DNA of 64,000 nt from Verrucomicrobiota bacterium (GTDB lineage: Bacteria; Verrucomicrobiota; Lentisphaeria; Oligosphaerales; Oligosphaeraceae). How positions within the stretch are numbered: the stretch's first letter is position 1; every line of letters starts with the position of its first letter. The translations under genes and the position numbers were made by a program. The notes under the pieces are model-generated. The model did no database searches and was not told the DNA's origin. It was given only the letters and a program-made list of their open reading frames with translations. Location: NCBI GenBank assembly GCA_019136135.1, contig JAGVUR010000084.1:1-64000 (forward strand), given 5' to 3'. This document shows, in pieces, positions 1 through 64,000 of the stretch.

Positions 1-108
1 CCTGTCCGACCTGTCCGACCTGTCCGACCTGTCCGACCTGTCCGACCTGTCCGACCTGTCCGACCTGTCCGACCTGTCCGACCTGTCCGACCTGTCCGAC
101 CTGTCCGA
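1..108. repeat. Tandem 10-bp repeat array (CCTGTCCGAC units)
   Basis: Nearly eleven perfect head-to-tail copies of the decamer CCTGTCCGAC run from the window edge to about position 108, so the array probably continues to the left. The same decamer recurs near 3.87-4.06 kb, 21.5 kb, 39.05 kb and 48.9-49.05 kb, and inverted near 60.96 kb. No start codon or ribosome binding site makes it a credible gene. It is not CRISPR-like because there are no unique spacers. Confidence 0.95.
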
Positions 109-371
109 CTAGGGATGCGCCATTTCCAGCCGCTTGACCGACGACACCGCTTGAGTACGAGCACCCCGGGTGCCCGTACTCAGGTTGTCATGGCATCAAC
201 TGCTTTTTTCAGGTTTACGCCAGTTTTCACCTCAGTTGTGACGAAGGCGGGTATCTAAAAAGGTGAAACAGCCGTCACCAATTCGTCACTAGTTTTGCCT
301 TTTTGCAGTAGAAAAACATCGAAAGTAGTCGGCAAATATAGCTTATTTGTGCTAGCCGGAATCCACGCACC
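109..371. other. Gene-free stretch with dyad and possible RNA fold
   Basis: No convincing reading frame is present between the decamer array and the tRNA terminator. It holds a 29-bp dyad at 153-181 (14-bp arms around one central base, one mismatch). It also holds an interleaved pair of 8-bp complementary segments: TTTCACCT at 225-232 with AGGTGAAA at 261-268, and GTGACGAA at 238-245 with TTCGTCAC at 282-289. That order is the topology of an H-type pseudoknot. Function is unknown. Confidence 0.5.
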
Positions 372-397
372 AAAAAAGCCCCTAACCTGTTGGGGCT
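372..397 (-). terminator. Rho-independent terminator of tRNA-Thr
   Basis: On the minus strand, AGCCCC and GGGGCT pair across a 9-nt loop and are followed directly by six T residues. The hairpin lies 15 bp downstream of the tRNA-Thr 3' end. Confidence 0.75.
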
Positions 398-412
398 AAG
401 GGCTTTGGAAAG

Positions 413-488
413 TGGAGCCAGCGACCGGAATCGAACCGGTGACCTCATGATTACAAGTCAAGTGCTCTACCAACTGAGCTACGCTGGC
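413..488 (-). tRNA. tRNA-Thr (anticodon TGT)
   Basis: On the minus strand a 76-nt cloverleaf starts GCCAGCGT and ends with the matching acceptor arm plus an encoded CCA. The D-arm GCTC/GAGC and the T-arm with GGTTCGATTCC are canonical. The anticodon loop CTTGTAA gives anticodon TGT, which reads ACA threonine codons. The anticodon stem contains one T-T mismatch. A terminator hairpin follows at 372-397. Confidence 0.96.
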
Positions 489-506
489 AAAATTGAATGA
501 AAACTT

Positions 507-534
507 AATCTACTTCAAAAAACCATAATTGCAA
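507..534 (-). promoter_or_regulatory. Possible sigma70-type promoter for tRNA-Thr
   Basis: On the minus strand TTGCAA (529-534) and TAGATT (507-512) are separated by 16 bp. This would place the transcription start about 12 nt before the tRNA. Both hexamers match the consensus only moderately. Confidence 0.35.
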
Positions 535-611
535 TCCAAGAAAACGATTTTTTGCCGTTTTGAATTCTCTTGCAGGATCCAGCCAGGACTTCGGAGCTTG
601 CGCCCCCTGCC

Positions 612-1430
612 CTACGACCAAATCGACTTGAGGAACTCAAGGCTCTTGCCAGCAATAGCTTCGGGACCAGGAGTGAAATCGAAGACCTCGACCGAGAGAT
701 AATCGTCATACCCGATTGCCGCAAGTCCACGCTTGATCGGTTCGTAGTCGGTATCCCCCCAGCCTGGTCCGTTCCTGTTGGCGTCGTTGACGTGGACATG
801 AGCCGCAAAACCGTCGCTGTCCTTGATGATCTCATCCAACGGTCGGTTCCCCTCTTCGCCGCACATCGCCTTGACATCCAAATGCAATCGGAACCTAGGA
901 TGGTCGACGGCACGGCACATCTTGACACCCTCGCGTACCGAGCTAATGAAATTCGTCTCGTTTGGAGCCAGAGGTTCCAGGCACAAGTTCACGCCGCGTT
1001 CCTCAGCCAAATCCAACAACGAGACGAACAGTTCCCGTGCTCGGGAAAAAGCCTCCTCGTAGGTGGTTCCTGGCAATACATTCCGGTTTTTCGGGGATCC
1101 GATCACCATCCTGTCGCCACCAAGATCGGCGCAAAATGCAATCAATGCCTCGAAGTAGTCCCGAGTTTTTCGCCTTACTTCCCGATCTGGCGTGGTCAGG
1201 TGCAAGCCTTCAGGCTTGACCAAAAGCCAATGGAGACCGATCAGCTGGATACCGCAACGTTCAGCCTCCGCACGTAGCTCCTGCCGGCGCGACAAGGGGA
1301 CATCGCGGACATCGTCCGCAATCGTAAACGGCGCGACTTCAACACCATCGTACCCAAGGTCACGAGCCAGATGCATGGCGTCCTCAAGAGACCAGCCAAC
1401 GCAAAACTCGTTGCAAAACGCATATTTCAT
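612..1430 (-). CDS. Sugar phosphate isomerase/epimerase-like TIM barrel
   Basis: The 272-residue protein belongs to the xylose isomerase-like / AP endonuclease 2 superfamily. These are metal-dependent TIM barrels that isomerise or epimerise free sugars or sugar derivatives in the cytoplasm. The expected metal ligands are visible: E152 in LCLEPL, D185 in LHLDV, H211/H213 in HVHVND and E248 in SVEVFDF. The start is supported by GGAG and AAGGA just upstream on the minus strand. It is the last gene of a leftward set, 46 bp after serS. The exact substrate cannot be read from sequence; D-psicose/tagatose 3-epimerase-like and inosose-type activities are both possible. There is no signal peptide. Confidence 0.88.
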   Translation of the reverse strand: MKYAFCNEFCVGWSLEDAMHLARDLGYDGVEVAPFTIADDVRDVPLSRRQELRAEAERCGIQLIGLHWLLVKPEGLHLTTPDREVRRKTRDYFEALIAFCADLGGDRMVIGSPKNRNVLPGTTYEEAFSRARELFVSLLDLAEERGVNLCLEPLAPNETNFISSVREGVKMCRAVDHPRFRLHLDVKAMCGEEGNRPLDEIIKDSDGFAAHVHVNDANRNGPGWGDTDYEPIKRGLAAIGYDDYLSVEVFDFTPGPEAIAGKSLEFLKSIWS

Positions 1431-1476
1431 TGTCCTTCTCCGTCGCGTCGGTCGATCATTTCAGGCTTCAATCAAT

Positions 1477-2721
1477 TCAATTCGGGGCAATCACGTCGAA
1501 GCCCGTGTATGGACGAAGCACTTCAGGTACGACGACGCTGCCGTCTTCCTGCTGGTAGTTTTCCAAGATCGCGCACACGACGCGATCCGTCAAGCCAGTC
1601 GCGGAAATCGTGTGGACAAAGCCACGGTTGCCTTCCTTGTCCTTGTAGCGGATATTGAGTCGACGGCTCTGGAACTCAGTCAAGTTCGTATTGGACGTCA
1701 CTTCCCGATAGCTTCCGAAACCAGGATACCAAGCTTCGATGTCGTACTTCTTGTAGCCAGGCGCACCCATGTCGCCTACGCAGACGTTGACGACGCGGTA
1801 CGGGATGCCCAGCTGCTGGAGCAGGTACTCCTCGTTGACAAGGCATTCCTCGTGGCAGGCAGGAGAATCCTCGGGAAGGCAGAAGATGATCTGCTCGACC
1901 TTGTGGAACTGGTGGACACGGAAAATGCCGCGCGATTCCTTGCCGTAGCTGCCTGCCTCGGTGCGGAAACAAGGCGTGTAGGCGGTATAACGGAGTGGCA
2001 GGCTCTCGGCTTCTAACGTCTCGTCGGTATGGTAGCCGACCAAGGTCTGCTCGCTGGTTCCGATCAACGCAAGATCCTCGCCTTGGATTAGGTACGTCTG
2101 ATCGCTGAAGAACGGCAGATAGCCAGTTCCGTAGAGGGTGCGTTCCTTGGCAAGGCACGGGGACATGAAAAGGGTGAATCCCCGGGCAACCAATTCCTTT
2201 TGCGCCCAGAAGTACATCGCTTGAGTCAATTGGGCACCCTTGCCGACCCAGTAGTAGAAGCCGGATGCGGCGACCTTGGCGCCTCGGGCGGTATCGATGA
2301 TGCCCAGCTTTTCGCCGATTTCCTGGTGGTCAAGACCCTTGAACGCGAATTCCGGCTTCTTGCCCACATGCTTGATCACGGCGTTGTCCTTGTCGTCGGC
2401 TCCATCTGGAACCTCATCGGAGAGGAGGTTTGGCATCCAGCTCATCTGCTCGTCGATCTTGGCCTTCAGCTCCGTCATCCTGGTTTCTTTTTCGCCCAAA
2501 GTGACCTTCATCGTCTTTACGATTTCCCGGGCTTCTGGATTCTTCTGGCATTCCTTGCTCAGTCGATTCCGTTCGGCTCTCAGGTCTTCGACTTCCTTGA
2601 TCAGGCCCAGGTATTCCTTGTCCATGGCGGCGAGCGCATCAACGTCAACATCGCATCCGCGACGCAACGCATTAGCCTTCACCATCTCCAAATTCTCACG
2701 CATCAACTTGATGTCAAACAT
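1477..2721 (-). CDS. serS: Seryl-tRNA synthetase
   Basis: The 414-residue protein charges tRNA-Ser with serine in the cytoplasm. An N-terminal helical arm (about residues 30-100, rich in K/E/R) would form the tRNA-binding coiled coil. The class II catalytic core follows: the TSEQ signature near 222-225, motif 2 (FRTEAGSYG near 252-260, RGIFRVHQF to 272) and motif 3 ending in ILENYQQEDGS and VPEVLRPY near 385-405. Length is close to the usual 420-430. The start has AAAGGA four bases upstream. It lies 54 bp after the hotdog gene and 46 bp before the TIM-barrel gene on the same strand, suggesting cotranscription. Confidence 0.97.
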   Translation of the reverse strand: MFDIKLMRENLEMVKANALRRGCDVDVDALAAMDKEYLGLIKEVEDLRAERNRLSKECQKNPEAREIVKTMKVTLGEKETRMTELKAKIDEQMSWMPNLLSDEVPDGADDKDNAVIKHVGKKPEFAFKGLDHQEIGEKLGIIDTARGAKVAASGFYYWVGKGAQLTQAMYFWAQKELVARGFTLFMSPCLAKERTLYGTGYLPFFSDQTYLIQGEDLALIGTSEQTLVGYHTDETLEAESLPLRYTAYTPCFRTEAGSYGKESRGIFRVHQFHKVEQIIFCLPEDSPACHEECLVNEEYLLQQLGIPYRVVNVCVGDMGAPGYKKYDIEAWYPGFGSYREVTSNTNLTEFQSRRLNIRYKDKEGNRGFVHTISATGLTDRVVCAILENYQQEDGSVVVPEVLRPYTGFDVIAPN

Positions 2722-2775
2722 AATGTCCTTTCCCTTGATGATTTCCTATTCCAAGCCAAAAGGATTCTCCTGGCT

Positions 2776-3702
2776 TCACTGTTTGTCAACGATTGCAAAC
2801 TTAATCTTCGTTTCAGTTACCAATGTGCTTCCGACGTAAAACATCCCCGAGGCAATTCCGAAATTCCCCTTCAACTCGCTTTCAACACGCTCCCAAAGAC
2901 GACTCCCAGCCACCACGGGGCGATGGAACACAGCCTCGTCAATCGACATGAAGAAACCAAGCTTCCCTTGGTTCGACGGCTGATTCAAAAGCGCAGCGCA
3001 ACCTAATTGGGCACCCGCCTCAATCTGCAAATAACCCGCAAATTCATTCCCGAAAGAAGCGGATACGTACGGTTCGGTTCCAGTCACGTTCTTGAAGCCG
3101 ACGATCGATGTGAGATCGTCAAAACCATACGCACGGTCAACGAACATGAACGGATAGCGATGGGGCAACGACCCCATGATCTCCTGGGCGCCCAAGAACG
3201 ATTCGACCCCGGCAACCGATTCCTGAACGGGGTTCGTCCCGTTAATGTCATACGGGGCATGCCAATTGGCGCGGCGCCCAAGCAGGATCGTCCCGCTAGA
3301 GGCCGTCTTCCCGTCCTCGCACATACATGTTACCTGGTACTCGGCAGAACCATCCTCGTTCAGCACCTTCTGGCTCCCCTCAAGACGCAAGCACATCCCA
3401 GGAACAACGGGTGTCCTGAACTTGACACGCTTCAAGCCCAGCAACTGAGGAACGCCATCGGCAGGATACAACGACTTGAACAACACCTGGCTCAACTGGA
3501 CCATTCCAGCGACCTGCAATACGCCAGGCATCACAGGCTGACCAGGAAAATGACCGACAAAATGCGGTTCGCCCATGGAAATCGACTTGATGCCAACTGC
3601 GGATTTCCCTATCACGTCAACGCTAAGACGGTCTAGCATCAACAGACAACCGCCAACACGCAATGTGTTGCCAAGCTCATGCCGGGTATATTCTACGCCC
3701 AT
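2776..3702 (-). CDS. Fused double-hotdog FabZ-like dehydratase
   Basis: This 308-residue protein consists of two beta-hydroxyacyl-ACP dehydratase (FabZ/FabA) hotdog domains in tandem, at about residues 15-145 and 170-305. Family enzymes work as dimers, with a histidine from HFPG of one chain and a glutamate from LEAMAQ of the partner in one site. Here domain 1 has the histidine (GHFPGQPVMPG, H51) but alanine in place of the glutamate (QVAGMVQ). Domain 2 has the glutamate (QIEAGAQ, E228) but serine in place of the histidine (SASFGNE). Domain 2 also carries the LPHRYPF signature. I chose the ATG at 3702 because AAAGGAG lies seven bases upstream; the ATG at 3708 would sit one base from it. It probably acts in fatty acid or lipid-like synthesis. 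Upstream of serS. Confidence 0.88.
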   Translation of the reverse strand: MGVEYTRHELGNTLRVGGCLLMLDRLSVDVIGKSAVGIKSISMGEPHFVGHFPGQPVMPGVLQVAGMVQLSQVLFKSLYPADGVPQLLGLKRVKFRTPVVPGMCLRLEGSQKVLNEDGSAEYQVTCMCEDGKTASSGTILLGRRANWHAPYDINGTNPVQESVAGVESFLGAQEIMGSLPHRYPFMFVDRAYGFDDLTSIVGFKNVTGTEPYVSASFGNEFAGYLQIEAGAQLGCAALLNQPSNQGKLGFFMSIDEAVFHRPVVAGSRLWERVESELKGNFGIASGMFYVGSTLVTETKIKFAIVDKQ

Positions 3703-3818
3703 AGCCATACTCCTTTAAGTCTTGTGTTCAATATTGATCGAGTAATATAGTAAAGTATTATATTTCCCTGACTTTACAAGATTTCCAAGTCGATTTTTCA
3801 GAGAAGCAATCATCTTTA

Positions 3819-4110
3819 TGAATGCTGAATGCTGAATGCTGAATGCTGAATGCTGAATGCTGAATGTCCTATCCGACCTGTCCGACCCGTCCGACCTGTC
3901 CGACCTGTCCGACCTGTCCGACCTGTCCGACCCGTCCGACCCGTCCGACCCGTCCGACCCGTCCGACCCGTCCGACCTGTCCGACCTGTCCGACCTGTCC
4001 GACCTGTCCGACCTGTCCGACCTGTCCGACCTGTCCGACCTGTCCGACCTGTCCGACCTGTCCGAGGGGCATGTCACATGTATTTTAAGTACGAAAGCGT
4101 GAAAAAATCG
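3819..4110. repeat. Composite repeat: 7-mers, decamers, inverted box
   Basis: Seven-base units TGAATGC run from about 3819 to 3866. They are followed by roughly twenty 10-bp units (CCTGTCCGAC and CCCGTCCGAC mixed) to about 4065. An inverted copy of a conserved box follows at 4066-4110, containing CATGTCACATG and AGTACGAAAGCGTG. The box matches, in reverse complement, those at 38984, 39099, 48865 and 49058. The array opens reading frames in all six frames, but these are low-complexity artefacts. Confidence 0.93.
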
Positions 4111-4119
4111 TCAAGGACA

Positions 4120-4167
4120 GCCATTGCAGAACGTGTTCCGCGAGTTCGGTACAATGGCGGCTTTTTT
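4120..4167 (+). terminator. Terminator-like hairpin beyond the repeat array
   Basis: GCCATTG (4120-4126) pairs with CAATGGC (4152-4158). An inner CCG/CGG pair is possible, and GGC plus six T residues follow. No obvious plus-strand gene ends just before it, so it may be a relic, a leader attenuator for the gene at 4269, or part of a small RNA. Confidence 0.35.
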
Positions 4168-4268
4168 GCAAGAATGAGCTTTGGTTTGTTGATTTCACCT
4201 CATTTCACAATACATTAAAAACAGTGTTCTACCCAAACATAAAACCATATTAACCTAAGGAAATCGCA

Positions 4269-5156
4269 ATGTACTTCACAGGATTTGCAGACGAGGCGGC
4301 AAGGGACTTGGCAGGTCAAATCAGGGCAACCAAGGAACTGGGATGGAAATTCATCGAATCAAGGGCAATCGACGGCGTCAACATCCATGACCTGCCCCAA
4401 GACAAGTTCGACTTGGTCGCAGATACGCTGGACAAGGAAGGGATCAAAGTCAATTGCTTCGGCTCGACGATCGCCAACTGGGCAAAGAAGATCACCGATC
4501 CTTTCGATAGCTCCCTCGCGGAAGCCGAACGGGCCATCCCAAGAATGAAAAGGCTGGGAACGAAACTGATCAGGATCATGAGCTTCGCCAGGCTCGACGA
4601 CCGGGAACTCAATGACCAAATGCAGGACGAACGATTCAGAAGACTCAGAATCCTTACGAAAATGTTCCTCGACAACGGTATCCAGCCCGTTCACGAAAAC
4701 TGCATGAACTACGGCGGAATGGGGTGGCCTTTCACACTCAAGCTCCTCGATGAAGTCCCGGGACTCAAACTTGTTTTCGATACAGGAAACCCAATATCAA
4801 CACTCGACAAGTCAAAGCCAAAACCCTATCCCTACGAAAGCTCCTGGGAATTCTACGACCATGTCAAGGAGCATATCGTCTATGTCCATATCAAGGACGG
4901 AATCAGAAACCCGGAAGACGGAAAGATGACCTATACCTGGGCAGGTGATGGGCAAGGCGACGTCAGGAGAATCGTCACAGACCTGCTGAAAAACGGCTAT
5001 GACGGCGGATTCTCGATGGAACCGCACATGCAAGTCGTCTTCCACGAGGAAAGCAAGCAGGAAGACAAGACAAAGGCGATGTACGACAACTATGTCGAGT
5101 ACGGACGCAGATTCGAGAAACTCGTCGAGGAATGCCGCCGATCCATCAAGGCCTGA
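4269..5156 (+). CDS. Sugar phosphate isomerase/epimerase family protein
   Basis: The 295-residue protein is a second member of the xylose isomerase-like TIM-barrel superfamily in this window, not closely similar to the one at 612. The family fold is indicated by the start (FTGFADEAARDL), the VHENCMNYGG segment, the metal-ligand run LVFDTGNP, HIVYVHIKDG and the C-terminal FSMEPHM. It is cytoplasmic, with no signal peptide. The start codon follows AAGGA about nine bases upstream. It opens a rightward operon with an EamA permease seven bases downstream and an esterase, ending at a terminator at 6851. A role in converting an imported sugar or sugar acid is inferred from that context. Confidence 0.87.
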   Translation: MYFTGFADEAARDLAGQIRATKELGWKFIESRAIDGVNIHDLPQDKFDLVADTLDKEGIKVNCFGSTIANWAKKITDPFDSSLAEAERAIPRMKRLGTKLIRIMSFARLDDRELNDQMQDERFRRLRILTKMFLDNGIQPVHENCMNYGGMGWPFTLKLLDEVPGLKLVFDTGNPISTLDKSKPKPYPYESSWEFYDHVKEHIVYVHIKDGIRNPEDGKMTYTWAGDGQGDVRRIVTDLLKNGYDGGFSMEPHMQVVFHEESKQEDKTKAMYDNYVEYGRRFEKLVEECRRSIKA

Positions 5157-5163
5157 TTCCGTC

Positions 5164-6081
5164 ATGCTTTCCAACAAGGTCAAAGGGTTGTCGCTGGGCA
5201 TGGTGGCAACCTGCTTCTGGGGCGGGTTCTATCCGATTTCGCGCTTGCTTTTCGGCTATGAAGAGGATTCGGTCGATCCACTCAACTTCACCGTCATCCG
5301 CTTTGCCTTGGCCTCACTCTTCTTGTCGCCGCTATTCTTGTCGAAAGTCCAGCGGCAACGCGCCGTTGACATGCTTCGCAACCACGCCTTGTTGGTTCTT
5401 TCCCTTGGCGCGATCGGCATTTTAGGCGAAGGGCTCTTCGTCTTTTGGGCGCTCAAGTACACCACTTCCGCCCGTGCATCGCTTCTGGCGAACGCCTCGC
5501 CGATCACCACGCTCCTGATTTCCTGGATGGCAGGACGGGAATACCTGACCAGAAACAAGATCGCGGGCATGATCATCGGCTTCCTGGGCATCCTTCTGGC
5601 TTTTGTTGGACAAGGCAAAGACCGCTTCGTCCATGACGCCTCGACTTTGGTGGGCGATGCTCTCGCGTTCATCAGCGGAATTTGCTGGTCCTACTTCACC
5701 GTATTCGGGGGAGATGTTGCCAAGAAGTATGGCGGACTCCTTTGCTGCGAAATCATGTTCATCGCAGGGCTTGTCTTCCTGCTTCCTCTCGCCCTCGTCG
5801 TCAACGGCGGCATCCAGCTTAATTTGTCCAGGCAAGCCTGGCTGGGAGCGCTCTATTTGGGCGTCCTCTCATACGGACTTGCCAACAGCCTGTGGTACAT
5901 GGCGCTCGCCTACGTCACGCCAGGCGAATTGGGTTCGCTGGGATACGTCTCGGCGCTACTCACCATCTCACTGTCAATCATCTTCCTGGACGAGCAGATC
6001 ACTGCAACCTTTTGCGTAGCAGTCGTACTCGTCCTTATGGGCGTCGCCTTGATGCTCAAACAAAAGAAACCTGCAACCTAA
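5164..6081 (+). CDS. EamA/DMT-family permease
   Basis: The 305-residue integral membrane protein has about ten hydrophobic segments arranged as two EamA repeats. The first starts GMVATCFWGGFYPISRL and the second begins near DALAFISGICWSYF. Drug/metabolite transporters of this kind export or import small metabolites across the inner membrane. I chose the ATG at 5164, seven bases after the stop of the upstream gene; a longer frame exists upstream but would overlap that gene and adds no family sequence. The stop codon overlaps the AAGGAG of the esterase downstream, so the three genes are probably one transcript. The substrate is unknown. Confidence 0.88.
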   Translation: MLSNKVKGLSLGMVATCFWGGFYPISRLLFGYEEDSVDPLNFTVIRFALASLFLSPLFLSKVQRQRAVDMLRNHALLVLSLGAIGILGEGLFVFWALKYTTSARASLLANASPITTLLISWMAGREYLTRNKIAGMIIGFLGILLAFVGQGKDRFVHDASTLVGDALAFISGICWSYFTVFGGDVAKKYGGLLCCEIMFIAGLVFLLPLALVVNGGIQLNLSRQAWLGALYLGVLSYGLANSLWYMALAYVTPGELGSLGYVSALLTISLSIIFLDEQITATFCVAVVLVLMGVALMLKQKKPAT

Positions 6082-6095
6082 GGAGTTATCGCAAC

Positions 6096-6845
6096 ATGTC
6101 TTTCTGCCAAATAAACTGGTTCAGCAATACCCTGCGCAAAGCAATCGACACCTGGGTCATCCTTCCCAACCAGGGGGACGGTCCCTTCCCGGTCTTCTAT
6201 CTCCTGCACGGGATATCGGACGACCACACCACCTGGATGAGACGCTCGCGAATCGAATGGTATGTCCGCAATCTACCGATCATCGTGGTGATGCCTGACG
6301 GTGGGCGGGGATTCTATACCGACCACATAAACGGTCCCAAATGGGGCACCTACATTGCACAGGAACTCCCTGATTTCATCGAACGCACATTCCCCGCACG
6401 AAAAGACGCAGGCGGCCGTGCTGTCGGCGGACTCTCAATGGGTGGTTACGGCGCCTTGAGAGTCGCCTTGGGAAACCCGGGTCGGTACGCATCGGTCAAC
6501 TGCCACTCGGGACCGCTCGACATTGGCCACGTGCTGCAGCAATCTGGCAAGGATCCGCAATGGCAGGCAGAACGAGAAGCCATGCTCGGAGATTCAGTCC
6601 CGGGCGGTCCATTCGACCTCTATGAACTGACGAAGCACTGCCTGGAAATCAACAAGTTGCCGGCGATCAAAATCGACCATGGCACCGAGGATTGGCTCCT
6701 CCCGCAAGCCCGAAGCTACGTGGCATTCCTGAAAGAACTCGGCATCCCGCACCAATATGACGAATACCCAGGCGACCACAACTGGGACTACTGGGATACC
6801 CACATCCAGGAAGCCCTCCAGTTCCACATCAAAAACCTGACTTGA
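6096..6845 (+). CDS. Alpha/beta-hydrolase esterase (FrmB/esterase D type)
   Basis: The 249-residue protein matches the putative esterase family that includes S-formylglutathione hydrolase and feruloyl esterases. The nucleophile is S114 in GGLSMGGYGALR; the probable triad partners are the aspartate in HGTEDW and the histidine in PGDHNW near the C terminus. LLHGISDDHTTW supplies the oxyanion-hole region. It has no signal peptide, so it should act in the cytoplasm, perhaps removing acyl groups from imported oligosaccharides. AAGGAG lies ten bases before the ATG. Last gene of its operon, followed by a strong terminator. Confidence 0.88.
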   Translation: MSFCQINWFSNTLRKAIDTWVILPNQGDGPFPVFYLLHGISDDHTTWMRRSRIEWYVRNLPIIVVMPDGGRGFYTDHINGPKWGTYIAQELPDFIERTFPARKDAGGRAVGGLSMGGYGALRVALGNPGRYASVNCHSGPLDIGHVLQQSGKDPQWQAEREAMLGDSVPGGPFDLYELTKHCLEINKLPAIKIDHGTEDWLLPQARSYVAFLKELGIPHQYDEYPGDHNWDYWDTHIQEALQFHIKNLT

Positions 6846-6850
6846 AAACC

Positions 6851-6894
6851 AAGCGCACCCGAATCGAACTTCCGACAGGGTGCGCTTGTTTTTT
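6851..6894 (+). terminator. Rho-independent terminator
   Basis: AAGCGCACCC and GGGTGCGCTT form a perfect 10-bp stem around a 17-nt loop, followed by GTTTTTT. It closes the rightward operon and faces the leftward pseudopilin genes, so it may act on both strands. Confidence 0.88.
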
Positions 6895-6915
6895 GTCAAG
6901 TTTCAAGATAAAACA

Positions 6916-7635
6916 TCAAGGCGAAGTAGGCTTGTTCGGACCGCGTCCAACCGCCAACTGGTAGTAGACGCCCTTCCTCGAAAACACATCAACATGGCTA
7001 TCAACGAAGAGTACATTGACGTTGCCGGAGTGATCCCAGTCCATGCGATGGCCATCAAACAAGGTGTCGATAGTTCTCCATTGCGAGTGGATGTTGTAAC
7101 GTCCGTCTGAAGCATAGGCAGTAACCGAAGGCTTCTCGATGAACGTGGTCTTGCAACCAGTTTTCCAGGACTCGTAATCCGTACCACCAACCACAATCTT
7201 GGAATTGAACATCATGCTGCAGCTGTTCCAGGTACTCCACTGCCCACCACTACAGGTGAATTCGCTATATCCGCCTGTGTTGTTCATGCAGTAGGCAATA
7301 TAGTTGTCGGGCGTCTGGTCAGCCGGACAAACATAAGTCTTGGGTTCTTTGCCTACATAGGGGAATAGCAAGACGTGGACAGGCGTGTTATGCTGGTAAT
7401 TTTCTGCTACTTCCAGCGAAGCGACAGTCGATCCGGTAGGGCACCAGGTGATGTAGTTCTTGCTGTCCGAGCTGTACAAGGCAGACGCAACACCGACTTG
7501 CTTGAAGTTGTTCACGCAGGCGATCGACTCAGCTTTCTCACGCGCCTTCGACAAGGCAGGCAGCAGCATCGCCGCCAAGATCGCGATGATCGCAATCACG
7601 ACCAACAATTCAATCAATGTAAATTTCCTTTTCAC
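6916..7635 (-). CDS. Pseudopilin-like protein with prepilin leader
   Basis: The 239-residue protein starts with [20 protein letters not shown], a type IV prepilin/type II pseudopilin leader with a very short basic head and the conserved F-T-L-I-E-L helix. Prepilin peptidase would cleave before the F. The rest is a variable globular domain ending with FVDSHVDVF, the equivalent of the ADGH motif of DUF1559-type proteins. The start is GTG at 7635 preceded by AGGAAAG. Such proteins occur in very large numbers in Lentisphaerota and Planctomycetota, and their individual roles are unknown. It is the most divergent of the three in this cluster; no secretion ATPase or prepilin peptidase gene is nearby. 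Confidence 0.88.
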
Positions 7636-7691
7636 TTTTCTTTCCTTTCGTTTTGATTTTGGGAGCTGATTTCAAAGCAAGCCAAGTAGAG

Positions 7692-8360
7692 TTAGCGATA
7701 AACTCCATTTTGCAGAACCACATAGCGGAAGCCGTATGTCCTCGCCATTCCTTCGCTCAGGGCGCCAGCATGGCCATCCGCATAGGAGACGTTGGCCATG
7801 TTGTTATGGTGAGCGGAAATCGAGGAGCCTTCAACCAGGTTGGAGGGTTCGAAGGTCCACAGCCCGGCACCCGGCCAAGAGGTATATGAGTTGTTGCGCT
7901 TCGTGTCAGCCCAGATGATCAGCTCCGATGGCTTCAGCATGGCGGACTGGCTGTAGTAGTTTCCGTCATGGGGACGAACCGCATACGCCCCATGCTCGGC
8001 CTTCTTTTCATTGTACCAGGTACCTCCATTCAAGTCATAGCGGAAAACTCCAATGCAAAACCATTCGTTGGTATTTAACACGGCGATGCAAGGGCAATGG
8101 AATATCTTTTTATCCAAATAGCCAAGCTGATCGCAAAGGACACGACGCGGCGGCGTGGCGGGAACATGCGAGAACATGAAGTTGTCGTAGTCATCAGCAT
8201 ACATGATCTGCCCCAGCATCAACTGCTTATGCTGGCTAGTGCAGGTAATCGCACGAGCCTTTTCACGCGCCTTCGACAAGGCAGGCAGCAGCATCGCCGC
8301 CAAGATCGCGATGATCGCAATGACAACCAACAACTCAATCAATGTAAATTTCCTTTTCAC
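7692..8360 (-). CDS. Pseudopilin-like protein, paralogue 2
   Basis: The 222-residue protein has the same leader ([15 protein letters not shown]) followed by [14 protein letters not shown], then a globular domain with [23 protein letters not shown] and the C-terminal VSYADGHAG and TYGFRYVV. I place the start at the GTG at 8360, preceded by AGGAAAG at four bases; an upstream TTG would add 15 residues without a binding site. It is very similar along its whole length to the next gene, indicating a tandem duplication. The spacing of about 50 bp between genes suggests cotranscription. Confidence 0.88.
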
Positions 8361-8411
8361 TTTTCTTTCCTTTTGGTTTTGGGAACTGATTTCAAAGCAA
8401 GCCAAGTAGAG

Positions 8412-9104
8412 TTAGCGATAGACTCCACTCGGCAGAATCACATAGCGGAAGCCGTATGTCCTCGCCATTCCTTCGCTCAGGGTACCCGCATGGCCATCCG
8501 CATAGGAGACATTGGCCATGTTATTGTGGTGAATGGAAATGCTGCCGCCTTCAACCAAGCAATCGGGTTCGAAGCACCATTCCCCGGCGCCCGGGCTATG
8601 GGGGTAGGAATTGTTGCGCTTCGTGTCGGCCCAGATCATCAGCTCCGACGGCTTCATCATGGCAGACAGGCTGTAGTAGTTTCCGTCATGGTTTGCTGGA
8701 CGAACCGCAAACGCACCATGCTCATTCTTCTTTGCATTGTACCAGCCTGCCCCACCCATGTCATAGCGGAAGACCCCAATGCAATACCATTCGGTCCAAT
8801 CGGTTGAAGCGTTACTGTTTAAAGCGATGCAAGGGCAATGGAAAATCTTGCGATCCAAATAGCGAAGTTGATCGCAAAGGACACGACGCGGTGGCGTGGC
8901 GGGAATGTGCGAGAACATGAAGTTGTCGTAGTCGTCAGCATACATGATCTGAGCCAACATCAATTGCTTGTGCTGACTGGTGCAGGAAATCGCACGTGCC
9001 TTTTCACGCGCCTTCGACAAGGCTGGCAACAGCATCGCCGCCAAGATCGCGATAATCGCGATCACGACCAACAACTCAATCAAGGTAAATGACCTGCGTT
9101 TCAT
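8412..9104 (-). CDS. Pseudopilin-like protein, paralogue 3
   Basis: The 230-residue protein begins [17 protein letters not shown] and continues with the same domain as its neighbour ([38 protein letters not shown]). The start chosen is the ATG at 9104, because GGAG lies seven bases upstream; that GGAG is part of an upstream in-frame ATG codon context at 9116 that adds only four residues. It is the first gene of the three, with an A/T-rich upstream region holding promoter-like hexamers. Its function, as for the others, is a surface or matrix pseudopilin of unknown role. Confidence 0.88.
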
Positions 9105-9158
9105 GGCTTTCTCCATTTTTTTTTTTGCTATTAATCAAAAATACTTACAATTAATAAA

Positions 9159-9186
9159 ATTATAAGTCAATTTTACCCTTTTCCAA
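9159..9186 (-). promoter_or_regulatory. Promoter-like hexamers upstream of pseudopilins
   Basis: On the minus strand TTGGAA (9181-9186) and a perfect TATAAT (9159-9164) are 16 bp apart. An alternative TTGACT at 9165-9170 could serve as a -35 for a start nearer the gene. The surroundings are very A/T-rich. Confidence 0.45.
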
Positions 9187-9282
9187 AGGAATTATCAAGG
9201 GATAAAGTAGAATTTTGTCAAATCCACATTTCAGGCACACGCCATCACGGTCATGTCACCACTTTTGCGTCCCACTGTCATG

Positions 9283-10419
9283 TCAAATCAATTCCATGAT
9301 GATGGAATCATTGAAGAGAAGACCTTGCGTGGTTGGCCTGCAGGTCGTTTTGTCCAGTTCGACCAGGCCTGCATTTTGTAGTTTTTGTAGTTGTTGTCCC
9401 CTTAATTGAATCGGGTCGATCCCAGTCAAGTTCCGGAACTCGTCCAGGTTCCAGCCTTCGACGGTACGCAATCCGAATGCAAGGATTTCGGCGGCGCGAT
9501 CCAATGGGGGAATTCGGTCGATTTCCGAATCTTGTCCATCAATCCATTGCCAGAGATTGGCTGGCTGCGTCCATCTGTCCACGCCATCGAACGAGGTTGC
9601 GGCCGGCCCGAGTCCCAGGTATGCCGCCCCATGCCAAATGGAATCGTTGTGCCGGCATCGTCCCTGGGCTGTTGCGAAATTCGAGATTTCGTATCGATGC
9701 AATCCACGGGTTGCCAGGGTCGCTTCGATGAGGTTCCAGGCTTCGACAAAGGCATCGTCATCGGCTTCGACTTGCCGTTCGGCGAGCCGGGTTCCCTCCT
9801 CCACGGTCAAAGCGTAAGCGGAGATATGGTCTGGTTCGAAGTCGAGCGCACGATTTAGATCTTGCTCCAGCATCTGCAAGGTTTGCGTTGGCAGATTCCA
9901 GATGAGATCGAGATTGACGTGGCTGATCCCCGCATCTCGGACCGCTCGGATCTTATGCTCGAGTCCATCGAGCGTACCCCGGCGTCCCAACATCATTCGG
10001 CACGATTGGTTGAAGCTTTGGATGCCCAGGCTTGCGCGTGTCACCCCGATTTCGCCCATCATGTCGATCTTGGCTTCCGTCAGGCTTTCCGGATTGCACT
10101 CGATGGTCCATTCGCATTGGGGCGACAGGTCGAAGCGCTCTCGAATCCCCTGGAGCAATCGTTGAAAAGCCCGGTCATGCAAGACGGTTGGAGTGCCACC
10201 TCCGACAAAGACCGAGTCCAGGGTGCCGCAAGACTTCTCATGCCGGGTCATTTCCGCCAGGACGGAATCCAGATACATGTCCTGAAGCTCGTCATCCCAA
10301 TCGCATCCTTCCGAATAGAAGGCGCAATAATCGCACTTCCCGTTGCAAAACGGGACATGGACATAGAGTGCGGTCGGGGCGCGACGTTTCAGGGAAAATG
10401 CAGTCTGGATTCCCTCCAT
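9283..10419 (-). CDS. hemW: HemW-type radical SAM heme chaperone
   Basis: The 378-residue protein belongs to the HemW/HemN-like radical SAM family. The iron-sulfur cluster motif is C25-x3-C29-x2-C32 in HVPFCNGKCDYCAF. GGGTPT and IECNPE are the next conserved segments, and SLGIQSFN and the HemN C-terminal region follow. HemW proteins bind heme and insert it into respiratory enzymes rather than oxidising coproporphyrinogen, and this sequence has the three-cysteine, short N-terminus form of HemW. Length equals the usual 370-390. It starts six bases after the stop of the upstream oxidoreductase gene, with only a weak binding site, suggesting translational coupling. Confidence 0.9.
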   Translation of the reverse strand: MEGIQTAFSLKRRAPTALYVHVPFCNGKCDYCAFYSEGCDWDDELQDMYLDSVLAEMTRHEKSCGTLDSVFVGGGTPTVLHDRAFQRLLQGIRERFDLSPQCEWTIECNPESLTEAKIDMMGEIGVTRASLGIQSFNQSCRMMLGRRGTLDGLEHKIRAVRDAGISHVNLDLIWNLPTQTLQMLEQDLNRALDFEPDHISAYALTVEEGTRLAERQVEADDDAFVEAWNLIEATLATRGLHRYEISNFATAQGRCRHNDSIWHGAAYLGLGPAATSFDGVDRWTQPANLWQWIDGQDSEIDRIPPLDRAAEILAFGLRTVEGWNLDEFRNLTGIDPIQLRGQQLQKLQNAGLVELDKTTCRPTTQGLLFNDSIIMELI

Positions 10420-10425
10420 CTTTCG

Positions 10426-11445
10426 TTACAGTTGGACGACTTGTCCTGTACGTGCGCTTTGGATTTCCGCCTTGATGACACGAATCGTCTCCCTGGCGGC
10501 GGCAGGCGTAACCGTCTCCGGCTTGATTCCTTTGCGGATGCAATCGAAGAAATAGACCTGCTCGTTGAAATAGGGACCGGCCTTCTTGATGTTCAAGCCA
10601 CTCCTGAGCTCTTCAAGTTCGGCGCCAAGATCCACGGCGATCGGTTCCCCCCCCTTGTACAAGAGAAGCGATGGTTTATTGCGACCATTGAACTCAAGCA
10701 CGGCATTGTCGAAAAATGCGCGATATGCGGCTGTAAACGGGAATCCCTTGGGCGCATCGGCGCTGCCTTCTGCGCTGACGACGATTTCGTCGCCGTAGAG
10801 ATAGTTCGTGAAACTATGCACGATTCCGCCTTCGGTCCTGTTGTCGCGTTCGAAACCTCGTGCTTGCACTGCCTTCGGGGTACCGAGCATCCAGATTATC
10901 GCATCTGTATCATGGATATGGCGGTCAAAGATCTGCATGCCGCCTCGCTCTTCGTCAAGGAACCAACCTTCCCAGCCGACCGAGACGCCCCCGACACGGG
11001 TCATCGAGAGTGCCCTGAGCTTGCCGAACTCGCCGCTGTCAATGCATTTTTTGAGATAGACGTATTCGTCCCAAAACCTGAGGACTTGTCCGATCATCAG
11101 GTTCTTGCCTGCTTTTTCGGAAGCCTTCAGCATGTCGGTGCAGCCATCCACATTGATCGACATTGGTTTTTCGCAGAACACATGGCATCCTGCCTCGAGT
11201 GCCTTGATGGTCATTGGAGCGTGCAAATAGGTTGGACCGCAGACGAAAATCACATCGAACCCGCCTGCTTTGATCATCTCGAAGCCATCTTCGTACGTCT
11301 TGACTCCCAGGTCGCGTTCAGCCCATTGACGCAATTCAGCCTGAACATCGGCGACTGCGAGCAGCTTCACATCATCATGCTTGGACATCAGGGAAGCGTG
11401 CGTGCGCCCCATCCCGCCAAAACCTATCAAACCTACCTTCATCAT
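10426..11445 (-). CDS. Gfo/Idh/MocA family oxidoreductase
   Basis: The 339-residue protein starts MMKVGLIGFGGMGRTH, an N-terminal Rossmann fold binding NAD(P), with the FCEKPM segment typical of the family (the lysine that helps catalysis). A C-terminal alpha/beta dimerisation domain includes WFLDEERGGMQIFDRHIHDTD, where the family's catalytic histidine region lies. Such enzymes oxidise or reduce sugars, inositols or sugar acids. I chose the double ATG at 11445, with GAGG upstream, over a longer frame whose N-terminal 20 residues are outside the Rossmann fold. It lies between a sialate esterase-like gene and hemW. Confidence 0.9.
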   Translation of the reverse strand: MMKVGLIGFGGMGRTHASLMSKHDDVKLLAVADVQAELRQWAERDLGVKTYEDGFEMIKAGGFDVIFVCGPTYLHAPMTIKALEAGCHVFCEKPMSINVDGCTDMLKASEKAGKNLMIGQVLRFWDEYVYLKKCIDSGEFGKLRALSMTRVGGVSVGWEGWFLDEERGGMQIFDRHIHDTDAIIWMLGTPKAVQARGFERDNRTEGGIVHSFTNYLYGDEIVVSAEGSADAPKGFPFTAAYRAFFDNAVLEFNGRNKPSLLLYKGGEPIAVDLGAELEELRSGLNIKKAGPYFNEQVYFFDCIRKGIKPETVTPAAARETIRVIKAEIQSARTGQVVQL

Positions 11446-11533
11446 TTGCCTGTCCTCGTTTATCTTTTTTGTCCTGGTATGATTTTCTTCCAGTGGCGAA
11501 GCCATTCCCGCCTCGCCACTGGAGCTGATATTA

Positions 11534-13705
11534 TTACTGAACCAATACGGTCATCTTGATCTTGGAGTAGTTCTTAGAGCTACCGGTGAACGTCCAGTCG
11601 GGATGCTCCGAAGTCGAGTTTCCAATTCCGAAATCCGGCGCTGGCGAGCGGAAGTTATTGAATGCGAAGAGGGTTTGGCGTGCGTCGAAAAGGTGGACTT
11701 GCATCGATCCATAGCCACTCTTGGGTTCGCCATCCGAGACATCGTCGCCAAAGTCGTACTTGTTTCCTGCGGCGCCCGGGACACCCCATTTGTTGCCTGT
11801 CCCGTAGTTGTTGGGCCAGAATTCGATATTGCCTTCCTTGTGTTCGCCGCACTTGATTCCGGGAACATTGGAGATGACGACCAGGTTGAAGACACGCTTG
11901 GCGAGGATCGCATGAAGAGGAAGGCCGAAGTCCTTCACATTGTCGCTGAAGGCATCCATGGATACCGCGATCCACTTGTCGTCGCCGTCAACCGTCTTGG
12001 ATTCGACGAAATACGTCACACGTTTCGCAGTCGTGATATCGGCAGACTTGTCAACGATGTACTTGGCGGCATCGCCCGCCAAAGGAACGCGCAAGTCGAT
12101 CTCATACAAGGCCTGTGCATCTTTCGCCAAGTATTCCTTGACTTCATCGACGGTCGTCTCATGGCCAAACCGGAATGCGCCCAAGGGGAAGCCGGCTTCG
12201 TTGAACAGATTGCCTTCGTTCAACTGATGCCAGTGATAACGGACGGATTTCGCCTTTTCGACACCATCAGCCGTAACGATCAACTTGGCGCCTTCAATCT
12301 TGACTTTCGCCTCGCGATGAACACCGTCGATGCCCGCCAAGGTGAAATTCTTCACCGCTTCATCATTGGTGGTCTTCCAGCCTTCGGCGTTCTTGAAGGT
12401 AAGGATAGCTTGCCCACCGACGAATTCGCAAGAGGCAAGGGCCGGCGAATCGGCCTTGATGTCCTTGCCGTAGTCGCGCTTAAGCGCCAAGGCGGCAAGT
12501 CTCTTTCCGACAGTTTGCTTGTCGTGGGGATGGATGTCTCCCAGATCGCCGACATCATTGATGACCGCCATTCCGACTTCAGGTCCATTGGCGTCTGCGA
12601 AAGCCTGTTGCGCTTCCATCAGGCGCGGGAGCCGTTCGGGATCGCCGCCGTAGTTGTACGGTGCGAGCTGGACGAAATAGAACTTGAGGTCGGGATTCTG
12701 GAAGACTTCTTTCCAGCCATTGAACAGCGCCTGCATTTTGTGGCGATAGAGCATGCCATCGCCAAGGTTTGAGCATCCCTGGTACCAGATTGCTCCGCGA
12801 AACGCAAAGGGGACGAAGGGATACAGCATCTTGTTGTACAGAACGGTAGATTGCTGATGGCTGTTTGACCAGACGAGTTCACCCGGAAAATCCGGAGCTT
12901 TAGGGAGTTCCTCTCCAGCGTCTTTCGCGGCCTGGAATTTTTCGAGCCATTCCTTGTAGGTTTGGATCGTCTTGTCGGCGACTTCGCTGTACGTTTTCGT
13001 GCCTGGCAGCTTTGCATTGACTTCGTGTGCGATATTTGCCACTTCAGGAACGGAGTCAAAGCCACACGGAGGCGTCCAGGGTTCGATGCGCGTTCCGCCC
13101 CAGTGCGACGTAACCAAGCCGATCGGAATCTTCAGTTCCCGTTGCAATTCCTGCCCGAAGAAGAAAGCGCATGCCGAAAGCGAGAGTCCGTTTTCCGTGT
13201 CGAGCGCTTCCCACTTCATCGGGAAATCCGTCCTGGGGAATTTGGACCATCCGTAGGGGACCATCTTCGTGAAACGGATCAGGGGGTTGGCGCCTTCCGC
13301 CACGAACTTGTCGCCATCAGTGTTTCTCCAGCGTGCATTTCCGGTCCACATCGGCATTTCCATATTGGACTGTCCGCTGCACAGCCACACTTCGCCAACC
13401 AGGACGTTCTTGACGGTTATCGTTTCCGCAGCGCCTTTGATTACCAATTCCGCTCCTTCGGCATTGGCAGTCAACGGGGACAACCTGGTCATCCACTTGC
13501 CGGAATCATCCGCAACGGCCTTCACAGTCTGGCCGGCAAACGTAACCTCGACCAACTCGCCGGCATCCGCAGTGCCCCACACGGGAACCGACATCTCGCG
13601 CTGCAAGACCATGTTGTCAACAAAGATGGGCGCAGGCACCAACTTCGCCAACAATGGCAGCGACAGCAACAGCAATCCAATCAACAAACTACGATTCGCT
13701 TGCAT
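11534..13705 (-). CDS. Secreted sialate O-acetylesterase-like SGNH hydrolase
   Basis: The 723-residue protein has an N-terminal hydrophobic signal segment (SLLIGLLLLSLPLLA). An Ig-like domain (about 25-105) precedes the SGNH catalytic domain. The nucleophile serine is in EVWLCSGQSNMEMP near 110; HWGGTRIEPW and IWYQGCSNL provide oxyanion blocks, and GDIHPHDKQ near 385 gives the Asp/His pair. The region after about 500 is an additional beta-rich domain with unknown ligand. Family members remove acetyl groups from sialic acids or from plant cell-wall xylan and pectin; the surrounding genes favour the second, as inference. AGGAG lies six bases before the ATG. Cotranscription with the glycosidase 32 bp upstream is likely. 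Confidence 0.9.
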   Translation of the reverse strand: MQANRSLLIGLLLLSLPLLAKLVPAPIFVDNMVLQREMSVPVWGTADAGELVEVTFAGQTVKAVADDSGKWMTRLSPLTANAEGAELVIKGAAETITVKNVLVGEVWLCSGQSNMEMPMWTGNARWRNTDGDKFVAEGANPLIRFTKMVPYGWSKFPRTDFPMKWEALDTENGLSLSACAFFFGQELQRELKIPIGLVTSHWGGTRIEPWTPPCGFDSVPEVANIAHEVNAKLPGTKTYSEVADKTIQTYKEWLEKFQAAKDAGEELPKAPDFPGELVWSNSHQQSTVLYNKMLYPFVPFAFRGAIWYQGCSNLGDGMLYRHKMQALFNGWKEVFQNPDLKFYFVQLAPYNYGGDPERLPRLMEAQQAFADANGPEVGMAVINDVGDLGDIHPHDKQTVGKRLAALALKRDYGKDIKADSPALASCEFVGGQAILTFKNAEGWKTTNDEAVKNFTLAGIDGVHREAKVKIEGAKLIVTADGVEKAKSVRYHWHQLNEGNLFNEAGFPLGAFRFGHETTVDEVKEYLAKDAQALYEIDLRVPLAGDAAKYIVDKSADITTAKRVTYFVESKTVDGDDKWIAVSMDAFSDNVKDFGLPLHAILAKRVFNLVVISNVPGIKCGEHKEGNIEFWPNNYGTGNKWGVPGAAGNKYDFGDDVSDGEPKSGYGSMQVHLFDARQTLFAFNNFRSPAPDFGIGNSTSEHPDWTFTGSSKNYSKIKMTVLVQ

Positions 13706-13737
13706 TTTTCACTCCTGGGTTAAAAACTAAGTAAATC

Positions 13738-15705
13738 TTATTTCAATCTCAAGAATACGACTTCCAACGGCTCCAACGTAATCTTCAACTTGTTCCCCTC
13801 AATCACAGGCTTCGCTTCGCCAAGATCCGTGCCAACGCAACGGAGCGACGCGACAGGCGCCTCGTAGGCGGCATCGCAGGCTTTCTTTTCCGAACTGTTG
13901 ACCAGCAGCAGCCACGTTTCGCCGTCCTTGCAGAAACTCCTCCAGGCGACATCGGCATTGCCGGAAACCTCCTTGAGTTCGAGGGGCTTTTCAATGGACA
14001 AAAGAACCTGGTCCAATCTGCCGATGTCAGCGGCCATCCTCTTGACCTCAGCCCAGCGGACATCGAAGGGATCGACGCGCAATGCCACGCCGCCCTGGCC
14101 CTTCAACTTGTTCATCCTGTGCAAGTCAAACCACGAGTAGAAGATCAACCCATTGGCGCCTCCGGCAATGCACATCCAGGCCATCGACTTCATCTCCTGG
14201 AAGGTTGGAGCGCGGCAACCAAGGACCTCGGCATCCGACCTGCCGTATCCTCCCCAATAGGACGCCCAATTGAAAACCTGGGGCACCATCCAGTTCGCAT
14301 GGCACTCGAAGCCGCCTTGCGTAGTCCGAACAGCCCAATCATAGGCCATCGACGGCGATTTCGTCGGAATCGGATACGGATCCGTGCCGATGACGTCAAA
14401 GGTGGGAAGGTAGTCCGTGATTTCGTTGATCTGGTACAGGACAACCCAGGCGGGACGGCCGGGATCGATTTCCTCTACCAGGCCGCGCTTCGCGGTCAGC
14501 TCCTCCAACCTGGTTATGGGCAGTTCGTCGTTGATATACCATGCGATGATGCCTGGGTGGTCCATCACAGCTTCCATCTTTTCCCGCGTCTGCTTGGCAG
14601 CCTCTTCCCAATTGGGAATCTTCGACCACTGCATGTTAGGATAGATGTCCTTGACACTGTAAATCACCTTGATTCCGTTCTTGTAGGCGTAATCGAGCTT
14701 CTCGCGGTTAACCATCGTATACGGCATCAGGCAGTTGAAGGCGCTGTCCTTGTAAATGTCGATTTCGTTAGGCTTCACATCGCCGAAATACATTCCCAGC
14801 GGGAAGAAGGGCTTGCCGTCCAGGATCAGGCGGCGATGGGAGTCGATGTAGGATTTCCGCTGGGGGATCGCATCGACCCTCTTGAACTTCAGGGTACGGA
14901 CTTCCGTTTCGCCATTATGCGGGTTCTTCAGGGACAAGCTGAGGAGGTAATTGCCGGTCTTCAGATCCTTGGTTGGAACATCGAAGGCAAGCTTGGTCGC
15001 CTCTATTGCCGATGCGGTGAACGTACCGAATTCCTTTCCCGCTTCATCGGTCAGCTTCAGGCTTACCCCTGACTGCCTGATTTTATCGAGGTTTTCCTTG
15101 CTGACCGAGAGTCCCGCGAAGACTTTCAAGGGGGTTCCGGCGGTGATGTTCCTGTAGTGGTCGGAGGTCATTTGACGAAGCATCGGCGGGGTAAATTTCC
15201 TGAGCACGACATCGTCGAACCAGGCGACGCCTGCACTTCCCTTCCTGCAATAGACGGTAATGCTAAAGCTGACCGCCTTCTCCGGGCGATTCCTCACGAA
15301 ACCGCGGACCAGCTTCCACTCTCCGTTCGTTTCCTGCGCACCTCCCGGATAGACTCCGCCCGCATAGTTTCCGTCCTTGTCCGAGTATTCCACGCAGACT
15401 GTGGGACCATCACCCTTCATTCCCATGGTCTTTACCCACACGCTGAACTCATAGAAGCTGTCCTTCTCCAATTCGATCTTCTGGCTCAAGAGCACGTAGT
15501 TGTCCTTGTCATGGTTCTCGAACTTCAAGCTGTACTTGCCGGTTTTGGCGTATTCCGAGGACTGGGTATAGACTGGTCTTTTGTCACTCCATCCCACCAG
15601 GCGCCCCTGGTCGTCAACCTCTTCGAAACCTGGATTGACCAGCAAATTGTCCTGTGCGATCAAGGCTGACGCCATGCATAAAGCCATCATAACGAACTTT
15701 CTCAT
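13738..15705 (-). CDS. Secreted glycosidase-like protein with N-terminal CBM
   Basis: The 655-residue protein has a signal peptide (MRKFVMMALCMASALIAQ). A galactose-binding-like module follows (about 20-170, starting NLLVNPGFEEVD and ending GVAWFDDVVLRKF), then a beta-sandwich linker (about 185-280). A GH2/GH5-like TIM barrel begins at ILDGKPFFPLGMY near 297. A probable acid/base glutamate, about residue 393, is in AWYINDELP; no certain nucleophile can be assigned. It has no exact family that I recognise. The gene is 32 bp upstream of the O-acetylesterase-like gene on the same strand. A second protein with a related catalytic part is encoded at 55003-57786. Confidence 0.78.
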   Translation of the reverse strand: MRKFVMMALCMASALIAQDNLLVNPGFEEVDDQGRLVGWSDKRPVYTQSSEYAKTGKYSLKFENHDKDNYVLLSQKIELEKDSFYEFSVWVKTMGMKGDGPTVCVEYSDKDGNYAGGVYPGGAQETNGEWKLVRGFVRNRPEKAVSFSITVYCRKGSAGVAWFDDVVLRKFTPPMLRQMTSDHYRNITAGTPLKVFAGLSVSKENLDKIRQSGVSLKLTDEAGKEFGTFTASAIEATKLAFDVPTKDLKTGNYLLSLSLKNPHNGETEVRTLKFKRVDAIPQRKSYIDSHRRLILDGKPFFPLGMYFGDVKPNEIDIYKDSAFNCLMPYTMVNREKLDYAYKNGIKVIYSVKDIYPNMQWSKIPNWEEAAKQTREKMEAVMDHPGIIAWYINDELPITRLEELTAKRGLVEEIDPGRPAWVVLYQINEITDYLPTFDVIGTDPYPIPTKSPSMAYDWAVRTTQGGFECHANWMVPQVFNWASYWGGYGRSDAEVLGCRAPTFQEMKSMAWMCIAGGANGLIFYSWFDLHRMNKLKGQGGVALRVDPFDVRWAEVKRMAADIGRLDQVLLSIEKPLELKEVSGNADVAWRSFCKDGETWLLLVNSSEKKACDAAYEAPVASLRCVGTDLGEAKPVIEGNKLKITLEPLEVVFLRLK

Positions 15706-15754
15706 TTTGCACCTTCCTTTTGGTTTTCGCGTTTAACAAAAAAAACAATGCAAC

Positions 15755-17737
15755 CTAATCGTCAATCATATCCATCACCAGGCGCCCTGCCTTGGGCAGC
15801 GCCTCCCGAATGGTCACGTTCAGGATTTCCCCGACTCGAACGCTATCGCGCGTGTAAACAACTCCACGCTCGTAGAGTCCAAGGACCTCGGCCAGCACCA
15901 GGCTGCCTTCCTGACGAACAACCATCGCCTCGAACTCCTGCCCAATGCAATTCCGCGCAATGTATTCCAACATCCAGTACTTGTTCGCCTCGCGCTCCAA
16001 GCTCCTGTTCTGACCGCTGGTCCGATCAACTTTGTCAAGGACAGAAAACAATTCCTCCTGCTTGTAAGGCAATGGACGACTCGCAAAATGCGCGGACAAT
16101 TGACGCTGAATCACCAAGTCGGCATAGCGGCGCAATGGCGAACTGACCTGGGTATAAAGGTCAAGTCCCAAGCCGAAGTGAGGCGCAGGATAAGTGGACA
16201 AGTGAGTGCGACGCATCCGCCGAACCATCTGGTCGAACAAGCAGGGATTGTAACGCTTCAACGTACGAACGGGTTCCGATGGATCCTCCTGGGCGCGGTA
16301 GATCACGGGAATGTCGTTCATCAAGGCGTACTTGGCAGCCAAATGATTCGCCAAAATCATGTATTCGCCAACCAATTGGTGGCTCGGCGTCTCCTGGTCA
16401 ACGTGCTCGACAGTGATCTTGCCGCCAGATACGCGAACACGCATCTCGGGACGGTTCAACGACACGCCGCCGCATTCCTCGCGGTACTCGTGCAATTTCT
16501 TGGCGACAAACAACAGGTCGCGCAAGGATTCCGATACATCGCAAGTCCCCGAAGACAACTTCTGGTTCGCATCGTCGTAGGTCAACCGATGGGCGACCTT
16601 GACCTTCGCAGACGCGAAACTCCAATCCAACAACTCGCCAGCACCGTTGAATACGACACGGAAACTCAGGGAAGGACGGACACGACCAGCAACCAAACTC
16701 GCCAAATCATGGCTCAGGCGGGCGGGAAACATCGGCACGGTCGTCGTCGGCAAGTACATGGACAATGGGCGCTCCTCAGCCGCCAAGTCAATCGAATCGT
16801 CCTTTTGCACGAAGAACGCAGGATCGGCGATATGGATTCCGACGATCAGGTTGTCGCCTTCCCTCTGGCAGGACAGGGCATCGTCGATCTCCATCGTCTC
16901 TTCGTCGTCAATGCTGAAGACCAGCAGGTTTGTGAGATCGAGCCTGGGGTCGTCCGCCGGGAATTCCTCCAGTGCGTCCGCGGCATCGAGGACAGACTTC
17001 GAGAATCCCGCGTGGATTCCATTGACAAGCAGGAATTCATCCGAACCTTCTGGTAGTCGCCCGGTATTCTTAAGCAATCTTACTCCGACTTCACGTGCGG
17101 ATTGCTTTTCGTGAGCCCTGCCAAGAATATTGACCGCCTCGTTATTGACCCCGTTTAGCAAATAATCAATGGTTTGCGCGACGAAGGTTTCCTGTTCTTG
17201 CGGGACTTCCACGTACGGATCGCCGATTTTGTACTCCAGGACTTTTGCCACCCACAAGCCGGTGCGTTCCCGGAGCGCCGCCTTTTCCGCGCGCGCCTGC
17301 CTAAGCGCCAGGATTTCCGCGGCTTCTTCACGGCTATTGGCAGCAAATCCGTTCTGGACACGCTTGAAATGAACCGTATCCAAGAGCATTTTCCGACCGA
17401 GGGCCGATATGTGGACCGGATCGGAATCCCCGAAATACGCCTGGCTGATATCCGCCATCGAAGGTTCGCCGCCCTGCTCAAGCAAATCATCCCAAAGAAG
17501 CTCGAGATCTATCTCAAGCATCGCCTCCTGAATCGAAGACTGAACCGAGGCCAAGGAAGACAACACATCCCCCTGGGACAACCCATGAACAACCAAAACC
17601 TGGCGATGAGCCACCCGCTCGGTCTTCGTAGCACCCTGAACCTGAAAACGCTCGGAACCCGGCTTCGTCACAACGCCAAGGCATAACTCGTTGTTGCCTG
17701 AGAAAAAATCAACTATTGTCTGAAGTAAATAATCCAT
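15755..17737 (-). CDS. RNB-domain 3'-5' exoribonuclease (RNase II/R family)
   Basis: The 660-residue protein is an RNB-family exoribonuclease that degrades RNA from the 3' end. The RNB domain starts near 260 with FSIDDEETMEIDDALS. Compared with the E. coli RNase II aspartate quartet, the second aspartate is replaced by glutamate here, while the others are kept. VPMFPARLSHDLASL and the later AEDP/SEPVRTLKRYNP and SSPLRRYADLVIQRQL segments are conserved. A short S1-like domain (VVRQEGSLVLAEVLGLYERGV) ends the protein. The N-terminal 200 residues are less typical. The start has a weak AGG five bases upstream. It is transcribed in the same direction as the kinase genes but separated by a terminator-like hairpin. 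Confidence 0.92.
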   Translation of the reverse strand: MDYLLQTIVDFFSGNNELCLGVVTKPGSERFQVQGATKTERVAHRQVLVVHGLSQGDVLSSLASVQSSIQEAMLEIDLELLWDDLLEQGGEPSMADISQAYFGDSDPVHISALGRKMLLDTVHFKRVQNGFAANSREEAAEILALRQARAEKAALRERTGLWVAKVLEYKIGDPYVEVPQEQETFVAQTIDYLLNGVNNEAVNILGRAHEKQSAREVGVRLLKNTGRLPEGSDEFLLVNGIHAGFSKSVLDAADALEEFPADDPRLDLTNLLVFSIDDEETMEIDDALSCQREGDNLIVGIHIADPAFFVQKDDSIDLAAEERPLSMYLPTTTVPMFPARLSHDLASLVAGRVRPSLSFRVVFNGAGELLDWSFASAKVKVAHRLTYDDANQKLSSGTCDVSESLRDLLFVAKKLHEYREECGGVSLNRPEMRVRVSGGKITVEHVDQETPSHQLVGEYMILANHLAAKYALMNDIPVIYRAQEDPSEPVRTLKRYNPCLFDQMVRRMRRTHLSTYPAPHFGLGLDLYTQVSSPLRRYADLVIQRQLSAHFASRPLPYKQEELFSVLDKVDRTSGQNRSLEREANKYWMLEYIARNCIGQEFEAMVVRQEGSLVLAEVLGLYERGVVYTRDSVRVGEILNVTIREALPKAGRLVMDMIDD

Positions 17738-17790
17738 TCGTACCTAAATTAACTCTATGACACGATAACCATGCGCCATGGCTTATATCC

Positions 17791-17827
17791 AAATCAAATA
17801 AGGCGACCGACTTCACGCCAATCGCCT
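17791..17827 (-). terminator. Probable terminator of the kinase operon
   Basis: On the minus strand AGGCGA and TCGCCT pair over 15 nt and are followed by TATTTGATTT. It lies about 105 bp after the end of the kinase genes and 55 bp before the RNase gene. Confidence 0.45.
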
Positions 17828-17932
17828 CATCTCGATTTCACGCGACTAAAAGTCTTGTTGTTTAATATATAGTAGTTTTATTGCATTGTCCCAATTCCAT
17901 CAAGCTTTTTCTCGAACCTGCCTCAAACTACT

Positions 17933-19429
17933 TTAGATCAGGAACCAGAGGACTACGCCAACAAGGATCAATGACAAGAGGAAGACAGCACATCCCTTTT
18001 TCCTTGTCTTCTCGATGGTCTGCTTGCCCATCGCCATCCCCTTGCAACGCGACGTCCTCGCAAGTATTTTCTTCGTCTTCTCCTCGACAATCGCCTTGTC
18101 GATAGGCTTGGGCGTCGATGCCATCAACTTGGACAACACCTGACGGCTGGCGTCAGCATTGACCTCGCCAAGGATTTTAGTCAAGGCGACCAGCAATTCT
18201 CCGGGGGTCTGGAAGCGCTTGCCCGCTTCCTTCGCCATCATTTTCATCGTCAAGGCGGCGACTTTCGGGGTCACCTTGGGATTAAGCTCCCTGGGATCCG
18301 GCACAGGTGTTTCCATGATGCACTTGAGGGTCATCGTCGCCGTCGTTGCGTCATAGGGACGTTCTCCGGTCAGCATTTCGTAGAGCGTGACGCCCAGGCT
18401 GTAGATGTCACTTCGGGCATCGACGTTTTTGCTGGAAGCGATTTGTTCAGGAGGGAGGTATGCTGGTGTTCCCATCACGTGATTTTGCATTGTCAATCCC
18501 TGGTCATTCGCCTGGTTTTTAGCAATTCCCAAGTCTGCCAGCTTCACATCGCCCTTGAGTGTGAACATGATGTTGTCCGGCTTGATGTCGCGATGGACGA
18601 TTTGCCGTTTTGAGATGGCATCGAGCGCTTGCGCCACATGGTAGACAATGAGGCAGGCTTCCTTTTCGGGAACCAGGACATGGGATTCCAGATGACCCCG
18701 AAGGCTCTTGCCGTCAATGAAGTCCATCACCAAGTAGCTGCGCCCCTTTTCGGCTTCGATCTCGACTTCGTGAACACGTACGATATGGGGTTCGGACAAG
18801 GTCATGGCCAACTGGGCTTCCTGAAGGAAACGCTTTTGAACGACCTCGTCCGCATTCTCAAGCGCCATCACCTTGATGGCGACCAATTCGCCGCTTTCCG
18901 AGTTTTTGGCCAGATAGATGTTGCTCATCCCGCCTTTGCCGATCTCCCTTTCGATCACGTATTTTCCCAGGTGATCCCCCTTGAGCAACTGCGACTCGAA
19001 TATGGTTGCCCTGGGCTGCGCCTGGGACGGCTCGTCCATCACCATCGTGGAACCGCCTTCGACCAGCGGAGTGATTTTGGGAATGGCAAGCTTCAGCTTC
19101 TCGCCACTTGATCTCTTGCCAGGATAGGCATCGACAACTTCCCTGCCAGTAAGCCCCTTCTTGACAACTAAACGAAGTTGCCAATCGCCGCATGCCAGCT
19201 TGCTGTCGCCTTTCAAGTAACCTCGCCCAACCAATGCCCCGCCATCAAGCTCAACTCCCTCAAGGCCAACGGGTTCCACAACAACACCCTGCTCGTCAAG
19301 CTTGACCAATACCCCAGGCGAAGGACCATCAACCCCAAAACCCTGGTCGGGCGCATATGAAATCAATACATCCTCGCCTGCGTCAAGATTCTTGACAACT
19401 TCATTGTCACCATTGAACTTAAACTTCAT
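17933..19429 (-). CDS. Membrane Ser/Thr protein kinase, FHA-like N terminus
   Basis: The 498-residue protein is a Hanks-type (PknB-like) kinase. The catalytic domain covers about 155-420: glycine loop IGKGGMSNIYL, lysine K186 in VAIKVM, HRDIKPDN at 279-286, DLG at 299 and APE-equivalent LPPEQ. A C-terminal hydrophobic helix (FLLSLILVGVVLWFLI) ends the chain with no extracellular domain, so it is tail-anchored. The N-terminal 120 residues are beta-rich with LKGDSKLACGDWQLRLVV, which resembles a degenerate FHA domain; this is only a suggestion. Its ATG overlaps the stop of the upstream kinase gene (ATGA), so translation is coupled. It may act as a partner or target of that kinase. Confidence 0.92.
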   Translation of the reverse strand: MKFKFNGDNEVVKNLDAGEDVLISYAPDQGFGVDGPSPGVLVKLDEQGVVVEPVGLEGVELDGGALVGRGYLKGDSKLACGDWQLRLVVKKGLTGREVVDAYPGKRSSGEKLKLAIPKITPLVEGGSTMVMDEPSQAQPRATIFESQLLKGDHLGKYVIEREIGKGGMSNIYLAKNSESGELVAIKVMALENADEVVQKRFLQEAQLAMTLSEPHIVRVHEVEIEAEKGRSYLVMDFIDGKSLRGHLESHVLVPEKEACLIVYHVAQALDAISKRQIVHRDIKPDNIMFTLKGDVKLADLGIAKNQANDQGLTMQNHVMGTPAYLPPEQIASSKNVDARSDIYSLGVTLYEMLTGERPYDATTATMTLKCIMETPVPDPRELNPKVTPKVAALTMKMMAKEAGKRFQTPGELLVALTKILGEVNADASRQVLSKLMASTPKPIDKAIVEEKTKKILARTSRCKGMAMGKQTIEKTRKKGCAVFLLSLILVGVVLWFLI

Positions 19430-21267
19430 TGTCCTTCTTCTCTTATCACATTGCCTTCTTGGAGATTGTTGTTGACCTGATGTACAATATCCTGAAGGGA
19501 TAAATTCTTACTGTTAATCATCTGGAGGCCGTTGGATTGGCAAAAATCTATGATTGCATTGTTGTTCTGAGCCGTCTTCGAAAAATCCGAATTCGTCTTG
19601 TCAAGCAGGAAGACAAAGCGGACACCAGAACTCTGAAGCATGCTCGCCTCCTCCATGATGCGATTCAAAAACGCATTCTTTGACATCCGCTGGTCGGCGG
19701 ATGCCTGCGAATGTTTCAAGATAACAAGAGCCGGCTTGCTGGCGATAATCTTCTTTAGCCGCTCCTTGAAGTCTGACCCATCGCCCGAAGGCTGGTACGA
19801 TGTCGTCTTGGAAGTATGCTTGGCTATCGCGTCCCTCAACGTCATCACCCCCTCATCAGAACCCGTAAGCAAGACAATCGCACCTACTTGCAAAGGATCC
19901 GACTTGATCTCGGGCTGGGACTCTTCTTCTTTTTGGACAGCGGCCACTGCGGGTTCGACGAGCTTCTGAGTGGCCGCAACAGCAGGCTCGATGACTTTCG
20001 GCACGGGCTTCGCAACCTCTTGCGGGACAATGGGCTTAGGCTCAGGAACAGGAGGCAGCTGCGTGGTTTTCTCCACAGGTTGAGCTGCTGGCTTCGAAAC
20101 AGGCGCTACCGCTGACTGGGATTCGGGCTTTGTCACAGGCTGGGCTTGAGTTGCGACGTTTGCCGCCTGCTGAACATTAGGCGGCGTGATGACCTGGCTT
20201 GCAGGCTCGGGCTGAACCTGGCTGCCCTGGGTTGATTCAACAACCTGCTCCTCCTGCACAGTAGCCTCCCCAGCTGGAGCGGGAGCCTTCGCAGGCTTGA
20301 TAACCAGAATGGCAACAAAAGCGATAATCGCAAGTAACGCAACACCGCCAACAACCAGCTTCATCACCCCTGACTTCGAACCGGAATCTTCCGCCACAGG
20401 CTTCTTGTAAATCTCCTGAAGAGCACGAACCCGCTGGAGCAACTCCTCCGGAGTCGCGATTCGTTGCTCGACATTTTTCTTCGTCATATCCCGAACCAGG
20501 CTTGCCACATCAACTGGAATGTCGGGATTGTCCAGCCTGACATTCTTGATTTCATCTTGGCTGGTCACCTGCGTAAGGACTTCCATCAAGGTGCCTCCCC
20601 TGTACGGCTTTCGCCCAGCCAGCATTTCATAGAAGACTATTCCGAGACTGTAGATGTCCGCCCGGCAGTCCACCTTGCTTGAATCGAGCGCCTGTTCCGG
20701 CGCCATGTAGGCGGGTGTGCCAAACACAGACGCCTCCACGGTCAACATCGTATCCTGCTCCGCGTTGGACTTGGCGATTCCCAGATCCGCGATTTTTACG
20801 TTCCCGCTTGAATCGAACATGATATTGTCGGGCTTGATATCACGATGAACCATCTTGTGGACGTTCGCCGTGATCAATGCGTCCGCGCATTGCCCCAGGA
20901 TTTCCAGGGCCCGAGGAATCGTGATGGTACCTTCCGTGGAAATCAACTTGGACAAGGTGCCGCCGGAGACATACTCCATGATCAGGTAGTAGACGCCAGC
21001 CTCGGAATTGTAACCGGCATCATAGACCGCGACCAAATTGTGATGGTTGATCTTCGAAGCCAATTTCGCCTCGCGAACAAACCGGTCAACAAACTTCTGG
21101 TTTTTCTGCGCTACGCTTGGAAACAGAATCTTAACCGCAAATGGAGTCTCAAGAACATTATGCTGAGCCAAGTAGACCGCCCCAAATCCGCCTTGACCAA
21201 GCTTCTTCTTGATCGTGTACTTCTCAAATGTATCGCCAGGCTCAAAAGTTATCTCTTGATTTTCCAT
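19426..21267 (-). CDS. Transmembrane Ser/Thr kinase with Pro-rich linker
   Basis: The 613-residue protein has a kinase domain at about 15-275: LGQGGFGAVYL, K46 in FAVKIL, HRDIKPDN at 141-148, DLG at 161 and FGTPAYMAPEQ. A membrane helix lies at about 303-323 (VVGGVALLAIIAFVAILVI). It is followed by about 140 residues rich in P, A, Q and V, and a C-terminal globular domain (about 465-613) outside the membrane. The latter has a layout resembling SGNH-type folds (PALVILKHSQAS, NNNAIIDFCQSNGLQMIN) but no nucleophile serine motif, so it may be a sensor. I chose the ATG at 21267; an in-frame TTG at 21285 has no binding site. The downstream kinase overlaps by four bases. Confidence 0.92.
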   Translation of the reverse strand: MENQEITFEPGDTFEKYTIKKKLGQGGFGAVYLAQHNVLETPFAVKILFPSVAQKNQKFVDRFVREAKLASKINHHNLVAVYDAGYNSEAGVYYLIMEYVSGGTLSKLISTEGTITIPRALEILGQCADALITANVHKMVHRDIKPDNIMFDSSGNVKIADLGIAKSNAEQDTMLTVEASVFGTPAYMAPEQALDSSKVDCRADIYSLGIVFYEMLAGRKPYRGGTLMEVLTQVTSQDEIKNVRLDNPDIPVDVASLVRDMTKKNVEQRIATPEELLQRVRALQEIYKKPVAEDSGSKSGVMKLVVGGVALLAIIAFVAILVIKPAKAPAPAGEATVQEEQVVESTQGSQVQPEPASQVITPPNVQQAANVATQAQPVTKPESQSAVAPVSKPAAQPVEKTTQLPPVPEPKPIVPQEVAKPVPKVIEPAVAATQKLVEPAVAAVQKEEESQPEIKSDPLQVGAIVLLTGSDEGVMTLRDAIAKHTSKTTSYQPSGDGSDFKERLKKIIASKPALVILKHSQASADQRMSKNAFLNRIMEEASMLQSSGVRFVFLLDKTNSDFSKTAQNNNAIIDFCQSNGLQMINSKNLSLQDIVHQVNNNLQEGNVIREEGQ

Positions 21268-21422
21268 GTTGGAATCCGATTCCAAAAGCTATCACGGAAG
21301 AACTGAATGCCTACTCTTTATTCAGCTGGAGACCAATACATTAGATTACACCGCACTTAATGTTTATTCAAGAAAACAGAGAAAATACTTCACTGGACCA
21401 TAGCAAATTGTTTGCAATATCC

Positions 21423-21563
<141 letters not shown>

Positions 21564-21606
21564 GAGTCACTCACTGCTCGTCAAGAAAAAATGCAACTAT
21601 GGCCGA

Positions 21607-24600
21607 TTACTTTTTCTCAAGGAAAAAATACGCGAGATTGAGTGAGATTCCCTTGGCGTTAACCATCTTAAGCGTGTTCTTTCCAGCATTGAGTGGAAGC
21701 GTTGCACTCCTGGCGACTGACCATTGCTCTTCCTCTAGTCCAAAGCCGCCGGTCGAGGCAAATATGATTTCGCCAATACTCTTGCCATTGACTTCGAGAG
21801 TTCTTGCCGAATTGTCTTTGGCGGCATAGACCCAGGCGATGGCATAGTTTCCAGTAGCTGGCACGACAATTTCCCAGGTCAATGCGTGCCCTTCCTTGTC
21901 CCAACCCGCAACGCATCCGTCCACCGCAATCGGACGACCATCGGCAACAAAGACCTCGCCGCCAGATTGGGATACAAAGGACTTCGCAGGAAGAAGACGA
22001 TCCGCAGGAAGAATCGGCAACACCTTAAGCGGCGTCACATAGAACCTGCCAGACAAGGCAGAACCATCGTCACGAGACAAGGTCGCGGGGATGTGAACCG
22101 CCTGGGAAACCGAGCCGTAAAGCGAGATGTCGACAACCTTTACCTCGCCGGGCTTCAAGTCAACCGAAAACTCGGCAGGCTCGAAGGACAAGCCCGGAGC
22201 CTCGGACGACTTGCCAATCGTCACGGTTCCCTTCAACGGCGCGTGACGGGATGCCGACATCGCGACCTGGCAATGGCGGGCAGACTTCATCGTCAGGCTG
22301 AAGTTGTCTGACTCGATTGATGGCAGATACGGCAAATCCGGGACATGGTAGTAGCCCTGGGAACCATTGAGCGCACTGGTCCTGTACGAATGTTCCTGCA
22401 TCAAGGCCACACGTCTATCCATCGCAGGATGCGGAGTCGAATACACGCGGACTTCGCCAGGAAGCCATGTGACGATTTCCTCGCGCCAATCACCGTACAG
22501 GTCGCAAACAGCAATGACACGCCCCTCGATCGTTCCATCCAATGCGCGTCCGAAATAGTCCTTGACATTCCTGCCAGCAACCGCTTCCTTTTCAAGGTCG
22601 GCATCCCAATAGACGCTCCTTGAGTTGCTGATGTTTTTCGTGTCGATAACCTCCCCCTTGCAGGAGAAAATCTTCCGCCAGAATTCCTTCCGACCATGCA
22701 TTTCGACTGCGAGGAGTTCGGTGCCGGGGCGAGTCGGGTCGAAATCAGCGCATGTTCCGGCTCCGACGTGGGTGGTCGGCTCCCCCCAACCCCAAAGCAC
22801 CTTGCCGGTCCTTGCATCGACGACGCAGATGCCGTTCTTCGGTTGCGGAGTCTCGATGCAGTAGGCGATTTCCATGCCGGGGTTGTCCGGATCGTGGTCG
22901 GAAAGGTGCATCACGTCGGGATGCCCGAGTCCCGTTGTCCACAGGACGGTTCCGTTGTCGTCAAGCGCCATGGATCCCAGCAGGATTTCGTCCTTCCCGT
23001 CTCCGTCCAGGTCGGCGACAATCGTCGAGTGCGCCCCTTGTCCCTGATATTCTTTCGGGAGTCCGACATTGTCGAACATCCAAACGTTTTCGAGCTTCCC
23101 GTTATTGAGTTGCCAGGCTTCCGCCTTCATCAGGCTATAGGTTCCCCTTAGTGCGATCAGGCATGGGGTCTTGCCATCAAGGTATGCCATTGAGAGTTGG
23201 TTTCGCGACACCAGGTTGTAGTTGGCAAACCCCTCTCTGGAAGGCCAAGGCGCGCGGGCGATCTCCTTGGCCGTCATCCCGTCCAGGACCACCAGGAATT
23301 CATCGCCGGAGATCACGTGCCCTTCAGGCGTCCTGGGATCGCCGTCGGCATACTTCATCGCAATTTCCGCCTTCCCGTCGCCATCAAAATCATAGACGAC
23401 GAACGGGGAGTACCAGACTCCCGTTTCGTTTCCCCAGCCCATCGACTTGGTCCAGAGATGGGTACCATCCGACTTGAATGCCTCCAGGTGGTAGGGGGTC
23501 TTGCTGGGATACCAGTACGCATCCCAGGGATCGATGTTCGTGCCGGGAGTCTTGAAAACGAAGTCGTACTCCCCATCGCCATCCAAGTCGCCGATCCCGA
23601 CGTGGTTGAAGGTTGACATCTCCGGATCCTTGAATTTGAAGGACTTGTAGCCTGCTTCCCAGACCTTGCCCGTGCCCGACTTGCCGGATTGCCCTGCCGA
23701 CGGCCTGACCGTGTATGTGTCGCCCGCCTTGCCATTGGGGTCGAACCAGTCGCAGGTGGCCGCTATCGGCGCCGAATTGAGTTTCTCCTCTCCCTTGAAA
23801 ACATCGAAGGAGGCATTTGGGGGATCTTCCCGCAGGAGCCGCCAGGTGACCAGAACTCCCTCGCCCGAGGGTATCGGCGTGACGGATCTGCCCAGCGGCT
23901 CGATCACGCGTGTTTTTGCGGCGCCGTCAAACGGGGTCGAACGACCACGTACCTTTGGTGGAGCAAGAAGCACGTATTCCACATAGGCGGGACCATCATT
24001 CCCCCTGTACGGGCGAAGCCATACGTCAACCGATTTGCCCTTGACGTCATTGGCGACGGTTGCCAGGTAACGAACCTTGGAAAACTTTTCCCCGTCCATG
24101 GAAATTTCCACGTTCCTGCGGCATTGCAGCGCAACCTGGTACGCAGCATCATCAGGAACATCGATCGTCAGCTTGCCGGTTCCCTGTCCGTCCTTGATGC
24201 TCTCGAAGCCGCGAACCTGGTCGATCGGAATCCTGGTTCCTACTTCCTTGAAGGGGAAGTTGACCTTTGGGTTCGGGGTTGTGCCCATCTTCTTTTCATC
24301 GGCGGAAGGCGAGACGGTAAAGCAGTCGATGTAGGAATTTCCGCATTCCGAGGGGTCTTCGTCATGGGCAAAGCAATTGGAGACGACGACATCGATGAAC
24401 CCGTCTTTTGCCTTGACATCCTTGTAGTTTGCCGACCAGGTGACCCTGTCGAAGGTCTTACCGCCGTCCAGCGAGACTCCGATTGTCCTCGCCGCCTTGA
24501 CATGGAGCGTGTTTACCGGGTCTTTTGCGGGAATCCTGAACTCGATTGGGAAAGCCTCCGGACTCATCGGATCGAGATCCTTGGTGACGACCGCTCCGCG

Positions 24601-24792
24601 GACGACATTTCCGCCGCCGGACCAGGAACGGTTCACGTCCGTCTCCCAGAAATCCCAGCCTCGGTAATTGGCAGGACGCGGACCGCGAAGGAGCTTCTTC
24701 TGGTCAACCACGACGGCTTCCGCCTCATAGACAACTTGCGCAAGGCAAACAACGCAACCCAGCAATGCCAAAACCAACAGGATTCTCTTCAT
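21607..24792 (-). CDS. Secreted rhamnogalacturonan lyase (PL11) with C-terminal module
   Basis: The 1061-residue protein has a signal peptide (MKRILLVLALLGCVVCLAQ) and two N-terminal CBM-like beta domains (about 20-280). The PL11 rhamnogalacturonan lyase core runs from about 290 to 850. It is an eight-bladed propeller with repeated calcium-binding DxDxDG loops (GDLDGDGEYDF, YDFDGDGKAEI, ADLDGDGKDEI) and family segments WGNETGVWYSPF, GTNIDPWDAYWYP and ALMQEHSYRTS. PL11 enzymes cleave the rhamnose-galacturonate backbone of pectin by beta-elimination. A further galactose-binding-like module (about 930-1061) ends the chain. AAGGAG lies nine bases before the ATG. This is the clearest indicator that the region targets pectin. 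Confidence 0.93.
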   Translation of the reverse strand: MKRILLVLALLGCVVCLAQVVYEAEAVVVDQKKLLRGPRPANYRGWDFWETDVNRSWSGGGNVVRGAVVTKDLDPMSPEAFPIEFRIPAKDPVNTLHVKAARTIGVSLDGGKTFDRVTWSANYKDVKAKDGFIDVVVSNCFAHDEDPSECGNSYIDCFTVSPSADEKKMGTTPNPKVNFPFKEVGTRIPIDQVRGFESIKDGQGTGKLTIDVPDDAAYQVALQCRRNVEISMDGEKFSKVRYLATVANDVKGKSVDVWLRPYRGNDGPAYVEYVLLAPPKVRGRSTPFDGAAKTRVIEPLGRSVTPIPSGEGVLVTWRLLREDPPNASFDVFKGEEKLNSAPIAATCDWFDPNGKAGDTYTVRPSAGQSGKSGTGKVWEAGYKSFKFKDPEMSTFNHVGIGDLDGDGEYDFVFKTPGTNIDPWDAYWYPSKTPYHLEAFKSDGTHLWTKSMGWGNETGVWYSPFVVYDFDGDGKAEIAMKYADGDPRTPEGHVISGDEFLVVLDGMTAKEIARAPWPSREGFANYNLVSRNQLSMAYLDGKTPCLIALRGTYSLMKAEAWQLNNGKLENVWMFDNVGLPKEYQGQGAHSTIVADLDGDGKDEILLGSMALDDNGTVLWTTGLGHPDVMHLSDHDPDNPGMEIAYCIETPQPKNGICVVDARTGKVLWGWGEPTTHVGAGTCADFDPTRPGTELLAVEMHGRKEFWRKIFSCKGEVIDTKNISNSRSVYWDADLEKEAVAGRNVKDYFGRALDGTIEGRVIAVCDLYGDWREEIVTWLPGEVRVYSTPHPAMDRRVALMQEHSYRTSALNGSQGYYHVPDLPYLPSIESDNFSLTMKSARHCQVAMSASRHAPLKGTVTIGKSSEAPGLSFEPAEFSVDLKPGEVKVVDISLYGSVSQAVHIPATLSRDDGSALSGRFYVTPLKVLPILPADRLLPAKSFVSQSGGEVFVADGRPIAVDGCVAGWDKEGHALTWEIVVPATGNYAIAWVYAAKDNSARTLEVNGKSIGEIIFASTGGFGLEEEQWSVARSATLPLNAGKNTLKMVNAKGISLNLAYFFLEKK

Positions 24793-24847
24793 CTTTCACA
24801 TCTCCTTGATTGGATTATCCTAAAAAAAGCAGTTGACACCTTATGAT

Positions 24848-25128
24848 TGTAGTGCCTTTACAAGGCACGGTCTCCGGTGGTTTTCCCGCCCCAGGCTAAA
24901 AGCCTGGGGTTAAGCATCGTTAAGCGCTTGCAGCGCAATGCATTATGCAAATCCTTACGGCAAGTCCGAACTATCGTCCGTCCCTAGCCCATGTCTCGCC
25001 CGTGTGGATTGCGGACGGCTGGTCCTCGCCAAAGACTTTGCGCCGTAGGCGCCTCACCATGCTTAACCCCGGGCTTCAGCCCGGGGACAGGATGCCCCCC
25101 ATGCCGGGCGCCTTGTAAAGGCGCTACA
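24848..25128. mobile_element. BIME/MITE-like element with two inverted triple-hairpin halves
   Basis: The ends are 21-bp inverted repeats with two mismatches (TGTAGTGCC on the left, TGTAGCGCC on the right strand). Each half contains three hairpins in mirrored order: hairpin 1 at the end, hairpin 2 at 24889-24909 and 25067-25086, hairpin 3 at 24924-24936 and 25040-25052. The motif TTAAGCAT joins hairpins 2 and 3. Differences between halves are compensatory, so each stem stays perfect. There is no coding sequence. The GTAG before hairpin 1 recalls REP sequences mobilised by RAYT transposases, but no such transposase is in the window. Confidence 0.8.
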
Positions 25129-25241
25129 GAAGACTGACGCACTTCAACTCACCAGCATCGTAAAATGAATAAACTTTCTAACTACTTGATAATCAGTCAA
25201 TTGAGAATCAAGTCCAGCTTCAACTTCTTTTTTTGGGATTA

Positions 25242-26135
25242 TTAGAACAGGCTTTCGCAAAATTCCCTTTCGGTGCAGTTATCGATTCTTGCCTCGGCGA
25301 GGAATTCGTCTCCGGCCTGGTTTCCCCAGGAATAGGTCACATAGAGACCATCCTTCCACTCACAGAAGTCCATGTCCGAGTTGTTGATGTTCTTTGCGCC
25401 GAGGATGTATGTTCGTTCGTCCTCCGTAAAGTCGCCCTTGATGACCCTGTCGTCACCGTCAGCTTCCAAAATCGGGAACTTTGGGGTCAGCGTCCAATTG
25501 ACCAGGTCTTTTGATCGTGCCGCCGACTGGCGGAAACCCTCGGAATATGTACCATGCAAATAGAAGAAATAGGTCCAGTCCCCAAAGCGTCGAATCGCGG
25601 GACCGCCCGTGTAAAACTCCTTTCCGAACACGGCTCCCGGCACCGGCTCCCACTCGCCCATATCCTTTGAACGGGCGAAAAACATGGTAAAGGGCACGCC
25701 AACCAAGTCTTTTGGCGCACCGAGTTCGTAGGTCAACAGGAAGCCGTCCCCTTCCCTGCATATCGATGTGTTGTAGCCCTGCCAACCTTCGCCCTCCAGA
25801 ATCACGCGGGGCGACGTCCAGTTGACAAGGTCAGTCGATTCCAACTGGTAAAACCTGGGCATTCCCCAGTGCTCGACCGCCGTGACGACCATTCGGCCTT
25901 CCCATGAAAACGCATTGCCCATATGAAGGCCAAAGCCGAAAGGAGCGCTCAACTCGCCGCTTTCAACGTCAACAAAGCGAAAATACGAATCTCCCGTATG
26001 ATTGAAACGATAGTGGCGACCATCTCGCATGTGGCGGATGTACTCGAAACGAAGAAGACGACCATTGAACACGACCGGATTCGCTTCGACGATGAACAAG
26101 TCTATCGTACCTTGCTTGCGTATGCAATACTTCAT
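25242..26135 (-). CDS. GH43/GH32-like five-bladed propeller glycosidase-like protein
   Basis: The 297-residue protein shows the repeated pattern of five-bladed beta-propeller glycosidases (families 32, 43, 62, 68, 130). Examples are YQLESTDLVNWTSPRVIL, FFARSKDMGEWEPVPGAVF and ARSKDLVNWTLTPKFPILE. It has no signal peptide and would act in the cytoplasm on imported oligosaccharides. FIVEANPVVFNG near the start could supply one acidic residue and FTEDERTYILG another, but I cannot assign a triad with confidence. The start chosen is the ATG at 26135 because GGAG lies seven bases upstream; a longer frame adds eight residues. It follows the pectin lyase gene in orientation but is separated by the hairpin element. 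Confidence 0.78.
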   Translation of the reverse strand: MKYCIRKQGTIDLFIVEANPVVFNGRLLRFEYIRHMRDGRHYRFNHTGDSYFRFVDVESGELSAPFGFGLHMGNAFSWEGRMVVTAVEHWGMPRFYQLESTDLVNWTSPRVILEGEGWQGYNTSICREGDGFLLTYELGAPKDLVGVPFTMFFARSKDMGEWEPVPGAVFGKEFYTGGPAIRRFGDWTYFFYLHGTYSEGFRQSAARSKDLVNWTLTPKFPILEADGDDRVIKGDFTEDERTYILGAKNINNSDMDFCEWKDGLYVTYSWGNQAGDEFLAEARIDNCTEREFCESLF

Positions 26136-26328
26136 TGGAAAACTCCATTTCAGGGTCAATTACGCTCGGAAAATAAAACAATATCCCGCTCAAGGGCAAT
26201 TGTCAACTTGCAGATTGCCAACAATTAAAGAACTGATGACTTGAAAACCCCAAGTGAACAAGCCACATTTACCCAAATGCAATTTTTTGAACCTCCTTCC
26301 AAACAAGCAACCAAGAGGAAACAACACC

Positions 26329-27489
26329 ATGAGCAAACACATTCTGATCAAAAAGGGAACCGTGCACGACGCCGTCTCACCCAAGCCAAAAGTCCTAGAC
26401 ATCCTCATCACAAACGGCAAGATCGCAAAAATCGGAAAATCCCTCAAGGCACCCAAAAGCGCGAAGATCATCGACGCCACTGGCCTCCAGATCTGGCCTG
26501 GTCTTGTCGAGGCACATAGCCACATCGGAATGGAGAACAGCGGAACGCTGGAAAGCGGCGACTACAACGAGCGCAACGACGCCATCGTGCCGCAACTCGA
26601 GGCGATCGATGGTGTCAACCCATTCTGCGAAGAACTTGTTGTGGCGAGAAACGCGGGAGTCACCTGCGTCGCCACGGGACCTGGCTCGGCAAATGTGATT
26701 GGAGGAACATTCGTGGCAATCAAAACCTTTGGTCGCAGGATCGAAGACATGGTGATCAAACGCAAGGTGGCCATGAAGTGCGCCTTTGGCGAAAATCCCA
26801 AGCGTTGCTACGCGAGCAAGTCCGTCTCCAGCAGAATGACCACAGCTGCCAAGCTCCGTGAAATGCTTTTCAAGGCAAAGGAATATCTCGCCAAGAAGGA
26901 AGCTGCAGGCGATGACCCGGAAAAGCTGCCCGCCTTTGACTTCAAGCTCGAGGCGCTGATCCCAGTCATCACAAGGGAAATACCGCTCAAGGCACACGCA
27001 CACCGGGCAGATGATATCTTCACGGCAATCAGAATCGCACATGAATTCGACCTCAAGCTCACCCTTGAACATTGCACGGATGGCTCGCTGATCTCGGATA
27101 TCCTGGCAAAAGAAGGCTTCCCCGTCGCCATCGGTCCGACGTTCAGCTCCATCTCGAAACCCGAACTCAGGAACAAGTCCTTCACCACGCCTACCGATCT
27201 GGTCGCCGCAGGATGCAAGGTATCGATCATCACGGATAACGGCGTCATTCCCCAGCAGCACCTGGCGATGATGGCGGGAATGGCAATCAGGTCGGGACTG
27301 GATCCCTTCGAGGCGCTCAAGGCAGTCACCATCAATCCGGCAAGGCATATCGGATGCGAGGAACGGGTCGGCTCAATTGAACCGGGCAAGGACGCGGACC
27401 TCGTCATCACCGAAGGCAACCTGTTCTCGCTTGAATCCAAAATCCTCAAGGTCCTCATTGAAGGCAATACCGTCTTCGAAGCGCCTTAG
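26329..27489 (+). CDS. Amidohydrolase (imidazolonepropionase/dihydroorotase-like)
   Basis: The 386-residue protein is a metal-dependent hydrolase of the amidohydrolase superfamily. A small N-terminal beta domain (about 1-55) leads into the TIM barrel. HxH at H63/H65 (EAHSH), KAHAHRADD near 221-229, H248 in LEHCTDG and D303 in ITDNGV are the expected metal and catalytic residues. The C-terminal GSIEPGKDADLVI is a family hallmark. It has no signal peptide. I chose the ATG at 26329 because AGAGG lies about nine bases upstream; an upstream ATG in frame adds 25 unrelated residues. The substrate is not known. It converges on clpB with a hairpin between. Confidence 0.9.
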   Translation: MSKHILIKKGTVHDAVSPKPKVLDILITNGKIAKIGKSLKAPKSAKIIDATGLQIWPGLVEAHSHIGMENSGTLESGDYNERNDAIVPQLEAIDGVNPFCEELVVARNAGVTCVATGPGSANVIGGTFVAIKTFGRRIEDMVIKRKVAMKCAFGENPKRCYASKSVSSRMTTAAKLREMLFKAKEYLAKKEAAGDDPEKLPAFDFKLEALIPVITREIPLKAHAHRADDIFTAIRIAHEFDLKLTLEHCTDGSLISDILAKEGFPVAIGPTFSSISKPELRNKSFTTPTDLVAAGCKVSIITDNGVIPQQHLAMMAGMAIRSGLDPFEALKAVTINPARHIGCEERVGSIEPGKDADLVITEGNLFSLESKILKVLIEGNTVFEAP

Positions 27490-27512
27490 GAGCAAAATCA
27501 CTAAAACGAAAT

Positions 27513-27549
27513 CGTGCTCAAAGGACAAGCAATATGCCCTTTGAGCACG
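27513..27549. terminator. Bidirectional terminator-like hairpin
   Basis: CGTGCTCAAAGG and CCTTTGAGCACG form a perfect 12-bp stem with a 13-nt loop between the convergent amidohydrolase and clpB genes. Only weak T-rich sequence flanks it on either strand. Confidence 0.6.
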
Positions 27550-27563
27550 TCATTCCAATCTAA

Positions 27564-30152
27564 TTAGCGAATGTCATAGGTAAATTCGCGTTTTGTGCCA
27601 TCGTATCCCAGATGCAGGTCCTTGCCTTCGGAAAGCTCGCCCGAAACCACAAGTCGCGATACCGGGTTTTCAAGCCTTTTGGTGATCGTTCGCTTCAACG
27701 GACGGGCACCATAGACGGGATCGTAGCCCTCTTCAACCAGGGCGTTCTTTGCCTCGTCGCTTGCCTTGAACCCGATCCGCTGGTCGGCAAGACGAGATGC
27801 AAACTCTTCCAGCTGGATATTGACGATGGCCAGCATGTGGGTCTTGTCCAATCGATGGAACACGACGATGTCGTCAACGCGATTCAGGAACTCGGGCCTG
27901 AACAAGCCGCGCAACTGACCCATGACCTTGTCGTTGATTTCAGTTTCGTCGAGATCTTCGCTCTCGGCAATCAACTTTCCACCGACGTTTGAGGTCATGA
28001 TCACCACGGTGTTCTTGAAATCGACGACTCTGCCCTGGGAATCGGTCAGGCGTCCGTCGTCCAGCACCTGGAGCAAGATATTGAACACATCGGGGTGTGC
28101 CTTCTCGATTTCATCCAGCAGGAGCACGCAATAGGGACGCCTGCGCACCGCCTCGGTCAGCTGCCCGCCTTCGTCGTACCCAACGTACCCGGGAGGCGCA
28201 CCGACCAAGCGGGACACGGAGTACTTCTCCATGTATTCGGACATGTCAATGCGGACCATCGCACGCTCGTCGTCAAACAACTCCCGCGCCAATGTCTTTG
28301 CCAATTCGGTTTTTCCGACACCGGTCGGACCGAGGAAGATGAACGATCCGATCGGTCGCTTGGGATCCTTCAATCCTGCCCTGGCACGCACGATTGCTTC
28401 CGAGACTGCGTCAACCGCCTGATCTTGCCCGATCACTCGCTTGTGGAGCAAGTCACCCAGTCCAAGCAGCTTTTCACGCTCGCCCTGCATCAATCTGCTG
28501 ATCGGGATGTTCGTCCATCGGCTGATCACTTCGGCGACATCCTCCTCAAGGACTTCCTCCTTCAGGAGGCGCTCCTCACCGGATGCCTGGAGGGTCTTTT
28601 CAGCCTCTTGAAGCTGCGCCTCCAAGCCTGGGATGATGCCGTTGGTCAACTCGGCCGCCTTGCCCATGTCGTAGTTTCGACGCGCCTTTTCCAGGTTTAC
28701 CTTGGCGAGTTCCAAGGCTTCCCTGATTTCGCTGACCTTCTTGATCGCTTCCTTTTCCTGCTGCCAACGAACCTCAAGCTCCTGGACACGTTTCTTGACC
28801 TCGGCCAATTCGCTTTCCAGCTTCTCGGAACGCTCGCGCGACGCAGTGTCGTTTTCCTTCTTCAAGCCGACAAGCTCGATTTCAATTTGCATCTGGCGCC
28901 GAATCGCCTCGTCAAGCTCGACGGGGCGGCTGTCGATCTCGGTACGCAAGGCGGCTGCCGCCTCGTCGATCAGGTCAATCGCCTTATCCGGCAAGAATCG
29001 ATCGCTGATGTACCTGTCCGAAAGCACAGCCGCCGCAACAAGCGCCGCATCGCGAATGCTCACCCCATGGTGGATCTCGTAGCGCTCGCGCAAGCCACGC
29101 AAAATCGAAATCGTATCCTCCACGCTTGGCGGTTCGACCATCACCTTCTGGAATCGTCGTTCCAGCGCGGCATCCTTCTCGATGTACTTCCTGTATTCGT
29201 CAAGGGTGGTCGCCCCGATGCAATGCAACTCGCCTCGTGCCAGCATCGGCTTCAGCAGGTTCCCGGCATCCATCGATCCCTCGCTTGCCCCTGCGCCAAC
29301 GACCGTATGCAACTCGTCGATGAACAGGATTATCTCACCGTCCGAGCTGGTCACTTCCTTCAAGACCGCCTTCAGGCGCTCCTCGAATTCGCCGCGGTAC
29401 TTCGCACCGGCAATCAAGGCGCCCAAGTCCAAGGCGATCAACCGGCGGTTCTTCAAGCCCTCGGGAACGTCGCCCTGGGTAATCCGCAAGGCAAGGCCTT
29501 CGGCAATCGCCGTCTTTCCTACGCCCGGCTCGCCAATCAGAACCGGATTGTTCTTCGTCCTTCGAGACAGGATCTGGATGACCCGCCTGATCTCGTCGTC
29601 ACGACCGATTACGGGATCGAGCTTGTCCTGCTGGGCCAGCGCCGTCAAGTCCTTCCCGTACTTGGCCAGCGCCTCGAACGTCGCTTCCGGATTGGCGCTG
29701 GTCACCCGCTGGTTCCCGCGGACTTCCTTCAAGACCGGCAATAGGCTCGATGCAGTAACACCATGGCGGGACAGCAATTTCGACACCCCTCGACCACGCT
29801 CGCACAAACCGTGAAGCAAATGCTCGACGCTGATGTACTCGTCCTTCAATTGGCCGGAAAACGATTCCGCCTCCTCCAAAATCCCAATCCCTTCCTGACC
29901 AAGATAGACCTGCCCGGAACCACTTCCGGTTACCGATGGAATCGATCGCAATTCACGATCGATCTCGCTTGACAAGGCACGGACATCAACCTTGAGATGA
30001 GTCATGATCGAGTTGATTACCCCGTCCCCGTCAGCTAGCAGTCCCTTCAAAAGATGATAGCCGGTCAATTCCTGATGATTCTTTTCGCCAGCCGTGCGCT
30101 GTGCAAATTGCAAGGCCTCGCGACTCTTTTCCGTAAACTTGTCATAGTTCAT
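27564..30152 (-). CDS. clpB: ClpB protein disaggregase
   Basis: The 862-residue cytoplasmic AAA+ chaperone solubilises protein aggregates together with DnaK. The N domain (about 1-145, two Clp-N repeats, [18 protein letters not shown]), first ATPase (Walker A GEPGVGKT near 203, Walker B LFIDELH), the middle coiled coil (about 410-530, rich in E, K, R and L) and second ATPase (GPTGVGKT near 605, [13 protein letters not shown]) are all present, with [13 protein letters not shown] near the C terminus. Length is as in other ClpB proteins. AGGAGGG lies seven bases before the ATG, one of the strongest binding sites here. No CIRCE-like inverted repeat is evident upstream. Confidence 0.97.
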
Positions 30153-30634
30153 TCGTGTACCCTCCTGGTTTGTTCAAAAATGTTTGGACCAATCGAATAA
30201 TGACTGATCGTGTTTTTTCATATTATAACCATGTTAAGCATAAATCATGCCAAAATCGATAGCCACGGCACAACCACCTTGATGGGACAACTTGTCACAC
30301 GTTGCCACTTTATGTCACCCTTCTTCGCACAAAAAACCACCGCCCCCTCCGCTTCAATCACCTTTTTCCAGTTGCATATTTTGGGAGGCATCTCACATGG
30401 CATTTAACCACGAAACCTGCGATTTTCTTGCTTTTTGACCGGGATTTTTTCCACAAGGCGCAAGCGGTATTTTCCCTAGGAGAAAAAACTCTGTTTTTTG
30501 TTTACAAATCGATGAACAGTATTATATTAGGTTTTTTGATTTTGATTGCGGTTCTCGTTTCTTGATTGGCTACAATCGACAGGTCATCGCTTGAACCTGA
30601 ATCAGTTCGCAAGTTCAATAAGGAGTATTCCCAC
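30153..30634. other. Divergent intergenic region, clpB and GH4
   Basis: No gene is seen in these 480 bp. The left part should hold the clpB promoter on the minus strand, but I cannot single one out. The right part contains the promoter-like sequence at 30501-30528 for the GH4 gene. No repeats of the families described elsewhere are present. Confidence 0.5.
30501..30528 (+). promoter_or_regulatory. Putative promoter of the GH4 gene
   Basis: TTTACA (30501-30506) and TATATT (30523-30528) are 16 bp apart, in A/T-rich sequence about 105 bp before the GH4 start codon. Confidence 0.4.
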
Positions 30635-31978
30635 ATGACGAAAATCACTTTCATGGGCGCAGGAAGCACGGTCTTCGCCAAAAACATACTTGGCGATTCA
30701 ATGTTGACGGATTGTCTGAAGGACTGCACGATCGCGCTCTACGACATCAATGCGGAGCGCCTTCACGAATCACACATGATGCTCGAGAACCTGAACAATA
30801 ACATCAACGGCAATCGGGCCAAGATTACGACTCACCTGAACGTGAAGCAGCGTCGCGCCGCGTTGAAGGACGCTGATTTCGTAATCAATGCGATTCAGGT
30901 TGGAGGCTACGAGCCTTCGACGGTTGCCGACTTCGAGATTCCGAAGAAGTATGGCTTGCGCCAGACGATTGGCGACACGTTGGGCATCGGTGGAATCTTC
31001 CGCGCCCTCCGCACGATCCCGGTGATGGAAGGCTTCGCCAACGACATGAAGGCGGTTTGCCCGGATGCATGGTTTTTGAACTACACGAACCCGATGTCGG
31101 TTCTGACCGGCTTCTTGATTCGCAAGTGCGGCATCAAGACTGTCGGCCTTTGCCATTCGGTTCAGGTTTGCGTCGAGCATCTTCTCCGTTCCTTGCATCT
31201 TTGGGACAAGTACAATCCCGTGACCTGGAAGATCGCCGGCATCAACCACATGGCCTGGTTGCTGGAAATCTCCAAGGGCGGAAAGTCAATCTATCCTGAA
31301 GTCCGCAAGGCGGCGGAACGAATCAACAGGGCGGCGCGGAAAAAGGATGCCGAGAAGCATGGCGACATGGTTCGCTTCGAGATGATGAAGCACTTCGGCT
31401 ACTACAATACCGAGTCCTCTGAGCACACCGCCGAATACCATCCCTACTTCATCAAGAGGCAATACCCCGAATTGATCGAGGAATTCAATATCCCGCTGGA
31501 TGAATACCCCAGGCGCTGCCAAAACCAAATCTCGGGATGGCTCCGCCAAAGGGAAGACATCGTCAACAACAAGAAGCTGACCCATACCAGGACCCGCGAG
31601 TACGGATCCTACATCATGGAGTCGATCTTGACGGACAAGCCGATCGAAATCGGCGGCAATGTGATCAACAACGGGCTTATCTCCAACCTGCCTCCTGATG
31701 CCTGCGTGGAAGTCCCATGCCTGGTCAACAGGAACGGCGTGCAAGGATGCGCAGTCGGGGAACTCCCCCCGCAATGCGCCGCATTGAACATGACCCACAT
31801 CAATGTCCATAACCTGACCATCGAAGCCGCAATGGCCAAGTCGCGCACGCTGGTCTATCAGGCCGCAATGCTCGACCCGCACACCAGGTCCGAACTCTCG
31901 CTCGATGAAATCAGGTCAATGTGCGATGAACTCTTCGAAGCACACGTGAAAGACGGAATGATGCCCGAATACAAGTAA
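30635..31978 (+). CDS. GH4 family glycosidase (alpha-galactosidase MelA-like)
   Basis: The 447-residue cytoplasmic enzyme belongs to glycoside hydrolase family 4, which uses NAD and a divalent metal in an oxidation-elimination mechanism. The NAD-binding loop is MGAGSTVFAKNIL (7-19). LRQTIGDTLGIGGIFRALRT near 108-127 and NYTNPMSVLTG near 149 are family signatures. C173 in GLCHSVQ and H205 in GINHMAW are the metal ligands. The CHSVQ form occurs in alpha-galactosidase and alpha-galacturonidase-like members, so galactose- or galacturonate-containing fragments are plausible. AAGGAG lies nine bases upstream of the ATG; an in-frame extension was rejected. A terminator follows at 32014. Confidence 0.92.
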   Translation: MTKITFMGAGSTVFAKNILGDSMLTDCLKDCTIALYDINAERLHESHMMLENLNNNINGNRAKITTHLNVKQRRAALKDADFVINAIQVGGYEPSTVADFEIPKKYGLRQTIGDTLGIGGIFRALRTIPVMEGFANDMKAVCPDAWFLNYTNPMSVLTGFLIRKCGIKTVGLCHSVQVCVEHLLRSLHLWDKYNPVTWKIAGINHMAWLLEISKGGKSIYPEVRKAAERINRAARKKDAEKHGDMVRFEMMKHFGYYNTESSEHTAEYHPYFIKRQYPELIEEFNIPLDEYPRRCQNQISGWLRQREDIVNNKKLTHTRTREYGSYIMESILTDKPIEIGGNVINNGLISNLPPDACVEVPCLVNRNGVQGCAVGELPPQCAALNMTHINVHNLTIEAAMAKSRTLVYQAAMLDPHTRSELSLDEIRSMCDELFEAHVKDGMMPEYK

Positions 31979-32013
31979 GCGCGATTCGGCGCAGCCGACA
32001 TTCCATTCACTTC

Positions 32014-32053
32014 AAAGCCGTTGATGCAATGCAACATTGTCTCAACGGCTTTT
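32014..32053 (+). terminator. Rho-independent terminator after GH4
   Basis: AAAGCCGTTGA and TCAACGGCTTT form a perfect 11-bp stem with a 17-nt loop, ending in TTT. It lies 35 bp past the GH4 stop and just before the Hsp70-like gene. Confidence 0.7.
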
Positions 32054-32079
32054 CATTCCAATCAACGATCCTCCATACT

Positions 32080-34836
32080 ATGAATACACCTTCGAATACC
32101 AGGTTCCTGGTCGGCATCGACCTGGGCACCACCAATTGCTCCGCATGCTACATCGACCTGTCCCAGCAAGACCGCACCCTGCGAGACTTGCCTATATTGC
32201 AACTGGTGGCATCAGGCGAAACGGCATCCGAAAATCTCCTCCCCTCCTTTTGCTATCTGCCCGGCGAACACGAACTGCCGGCGGGCGCAATCTCGCTCCC
32301 ATGGGAGCCCGCCCCCAAACTCGCAGTGGGACGTTTCGCCAGGGAACAGGGAAGCAGGCTCCCGGACCGCCTGGTCGCTTCAGCAAAATCCTGGCTCGCG
32401 CATGCAGGAGTCAACAGGACAAGCCCAATCCTGCCTTGGGGAAGCGAACTCGGAGACCAAATGCTGTCCCCCGTAACTGCAGCCGCAAACTACCTCAGGC
32501 ACATCAAAAACGCATGGAATGCAACATTCGGAAAGCAAAAGGACATCGAAGGAACACCATGCCTGCTGGAAAATCAAAACCCGATCCTCACCGTGCCAGC
32601 TTCCTTTGACGAAACAGCCCGTGAGCTGACAGTCCAGGCGGCACGGGACGCCGGATTGACACGCCTGACACTGATCGAAGAACCGCTCGCCGCATTCTAC
32701 GCATGGCTGGCACAAAACGAATCCAATTGGAAAAGCCAGGTTTCAACCGGCGATGTGGTTCTGGTCGTCGATGTCGGCGGCGGAACAACCGACTTGACGA
32801 TCGTGGAAATCGAATCGGACGACACATTGCGGCGAAAAGCCGTCGGCGAACATCTGCTGCTTGGCGGCGACAACATGGACATGACGCTGGCAAGGCACGC
32901 CGAAGCGGCCTGGAACACAAAGCTCCCGCAACGCCAATGGACCCGACTCTGCCAAGAATGCAGGCGAGCCAAGGAAGTCCTCCTTGCCAACGACGCGCCA
33001 AACTCGACGACCGTCACGATCACCGGCGAAGGAAGCTCGCTCTTCGCACAACTCAAAACACACGAATTCACCAAGGAACAGGTCCAGGGCATCATCCTGG
33101 AGGGATTCTTCCCAAAGCTCCAGCTGTCAACGGGCCCCGTCGAACGCAAGCGCGCACTTCAGGAAATGGGACTCCCCTACTCGGCGGATCCCGCCATCAC
33201 CAGGCATATCGGCCACTTCCTTGCCTTCGCAGGGCAAACACTCGCCAAACCTCAACCCGTGGCACGACCGACAAAGGTCCTCTTCAACGGAGGAACCCTC
33301 CTCCCCGAAATCCTGCGCAAGCGGATCCTGGACGTAATCGCATCCTGGTTCCCTGATTCCCCGGCTCCCACGGAACTCCAGTCGGTGGACTTTTCCCTTG
33401 CCGTTTCCCGAGGAGCCGCCTTTTACGGATTGGCCCGCGCTGGAGAGGCGGTCAGGGTCAAGGGCGGCATCGCCAACGCCTACTTTCTCCAGATCGACAG
33501 GGCAGGACAGGACAAGCTCCTGTGCGTCATGCCACGCGACACGGAGGAAGGCACGATCTGCAAGCTTGACGAGACCTTTACGCTGCAGGCCAACATTCCC
33601 GTCGCCTTCCCCCTGCACGCATCGGCGACACGCCTCGACGACAAGCTGGGAGACCTCCTGGACCACCCCCAGGATACCATCACGCCGCTCCAGCCGCTCC
33701 ATACATCGCTTAAATTCGGACGCAAGACCGACAGGACCGAACTCAAGGTCAACCTTGCGTCAAGGCTCAACGAGATCGGAACCCTGGAAGTCTGGTGCGA
33801 AACCATCGACACGGGCCATCGCTTCCCGTTGACGTTCGACCTCAGGGGATCCAACACCAGCCAAGCCACGGCGCTCCAGCAGGAACAGGTCATCGTTGAC
33901 GAAGCTAAGGCGACCGCCGCAATGGACCTGGTTAACCAAGCGTTCACCGACCAGCCCGCCCTGCTCGCTTCGATCCTGCCCAAACTGGAGGAAATCCTCG
34001 ACCTTCCCAGGGCGCAATGGTCGGCACCATTGCTCAGGCGCCTTGCCGACGTTCTTCTCCAGCATCTGGAATTCAGGCAAACCTCGTCCGAGCACGAGGC
34101 GCGCTGGCTCAACTTGACGGGATTCGCATTGCGTCCCGGTACGGGGTGCGTCGGCGACGACCTTCGCATCCGCAATGCCTGGAAGCTCTGGAAACCAGGT
34201 CCCCTAGCCGCCAAAAACACCAGTGTCCTGCAAAACTGGTTCATCTTCTGGCGACGCCTCGCCGGCGGACTGTCGGCAGGCCAACAGGACCAAATCGCCT
34301 CGCCGCTGGTGAAAAGCCTAATTCCCAAGGACGGCAAGATTCGCCTGAAGCGCGGCGACCAATTGGCATACGAGCAATGGAGATGCCTGGCGTCCATGGA
34401 GCGAATCTCGCACAAGACGAAACTTAAAATTGTGGATTCGATCCTAAGCACCGACTCCAAGCTGGATCCCGAGCTGTTCTGGGCCTTGGCGCGACTGACC
34501 AGCAGAACCCCGATCCATGGCACGATCGACAATGTCATCCCGCAGAACAAGCTCCAGCCAATCTTCGGGAAACTGCTGCACGCCGCCAACCAAGCTGCCT
34601 CGCAACAATCGAAGCTCCCATTCCTGGCAATCCTCGCGGCGACCACATGCACAGGCATCCGAACGATCGACCTCCCGGAACCGACACGCCAACAAGCTGC
34701 GGATTTCCTCGTGCAGCATAACCTTCCTGAAGATTGGACAACCCCAATCCTTGCAGCCGAAACAGCCGAAGACGGCGCATCCTGGAAAGACCAACTCCGG
34801 GGAGATACCCTCCCAATGGGCCTCAAGCTCAATTGA
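32080..34836 (+). CDS. Long Hsp70-family protein with DUF3731-like C terminus
   Basis: The 918-residue protein has an Hsp70 ATPase domain in its first half: VGIDLGTTNCSACYIDL, the second phosphate motif VLVVDVGGGTTDLTIVEIE, EEPLAAFYAW, and the adenosine motif VLFNGGTLLPEILRKR. Instead of a DnaK peptide-binding domain and EEVD-type tail, the second half is beta-rich then helical. It carries WLNLTGFALRPGTG and WFIFWRRLAGGL, which match the C-terminal domain known as DUF3731 in DnaK-related proteins of about 900 residues. Their clients are unknown. The start at 32080 gives the Hsp70 N terminus exactly but has no clear binding site. It is distinct from the canonical dnaK, which is not in the window. 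Confidence 0.9.
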   Translation: MNTPSNTRFLVGIDLGTTNCSACYIDLSQQDRTLRDLPILQLVASGETASENLLPSFCYLPGEHELPAGAISLPWEPAPKLAVGRFAREQGSRLPDRLVASAKSWLAHAGVNRTSPILPWGSELGDQMLSPVTAAANYLRHIKNAWNATFGKQKDIEGTPCLLENQNPILTVPASFDETARELTVQAARDAGLTRLTLIEEPLAAFYAWLAQNESNWKSQVSTGDVVLVVDVGGGTTDLTIVEIESDDTLRRKAVGEHLLLGGDNMDMTLARHAEAAWNTKLPQRQWTRLCQECRRAKEVLLANDAPNSTTVTITGEGSSLFAQLKTHEFTKEQVQGIILEGFFPKLQLSTGPVERKRALQEMGLPYSADPAITRHIGHFLAFAGQTLAKPQPVARPTKVLFNGGTLLPEILRKRILDVIASWFPDSPAPTELQSVDFSLAVSRGAAFYGLARAGEAVRVKGGIANAYFLQIDRAGQDKLLCVMPRDTEEGTICKLDETFTLQANIPVAFPLHASATRLDDKLGDLLDHPQDTITPLQPLHTSLKFGRKTDRTELKVNLASRLNEIGTLEVWCETIDTGHRFPLTFDLRGSNTSQATALQQEQVIVDEAKATAAMDLVNQAFTDQPALLASILPKLEEILDLPRAQWSAPLLRRLADVLLQHLEFRQTSSEHEARWLNLTGFALRPGTGCVGDDLRIRNAWKLWKPGPLAAKNTSVLQNWFIFWRRLAGGLSAGQQDQIASPLVKSLIPKDGKIRLKRGDQLAYEQWRCLASMERISHKTKLKIVDSILSTDSKLDPELFWALARLTSRTPIHGTIDNVIPQNKLQPIFGKLLHAANQAASQQSKLPFLAILAATTCTGIRTIDLPEPTRQQAADFLVQHNLPEDWTTPILAAETAEDGASWKDQLRGDTLPMGLKLN

Positions 34837-34880
34837 CGACGTAAAAATCCGAAAAAAGCGGAAAAAAGCGTTTTCACATA

Positions 34881-34909
34881 TTGGACAATTGCGAATTATC
34901 CGTTATAGT
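34881..34909 (+). promoter_or_regulatory. Sigma70-type promoter of tRNA-Gly
   Basis: TTGGAC (34881-34886) and TATAGT (34904-34909) are separated by exactly 17 bp, with the tRNA starting 21 bp after the -10 box. Confidence 0.7.
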
Positions 34910-34930
34910 AGTTGAATCGTAAAATCACGT

Positions 34931-35004
34931 GCGGGTGTAGCATAGTGGTAATGCTCCAGCCTTCCAAGCTGGCTATGTGGGTTCGATTCCCATCACCCGC
35001 TCCA
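34931..35004 (+). tRNA. tRNA-Gly (anticodon TCC)
   Basis: The 74-nt cloverleaf starts GCGGGTG and ends with the pairing CACCCGC, discriminator T and an encoded CCA. The anticodon stem CCAGC/GCTGG encloses the loop CTTCCAA, giving anticodon TCC for GGA codons. The T-arm contains GGTTCGATTCC. It is flanked by its own promoter and terminator. Confidence 0.97.
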
Positions 35005-35012
35005 AGCATTCC

Positions 35013-35050
35013 AATCCCGTGAAGGACAATTTCCTCCACGGGATTTTTTT
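35013..35050 (+). terminator. Rho-independent terminator of tRNA-Gly
   Basis: AATCCCGTG and CACGGGATT pair, with an inner AGGA/TCCT extension, followed by a run of T residues to 35050. Confidence 0.9.
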
Positions 35051-35165
35051 GTTCCAATTTGCGTTGCCCGCGTTTGCCTTTCTGCCTCTCAACCTACATA
35101 TTAGCAGGATGGTTTCCAAGATAGAATAATCAATCTCAAATCACGCAAGACCAACAGGAGAAAGC

Positions 35166-36968
35166 ATGAACAGGAAAATTCTGACAAGCTTGGCATTGCT
35201 TCTTTGCCTGACGACAACCTTCGCCCAATCCACGGACAAGACGCCGAGCTTCATCCGCAAGAAGGTCATCGAGTATGGCTGGGATGTCCCATTCGCGGAC
35301 TATGTCTCCCAGAACATCGCAGAAATGGAAAAACGCCCCTTTGACGGACTGATCTTCAAGCTCCGGTCAATCGGAGTCATCCTCTCCATCAAACCAGCCG
35401 ATCCAGAAAAGCTCAAGGGAGACTTCGAAGCCTGCAAAGCCATCAAGACATCCAAGTTCACGGACAATTTCATCATCGGATGGGCGGCGTCAGAACAAGA
35501 TTGGTTCGACGACGCGCACTGGGAAGTAATCTTGCAAAACACAAAAAACATGGCGAAAGCAGCCAAGCTGGCCAACTGCGTAGGAATCTGCTTCGACCAT
35601 GAGCCCTATGGCTTCAACCCCTGGTCCTATGCAAAGGCAAAGCACAAGGAAACCAAGACATTCCTCGAATACGAGGCGATCGTACGCAAGAGAGGCGCAG
35701 AGTTCGCAAAGGCGCTGGAAAGCGAATTCCCAGGCCTCAAGGTCCTGACATTCTTCCAATTGAGCTACTTCTCAACCCTCTGCAAGCCGATGGAACCAGC
35801 AAAACGAGCAGAGTTGCTCGCCAATAACGGATATGCATTCCTCCCCGCCTTCCTAAACGGAATGCTCGATGCGGCAACACCAAATTTGACGATTATCGAC
35901 GGAAACGAAAACGCATACTACTACACAAATCAAAACCAGTACTACGAAGTCTATCATAGAGTCAAGCAATCGGCAGAATACCTGATCGACCCAGCCAATT
36001 GGTACAAGTACAAAAACCAAGTCCAGGCAGGACAGGCGCTCTATATCGACTACTACTTCGACTTGGGTTCGAAAAGCAGGAGGCTCAATAAGTTCCTCAC
36101 GCCCGAAGAACAGGCCCTGTGGTTCGAACATAATATCTATTGGGCAATGAAAACAACGGACGAATACGTCTGGTGCTACAGCGAAAGAATGAACTGGTGG
36201 CTGAATAAAAACATCCAGCCAGGATGCGAAGAAGCAATCGTCAAGGCAAGGGAAGCACATGATGCAGCACGCCCCTTCACGAAAGACTTGAAGAGCGCGC
36301 TCGACAAAGGAAGGGAACGACAGACCGAAGAACTGGGAGCCAAACTCGTCAAGCCAAAAGCAACAATCCCCAAAATACCGGCAACTATCCAAAAACCTCA
36401 AATCGACGGCAAATTCGACGACCAAGCATGGACTGCCGCAATCGAGCTCGGCAACCTAGTCGGAGTAATAAACCAAACGCCGGAAGTCAAGGCGAAAACC
36501 ACAGTCAAAGCATGCTACGACGACAAGGCGCTCTACCTGGCAGTCACATGCAATGAACCTGAGATGAACAAAATCATCGCGCCTGAACTGAAACGCGACG
36601 ACGCCAACATCTGGAAGGGCGATTCGTTGGAACTGTTCTTCGCAGCCCCAGAAAAGAAAGTCCCCGTCAGCCATCTGATCGTCAATCCTTCCGGCTCGTA
36701 CTGGGACGCCCTTCACCTTGAGTCTTCAAACGACCTTGGCTTCAATCCGACCTGGCAGTTCGCCGTCACGAAACAGGGCAATGCCTGGCTCGTCGAGTTT
36801 GAGATCCCATGGGCGGCAATGACGGTGACACCCCCGAAACCAGGCAGCGCCATCAGCGTCAATATCTGCCGCCAACGTTCCACAAGCAACGAGTGGTCGT
36901 CCTGGTCGCCTCTTGTCAGCGGATTCCTTGAGTTCAACCAGATGGGCACCTTCACGTTCCAAAAGTGA
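35166..36968 (+). CDS. Secreted protein, unknown catalytic-like domain plus CBM9
   Basis: The 600-residue protein has a signal peptide (MNRKILTSLALLLCLTTTFAQ). The first part (about 25-370) is not a family I recognise. Alternating strand-helix pattern and acidic patches such as GICFDHEPYGFNPW and TIIDGNENAYYY suggest a TIM barrel, possibly a glycosidase, with D and E in FDHEP as candidates. The last 200 residues form a CBM9-like module: PQIDGKFDDQAW, ALYLAVTCNEP, WKGDSLELFF, AWLVEFEIPWAAM. Modules of this kind bind reducing ends of plant polysaccharides. AGGAG lies five bases before the ATG. It stands alone, convergent with the deacetylase gene 11 bp away. Confidence 0.8.
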   Translation: MNRKILTSLALLLCLTTTFAQSTDKTPSFIRKKVIEYGWDVPFADYVSQNIAEMEKRPFDGLIFKLRSIGVILSIKPADPEKLKGDFEACKAIKTSKFTDNFIIGWAASEQDWFDDAHWEVILQNTKNMAKAAKLANCVGICFDHEPYGFNPWSYAKAKHKETKTFLEYEAIVRKRGAEFAKALESEFPGLKVLTFFQLSYFSTLCKPMEPAKRAELLANNGYAFLPAFLNGMLDAATPNLTIIDGNENAYYYTNQNQYYEVYHRVKQSAEYLIDPANWYKYKNQVQAGQALYIDYYFDLGSKSRRLNKFLTPEEQALWFEHNIYWAMKTTDEYVWCYSERMNWWLNKNIQPGCEEAIVKAREAHDAARPFTKDLKSALDKGRERQTEELGAKLVKPKATIPKIPATIQKPQIDGKFDDQAWTAAIELGNLVGVINQTPEVKAKTTVKACYDDKALYLAVTCNEPEMNKIIAPELKRDDANIWKGDSLELFFAAPEKKVPVSHLIVNPSGSYWDALHLESSNDLGFNPTWQFAVTKQGNAWLVEFEIPWAAMTVTPPKPGSAISVNICRQRSTSNEWSSWSPLVSGFLEFNQMGTFTFQK

Positions 36969-36979
36969 GGGGATGACGA

Positions 36980-37762
36980 TTACGGATTGAGCAATGCGTT
37001 GAACTCTTCCTTGCTCACCTGACGCCCGTACGGTGTCTGCTCGAATGCCTCGACATACTTGCAATTCAAGCCGGCAAGCTTGGCGATATTGGCATCGCGT
37101 GGCTCGATCCACATCGAATTAAGCCACGCGACCTTGTCAATCTTCGTCACGTCGAAATTCTTGTCGCCCTTGTCCCAGGGAAGCCATTCGTAGAATTGCG
37201 ACTTGTGGCAATCCAGCATTTTGAGCTTGGTTTCCATCACGTCGTCAATTGGAATCGCGGCATCGATTCGAATGGGCCTTGGATCGACGAAGGAATCGTA
37301 GCACACCGCGAAGACGGGATTGACTTCCGGAATCGGTGTATCCGGACAGCACAGGGGCACCTTGACTAGGTATGCGGCGTCCTGGACCAACTGACCGGCC
37401 GCACGATGATCCGCATGGTAGTCACAGGTACGATGGGAAATCACGACATCAGGCTGGAATTCGCGGATGATCCGAATCACGCGATGCCGATTCTCAAGCG
37501 TCGCCTCGAGTTCGCAATCCGGCGTATCGAGCACTTGGTACTCGTAAATCCCCGCAATTTCCTTTGCCGCCTGCGCTTCCAGGTAGCGACGTGCCGCCAA
37601 GTCGCGGCTGCTCATCGAATGATGCCCCTTATCGCCATTGCAGCAAGACACGAATTTGACCAGGTGCCCTGCCTTCGCCAAACGGATCGAGGTTCCCCCG
37701 ATCTTCAGGTCGCAATCATCTGGATGCGCGCCGAAAAACAAGATTCTACGTGGTTTGCTCAT
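36980..37762 (-). CDS. PIG-L/LmbE family deacetylase
   Basis: The 260-residue protein is a zinc-dependent N-deacetylase of the PIG-L/LmbE family, which removes acetyl groups from N-acetylglucosamine-like sugars. The zinc-binding AHPDD motif lies at 12-16 (FFGAHPDDCDLKIGG) and the second zinc histidine is in SHRTCDYHADHRAAG near 130. It has no signal peptide, so it acts in the cytoplasm. GGAGG lies ten bases before the ATG. It is 14 bp downstream of a Gfo/Idh/MocA oxidoreductase gene, a combination that recurs in sugar utilisation loci. Confidence 0.92.
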   Translation of the reverse strand: MSKPRRILFFGAHPDDCDLKIGGTSIRLAKAGHLVKFVSCCNGDKGHHSMSSRDLAARRYLEAQAAKEIAGIYEYQVLDTPDCELEATLENRHRVIRIIREFQPDVVISHRTCDYHADHRAAGQLVQDAAYLVKVPLCCPDTPIPEVNPVFAVCYDSFVDPRPIRIDAAIPIDDVMETKLKMLDCHKSQFYEWLPWDKGDKNFDVTKIDKVAWLNSMWIEPRDANIAKLAGLNCKYVEAFEQTPYGRQVSKEEFNALLNP

Positions 37763-37776
37763 GGTCTATTTGCCTC

Positions 37777-38799
37777 CTATTTGTCCTTTATGTCATCCCA
37801 AGCCACGTATCCCGACGCCGCCAGAAGGACTTTTTGCGTCAAGTAATCGTGTGCATACGAGTACGGATTTTCGATTTCGCCTCGGATCATCTGTGCGAAT
37901 TCCTGCATTTGTTCAAGATATCTGTCAGTACGTCCAGGGAATTCGATCGTCTGCTGTCCTTTCTTGAAGCCTGGTTTTTCATTGACGAGCCAGAGCTTGA
38001 CATGGAGCGGCTGGTTGTCGAACCGTTCGATTGGCGTCAATTCGATGCTTCCGTTTGTCCCGTTGATCTTGAGCCTTCGTCCATATCCTCCGTCTTTCGA
38101 GCAGGCTCTAAGCACGACTGTCGCATTCTTGTATTGTAGGATCGAGAGGCAATTGTTTTTGATTTCCGGCGCCACGTCCGGCGTATTTTGCAGGAACGGG
38201 GTGATTTGTTCCGGCGCTCCCATGAACGCGACGATGTAGTCGATCAGATGGCAGCAGAGATTGAACATGATTCCGCCCTTGAAGGTTCCCAGATAGTCCT
38301 GGTAGCTATCGCCGCCATAGTGGTGGTTCATGTCCATTTCGATTTCAAAGATATCTCCGAGCACGCCGTCCTCGACCAGTTTCCTGCAGTGCTGCATCGC
38401 GGGGTTTCCTCGGAACATGTACCCCATTTGGAACGGGAGTTGTTTCGCCTCGCAGCCATCCAGAAGTTTCTTGAACAAGGCCAGGTCTTCGCCACCGGGC
38501 TTGTCCATGTGCATCGGCAAGCCAACCTCCATGCACTTCAAGGCACGGGGAACCAAATCCGTGTTCGGAGTCTCGACCAATACGCCCTGCAGACCTGGAT
38601 AGTTCAGCAATTCCTCCTCGCTGATGAAGGTGCATCCTTCGAAGGGCCCCATCCCATTGAAATGAGTCGGTGCTGGATTCGGACGATCATCATAGACTCC
38701 AACAACTTCGAATACGTCGGGCATCCGCCGAACCGTCGCGATCTTCCCATTGGCATGCTCGTGCGTTACGCCCAATTGCGCAATCTTGATCCGTTCCAT
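37777..38799 (-). CDS. Gfo/Idh/MocA family oxidoreductase
   Basis: The 340-residue protein is a putative NAD(P)-dependent sugar oxidoreductase. The N-terminal segment IKIAQLGVTHEHANG departs from the usual GxGxxG of the Rossmann fold: the glycines are not in the canonical spacing, which is common in one subgroup of this family. MHMDKPGGED provides the conserved lysine-proline pair near 100 (KP motif), and GGIMFNLCCHLIDYIV the C-terminal catalytic region. I chose the ATG at 38799, with AAGGA ten bases upstream; a longer frame starts with unrelated residues. It probably forms an operon with the deacetylase. Confidence 0.88.
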   Translation of the reverse strand: MERIKIAQLGVTHEHANGKIATVRRMPDVFEVVGVYDDRPNPAPTHFNGMGPFEGCTFISEEELLNYPGLQGVLVETPNTDLVPRALKCMEVGLPMHMDKPGGEDLALFKKLLDGCEAKQLPFQMGYMFRGNPAMQHCRKLVEDGVLGDIFEIEMDMNHHYGGDSYQDYLGTFKGGIMFNLCCHLIDYIVAFMGAPEQITPFLQNTPDVAPEIKNNCLSILQYKNATVVLRACSKDGGYGRRLKINGTNGSIELTPIERFDNQPLHVKLWLVNEKPGFKKGQQTIEFPGRTDRYLEQMQEFAQMIRGEIENPYSYAHDYLTQKVLLAASGYVAWDDIKDK

Positions 38800-38983
38800 T
38801 GTCCTGAATTCCTTTCCTGCTTGAATGTGAATACGTGAAAAGTAACAATCTCTAAAAATACTATGTCTTCCCAACTCAAGCAAGCAACCGCAAACTCTTT
38901 TTCAACAGAAAACTAAAATGATATTGCTTTAATTCGAAAATGAAAGGGAAATTATGCATAAAAAACAAAACCGAAAAGATTCC

Positions 38984-39145
38984 ATTTTTTCACACTTTCG
39001 TACTCAAAACCCATGTGACATGCATTTTGAATGATGAATGATGAATGACCCGTCCGACCCGTCCGACCCGTCCGACCTGTCCGACTTCTCCCAGAATCAT
39101 TTTTCCACACTTTCGTACTCAAAACCCATGTGACATGCCCCCTGA
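38984..39145. repeat. Composite repeat: box, 7-mers, decamers, box
   Basis: A box at 38984-39023 (CACACTTTCGTACTC then CATGTGACATGC) is followed by three TGAATGA units, then four decamers (CCCGTCCGAC type, 39049-39085). A second box in the same orientation follows at 39099-39138. Both boxes agree at nearly every base and match those at 48865 and 49058. Another TGAATGC-like remnant (TTCAGCATTCATAATT) lies at about 39192-39207. Confidence 0.92.
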
Positions 39146-39253
39146 ATACCAAACCCAACAAAAGCATTTCCCCTCATTCATCATTCACAATTCAGCATTC
39201 ATAATTTTGCTTGTTGGACTTATTTTGCCTTCGCGTATATATTTTTATTTTCC

Positions 39254-39413
39254 TTAGGAGTTGTTCAAAAATTAAGGCAACAGTTCCGGAATTGTTTTGA
39301 GCTGTTTTTCCCCCGTCCTGAAAGGAGCGTATGCGCATACGCGACTGACAGGACGGGGGAAAGGCGGCCAAAAGAAACCGGAAGTGTAAACTTTATTTTT
39401 GAACGGCTCCTTA
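39254..39413. mobile_element. Hairpin element with imperfect inverted ends
   Basis: About 34 bp at the left end (AGGAG, GTTCAAAAAT, AAG and TTCCGG in order) match the reverse complement of the right end with a few mismatches. In the middle CCCCCGTCCTG (39310-39320) pairs with CAGGACGGGGG (39349-39359), enclosing the perfect 16-bp palindrome GCGTATGCGCATACGC (39327-39342). No coding sequence is present. The right half recurs at 47049-47123. Confidence 0.75.
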
Positions 39414-39449
39414 ATCATGCTCCAATCCATCCATTGATTTCCGTACTTT

Positions 39450-40352
39450 ATGAAGAACGTCATACTGCTGTTATTGACCGCGATCATCTGGGGATTTGCC
39501 TTTTGTGCCCAAAGCAAAGGGATGGAGCATGTTGGCCCATTCGCGTTCAACTGCCTCCGTTCGTTGATCGGCGCGTTGTTTCTGATTCCCTGCTACCATT
39601 TCCTGGACAGGCTCAAGCCGAGCTACCAGTTGGAAGCGGAGCGCAAGCTATCTCGGAAGGTGCTATGGTTGGGTGGAATCTGTTGTGGCGTTGTCTTTAG
39701 CGTCGCGTCCTGCGCCCAGCAGATCGGAATCAAGTACACGACGGTTGGCAAGGCGGGATTCATCACCGCAACCTACATCCTGATCGTTCCCCTGCTAGGC
39801 TTGTTCATTGGCAAGAAATGCAGCATGTTCATTTGGATTGGCGTAGCCCTTGCGATCGTCGGGCTCTACTTGCTTTGCATCACCGAAAAAATGACGACCC
39901 AAAAAGGCGACCTGTACGTCCTGGCTTGCGCCTTCCTGTTCAGCCTCCACATCCTGGTCATCGACTACTTCTCGCCCAAATGCGAGAGCGTCCGTCTCTC
40001 CTGCATCCAGTTCTTCGTTGCGGGAATCTTGTGCTCCATCCCGATGCTCGCCGTCGAGGGGCTTCCCTCCTGGTCAAGCGTCCTCGCCGCCAAGCATTCG
40101 ATCCTCTACGCGGGCATCCTGTCTTCAGGCGTCGCCTATACCCTGCAAATCATCGCCCAAAAGGACTTCAATCCTGCCATAGCATCGTTGATCATGAGCC
40201 TGGAATCCACCTTCGCGGCCATTGGAGGCTGGCTTATTCTCAACCAAAAACTCACTTTGCGGGAATTATCAGGGTGCGCCCTGATGTTCGCCGCCATAAT
40301 CATCGCACAAATACCATCACGTCCACAAGCCAAGCTACAACCCCAGGAGTAA
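39450..40352 (+). CDS. EamA/DMT-family permease
   Basis: The 300-residue integral membrane protein starts MKNVILLLLTAIIWGFAF. It has about ten hydrophobic segments in two EamA halves, the second beginning near KGDLYVLACAFLFSLHILVIDYFSP. AQQIGIKYTTVGKAGFITATYILIV-type segments are typical of the family. It probably moves a small metabolite across the inner membrane. No strong ribosome binding site precedes the ATG, and a hairpin element ends only 37 bp upstream. It is the first gene of a rightward set whose next members are six bases downstream and then overlapping, so it may serve the pathway of those enzymes. Confidence 0.88.
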   Translation: MKNVILLLLTAIIWGFAFCAQSKGMEHVGPFAFNCLRSLIGALFLIPCYHFLDRLKPSYQLEAERKLSRKVLWLGGICCGVVFSVASCAQQIGIKYTTVGKAGFITATYILIVPLLGLFIGKKCSMFIWIGVALAIVGLYLLCITEKMTTQKGDLYVLACAFLFSLHILVIDYFSPKCESVRLSCIQFFVAGILCSIPMLAVEGLPSWSSVLAAKHSILYAGILSSGVAYTLQIIAQKDFNPAIASLIMSLESTFAAIGGWLILNQKLTLRELSGCALMFAAIIIAQIPSRPQAKLQPQE

Positions 40353-40358
40353 GAAACA

Positions 40359-41165
40359 ATGTCAGACTTCTCAAAGGCAGCCTACTCAATCGACCTCTGG
40401 CCTGAAGGATTCATGCCGGGACACGGAGCGCAAGCACCAGAACAGGATACCGATGACCATCGAGGAAATGTCGATCGCCTCACCAATGTCAGCAAGCCGG
40501 CGCTCTATGTCTATCCTGCCCAAAATCCGACCAAGAATCCCGCGCCGGCGATGATCGTCTGCCCCGGTGGCGGATACTCGATCCTCGCCTGGAACCTGGA
40601 AGGAACGGAAATCGCAGAATTCATCGCGCAAAATGGAATGACCGCGATTATCCTCAAGTACAGATGCCCCAACAACCGAGAAGGAGCTTTCCAGGACGCA
40701 CAACGGGCAATCAGACTAGCAAGACTCAATGCCGACAAATGGGGCATCGATCCCGCAAAAATCGGAATCATGGGCTTCTCGGCGGGCGGACACTTGACAG
40801 TCAGGGCGACATGCAAATATGACGAACAGTCCTACAATCCCATTGACGAAGCCGATTCACGCTCGCCAAAACCAGATTTCGCAGTCCCGGTCTACCCGGC
40901 CTACCTCAACAAAGACGAACAGGTCGCGCCAGAACTCCTGCCGTTGGTCAACCTACCGCCAATCCTGGCAATCCATAATGCCGATGACCCGACTTTCGTA
41001 AAGGGAACAAGAATCTTCGTCAACGCCTTGGCGGAAGGTGGATTCGACTTCTGCTTCAGGCACTATCAGGACGGAGGACACGGATACGGCTTGCGTTCAG
41101 CCAAATCAGTCAAGGACTGGGGACGCGCCATGATCCTCTGGTTCAAGGAGAAACGAATCCTATGA
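40359..41165 (+). CDS. Alpha/beta-hydrolase, acetyl (xylan) esterase-like
   Basis: The 268-residue protein belongs to the alpha/beta-hydrolase esterases related to acetylxylan esterases of the BD-FAE/Axe kind. PAMIVCPGGGYSILAW carries the oxyanion HGGG-like motif. The nucleophile is in IMGFSAGGHL near 140, with D in HNADDPTF and H in GGHGYGL completing the likely triad. It lacks a signal peptide. AGGAG lies nine bases before the ATG. The last four bases overlap the start of the oxidoreductase gene (ATGA), so translation is coupled. It probably deacylates an imported sugar. Confidence 0.9.
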   Translation: MSDFSKAAYSIDLWPEGFMPGHGAQAPEQDTDDHRGNVDRLTNVSKPALYVYPAQNPTKNPAPAMIVCPGGGYSILAWNLEGTEIAEFIAQNGMTAIILKYRCPNNREGAFQDAQRAIRLARLNADKWGIDPAKIGIMGFSAGGHLTVRATCKYDEQSYNPIDEADSRSPKPDFAVPVYPAYLNKDEQVAPELLPLVNLPPILAIHNADDPTFVKGTRIFVNALAEGGFDFCFRHYQDGGHGYGLRSAKSVKDWGRAMILWFKEKRIL

Positions 41166-42481
41166 TCAACTATACTCGACAGATCGGTGTCAAGCACAAT
41201 GTGGACGTCTGCGTCGTCGGCTGCGGACCTGCCGGCTTTGCCGCCGCCGTTTCCGCCGCCAGGAACGGGGCTTCCGCCCTGGTCATCGACGCCCTTTCCA
41301 TGCCTGGCGGCATGAGCACCGCCGCCCTGGTACCCGTCCTGATGCCGGTATCTGACGGGTTCAACTTCCTGGCAGGCGGCATCGGACACGAAATGTACCT
41401 GCGCGCCCAGGAATCGGGCGCCATGCGCGGGGGCGCCATCCATGCGGAAAAACTCAAGTACCTCTATGAGGACATGATGGCTGAGGCAGGCGTCGCCATC
41501 TCATACAACACCACGCTGATGGATGTCGACCTGGACGGGCAACGCATCAATGCCGCAATCTTCCACGCAAAGTCCGGACTCTTCGCCATACAAGCGAAAA
41601 TCTTCATTGACTGCTCCGGTGATGGAGACCTGGCGGCATTGGCGGGAGCGCCATTCGAAATCGGGGACGACAACGGGAACACGATGCCCGCAACCCTCTG
41701 CTCGCTCTGGGCAGGAGTCGATTGGAACCAATACCGCGAAGGCAAGGCATTTTCGCACAATGACGACAACATGCTCGCCATCCTCAAGCAGGCATACGAG
41801 CAAGGTGTCATCAGCATGGACGATTACCACCACACGGGAATGACAAGAACCAACGACCAGCTTGTCACAGGAAACCTCTCGCATGTGTTCGGAATCAATC
41901 CGCTGGACGAACTGTCGGTCACAAAAGGACTGATCGACAACAGAAAGCTCCTCCGCGAATACGAGACGATGTACCGCCAATTCATCAAGGGGTTCCAAAA
42001 TGCATCCCTGGCGACCTCAGGATCGATCCTCGGAATCCGGGAAAGCAGGAGAATCATCGCAGACTACGTCCTCACAGCTCAGGACTACGACAACCGAGCC
42101 ACCTTCGAAGACGAAATCGGACGATACAACTTCAGCATCGATGTCCATCCGTCGACGCCGGGACGACTAGCCCTCGAAGAACATAAAAAGCACTTCAGGG
42201 GAAAAGCATACGGAAAAGGCGAATCCTACGGAATCCCCTACAGAATACTTTGCCCAAAGAACACCGACAACCTCCTCGTCGCAGGACGATGCGTCAGCAC
42301 AGATCGCAACATGATGGCATCACTCAGAGTCATACCCGGTTGCTGGATCACGGGAATGGCCGCTGGGACAGCAGCCGCAATCTCAGTCAAAAACAAGCAA
42401 AAGCCAAATCAGATCGACGTCAAGGCACTCCAGAAAAACCTCCATGCCAACGGCGCATTCCTTCCCAACTTCAAACCCTGA
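41162..42481 (+). CDS. FAD-dependent oxidoreductase
   Basis: The 439-residue protein begins with a dinucleotide-binding fold: VDVCVVGCGPAGFAAAVSAARNG (GxGxxG) at about 14-36, then PGGMSTAAL. FIDCSGDGDLAALAG near 150 and NLLVAGRCVSTDRNMMASLRVI near 380 are typical of the FAD-dependent family (PF12831-like). It lacks a signal peptide. The substrate is not recognisable. It overlaps the esterase by four bases and ends 20 bp before the giant secreted protein gene, so the four genes are likely one operon. In other genomes members of this family occur beside secreted glycan-degrading enzymes. Confidence 0.87.
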   Translation: MINYTRQIGVKHNVDVCVVGCGPAGFAAAVSAARNGASALVIDALSMPGGMSTAALVPVLMPVSDGFNFLAGGIGHEMYLRAQESGAMRGGAIHAEKLKYLYEDMMAEAGVAISYNTTLMDVDLDGQRINAAIFHAKSGLFAIQAKIFIDCSGDGDLAALAGAPFEIGDDNGNTMPATLCSLWAGVDWNQYREGKAFSHNDDNMLAILKQAYEQGVISMDDYHHTGMTRTNDQLVTGNLSHVFGINPLDELSVTKGLIDNRKLLREYETMYRQFIKGFQNASLATSGSILGIRESRRIIADYVLTAQDYDNRATFEDEIGRYNFSIDVHPSTPGRLALEEHKKHFRGKAYGKGESYGIPYRILCPKNTDNLLVAGRCVSTDRNMMASLRVIPGCWITGMAAGTAAAISVKNKQKPNQIDVKALQKNLHANGAFLPNFKP

Positions 42482-42501
42482 ACATCAACGAGGAATCGAC
42501 A

Positions 42502-45500
42502 ATGAAACACCTGCTACCGCTCTTGATGCTTCCCATCCTCGCCTCCGCCCAACCAGCCTCGCTCCAAGTGGCAAACCTAACCTTCAAACTAGATTCGGAG
42601 GCAACGGCTACCCTGCAACTGGGCAACAACGTAATTCGCATCACGCAACTCTGGCAGGTCAACTTCATCGACCATCCACCAGTCAACGCAACGACGTTCA
42701 CCAAGGAGCCATGGAATGGAACGATCACCGTCAAGCAAGAACCCAATGCGATCGTCATCCAAGGACGCTCAAACGACCTGGACCTGGACATCATCGCATC
42801 AAAGGCAGGTGGCGCGCTGGACTTCAAGGTCAACATACTAAAAACACAAGTCCAAATCAATCACGTTTATCTCCCCCACGCTACCGAATTCCCCATCGAA
42901 GGCATGGACAAGGTCGTCTTCCCACATCGGGGAAGCGAAAGCATGGGACTCGCATTCCTGCCTGAGTTCTTCGGAAAACATGCTGACGGAAATACAAAGT
43001 GGAATCAGGTGATGAGCGGTGACAAAGGATACATCAGCCTCTTCGGAGCACCATTGCGATCTCTCGAGGACCATACCCCGATCCTACCGCTAAGAGTGAC
43101 AGAAGAAGGCAAGAAATGGTATACCGAAGGCTTGATCAATGACGTTGAACGGATTTCCTATCGCGTCAACAGGCCTCCTGCTGAAGGACAAGCAGAACTC
43201 TCGCTTGTGGAAAACGACAGCGGTTCAATGCTTGCAGGCACACGCTTCGGAGGCAAGGGCTGGCTCTTCAGATTCACCGGAAACGGAAACGATACCTACA
43301 ACGACAACGGCCGCCATGTCATGAGATACCTCTTCAATGCGACGATGAACGCCATCCTGCAGCGCGAACCCGAACTGATTACCAAGAAACGCATCGCGCT
43401 TGCATCCCTCAAGAACGGCCCCCTGCATGGCGGTTGGACCCCTACGCCAGTCGCAGACTGGGAAAACTACTTCCCCACTGCTTCGTTCATCCGCGAGGCA
43501 GAAGCGGAATTCGTGAAACTCGAATCCCCCGAAGCAATCAGAAGCGCACTGCAAGACCCAAATGTGGGACTTATCCTCAACCCATACGGGGAAATCTATC
43601 CTGGCGGCGATCCGAGCAAGCTCCTTGACGACCTGAAGCTGCTCAAGGCTTTCGTCCAACGCGGCGGCATCTGGTGGGAAACAGGAGGCTTCCCGTTCTT
43701 TTACGTCCTAATACCTCAACCCTACGAGAGCTTCTCCGCATCATATCCCAGCGCCGTGGCGGATTTCGTCCACTTCGCCTACGGTCCATCGGGTCTTGCC
43801 ATATTCGGCGTCCAGCCCCTGATGCGCAAGCCATGGGACATGGAACGCATCGTCAATCCTACTTCCCTCGACATCGCAGGCCTGGGGCACGCCGCCAACT
43901 TCACCCACGGCTGGATGACAGCAATCAATCCGGGAAGCGCCTGGAACTCGCCGCCACTCAGATGGCAAGGCAACCTAAGCACGCCCAAAGCCGCCCTGGA
44001 GGAAGTCGCACGCGTCCAGGAAATCAAGGGTTCCCTGGAAGACAAGGTGACCAAGCCAGGCATCCTGGACAAGCTCAAGGGCGCAGTTCTGGTGAGAACC
44101 GGCATCTCAACCGCAGAAATGCAAATCGAAGCGCTGAAGCACCTGCCCAAGGGATCCATCGTCCACTACACCGAATACCTGAAAGGCGGGTTTGACAAGC
44201 AGTACCCGGATCACCTCCCCGTCAATCCCCGCTTCGGTTCAGACGATGATCTCGCCGCATTCATCAAGGCTTGCCAGAATTCCGGACATCTGGCGATGCC
44301 ATACACCAATACGTCCTGGTGGTGCACAGATCCCAAGGGACCAACCTTCGAACAAGCCGGCGAAGCCCCGCTCGCAAAGAATCGCAACGGAAGCCCCAGG
44401 AAAGAACGGTACGGAACCAACGAAGGGTACTCGATCTGCTTCTACCACCCAGCCGTACAAAACGCGCATCGAAATGTCAGAAAAGACATGTCTGAAAAGT
44501 ACCCCAATGACATCGTCCTCCAGGATCAAGTCGGCTCAAGAAGCTGGCTCTGGAACTTCAATCCGCTGGAACCCAACTTCGCCTGCGGCAACGACGGCAT
44601 GCTCTCCCTCTCAATGGAAGACGCACAGAACGTGCCGATCGCAACGGAAGACGGATATGACAGAGTGCTCAACTTCGAAACGATGATCTGCGGGGCTGCA
44701 TGGGGCATGATCCCGGCAAAGGCACAACACGAAACTCGGCACGCCAAGTACAGATTCCCACAAGGAGAATGGGAATTCTTCCCGATCCTCTCCTACCTTG
44801 GACACGACCAGTGCATCTTCACCACCCACGACCTGGGGCATTTCATCAGCACCCCTGACCAACTCGCAGCAGCACTGGCCTTTGGTTACGCAATGTCCTA
44901 TCGCTGGCATCAGAACTCACACCAAAACCCGCCGCAAGTCCATTGGCTCAATTGGCTTGACGCACTCCAGAAAACCATCTGCGCACAATACGCAGGAAAG
45001 AAACTCCTGGATTTCACCTATCCGCAAACAGGTTCCGAGCACCCGAAACCCCATGAACTCATCTATACGCAATTCCAAGGCAATGTGACCATCGTCGCAA
45101 ATACAGGCGAAACAAACGTCCCGCTCAAAAACCTGCTCGCAAATACGGCTTTCACCAAGGAAGAACGAGACTGGCTAGATACAATCACGCTGCCGCCTTT
45201 CGGATTCTATGCCTCGGCTCCTAACGCAAGAGCGGCACGGATTTTCGACAAGGAAGGAACGCCAGTTTCAATCGTAGTCCAATTGAAAAACAAAAACATC
45301 GATGGAGTCGTGCTCGCACCCAGCGCGACAACACTGCAAATCCTAGTCCCCGACAGCTGGAAATCAGCGCAAGTCAACCTCTTGGATTCCAAGTACACAG
45401 TCAAAGCCGCATTCAAAGGAAACCTCTTGGAAATCACACTCCCAAAATACCAGGACGACTACGAGGAAATGCCGGCCGATTACGCGACCAAGGCGCCAAA

Positions 45501-46263
45501 GACCATCAAGGCAACCAAGCCAGTTGTAGCAATCGTCTCGCCAAAGGACTTGAAGCATCCCCATCTCCCCGCCGAAATCGACCTTTGGGAAAAGCACCTG
45601 AAGCGCTTCCTGGGTGAAGAAGGCGTCGATGTGGCCAGGATTTCCGACCTTGGCGAGCTGGTACGCCTCCTCAGCCTCCCGCCATCGCCGGAACGCCCCT
45701 TTGCAATCGTTAGCCCAGCAGGCGAAACCGTCTTAGGTCTCCCTGAAATCAAGCCGCTGGACTTCATCCAGATGATCAAAAACTACGTCAACACAGGTGG
45801 CATCTGGTGGGGCACAGGTGGACATCCATTCTACTATTACCTCGCCGTCAGACCCGATGGTTCAACCATTTTCACACACCTGGGGGGTTCGGGAGCCTCA
45901 ATCTTCGGCATCACATGCCCAGGCGGACCTGTCGACCAGCCGGAAAGACCATTGACGCTGACAGCAGAAGGCAAGCGATGGTTCTCAAAGCAGCGCGCCG
46001 AAAGACTCAAGTACGCAACCGCAAATGCGCAACGGCCTTTCCTGACCCCGCCCGAAACTCTCGCGCTTGTCAAGGGCGGCAAGGATAACTACGTGGCGCC
46101 AATCCGGGCAGATGGATGGGGATTCCTCTTCAATCTCGGAGGATTCAGCGTCGAAAAGGAAGTCGCCTCGGACATCATCGCGGGAACGATCATCTACCTC
46201 TGGAACAACCCCTGGCCACAACCCCCATCGCCCCAACGGCAAGTCGCCTGGAAACTCCAGTAA
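42502..46263 (+). CDS. Giant secreted protein with duplicated GIWWxTGG domain
   Basis: The 1253-residue protein has a signal peptide (MKHLLPLLMLPILASAQ). After an N-terminal beta-rich region (about 20-300) comes a module with LNPYGEIYPGG near 359, GGIWWETGGFPFFY near 386 and GPSGLAIFGVQP near 427. A similar module ends the chain: VSPAGETVLGL near 1070, GGIWWGTGGHPFYYY near 1098 and GSGASIFGITCP near 1128. Between them, about 530-950, is a glycosidase-like region with VLQDQVGSRSWLWNF and YTNTSWWCTDP. I do not recognise an exact family; the middle region recalls DUF6259-type glycosidase-like proteins. The start follows a weak GAGG. It is last in its operon and ends at a hairpin at 46271. Confidence 0.8.
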   Translation: MKHLLPLLMLPILASAQPASLQVANLTFKLDSEATATLQLGNNVIRITQLWQVNFIDHPPVNATTFTKEPWNGTITVKQEPNAIVIQGRSNDLDLDIIASKAGGALDFKVNILKTQVQINHVYLPHATEFPIEGMDKVVFPHRGSESMGLAFLPEFFGKHADGNTKWNQVMSGDKGYISLFGAPLRSLEDHTPILPLRVTEEGKKWYTEGLINDVERISYRVNRPPAEGQAELSLVENDSGSMLAGTRFGGKGWLFRFTGNGNDTYNDNGRHVMRYLFNATMNAILQREPELITKKRIALASLKNGPLHGGWTPTPVADWENYFPTASFIREAEAEFVKLESPEAIRSALQDPNVGLILNPYGEIYPGGDPSKLLDDLKLLKAFVQRGGIWWETGGFPFFYVLIPQPYESFSASYPSAVADFVHFAYGPSGLAIFGVQPLMRKPWDMERIVNPTSLDIAGLGHAANFTHGWMTAINPGSAWNSPPLRWQGNLSTPKAALEEVARVQEIKGSLEDKVTKPGILDKLKGAVLVRTGISTAEMQIEALKHLPKGSIVHYTEYLKGGFDKQYPDHLPVNPRFGSDDDLAAFIKACQNSGHLAMPYTNTSWWCTDPKGPTFEQAGEAPLAKNRNGSPRKERYGTNEGYSICFYHPAVQNAHRNVRKDMSEKYPNDIVLQDQVGSRSWLWNFNPLEPNFACGNDGMLSLSMEDAQNVPIATEDGYDRVLNFETMICGAAWGMIPAKAQHETRHAKYRFPQGEWEFFPILSYLGHDQCIFTTHDLGHFISTPDQLAAALAFGYAMSYRWHQNSHQNPPQVHWLNWLDALQKTICAQYAGKKLLDFTYPQTGSEHPKPHELIYTQFQGNVTIVANTGETNVPLKNLLANTAFTKEERDWLDTITLPPFGFYASAPNARAARIFDKEGTPVSIVVQLKNKNIDGVVLAPSATTLQILVPDSWKSAQVNLLDSKYTVKAAFKGNLLEITLPKYQDDYEEMPADYATKAPKTIKATKPVVAIVSPKDLKHPHLPAEIDLWEKHLKRFLGEEGVDVARISDLGELVRLLSLPPSPERPFAIVSPAGETVLGLPEIKPLDFIQMIKNYVNTGGIWWGTGGHPFYYYLAVRPDGSTIFTHLGGSGASIFGITCPGGPVDQPERPLTLTAEGKRWFSKQRAERLKYATANAQRPFLTPPETLALVKGGKDNYVAPIRADGWGFLFNLGGFSVEKEVASDIIAGTIIYLWNNPWPQPPSPQRQVAWKLQ

Positions 46264-46270
46264 TCCTTGA

Positions 46271-46325
46271 AGTTTTCACTTTTTACATTAGTTTATAGTT
46301 AGTTTATGGTTGTGAAAACTTTTTT
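46271..46325 (+). terminator. Terminator-like hairpin with long loop
   Basis: AGTTTTCAC (46271-46279) pairs perfectly with GTGAAAACT (46312-46320), followed by TTTTT. The loop is 32 nt and A/T-rich. It ends the operon of the giant secreted protein. Confidence 0.55.
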
Positions 46326-46450
46326 CCAAGAACTTCTTGTTTTTCTGGAAAAACCCAAATCACATCCCTATTAGTTAAGTGAAGGACGCGAGAAGAGGCG
46401 TTAGATAAAAATACAGGCAAGCAAATCAATTAAACATTATGGAGGTTACA

Positions 46451-46942
46451 ATGAAAAACACAGGCAAAAAGATTCTAGGTCTCGTCATCGTCGGTGTATT
46501 GTTCACGGGCTTGGCCGCCCAGGCTCACCGCCCCCACTATTACAGGCAACGCGGGCACAGCGGATTGTACACGGTTCTCGATGTCTTGAACACCGTCGCC
46601 AATGTCGCTGATGCTTTGACCCCTGACACGACGACAGTGGTCGTCCAGCAGCCCGCCACCACAACGGTGGTGACTCCCGCCCCCATAGTGACTCAGCCAG
46701 CACCAGTTATCGTTCAGCAGCCCGCTCCGGTTGTTGTCCAGCAGCCCGCTCCGGTTGTCGTTCAGCAGCCCGCTCCTGTGGTTGTGACTCAGCCTGCACC
46801 GGTCGTCGTTGCCCCCGCACCAGTCGTCGTTCCGGTTCGTCCTGTCACCTGGTGGTACGGAGTCGGATACCACGGCTGGAGATCGCCGCGCTACCACCAT
46901 CACCACCATCATCATGGGCCTCCTCGCGGAGGCAGACGATAA
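46451..46942 (+). CDS. Small secreted protein, VVVQQPAP repeats and poly-His tail
   Basis: The 163-residue protein has a signal peptide (MKNTGKKILGLVIVGVLFTG, cleavage after LAA or AQA). About 70 residues of Pro/Val/Gln repeats of the kind PAPVVVQQ follow. A short aromatic segment (TWWYGVGYHGW) precedes a run of seven histidines and a basic GPPRGGRR end. The repeat would be an extended spacer, and the His run could bind metal ions, as inference. The GGAGG at 46441 lies five bases before the ATG at 46451, which decides the start against the ATG at 46439. It stands alone with its own strong terminator. Similar small proteins are common in Planctomycetota and Lentisphaerota. Confidence 0.85.
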   Translation: MKNTGKKILGLVIVGVLFTGLAAQAHRPHYYRQRGHSGLYTVLDVLNTVANVADALTPDTTTVVVQQPATTTVVTPAPIVTQPAPVIVQQPAPVVVQQPAPVVVQQPAPVVVTQPAPVVVAPAPVVVPVRPVTWWYGVGYHGWRSPRYHHHHHHHGPPRGGRR

Positions 46943-46965
46943 AATCATAACAAAAGCCTAAGCAA

Positions 46966-47012
46966 TCGGGCGGCAGTTCCAACATGCAGGAATTGCCGCC
47001 CGACTTGTTTTT
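46966..47012 (+). terminator. Strong rho-independent terminator
   Basis: TCGGGCGGCAGTTCC and GGAATTGCCGCCCGA form a 15-bp stem with one G-T pair and an 8-nt loop, followed by CTTGTTTTTT. Confidence 0.92.
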
Positions 47013-47048
47013 TCCGGATTATAGTTTGTTCGATTATCCGGCATTTAC

Positions 47049-47123
47049 ACGCGACTGACAGAACAGGAGAAAGGCGGCCAAAAGAAACCGGAAATGGCAA
47101 CTTAATTTTTTAACGGCTCCTTA
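47049..47123. mobile_element. Truncated copy of the hairpin element
   Basis: The sequence CGCGACTGACAG, AGAAAGGCGGCC, AAAAGAAACCGGAA and ACGGCTCCTTA in order matches the right half of the element at 39254-39413, with small differences. The left half and the central palindrome are absent. Its terminal TTA is the reverse complement of the stop codon of the beta-helix gene. Confidence 0.8.
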
Positions 47124-48686
47124 CATTCCCGAGGGCCAATATCCCGGGCATTCCGGTTCCTGGTCGGTCGTGTAGATGACGCCTTCATCAGAGACGAGTT
47201 GCCTGATGATATCGTCCTCTTCTTGTGTCCTGTCTGGCTTGATGGTTACGGGCTTTGTCGGGTTTGGGCTAAAGCGCGCCAGATATCCCCTATTGGTGAG
47301 TTGGACATAGGTATTTCGCGACATTTTCGGCAAGTGTTGCTCTTCACGGACGCCGCAATGGACGAGCATGGTCCGGCTTCTGTCAAAGATATTGCCTTCC
47401 ATGACGAAACCATCGCTGATATTGCGATGGTCCCAACCTTTGATGTGGGCTGCGCGTCCTGGAAAACTTCCCCAACCGTAGCCGCTGAAGCGCAGGATGT
47501 TGTTGACGTACTTGACATTGCGCATGACCTGCTGTTCGCTGTTGGTCTGATCCAGGAAGTACTCGATGCTATAGATGCAGTACTCGATAAGGTTATCGGA
47601 GAAAAGCACGTTTTCGTGGACGATTGGCGAGCCGGCGCTCCCCTTGTACTGGTGCGTTGCGCCCGCATCGTAGATTTGGTAAATGTAGTTGCTTGTCACC
47701 GTAAAATCCTTGCATCCTGAGTAGATTTCGATTCCATTGCCGAAACGCACAGGGTCGCCGTTGGGCTTGTAGTACTGAAGGCAACCGCCACCCCAGCTGA
47801 CCTCGCAGTTGCGTACCGTCAAACCTGTCAAATGCCCACTTCCGATCGAATGCGTGCCGCAATGCGTGAAATGGATGTTGTCAACCGTCATCCGAGGTGC
47901 CCTGGGACTGAACGTGTTGCCGCGAGAGAAGAATTCCAGATACTCGAAGACTGCCCCGGGATTCCCCTTGTCGCAACGCAAGTAGAGTGGTCCGACTGCT
48001 TCGTTGGAGTGGATGACAGGCTTGCCGTCTTTAAGCAACTTGTCGACCTTGCAGAAGAACATCAGATCCTGCGTCAAGTCGGTCTTGACATCGAAGGGCC
48101 GTTCCGGCTGATCCTTGACCCTGACCTTGAATCCGTCGCTGTAGGCAGGGACGACCTTGATGCCCGCAGTGGCGCCGAAATCGAAGAGGATTCCGCCGCA
48201 ATCGACCAGCTCTCGATGGAAGACGTAGATGTTGGTCGTACCTGGGACCAGCGCCCACTTGCTGCGACCTGCTCCGCTTTCAGGCGACCCCGAGATAATT
48301 GGCTTGGGTCCTATTCCCCAAGCCGAATAGGTGACGTCAGCTGTCGTGGCGGCAATGGCTCCGCGCCAAAGGTCGCCGCGCTTGAACAGCACGGCGTCCC
48401 CGGGCTTCAACGGCAGCTTGTTGACTGCCGCCAGAGATTGGATTGGCTTTTCTGGCGAACGTCCGTCATTGCCGTCAGAACCATCATTGGCGACATGGTA
48501 AACGGTGCCGGTTGTTGGATACAGGGACTTTGCGTTTCGGATGGCTTCCCTCCGTTGGTCTGCCATTTTATCCAGCGACTCCAGGAACTGCGGAGTGGCT
48601 GGCTTGAAGGTGACCGCATCCTGGGCATTGGAACCAGCAGCCAGAAGAAGACCGGTGAGAGACAAAAGAAAAGGCTTGGGATTCAT
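47121..48686 (-). CDS. Secreted right-handed beta-helix protein
   Basis: The 521-residue protein has a signal peptide (MNPKPFLLSLTGLLLAAGSNAQ). An N-terminal segment (YHVANDGSDGNDGRSPEKPIQSL) is typical of proteins that start a parallel beta-helix. The rest shows successive rungs: MTVDNIHFTHCGTHSIG, LTGLTVRNCEVSWGGG, FTVTSNYIYQIYDAGA, ENVLFSDNLIEYCIYS. This is the fold of pectate lyases, polygalacturonases and related carbohydrate enzymes; I see no clear catalytic set, so lyase, hydrolase or binding are all possible. AAGGA lies about nine bases before the start. The stop codon lies inside the repeat end at 47121-47123. Confidence 0.85.
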   Translation of the reverse strand: MNPKPFLLSLTGLLLAAGSNAQDAVTFKPATPQFLESLDKMADQRREAIRNAKSLYPTTGTVYHVANDGSDGNDGRSPEKPIQSLAAVNKLPLKPGDAVLFKRGDLWRGAIAATTADVTYSAWGIGPKPIISGSPESGAGRSKWALVPGTTNIYVFHRELVDCGGILFDFGATAGIKVVPAYSDGFKVRVKDQPERPFDVKTDLTQDLMFFCKVDKLLKDGKPVIHSNEAVGPLYLRCDKGNPGAVFEYLEFFSRGNTFSPRAPRMTVDNIHFTHCGTHSIGSGHLTGLTVRNCEVSWGGGCLQYYKPNGDPVRFGNGIEIYSGCKDFTVTSNYIYQIYDAGATHQYKGSAGSPIVHENVLFSDNLIEYCIYSIEYFLDQTNSEQQVMRNVKYVNNILRFSGYGWGSFPGRAAHIKGWDHRNISDGFVMEGNIFDRSRTMLVHCGVREEQHLPKMSRNTYVQLTNRGYLARFSPNPTKPVTIKPDRTQEEDDIIRQLVSDEGVIYTTDQEPECPGYWPSGM

Positions 48687-48864
48687 AGGCTTGAGTCCTT
48701 GTTGAGGTGATAGTGCAATGGCGACCCATTTCAGGGCTGACCGAAACCGTCAAAAGATAGGCTGTCCATGCTGAAATGCAAACCGATACCTGCAGCCCAT
48801 CACGAAAAATCCCTCGCCTTTTCGCTACTGCGGACAGGTCATCATTCAGCATTCATCTTGTCCC

Positions 48865-49106
48865 ATTTTTTCACACTTTCGTACTCAAATACCATGTGAC
48901 ATGCATTTTGAATTATGAATGATGAATGATCTGTCCGACCCGACCGACCCGACCGACCCGACCGACCCGACCGACCCGTCCGACCCGTCCGGCCCGTCCG
49001 ACCTGTCCGACCCGTCCGACCCGTCCGACCCGTCCGACCGTCCGACTTCTCCCAGACTCATTTTTTCACACTTTCGTACTCAAAAACCATGTGACATGCC
49101 CCCTGA
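48865..49106. repeat. Composite repeat: box, 7-mers, 9/10-mers, box
   Basis: A box (48865-48904) is followed by a few TGAATGA units with changes and then an array. The array starts with 9-bp units (CCGACCCGA type, about 48937-48976) and switches to 10-bp units (CCCGTCCGAC, with one CCGG variant) to about 49046. A second box in the same orientation follows (49058-49099). It fills most of the gap between the beta-helix gene and the dehydrogenase gene. Confidence 0.92.
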
Positions 49107-49122
49107 GTTCGGTTTTTGAGAT

Positions 49123-49158
49123 TATGGGACTGGGACATGGGACTGGGACTATGGGACG
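49123..49158. repeat. Short TATGGGAC/TGGGAC repeat cluster
   Basis: Units of TGGGAC and ATGGGAC occur five times between 49123 and 49158. The same TTATGGGACTGGGACA opens a similar cluster at about 60942, next to another copy of the composite repeat. Confidence 0.75.
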
Positions 49159-49224
49159 TTGACGACGGGTTTTGTGGCTCTTAAGCTTCTGGGACTTGAT
49201 TTTTACACCCAAAAACCAAAACCC

Positions 49225-50214
49225 TCATTCACCATTCAGCATGAGGTGCTTGTTGATCGAGTGGCTTTCCAGCTTGCCCGCCATGGCATCGAGGATGACC
49301 TGGATCGATGCCTCAAAGAAGTTCCTCTGGAAATCCGCTGACATTGCGGCGGAATGCGGGGTTAGAACTAGGTTCGGCACATCGAAGATCGGGCCTCCCT
49401 TGACTGGCGGTTCTGGATCGGTCACGTCCAGCGCGGCTCCGCCGATCGTGCCGTTGCGCAAGGCTTCAAGAAGAGCCGGCTCGTCAACGACAGGTCCACG
49501 CGTGGTATTGACGAGAATCGCATTCGGCTTCATCAGGGCAAGCTCCCGTTTTCCGATCAGGTGTCGGGTCTGGTCTGTCAGGGGGCAATGCAAGGAAACA
49601 AAGTCGGCTTGGCTTAACAAGGAATCCAGTTCTGCGGGGGTGACTCCCATCGCCTTCATACCATCTGGAGATGCAAATGGATCGTAGCAAAGGACCTTGA
49701 GCTTGAAGCCCGCAAGGAGTTCGACCACGCGTCGGGCAATTCTGCCGAATCCGACCAATCCGAGCGTACGTCCCGTGGCATGCCAATTGAAGCGTGGTCG
49801 GCTTGTGGTTTCGCCTCTCATGAACCGATCCGAGGCGGTCACTTGCCTGGCGGTGTCGAGGAGCAAGGCGACCGCGTGTTCAGCGACGGATTCCGAGATG
49901 GATTCCGGGCAGTTGCACATGTGTATGCCCAGTTGGGCCGCTTCCTCGATCGGATAGCCGTCCATCCCGCTTCCGCTTCGGAAAATCGCCTTGCACTTGC
50001 TGAGTTTCGGCAGGACTTCAGGCGTCAGCACGAGATTCTGGGCCCTTGTCCAGATGAAATCGGCATCTTTAGCGATTTCCAGCAGTTGATCTTCCGTCGT
50101 GCACCGCTTGTATCTGACCTCGAGTCCCGGGACGGCATCAAGCCGTTCAGTGACCCACTTGGGGAGTGAGTCACGTTCGTCCGCAATCATTGCCACCACG
50201 AATTGTGCCGTCAT
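49225..50214 (-). CDS. D-2-hydroxyacid dehydrogenase family protein
   Basis: The 329-residue protein belongs to the D-isomer-specific 2-hydroxyacid dehydrogenases (phosphoglycerate dehydrogenase, glyoxylate/hydroxypyruvate reductase). The NAD-binding motif is LGLVGFGRIARRV at about 146-158. The catalytic arginine lies in LVNTTRGPVVDE, the glutamate in VTDPEPP and the histidine in LTPHSAA. The start at 50214 has AGGAG nine bases upstream; a much longer frame overlaps the aldolase gene and was rejected. It lies 16 bp downstream of an HpcH/HpaI aldolase, so it may reduce the oxo-acid product of that enzyme. Its last codons (HLMLNGE) and stop run into TGAATGG/TGAATGA repeat units. Confidence 0.92.
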   Translation of the reverse strand: MTAQFVVAMIADERDSLPKWVTERLDAVPGLEVRYKRCTTEDQLLEIAKDADFIWTRAQNLVLTPEVLPKLSKCKAIFRSGSGMDGYPIEEAAQLGIHMCNCPESISESVAEHAVALLLDTARQVTASDRFMRGETTSRPRFNWHATGRTLGLVGFGRIARRVVELLAGFKLKVLCYDPFASPDGMKAMGVTPAELDSLLSQADFVSLHCPLTDQTRHLIGKRELALMKPNAILVNTTRGPVVDEPALLEALRNGTIGGAALDVTDPEPPVKGGPIFDVPNLVLTPHSAAMSADFQRNFFEASIQVILDAMAGKLESHSINKHLMLNGE

Positions 50215-50230
50215 GCCGTACGTCTCCTGT

Positions 50231-51010
50231 TCAGATTTGTCCGAAAGTTTCCCGGGATTTCCTGAGTGCAGCCCGCCCTCCTCCAGCGATGCCTCCAAAA
50301 TCTCCGAACATCGCAATCCATTGCATGCCTCGATCCCGTGCCTTTTGGTTCGGTGCCGCCGCCGTGCCCAAGGTAATCCCCTTGGCCCGAGTCTTGGCGC
50401 AAATCTCGTCAATCACTGCAGAGACTTCCGGATCGTCAACCTGGTTGAGCTTCCCCATCGAGCCTGACAAGTCGGTGGGACCGACGCAAATACTGTCGAT
50501 TCCCGGCACTTCCAGGATTTCATCCAGGTTTCGAACGGCTTCGATATGTTCGATTTGTATGATGACCATCGGGTCGTGGAATGAGTTTTCCAGGTAATCC
50601 GCGAATGGGATTGCCCCGTATCTGTTACCTCTTCTGATGCCGCATCCCCGGTTTCCAACGGGTGGATACTTGCATGCCGCAACCGCATATCGTGCTTGCT
50701 CGGCGGTGCAGACCATTGGAATGATCACGCCTGCTGGCGCCAGATCCAGGATTGGCTTGATGATTCCGTGTTCGTTCCAGGGCACTCGCACCAAGGGTGC
50801 GCAATCGGTTCCCCTGCAGGCCATGATGTGGTCCTTTATGGTCTCAATCCCCAAGGGGCCGTGTTCGGAGTCAATCCAGACAAAGTCAAAACCAACATCG
50901 CCTGCGATCTCGCAAACAACTGAATCGGAGAGGGAAACGACCATCCCGAAACAGGTTTCACCCCTAGCCATTTTCGCCCGGAACTTTTCTAGATTGTTTA
51001 TGCTATCCAT
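50231..51010 (-). CDS. HpcH/HpaI family aldolase
   Basis: The 259-residue protein is a class II, metal-dependent aldolase of the HpcH/HpaI family, which cleaves 2-oxo-3-deoxy sugar acids such as 2-keto-3-deoxy-L-rhamnonate or 2-dehydro-3-deoxyglucarate. VWIDSEHGPL has the catalytic histidine, IQIEHIEAV the metal-binding glutamate and CVGPTDLSGSMG the metal-binding aspartate. LVRVPWNEH holds the conserved arginine of the loop. Length matches the family. GAGG lies four to five bases before the ATG. With the downstream dehydrogenase it forms a two-gene operon probably degrading rhamnose- or galacturonate-derived acids, which fits the pectin enzymes nearby. Confidence 0.93.
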   Translation of the reverse strand: MDSINNLEKFRAKMARGETCFGMVVSLSDSVVCEIAGDVGFDFVWIDSEHGPLGIETIKDHIMACRGTDCAPLVRVPWNEHGIIKPILDLAPAGVIIPMVCTAEQARYAVAACKYPPVGNRGCGIRRGNRYGAIPFADYLENSFHDPMVIIQIEHIEAVRNLDEILEVPGIDSICVGPTDLSGSMGKLNQVDDPEVSAVIDEICAKTRAKGITLGTAAAPNQKARDRGMQWIAMFGDFGGIAGGGRAALRKSRETFGQI

Positions 51011-51656
51011 TGCGCCTCACTTTTCATTCGGTGTCACTTGACCATGGCATTGCTCATCAGGCAATGCCAACTAAAAAAATTACTTGCCAATAGCTGGATT
51101 TCAAGTTCACGAATGAAATGAATTTGTGCTTGAATCTCGAAGTGCGTCTCGCAATAATAAAGGTTTGTCACCAATCAAGCGGCCAAAAACCGCGCAGCCC
51201 ATAAAACTGGAACACTTCGTCTTTCAAAAAACATTCGTGTATATTTCGTGTTCATTCGTGGTTCCTAACGAATCTTCCCAGTCAACGGCATCTGCATCGA
51301 CTTGCTTCCCAATGGAACCGTCAGCCCACTCCCTCCAGCTTTCTCTCGCGCACCGTACCTTTGGGATGGGGGTCCCCCCACGGTTGGGTGGGCTAAAGCC
51401 TTATTTGCACTCGAAAAATTTCGCGGTTTTTCGGGAAAAATCAACAAAATCGGGTACATTTTCATTAAGAATCATCAACTATCATTAATCGGGCTTGATT
51501 CTTTGGTAAAGGAGATGACTTTTTCATTTAGTCACATAGAATATCCTACCTAGTTAAGCACAAAATCAAAATATAACCAAAATATCATTTTCCATATTGA
51601 TTCTCTATGCAATGACAGGTTGCAATCCCATATTCACCTCAATCCTGATACAAGCT
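51011..51656. other. Gene-free region with short tandem repeats and possible gene remnant
   Basis: No gene can be supported. At 51233-51262 three imperfect ATTCGTG-containing units follow each other. At about 51365-51400 GGGGGTCCCCCC and CGGTTGGGTGGGCTAAAGCC form short hairpin-prone sequences. On the minus strand a frame at 51265-51330 reads GLTVPLGSKSMQMPLTGKIR before a stop, which could be a decayed C terminus of a secreted protein, but nothing upstream of it is recognisable. Confidence 0.45.
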
Positions 51657-54600
51657 ATGAAAAATCAACTCTTTACAATCCTCGCTCTTATTTCCATAAC
51701 CTTGTTTGCACAATGGAGGCTGGACCAACTGCGTCCGGAAGTCCTGGAGTATTACAACGATCGGGGCAATTGGGGAGGCGTCAACGGACTCGACATGCTA
51801 CCGATCGGGAACGAATCAGTTGTCGCCAAAAAGCTCATCCCCCTGGACGGCATTCCGCAGGAACTCTTAAAATCCGCCAGCTCCGCTTCGCTGATGGTTC
51901 ATATCGGCATCTTGGACTACAGCATCGAAAATCGGGCAAACCCACAGCCCAACGGACTCAACGAACAATTCGAAATCGCAGTCAACGACCATGTCCTTAC
52001 CTTCTCGACAGCAGACACAAGGTTTCCGGCTCGAGCCAAGGGAATCCACAAGATCAATACCTGGGTCGAAATCCCAATCCCAACAGACTTGGTCAAAGCC
52101 GATTCCCTCACCGTTCAAATCACCAAACTCAAGACCGACAACCCTGACGACTATATCTACCCAAGCGTCGACAGAACCGTCGCCAACACCCACAGCCATG
52201 TTTCCCGGGACGGCGGAAACAGCTGGACGCAGGATTGGAATCGCCGCTACGGCAACGAGCACTGCGGCGAATTCCTCATTCGTCTCAGACTTGCCACCTT
52301 CAAGGAACAAGGACTGGCACGCTGGACTCCCGCCAGCAACACGTTTCACGATCCCGAACGGATCCTGGCTTACTGTGGTCGCGAACAAGACGAAAACCGC
52401 ATCGAGCTGCGCAATGGACGCTGGAACGACGCATTCCCCCTCACCCTAGTCCTCGAAACACAAAACCCACAAAAACTTGAAGTCCAAGTGCTCGACTCCT
52501 CCGGCAAACCGATTGACGTCAAACCCGAAACATCCAGCAACAACGCCCTCGCCTTCCAATTCCAACCAGGGCAAGCACCCTCGGTCATCATCGCCAAGGG
52601 CGCAACCCTGGACAATGTCAACGCCGAATTCGTACAGGTCTCCGAACCAGTCCCGAAGGATGTCACCTTCAACCCCGTCGTCATCGCCCAACCCAAGGGC
52701 AAGCGTCGCCAGGATGCCACCCCAATCGTCGCCTTCACACCCGACGAAGCAACCCTGCAAAACCAGGCAATCAAAGCCGTATTCCAACTCAAGCCTGTAC
52801 TCAAACTGACGCAACTCCATTGCGCCGAAATCGATCGGGACGTCATCGCAGACAAAGACGCATCGAAACTCTTCAGGCTCAAATTCGACGACGGCGATAT
52901 CTTCGAGCCGCAAAACGGAGTCCTGCGCTCGGCAACACCAATCGCCAACGGCTTCGAGGCAGTCATCAGGCATCCAAAACGACAAGTCCAATGCGTCTTC
53001 AGGGCAACCCTGGACGACGACGAACTGCGCCTTGCGCTGGATGTCATCAACCTCGGCGCCAAAACCGAAACCTTCGCACTCGCCTTTCCGCACCTGGCAG
53101 GACTACAACTCTCCACAGATCCGGCAGATGACGGATACGTCTTCCCATACGGAGGCGGCATCGTCGCCGCAGTCAACTGCCACTTGAGGACTGCTTACGG
53201 TGACAACGACGCCTGGTGGCAAATGGTCGATCTCTTCTCATGCACCCAAGGTGGAGGCCTGTACCTACGCTCTGACGACCCCAAGGCGATCTACAAGACC
53301 TTCAACCTCAGAAAGGGGATCCGCCAGAACCCTCAATTCGTCAAAACCAGGCACTATCTGCACCCAGGACGAGCCGAACCCGCAACACAATGGCGTGACT
53401 CGCTGGATCCCAATGACGGCATCGCTGTCGCAATCGACTATGTCCAACGAACACGCACCCCCGGTGGCTCGTTCTCGCCACCGGACGCGATCCTAGGCAC
53501 CCATGGCGGCTCATGGCACAATGCGATGAAACGATACTTCAATTGGGCTAAAAACGCTTGGGGAACACGGCCGTTCCCCTCTAAACTCACAGAAGGCTGG
53601 AACTTCCGAGCTGGAGTCGGAGTCGAGAAAAACCAACTCTTCCTCCAAAAGGAAAAACGCTACAGAACCGAGATATTCGGAAAAGAAAACCGTACCCGAC
53701 CAGGCGACATTTGGGAAATCTATGGCTGGTGGAACCACGGAGAAACCGCACCCTGGAACGTCCCCTTTGAAAACGACAATCCAAACCGTAAAAAATGGGT
53801 TGACGAATGGTTCGATGAAACCGCCAACAAGCAAATCAGAACGTTCTGCCTAGGAGACTTCGATGGATACAACCCAAAATGGGGAGGACTCAAGGCGTTC
53901 AGAGATTTCATCGAATTCGGAAAAAACAAGGGACACGCAGTCATCCTCTATACAGACTTCGTCATCATCGATCCTTCGACAAAAGCCTCCAAAAAACTCG
54001 TGCCCGACTACGCCGTCATCAACCACAGGTACAAGCTCCCGCCCAAACATGCAACTAGCGGAAACACAATCCCTGCATCACCACCGGGAATCATCACAAA
54101 CTACAGCACGCACTATCAACTCTGCATTGACAACGAAACCATGGCCGAACATATCGCCGAAAATATCCACAGAATCATTCGCGAAACAGATGCCGACGGC
54201 GTACGCCTTGACGAATTCGGCGCCCGCGGATTCTTCTGCCACAACCCAAGGCATAACCACCTGTTCGCCGAACAGGGACACACGGAATGGATGCAGGCAA
54301 CGGCACACATCGCAAAGAAAGTCCATGAACGAATCGACACAATTGCACCAGGGAAACTCCTGCTGGCGGAATTCCCAGGATTCGACAAGCTCGCAGCAAC
54401 ACTTGAAGCGGCGCTCTGCTATGACCTCAAGAATCGACAGGGTCCGCTCCGCCCTGCACCCGTCAACCTGCTCAGATTCTATATGCCATCATGCAAAATC
54501 TTTGAAATCGACGATAGGGCATCAGAACAAAACAGGATCAACTGGAAACTCTGCTTCTGGAACGCGGTCGGAATCTATAATTCGGGAGTCTATCCCGATG

Positions 54601-54896
54601 AAATCCGCAACATCCTCCTGGAGCACAACGATGCCTTTGCACTCGGGTTCGCCGAACCACTCGTCCCAACAGGAATACCGGGAATCTATGCCAATAAGTT
54701 CACCGCCAAGGGCAAGACGATCTGGACCCTGCTCAACGCCAGCGGACATACGATCAATGGAGAAATCCTCAAGGGCTTGGACGCCAATGCCAAACACATC
54801 GAACTGATCGGCAACAAGCCATTTGCTCCGGTCAACGGAGCCTATATCGACCTGCTCCGCAATGGCGACATCAGAGCGATTCTCCAAACCAAGTAG
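51657..54896 (+). CDS. Secreted glycosidase-like protein with TIM barrel
   Basis: The 1079-residue protein has a signal peptide (MKNQLFTILALISITLFAQ). The first part (about 20-600) is beta-rich, with ALDDDELRLALDVINLGAKTE. A TIM barrel follows (about 640-1000) with WGGLKAFRDFIEFGKNKGHAVILYTDF, then ADGVRLDEFGARG near 850 where the aspartate is a likely nucleophile by analogy to GH31/36/27-like barrels, and a C-terminal beta domain. I do not recognise an exact family. It resembles the giant protein at 42502 only in general layout. I chose the ATG at 51657 because the signal peptide begins there; no clear ribosome binding site precedes it. It stands alone. Confidence 0.82.
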   Translation: MKNQLFTILALISITLFAQWRLDQLRPEVLEYYNDRGNWGGVNGLDMLPIGNESVVAKKLIPLDGIPQELLKSASSASLMVHIGILDYSIENRANPQPNGLNEQFEIAVNDHVLTFSTADTRFPARAKGIHKINTWVEIPIPTDLVKADSLTVQITKLKTDNPDDYIYPSVDRTVANTHSHVSRDGGNSWTQDWNRRYGNEHCGEFLIRLRLATFKEQGLARWTPASNTFHDPERILAYCGREQDENRIELRNGRWNDAFPLTLVLETQNPQKLEVQVLDSSGKPIDVKPETSSNNALAFQFQPGQAPSVIIAKGATLDNVNAEFVQVSEPVPKDVTFNPVVIAQPKGKRRQDATPIVAFTPDEATLQNQAIKAVFQLKPVLKLTQLHCAEIDRDVIADKDASKLFRLKFDDGDIFEPQNGVLRSATPIANGFEAVIRHPKRQVQCVFRATLDDDELRLALDVINLGAKTETFALAFPHLAGLQLSTDPADDGYVFPYGGGIVAAVNCHLRTAYGDNDAWWQMVDLFSCTQGGGLYLRSDDPKAIYKTFNLRKGIRQNPQFVKTRHYLHPGRAEPATQWRDSLDPNDGIAVAIDYVQRTRTPGGSFSPPDAILGTHGGSWHNAMKRYFNWAKNAWGTRPFPSKLTEGWNFRAGVGVEKNQLFLQKEKRYRTEIFGKENRTRPGDIWEIYGWWNHGETAPWNVPFENDNPNRKKWVDEWFDETANKQIRTFCLGDFDGYNPKWGGLKAFRDFIEFGKNKGHAVILYTDFVIIDPSTKASKKLVPDYAVINHRYKLPPKHATSGNTIPASPPGIITNYSTHYQLCIDNETMAEHIAENIHRIIRETDADGVRLDEFGARGFFCHNPRHNHLFAEQGHTEWMQATAHIAKKVHERIDTIAPGKLLLAEFPGFDKLAATLEAALCYDLKNRQGPLRPAPVNLLRFYMPSCKIFEIDDRASEQNRINWKLCFWNAVGIYNSGVYPDEIRNILLEHNDAFALGFAEPLVPTGIPGIYANKFTAKGKTIWTLLNASGHTINGEILKGLDANAKHIELIGNKPFAPVNGAYIDLLRNGDIRAILQTK

Positions 54897-54921
54897 CACA
54901 TCGCAGATTCCAAACAGAAAA

Positions 54922-54962
54922 CAGGATCGGCAGTTCGCACATGTGCGATTCCACCGATCCTG
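54922..54962. terminator. Bidirectional terminator-like hairpin
   Basis: CAGGATCGG (54922-54930) pairs with CCGATCCTG (54954-54962), enclosing the 14-bp palindrome TCGCACATGTGCGA. It sits between two convergent genes. No clear T run follows on either strand. Confidence 0.55.
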
Positions 54963-55002
54963 TCTTGCGTCATCTGCTCAGTCGAGCAGGATCAATCCGT
55001 CC

Positions 55003-57786
55003 TTATTTAGTCAGGACCTTGACTTCGTAGCGTGAGAACTCATAGGTATCCTTGCCGAATCCAGGAAGATCCAGTTCGACCTTTATCGGTTCCTCGGCCG
55101 TACTGATGGCGATCAACGTCGTCTTCCCGCCAACTTTCTTGACCCACCATTCAACCTGATCATTGCCAACCACGACAGTTCCCGTCTTAACGGGCGCGTC
55201 GGCATTGATGATCGGACGCAAGGAACCGATTTCCTTGACAACCTTGACGACGTTCACCCATGCCTCCGGAACCTGGGCCGCCGTGTAGTATTGGTTGGTG
55301 CCACGGGCAAACCACCACCACCAGAGACCATTGGTTTCCTCGGTGATCGACATGAACGCCGTCGAACGCAGGATCGCATAGTCCCGCTCGAATTTCGTGG
55401 GATCGGGCTTGACGCCTGTCCTGAGCAGCCGTCCCTGCTTGCCATCGTTGCAATTCACCAGCAAGGTGATCGGGGATTCGTAGTTCAAGTACCGCTTGTG
55501 CTGCTCAATCTGTTCCCAGACCTTCTTGGGCGACGCGCTGTATGCCTGCGTCCAGTGGGTGTCCCAAGTGCGACGGTAGTTGATCATCGACTTGTTCCAG
55601 GTCGTCATGACGACGGGATGGTACGGGTCAAGCTCGCGAATCAAGTCCGCAAACTCGGTCAGCAACTCAGGAGAAACGTATTGGCCGGGAATCTCAGGCT
55701 CATCAAACAGATACCAGCAGAACAATCCCGGATGGTCGCACAAGGTACCGACACGCTTCGCAACATGCTCGAAATTCCCCTGGACAATCCCCATGCCACT
55801 GTTATTGCCACGATCAAACCCGATGAATGCGCGCAAACCTTCGGCAGCCCAGCAGTCGTCCAAGTACTGGCGGCAGGCGACATCGTCCTGGCTATCTTCC
55901 CAGCGATACGTATGAACTGCGTCAAAGCCTGCACGCCTGACTTCAAGCATATCCTCCTTGAGCACTTCGTAGATTCCAATCGGGAAGATCCGCTTGCCGG
56001 CTTCCACATACCATCCGTCCTTGTCAATGACAACCCAATTTTCCGGGCGTGGCACATTGACCAGCCAGAAGTCCTTTTCGCTTTCGTTGCCGCTCACGTC
56101 GCGAGCGCGGATTCTCATCGTTGTTAATCCCTTCGGCCAGCCCTTCTCCGCCTTGAAGGTGAACTGGTAGTTCTCGCCGTCCTTGGCGGTGCAGACGCCT
56201 TCGTACAGGTGTTTCGTTGCCGGGTTGACCAGCGTAACCATCGGTTCGCGCCGCGAACCCAGTTCGCGAACATCGACGGTGAACGTCTGGTTGCTGTCGG
56301 TCACTCGTCTTCCCTTGGTGGTCACTGTCGGCGGCAAGCAGTCCACATCTGCCTTTTTTGTCTGCTTGAAGCTCCATGGTGCCGGGTCGCTTGAACCTGG
56401 CGCCGTCACTTTCCAATACCAGGTTCCACGCTGCAGGGGTTCCTCCAGCTGGAAGTAGGTTTCCGAACCCGTCTCATACTTATAGGTCTTGTCCCTTGGG
56501 AACTTTTCATCCTGGGACAAATGAACGGTATAGGTCGCCGCGCCACGGACACGCAACCACGTGAAGTATGGGCAATTGTTGTCAAGCGTGACATTGTTGG
56601 CGGGGGACATCTTATCGACCGACTGTTCGATCAGCGTCAGCTTGAAGTCGTCAAACCAGACTTTTCCCGATCCTCTGAGTGCCATGTAAATGCAGGCATA
56701 CCCGGCGTCATCGGGAGCGCGCAACGATTTGCAGATCGCCTTCGTCCAGTCTTTCGTGCCGAACAAATCGCACGCATATTCGCCAGGAGCCATCCACTTC
56801 CGATTCTTGTCCGCCCATTCTATGATCAACCCCGCTCCGACGGATGACATTCTACCCGGCGTCGCCTCCACGTTTTCGGTCTTCACAAAGCATTCGGCCT
56901 GGTAGAGGGCGCCCCCCGCAATCGGAACCATCCGCGTGACGTAAACGTTCTCCGTCATCGGATCCTTAACTTCAAGGCGAACGGAATTCTTGCCGGACTT
57001 TGCGACGTTCGAGTCGAGAAACTGGTTGTCCTTAGGATCCCAATGCTCAAGCCCGCTTTCGAAACCAGCATTCGGCACATTGGCCACCGTATGGCGAATC
57101 AACGGCGTCTTATAAATGATGCCGCGTTGGCGAAGTGTCTCTTCGTCAAAGTCGTCCTCGACGGTCCAGCGGTGCTTGTAGCTCAGCTTGCGCTGCTCGG
57201 TGATGTTGGTATGCGTGATATAGCGGATTTCGTCACCTCGCGGCTCGCCCATTCGCCTATCCTGCATCGTGAAATTGGGCATGCTCAAATTCTCAAGCCT
57301 GTGCCGAATCTCTGGCTGTTCGATCGTAAAGCTCCTGCCTCCATAGGGATTGAACTGCAGATCCTTTTCAATGTTGAAAAAAGCCCTGTCCAAACGTGTG
57401 AAAAGAACTCCATCAGCGTTGCGGAAAGCCTCGATGGGAATGTAAAACCCGTACTCGAAAGGACCGGAAGGCTTGATATCAACGTCCAAGGAAATGGTGA
57501 CGGACTTCTTTTCCACCAGGAACGACATCACAACATTGGCAACATCGCTTTGCTTCGTCAACGTCACCGTGTTGCCATCCTGTTTTCCCGTCATGCCGCC
57601 ATCCGAAAAACGCATCGACTTGTAACCCGGCGTCCAGCTCCCGTAGGTAATTCTGGACAGCACCGTCTTGCCCTTGTAGGCAACGGTTAACGGACCTCCA
57701 GTCGTGATCGTCCAATCACCGATCTTGTAAACCTGGCCGATCATGGCCAACGACAACGACATCAACAAAAATAATAGTTTCTTCAT
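55003..57786 (-). CDS. Secreted multidomain glycosidase-like protein
   Basis: The 927-residue protein has a signal peptide (MKKLLFLLMSLSLAMIGQ). Domains in order: a beta-sandwich (about 20-225), a CBM4/9/22-like module (about 235-385, NVPNAGFESGLEHWDP to VWFDDFKLTL), one Fn3-like domain (about 395-470, YFTWLRVRGAATYTVHLSQ), a second Ig-like domain (about 480-575), and a GH2/GH5-like TIM barrel (about 590-850) with FCWYLFDEPE near 690-697, where the glutamate would be the acid/base. A final beta domain contacts the barrel. No certain nucleophile is seen. Its barrel and CBM resemble those encoded at 13738-15705. AAGG lies six bases before the ATG. Probably active on plant polysaccharides. Confidence 0.8.
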   Translation of the reverse strand: MKKLLFLLMSLSLAMIGQVYKIGDWTITTGGPLTVAYKGKTVLSRITYGSWTPGYKSMRFSDGGMTGKQDGNTVTLTKQSDVANVVMSFLVEKKSVTISLDVDIKPSGPFEYGFYIPIEAFRNADGVLFTRLDRAFFNIEKDLQFNPYGGRSFTIEQPEIRHRLENLSMPNFTMQDRRMGEPRGDEIRYITHTNITEQRKLSYKHRWTVEDDFDEETLRQRGIIYKTPLIRHTVANVPNAGFESGLEHWDPKDNQFLDSNVAKSGKNSVRLEVKDPMTENVYVTRMVPIAGGALYQAECFVKTENVEATPGRMSSVGAGLIIEWADKNRKWMAPGEYACDLFGTKDWTKAICKSLRAPDDAGYACIYMALRGSGKVWFDDFKLTLIEQSVDKMSPANNVTLDNNCPYFTWLRVRGAATYTVHLSQDEKFPRDKTYKYETGSETYFQLEEPLQRGTWYWKVTAPGSSDPAPWSFKQTKKADVDCLPPTVTTKGRRVTDSNQTFTVDVRELGSRREPMVTLVNPATKHLYEGVCTAKDGENYQFTFKAEKGWPKGLTTMRIRARDVSGNESEKDFWLVNVPRPENWVVIDKDGWYVEAGKRIFPIGIYEVLKEDMLEVRRAGFDAVHTYRWEDSQDDVACRQYLDDCWAAEGLRAFIGFDRGNNSGMGIVQGNFEHVAKRVGTLCDHPGLFCWYLFDEPEIPGQYVSPELLTEFADLIRELDPYHPVVMTTWNKSMINYRRTWDTHWTQAYSASPKKVWEQIEQHKRYLNYESPITLLVNCNDGKQGRLLRTGVKPDPTKFERDYAILRSTAFMSITEETNGLWWWWFARGTNQYYTAAQVPEAWVNVVKVVKEIGSLRPIINADAPVKTGTVVVGNDQVEWWVKKVGGKTTLIAISTAEEPIKVELDLPGFGKDTYEFSRYEVKVLTK

Positions 57787-57914
57787 TCGATACCTTCTCG
57801 CTTGTTTAAGTTGATACTAAAAGCAAAAGCCAAAAAGCAAACATAGCCCAATCAACCATGAAAATCAATCCGTGCTACAGGAAAATCAAAAATGCCCATG
57901 GTTTTACATGGTTG

Positions 57915-59324
57915 TTAGCAAAAGTCGCCGAAGGCAAGGAGCAGCGGATAGTCGCGAAGCGGAAGATTGATCAGCTTTTTGTAGCCGTTGCCCGCATCTT
58001 CGACTTGGGAATCCGGCAAGCGATAGATCGTCCCGTCCAGGAGGCTGACGAGCGTGATCTTATCCGGGAGAGCGGACAATTCCAGCGAAATCGTCGATTC
58101 ATAGGTCGTGGTCAGCAACTCCGACGCTTTCCAATAGGCGAATGCAGCCGAGCCATTTGGCTTTCTGAAGCCGACGGATTGGATGTCGCCATGGAAAGGA
58201 TCGTCGCCACGGAGAAGTCTTGGCGAATTCGTGGTAAAGGAATCGATCGGGAGCTTGGCCAAGGTAAATTCCTCCCTAAAGATCGAGGCGATGGTTTGGA
58301 GGGTGTAGTAGGACGGCTTGGGCGTGTAATTGCCTGTCGCGATGCCGTCCTCGTTGAAATCGGCGCCAAGGACGCCAAAGTAGCCGAAGTCCATGTAGGT
58401 TGACTTGTCTCCGACAACGCCGGCCAGCGCCTCGATCATATCCATGCAGGAGAAATACGACGCGAACATGACGTCGCTCTTGAAGTCCGCCATAAAATGC
58501 CTTGCTAGGTATTTCGCCTGCTTGAGGGGCGTCCAGGCGGCGCCTTTGAGCGCTCCCGCGCCATCGCTTCTGGATTGCGTACCCGTTTCACCTTGGATAA
58601 TGAGGATGTTTGGGTTGTAGGATTGCACGAGTGCCCTAAGTGCATCGACCCGATCGTAGCCTCGTTCTTCATGCGGGCTATAGGCATGGTACGTCAGCGC
58701 GTCAACATATTGCGCACACCCTGTTTCCAGGACTTCGGTGAGCCACTTGAGGCTGCGCAGGCAGAGGGAACCGAAGATGATCTTTGCGTCGGGATCCCCA
58801 GCTTTTACGGCTTTGGCGGTCCTTGTCACGAAGTTGCCGTACTCGGTTCCATTGACGCCATGTTTCCAGCACCAGATGCCATCCGGTTCATTCCAGACCT
58901 CATACCATTGAATCCTGCCCTTGAAGTGCTTGGTAAGCGCGGAAACGTACTTGTCCCAAGCCTCAATCTGTTCAGGCGTCTTGGTCGGGGGGCAGCCGGC
59001 GGCACCAAAGACCTTCGCAGCGTCCTCGTCATAAAGCCCATGCCCGTAGCACAGGCACATCCACGGAACAAGGCCGCGGGAAATAAGGTTATCGACGATG
59101 TCGTCCAGCCATTGGAAATCATAGGTTCCCTTTGTCTTTTCCGTCCGTTGCCAACCCGATTGGAGACGGATCCACTTGACGCCCAATTCCGCCACCTTGT
59201 CATACGCTTTTTCCGGCTCGAAAACTGCCCGGTCTAACTTCTCGAAACCCAGTCCGCAACGTGAAAATGCAACGTCCTTCGAATGAACTGGCTTGATTTT
59301 TCCGATTTCAATGAGATTGTCCAT
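57915..59324 (-). CDS. GH39-like clan A glycosidase, cytoplasmic
   Basis: The 469-residue protein is a clan GH-A TIM barrel similar to GH39 beta-xylosidases. The acid/base glutamate is E144 in YEVWNEPDG and the nucleophile is near E245 in IIQGETGTQ. LGVKWIRLQSGWQRTE opens the barrel, and a C-terminal beta-sandwich (about 370-469) follows. It lacks a signal peptide, so it would act on imported oligosaccharides. The ribosome binding site is weak (AAGAG). The upstream region faces the divergent gene at 59574, and both could share regulation. Confidence 0.87.
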   Translation of the reverse strand: MDNLIEIGKIKPVHSKDVAFSRCGLGFEKLDRAVFEPEKAYDKVAELGVKWIRLQSGWQRTEKTKGTYDFQWLDDIVDNLISRGLVPWMCLCYGHGLYDEDAAKVFGAAGCPPTKTPEQIEAWDKYVSALTKHFKGRIQWYEVWNEPDGIWCWKHGVNGTEYGNFVTRTAKAVKAGDPDAKIIFGSLCLRSLKWLTEVLETGCAQYVDALTYHAYSPHEERGYDRVDALRALVQSYNPNILIIQGETGTQSRSDGAGALKGAAWTPLKQAKYLARHFMADFKSDVMFASYFSCMDMIEALAGVVGDKSTYMDFGYFGVLGADFNEDGIATGNYTPKPSYYTLQTIASIFREEFTLAKLPIDSFTTNSPRLLRGDDPFHGDIQSVGFRKPNGSAAFAYWKASELLTTTYESTISLELSALPDKITLVSLLDGTIYRLPDSQVEDAGNGYKKLINLPLRDYPLLLAFGDFC

Positions 59325-59434
59325 TGTTCGCTCTTGGTTGATGGGTTATACGTCTTCGAACGTGATGCCTAACTCACGAAACACGATACATCGAAAATGT
59401 ACCATCGAATATAAGTTTTTCATCACAACAACGA

Positions 59435-59480
59435 CTTTTTACTTGACAGCACCAAGAAAACCTATAGTTTGCCAAGCAGT
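59435..59480 (+). promoter_or_regulatory. Putative upstream control region shared with 63244
   Basis: CTTTTTACTTGA (59435-59446), TATAGT (59463-59468) and AAGCAGT (59474-59480) occur in this order. TTGACA and TATAGT are only 14 bp apart, short for a standard promoter. The same outer elements occur at 63244-63283 before the amidohydrolase gene at 63325. Confidence 0.3.
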
Positions 59481-59573
59481 TTTATTGTTGTAATGCTTGC
59501 CTTGTAGAGATAGATTATTGCTGTTTTCGATGCAAACAGGACTGTTTAAAACTAATTATTCAAGGAGCAAAAA

Positions 59574-60803
59574 ATGCAAAAGTTCCCCATGGGTTTCTGG
59601 AATTACACGCGTGCAGGGCAATTGGGCAAAGATGCAGTCCAGGATTGGATCGACTTGGGAATGACATTCGCCATGAGTCCAAGCTTCGACCCTGAATCCG
59701 ACAACAAGCAGCATATCATCGACCTCCTCGACGAATGCCAGGCAAAAGGCATGAAGATGATTCTTTGCGACAAACGCTCTTACTGGACGGGAGCCTCCAC
59801 AAATCCAGCTGCCTACGAAGCGCAATTCAAGGCGGCCTTCGAGGATTTCGGACGCCATCCCGCCACGTTTGGATTTCATATCGGGGATGAACCGATCAAT
59901 GAAACTCAGTTTAACGATTGCGTCGAGGCAGGACGAATCCAGCGCAAGGTCGCTCCGAACCTGACCCCGTTCCTCAACTATTTGCCCTATTGGAAAGGAA
60001 TCGAGGAAGGAATCCTCAAGACGACGGATTCCTTCGAAACCTGGCTGGCGAAAATATCGCGAAAAGGCGAGCAAAAACTGATTTGCTACGACCATTATGC
60101 CCAAATGAATCCGGAAGAATCCGGCACGGACGGCTACTTCACCAACCTGAGGAAGTTCATGACCGGCGCGAAGGAAGCTGGTTTGCCCTTGTGGACTACC
60201 CTGCTTTCTGTTGGGCATTTCCGATATCGTTGCCCCAAGGAGGACGATTTCCGCTGGCAACTCAGCACCGCCGTGGCCTGCGGCTGCAAGGGAATTCTCT
60301 GGTTCTTCATCTATATGAGACAACCAACCTCCAATTACCGTGTGGCTCCAATCGACGAATTCTGGGAGCGCACCGAGACCTTCGAGTGGCTGTCGCGCGT
60401 CATTCGCCGATTCCTACGTCAATTCGGCGACTTTTTCCACAATGCCACCCATTTGGACACGCACATGATCGGCAAGGCATACGGAGGATATCCGCTACTG
60501 GAAGGCGAATTGTCGCCCTTGGTCAAGGCGGTGACATGCGACCATGGACTGCCAGGCGTCGTCTCCCGCTTCCAGCGCGACGGCAAGGAGTACGTTTGCC
60601 TCGTGAACAACAGCATCAAGGAAAACGGACTCTTCAAATGCCATCTGCCCAAAACCGCCAAGGTGATAGAACGGCTGGACTGGGGCGGTCCAACCGACGT
60701 CAAAACCCACCATTGGGACGGACACTACCGTGAAGCCGAAAACGAAATCACATGCGGAGATTGGCTCGCACCAGGAGAAATGAAACTCTATAGGTTTGAA
60801 TGA
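59574..60803 (+). CDS. Cytoplasmic glycosidase-like TIM-barrel protein
   Basis: The 409-residue protein appears to be a TIM-barrel glycosidase with E106 in GFHIGDEPINE as a candidate acid/base, and a C-terminal beta domain (about 315-409) ending WLAPGEMKLYRFE. ACGCKGILWFFIYMRQP is a typical beta-alpha-8-like segment of GH2/GH42-like enzymes. It has no signal peptide. I cannot name the family or the nucleophile with confidence. AAGGAG lies six bases before the ATG. It is divergent from the GH39-like gene and stands alone, followed by a composite repeat. Confidence 0.82.
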   Translation: MQKFPMGFWNYTRAGQLGKDAVQDWIDLGMTFAMSPSFDPESDNKQHIIDLLDECQAKGMKMILCDKRSYWTGASTNPAAYEAQFKAAFEDFGRHPATFGFHIGDEPINETQFNDCVEAGRIQRKVAPNLTPFLNYLPYWKGIEEGILKTTDSFETWLAKISRKGEQKLICYDHYAQMNPEESGTDGYFTNLRKFMTGAKEAGLPLWTTLLSVGHFRYRCPKEDDFRWQLSTAVACGCKGILWFFIYMRQPTSNYRVAPIDEFWERTETFEWLSRVIRRFLRQFGDFFHNATHLDTHMIGKAYGGYPLLEGELSPLVKAVTCDHGLPGVVSRFQRDGKEYVCLVNNSIKENGLFKCHLPKTAKVIERLDWGGPTDVKTHHWDGHYREAENEITCGDWLAPGEMKLYRFE

Positions 60804-60880
60804 TGGTCTTGGGTTCGAAGTTCCCCCAACAGCCTCAAGCCCTGTAGTGGCGCGACATACCCCTTGGCTGGCGAGAATCA

Positions 60881-61022
60881 AAAATTCACCGGTTTCGTAT
60901 TCAAAATGCACGTGACATGCCTCATTTTTTGGGTTTGAAGGTTATGGGACTGGGACAGGCCGGACGGGGTCGGACGGGGTCGGACGGGTCGGGCGGGTCA
61001 TTCAGCATTCAGCATTCATAAT
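60881..61022. repeat. Composite repeat, inverted layout
   Basis: A diverged box (TTTCGTATTCAAAA and CACGTGACATGCC, about 60893-60921) is followed by TTATGGGACTGGGACA. Three to four decamers on the opposite strand (CGGACGGGGT) come next, then inverted 7-mers (CATTCAG units) to about 61022. The order is the mirror image of the copy at 3819-4110. It occupies most of the gap between 60803 and the next gene. Confidence 0.88.
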
Positions 61023-61114
61023 TGCAAAATAGCTTGGCAGATTTACCTTAATTTGTTGTTTTTTTGCTGGGTGATTCCGCTGTGTATAGTTACGTTTCAA
61101 CAAGGATAGGAATA

Positions 61115-63193
61115 ATGCGAACCATGACTGCTTTTTTGCTGACTCAATTGGCGGGCCTTGCCCTTGCCGCCAACATGCCATCGCGCGAGATCACGCCGGC
61201 GGATCCGGCGTTGTACGGGCCGGCATTGGCTTATGAGAAAGTCGAGAATACCAACGGTTGCGCGGCGATGGTGGTCGGCGAGAACATCCTTTACACCATC
61301 GGCAGTGGAGCCTTGACGATCTACGATATCAGCACGCCGACAGCGCCAAAGGAATTGGGAAAACTGCAGGGACTTGGCGGCGTGCGCCAGCTGGCCGTGC
61401 AGAATGGCATCGCCTATGTGACGGCGCGGGATAGCGGCCTGTGGCTGGTTGATGTGAAAAACCCCACGAAACCAAAGCTGATCAGCCGCTACGATACCGT
61501 TGAATTGGCGACGGGCATCGATGTTGCCGGCGACATCGCCTTCGTAGGTCTTCGCGTCTATGGCGTCGAGTTGATCGATGTTAGCAACCCTGTGAAGCCG
61601 GAGCATCTCTGCGTGTTCAAGACCCGCGAAGCGCAGTCGGTGAAGTATCACGACCAGAAGATGTACATTGGCGACTGGAATTCCGGCGAAATAACCATTG
61701 CCGACGTGAGCAATCCACGCAAGCCCAAGCTGCTGTCGGTGGCACAACTCGATGGCTATGGCGACGGCATTGACCTGCGGGGCAACCTCTGCTTTGCCGC
61801 CACCGGCCACCATGCCAAGAGCGGTTCCGAAGATGAACGCTTCGGGCGCGGGCATGGCGTGGAAATCTTCGACATCAGCGAAGCAACCAAGCCACGCAAG
61901 ATCGCCGGAGTAAAATTCCCGCAGCTCTACAATCGATATCGCGACTTTTGGACGCCTCGGGCGACGGCGAAGCATCTCTTTGTTGCCGATACGCACAACG
62001 GCGTGTTTGTGTTGGACATCAGCACCCCGTCATCGCCGCGCTTCATCGGCCATTTGCGTTTGCCGCTGGCGAAAGCACTCTACGACTACAAGAAAACAAC
62101 CCAGCTGCCTGATTCAGTCATGGGCATAGCCGTCGGGAATGGTGTGCTTTATGTCGCCGGCAGCCAGACGGGTCTCTATGTTGTGCGCATGCCAGGCATA
62201 GCCGTGCCGCTGCCGCCCTTGAGTTCGGCACCGCCGAAAATCACGCCTGCGCCGCCGCTGTCTCCCGATCCAAATTTTATCTGCTATCGACCTGATGGCC
62301 AGGTTCGCGGCGCCTTGATCGAGGGCGATTTGGCCTGGGTTGCCTGCGGTCGTGCGGGTCTGCATTTGCTTAAGTTGCGCGAGGACGACCTGGACTTGCA
62401 GCGAGTGTGGCCTCTGGGCGAAGTCTTTGGTGTGGCAGCTCATGGCGACATGCTGGCAGTTGCCGAGGGCAGCGCTGGTTTGGCCTTGTACCATCGCGAG
62501 GAAGGTCCCGAGCTGCGTCTGTTGGGTCGCTTGAAGCCGCCCTCGCCGGGTTCCTTGATCCAGCGGGTATGGATTCCTGGCGATGGGCGTTTCGCAGTGT
62601 ATTCGACGGCTGGTAGCCGCTTGGATTTTGTCGATATCAGCGATCCGAAGGCTCCAAAGCAGGTCATGAAGCATAACCAGACCGGCCTGCTCTACAGCGA
62701 CTTGCTTTGCCATCGGGCTTTAAACGGCCGCTATGTCGGCATGAACTGGCACAGCGGTGGCTTGGCGTGGTACGATCTCGGTGGCGACAAGCCCGTGGTC
62801 GCCAAGCAATTGGTGGAAAGGTTGGCAAGCCACCTTGACGGCGTGGCCGCAGTGCCGGGGGAGGATCGGATGCTCTATGTGATCCATGGCGCCTATGTCC
62901 TCCTGCCCGCCCTTGCGGAAGGTCCCAGCGATACATGGACGCGCTACCGCCTGCCGGACAATCAGCGCATGAATGGAATACCGACTATTGACGGCAACAC
63001 CCTGGCGCTCAGTGAACGAGCCAGCAAACGTGTCACGGTGATTGATATCAGCGACATCACAGCACCAAAGCTTGTCGCAGGGCGACAGTACCAGTTTGAA
63101 GGCAATCCCGACACAGTGGCATTCTGGCGCGACCGCTTGCTCATTCCCTGCGGCTACCAAGGATTGTTGCTGGAGCGCCGAGGTGGCAAGTAG
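61115..63193 (+). CDS. Secreted LVIVD-repeat beta-propeller protein
   Basis: The 692-residue protein has a signal peptide (MRTMTAFLLTQLAGLALAAN). Many repeats of about 42 residues follow, each with a pattern such as GLWLVDVKNPTKPKLI, VELIDVSNPVKPEHL, EITIADVSNPRKPKLL or HGVEIFDISEATKPRKI. This LVIVD repeat builds a beta-propeller of unknown binding function. A second group of repeats runs after residue 400. I chose the ATG at 61115, preceded by AAGGATAGGA; a longer frame starts 17 codons earlier without a binding site. Codon choice, with many GTG and CTG, differs from the neighbouring glycosidase genes and may indicate transfer or a different expression level. Confidence 0.88.
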   Translation: MRTMTAFLLTQLAGLALAANMPSREITPADPALYGPALAYEKVENTNGCAAMVVGENILYTIGSGALTIYDISTPTAPKELGKLQGLGGVRQLAVQNGIAYVTARDSGLWLVDVKNPTKPKLISRYDTVELATGIDVAGDIAFVGLRVYGVELIDVSNPVKPEHLCVFKTREAQSVKYHDQKMYIGDWNSGEITIADVSNPRKPKLLSVAQLDGYGDGIDLRGNLCFAATGHHAKSGSEDERFGRGHGVEIFDISEATKPRKIAGVKFPQLYNRYRDFWTPRATAKHLFVADTHNGVFVLDISTPSSPRFIGHLRLPLAKALYDYKKTTQLPDSVMGIAVGNGVLYVAGSQTGLYVVRMPGIAVPLPPLSSAPPKITPAPPLSPDPNFICYRPDGQVRGALIEGDLAWVACGRAGLHLLKLREDDLDLQRVWPLGEVFGVAAHGDMLAVAEGSAGLALYHREEGPELRLLGRLKPPSPGSLIQRVWIPGDGRFAVYSTAGSRLDFVDISDPKAPKQVMKHNQTGLLYSDLLCHRALNGRYVGMNWHSGGLAWYDLGGDKPVVAKQLVERLASHLDGVAAVPGEDRMLYVIHGAYVLLPALAEGPSDTWTRYRLPDNQRMNGIPTIDGNTLALSERASKRVTVIDISDITAPKLVAGRQYQFEGNPDTVAFWRDRLLIPCGYQGLLLERRGGK

Positions 63194-63324
63194 GCATGAC
63201 TTTTTTGCCCCGTCCGCATGATTATTTCGTTCAAGTATTATGGCTTTTTACTTGAAACATGAATATACTATATGCAAAGCAGTCAACGACCAATCGCCGG
63301 AACAACGAAGGACAAAGGCAAACA

Positions 63325-64000
63325 ATGATTCTTGACATCCACACGCACAATTTCAAAGGTCAGGCGGATGCGGTGGCGACCGCCGCGATCGCTCATGGCA
63401 TTGACCGCTTCCTTTTCCTGGGAGACGTCCTACGGTACGGCGACCAGGCGACTCAGGAGCAGATACGGCAGGTGAACAATGAAACGCTGGCGGATGTCAG
63501 GCGTTACTACGACCGCTGCCGAGGCCTCTGCTTCCTTAATCCGGACAATGCAACTGAAATCGTGGTGGAAGAGGCCAAGCGCTGCCTGGACATGCCCGAA
63601 TTCATAGGCATCAAGATGGAAATTTGCACCAATTGCAGAAGCACACGAATGGATCCGATCATGGAAATCCTAGAAGAGCGCAATGCGATACTGCTGCACC
63701 ACAGCTGGTACAAGGCTACCGGCAAGCACAGATTCGAATCCGACCCTTCGGATATTGCCGACCTGGCGCGCCGTTTCCCACGTGTGAAAATTGTCATGGC
63801 TCATCTGTGCGGCGTCGGCATCCGGGGTGTTGAGGATGTCGCCGACTGCCAGAATGTCAGCATTGACACCTCCGGCTCGCAGCCAGAGGCAGGCCTGGTC
63901 GAGTATGCCGTGGAGCGCATCGGCGCCGAGCGCATTGTCTATGGCTCGGACGCGCCATGCCGCACCTTTGGGGCGCAATTGGCCAAAATCCGCGAGGCGG
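63325..64000 (+). CDS. Amidohydrolase family protein, truncated by window end
   Basis: The frame is open from the ATG at 63325 to the end of the window (225 codons). It starts ILDIHTHNFKG, where HTH would be the first metal pair, then IKMEICTNCRSTRM, AILLHHSWYKATG with the third histidine and KIVMAHLCG with the fourth. YGSDAPCRTFG supplies the conserved aspartate. This matches amidohydrolase family 2 (decarboxylase-like) TIM barrels. AAGG and AAAGG lie upstream of the ATG. Substrate unknown. Confidence 0.82.
   Translation, partial: MILDIHTHNFKGQADAVATAAIAHGIDRFLFLGDVLRYGDQATQEQIRQVNNETLADVRRYYDRCRGLCFLNPDNATEIVVEEAKRCLDMPEFIGIKMEICTNCRSTRMDPIMEILEERNAILLHHSWYKATGKHRFESDPSDIADLARRFPRVKIVMAHLCGVGIRGVEDVADCQNVSIDTSGSQPEAGLVEYAVERIGAERIVYGSDAPCRTFGAQLAKIREA

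Follow-up and report, generated by a model that had tools for sequence, protein, structure and literature searches.

REP-like units inside an IS1380-type MITE: a hairpin array of an Oligosphaeraceae genome as two very probably nested kinds of mobile DNA

What is an array of mirrored hairpins that stands between two genes of a Verrucomicrobiota bacterium (Lentisphaeria; Oligosphaeraceae), and as part of what element did it come to be there? The array spans 281 bp (24848-25128) of the window, the whole stretch of 64,000 nucleotides that was analysed (contig JAGVUR010000084.1, positions 1 to 64,000), and the initial annotation had described it as a BIME-like element with three hairpins in each half, the outer one following GTAG as in REP sequences that are substrates of RAYT transposases. 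All three mirrored pairs of hairpins are present where they were described, and the extent given for them holds for the core; the full element is a 419-bp transposable element (24819-25237). We consider it very probable that two nested kinds of mobile DNA are combined here, a REP-like unit cognate to Y1 transposases of subclass 1.2 and, enclosing it, an IS1380-type MITE. The element is present once in the window and has the following parts.

24814-24818, no strand: left TSD copy, ATTAT, a perfect 5 bp; a single ATTAT at the empty site
24819-25237, no strand: whole element, a 419-bp MITE with an inverted pair of three-hairpin REP-like units, delimited by TIRs, near-constant length and an empty site
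24819-24836, plus strand: left TIR, 18 bp, CCTAAAAAAAGCAGTTGA, exact
24848-24939, plus strand: REP-like unit, left copy, with GTAG foot and three hairpins
24852-24868, plus strand: hairpin H1 of the left unit, GTGCCTT-TAC-AAGGCAC
24889-24909, plus strand: hairpin H2 of the left unit, CCCCAGGCT-AAA-AGCCTGGGG
24924-24936, plus strand: hairpin H3 of the left unit, GCGCT-TGC-AGCGC
24940-25036, no strand: MITE centre between the units, resembling the longer tails of solo units of the same genome (..ACGGACGATAGTTCGGAC..; L302-L304)
25037-25128, minus strand: REP-like unit, right copy, inverted; the GTAG feet of the pair point outwards
25040-25052, minus strand: hairpin H3 of the right unit, GCGCC/GGCGC
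25067-25086, minus strand: hairpin H2 of the right unit, CCCCGGGCT/AGCCCGGGG
25108-25124, minus strand: hairpin H1 of the right unit, GCGCCTT/AAGGCGC
25129-25219, no strand: MITE right arm, about 80% homologous to the type-A end of an autonomous IS1380-type element
25220-25237, minus strand: right TIR, degenerate in the window copy (TCAACTTCTTTTTTTGGG; TTTCAACTGCTTTTTTTAGG in the majority of copies), from the alignment of copies
25238-25242, no strand: right TSD copy, ATTAT, a perfect 5 bp; a single ATTAT at the empty site

Both neighbouring genes lie on the minus strand: a 1061-aa rhamnogalacturonan lyase of family 11 (21607-24792), 26 bp ahead of whose start codon the MITE begins, and a 305-aa gene without a Pfam match (25242-26159), whose stop codon is overlapped by the right TSD. 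These two genes are adjacent in a sister species (G003), and the window flanks, joined with one ATTAT between them, align with that genome over 237 columns, gapless and at 94% identity. The window copy is thus an insertion without a counterpart in the sister species, and the borders of the inserted 419 bp coincide exactly with the TIRs and the TSD. The pair of filled and empty loci is a clean natural experiment on whether the element affects the adjoining gene for polysaccharide degradation.

Further copies in the same genome, a check named in the initial annotation, are numerous: this genome (G000; 4.74 Mb, 217 contigs, 88% complete) holds at least about 40 more, full or partial, at 81-98% identity. 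Aligned with wider flanks, the copies have common sequence past the hairpins as far as the TIR, CCTAAAAAAAGCAGTTGA on the left and TTTCAACTGCTTTTTTTAGG on the right. Most of the 24 copies compared by length measure 404-420 bp, next to a long-arm variant of 511-524 bp and one copy of 373 bp; a perfect 5-bp TSD stands beside the TIRs in 11 of the 24, versus 6.9% of mismatched pairs, and repeats of 3, 4, 6, 7 or 8 bp showed no comparable excess in these copies. With up to three mismatches, the TIR CCTAAAAAAAGCAGTTGA has about 180 matches in the genome, versus 5 for a reversed control pattern, and the interiors of other elements with these TIRs differ from that of the window MITE. Portions of a different REP type, resembling that of a gene of the sister species (L106), occur within two such elements (L054 and L057), and some (L042, L055) enclose short-period arrays similar to the 9-bp arrays of the window listed at the end. 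At L032 (G000:C109:444-1647), two same-strand TIR matches flank part of an IS200-type Y1 gene that has a relative on contig C19 (L031).

A likely partner for these copies is found through their ends. About 15 contig ends of G000 terminate approximately 91 bp inside the TIR, as expected of an unassembled high-copy element, and they are of two types, A and B. Both end types occur in the sister species 1789 bp apart around a gene for a 500-aa transposase (G003:C89:21556-23344), the type-B end being identical and the type-A end 96% identical to the contig-end sequences of G000. This transposase matches Pfam PF13701 (DDE_Tnp_1_4) with 66.7 bits (cut-off 34.7), and its best NCBIfam match is the IS1380 model NF033539, with 118.9 bits and below the strict cut-off of 180. 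Since this element and the MITE have the TIR CCTAAAAAAAGCAGTTGA and the right arm in common, the whole array is to be read as a MITE and not as a BIME. Of the BIME-like label, the REP-like character of the halves stands and its extension to the whole array falls, the borders of the 419 bp being TIRs with a 5-bp TSD and not REPs. IS1380-type elements have short TSDs, of 4-5 bp; the TIRs shared with the autonomous element, the short TSD, the IS1380-family partner transposase, and the small size of the window copy, which has no transposase gene of its own, all agree with a MITE of this family. Judging from the shared ends, the IS1380-type enzyme is most likely what moves the MITE in trans. Like other IS1380-family MITEs, it has a full-length counterpart with a DDE_Tnp_1_4 domain, a TIR that starts with CC, a short TSD and a replaced internal region; unlike them, its interior is a pair of REP units and the transposase is divergent from the NCBIfam model. 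An IS1380 fragment on contig C50 of G000 was rejected as partner, having no TIR nearby and lying where the contig ends inside the gene. At L140 (G003:C89, after position 2045), the autonomous element directly adjoins MITE interior sequence, apparently through insertion into a copy of the MITE; the arrangement on contig C99 of G000 (L084) looks similar.

Each half of the array is a unit of about 92 nt, in the order GTRG foot, hairpin, spacer, hairpin, TTAAGCATGGT linker and hairpin. The stem differences between halves had been called compensatory, and they are, with one compensated base pair of difference per helix. Both halves fold better than 200 of 200 dinucleotide shuffles (z of -4.3 and -3.6), and the H1 pattern was found in none of 100 shuffles of the window. 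Covariation was then assessed on 31 aligned units drawn from 12 genomes; 13 of the units are from the genus of the window (related by descent) and 18 from ten other genomes. The three helices are 98.5% paired in this alignment, with double changes in 9 of 21 pairs and covariation in all three; none of 500 shuffles was as good, and slid controls were 28-48% paired. The covariation originally read from two halves is thereby borne out on the larger set, as is the view of the halves as GTAG-footed, high-copy REP-like units: 26 of the 31 have a GTRG foot, and the other five have GTTG, GTAA, GGTG or ATAG. With known REPs the half unit shares the GTAG or GTGG foot at the base of a hairpin; it departs from them in having three hairpins over about 92 nt where a REP has a single short hairpin of 20-40 nt.

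The units extend well beyond the MITE. Among 149 genomes searched (the own genome and relatives), the full 422-bp query was matched entire only in G000 and G003, and in ten other genomes of Oligosphaeraceae (Lentisphaerota) the match was confined to the half unit (about 92 nt), the TIRs of the window MITE being absent. The covariance model that had been suggested as a check finds (E <= 0.01) 124 units in G000, 91 in G003, 149 in G007, 72 in G008, 122 in G011 and at least 150 in G020, a REP-like abundance of 72 to at least 150 per genome in six genomes, and 4-29 in three other species of the window's genus. G000 itself also has solo units outside TIR elements (L302-L304), whose longer tails match the MITE centre. 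IS200-type enzymes favour the lagging-strand template; the single units of the complete genome G011 have no replication-strand bias (32 of 69). In that genome, one and the same sequence (..CATTGATAACCAAAA) precedes most of the single units read (L323-L330), and next after them comes a unit of the different type found at the Y1 gene in L104, so that two REP types form mosaics.

Which enzyme, then, would be cognate to the unit? The exact three-hairpin unit is joined to a Y1 (HUH) transposase gene at one locus, in G020 (C637, L102), where the gene for a 152-aa Y1 is preceded by one unit in inverted orientation and followed by units in direct orientation, the nearest about 10 bp past the stop codon; inverted copies thus surround a low-copy Y1 gene of the same genome, as they do for REPs. 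Six further Y1 genes (in G011, G008, G001, G002, G003 and another of G020) have flanks of the same architecture in other sequences, namely foot, hairpin, spacer, long hairpin, linker (GGTTA.GCATGGT in several) and hairpin; this order was read by eye, and contig ends cut some of the flanks short. The Y1 proteins of L102, L104, L098, L103 and L105, of about 150 aa, bear the signature Y---Q--HH, which is that of TnpA_Y1 subclass 1.2 (Quentin 2018, PMC6006769), a subclass for which that paper lists no REPs and, as a rule, no terminal IS200 structures; by this signature, the Y1 accompanying the units would belong to subclass 1.2. The unit-linked Y1 scores 70 bits with the IS200 model NF033573 (cut-off 55) and 24.2 bits with the RAYT model NF047646 (cut-off 80), and the NCBIfam assignment of the unit-linked and architecture-sharing proteins alike is to the IS200/IS605 family, the RAYT model being below cut-off or unmatched. 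The RAYT link of the initial annotation thus survives as a Y1 gene between inverted units in G020, and not as a RAYT. The Y1 gene with flanking units that it proposed to look for exists in G020 and not in G000, whose own Y1 genes (the C19 gene and a C109 fragment) are IS200-type, have no units nearby and were rejected as partners. A subclass-1.2 Y1 gene was not found in G000 (88% complete), whose units therefore look like orphans that may have lost the Y1 route of movement.

The association seems to hold for subclass 1.2 in general. Among 80 further Y1 loci from other genomes, 72 genes could be delimited and 71 of these carry the subclass 1.2 signature. Inverted repeats span the gene within 600 bp in 54 of 70 testable cases, versus 21 of 150 mismatched pairs, and the flanks fold strongly (median z of -2.8 for the 140 nt downstream and -2.5 upstream, versus -0.2 for a control 1.4 kb away), with a mean of 1.76 strong stems per downstream flank versus 0.19 in the control. 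Perfect stems of at least 6 bp number three or more in only 16 of the 71 downstream flanks, and the complete set of three hairpins may therefore not belong to every gene. In six Chryseobacterium genomes, a unit taken from one matched 1-15 places in each. On the sequence evidence, subclass 1.2 would accordingly be a class of enzymes tied to multi-hairpin repeats.

This arrangement also bears on the possibility that the hairpins act as RNA, as a paired terminator, an attenuator or an mRNA-stabilizing structure kept for its effect on a neighbouring gene. REPs affect termination and mRNA stability, and the element stands between two same-strand genes and just ahead of a start codon. Against such a role, an Rfam scan of the window returned two tRNAs only and no match at the element, its presence at the site differs between sister species, and the arrangement of units around Y1 genes points to DNA transposition; we regard an RNA role as unlikely.

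Inverted unit pairs recur inside other MITEs. Among the 103 strong units of the complete genome G011 are 15 inverted pairs whose GTRG feet face each other, as they do around the Y1 gene; the spacer measures about 61 bp in ten pairs and about 186 bp in five. Of the ten short-spacer pairs, nine were re-fetched; TIRs AATGTGCGAAATCTTGTGAT enclose every one of them, and the tenth has these TIRs as well. This MITE (L312-L320, L281) measures about 390-433 bp and has flanking repeats of 8-9 bp in several copies; its GTAAT ends and 8-9 bp TSD recall IS66, by an analogy that is our presumption. The long-spacer pairs that were read lie between CTGGAGTTTGGCA repeats and are inserted at palindromes present on both sides, as if this MITE targeted REP hairpins. 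At L255, L263 and L275, a 17-bp palindrome of another REP type (such as GCACGCTTTCAGCGTGC) stands on either side of the CTGGAGTTTGGCA MITE. Neither AATGTGCGAAATCTTGTGAT nor CTGGAGTTTGGCA resembles the IS1380-type TIR. Inverted unit pairs sit in at least three unrelated MITEs, and since the feet point outwards in the window MITE and inwards in G011, the captures look independent.

Such recurrence weighs on another reading, by which the element would be an ordinary IS1380 MITE filled with unrelated sequence, with hairpins that are incidental and have no function. The element does behave as a MITE, and the interiors of other TIR elements of G000 do differ; yet the units occur in high copy number outside these TIRs in other genera, where they covary and flank a Y1 gene, and their inverted pairs recur in two other MITEs, which makes incidental hairpins very improbable. 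Least credible of all is a plain BIME or REPIN, an inverted REP pair moved by a RAYT alone, which would account for the GTAG foot, the inverted pair, the high copy number and the Y1 association in a relative, and which is refuted for the whole element by an empty site exactly at the TIR borders, besides the TIRs outside the hairpins, the near-constant 419-bp length, the 5-bp TSD, the ends in common with an IS1380-type element and the cognate Y1 gene not found in G000.

We therefore favour nested mobile DNA, for which the following course of events can be envisioned. A single-domain Y1 (HUH) transposase of TnpA subclass 1.2, whose gene stands between inverted units in REPtron-like loci, would have the half unit as its cognate. 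By analogy with TnpA_REP and IS608, this enzyme probably recognizes the GTRG foot and one or more hairpins on single-stranded DNA, and it would probably copy or move units in trans. Within the window's genus, one lineage would have come to carry an inverted unit pair as the interior of an IS1380-type MITE; the DDE transposase, which we infer from the shared ends to be responsible for the observed insertion, would act on the TIRs, move the 419-bp package and duplicate 5 bp of AT-rich target. The compensated changes between the halves would stem from two REP subtypes, whose hairpins selection for recognition had preserved; continued selection on them within the MITE is possible and is not required by this explanation. 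One hairpin repeat would then have two likely transposition routes, through single-stranded DNA by the Y1 enzyme and through double-stranded DNA by the IS1380-type enzyme, and adoption by MITEs bears on how REPs persist and spread in genomes without a detected cognate Y1 gene.

With REP/RAYT (TnpA_REP) systems, REPtrons and BIMEs/REPINs (PMC2817692, PMC6006769, PMC8266576), the units share a GTRG foot with a covarying hairpin, tens to hundreds of dispersed copies and inverted copies around a low-copy Y1 gene. They differ from these in that a unit comprises three separate hairpins spread across about 92 nt, where a REP has one of 20-40 nt; the Y1, unlike a RAYT, has a single domain, scores with the IS200 family and carries Y---Q--HH. 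It agrees with TnpA_Y1 subclass 1.2 (PMC6006769) in its length of about 150 aa, the D-H-hydrophobic-H and Y---Q--HH motifs, low copy number and occurrence in Bacteroidetes; unlike the published subclass, for which REP is given as 'no', inverted repeats flank 54 of 70 genes, often in multi-hairpin folds, and Lentisphaerota are added to its host range. A MITE containing a GTAG REP has a precedent in QMITE2 of Coxiella (PMC5896051), which likewise is a TIR/TSD element with an internal GTAG REP and whose truncated copies resemble REPs; the window MITE differs in its pair of three-hairpin units, the identified DDE partner, the linked Y1 family and the capture by at least three unrelated MITEs. In a limited search, PMC6006769 was the only paper found on subclass 1.2 or on REPIN/RAYT in Bacteroidetes. 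Three features are new compared with the papers found: a unit of three hairpins, its link with subclass 1.2 Y1 proteins, and the fact that unrelated MITEs have captured it repeatedly. It seems fairly probable that subclass 1.2 and multi-hairpin REP units form a distinct and widespread class of REPtron (in Lentisphaerota and Bacteroidota) whose inverted pairs have repeatedly been adopted by unrelated DDE MITEs, with two independent routes of spread. The units would supply a candidate substrate for a transposase subclass catalogued without one, making its activity directly testable.

Other repeats of the window are tandem arrays. Arrays of a 9-bp repeat (CCTGTCCGA/GTCCGACCC), with up to 22 copies, occupy 1-109, 3868-4065, 39047-39085, 48933-49046 and 60953-60999, and two perfect 7-bp arrays consist of 6.9 copies of TGAATGC (3819-3866) and 9 copies of TGAATGA (21441-21503).
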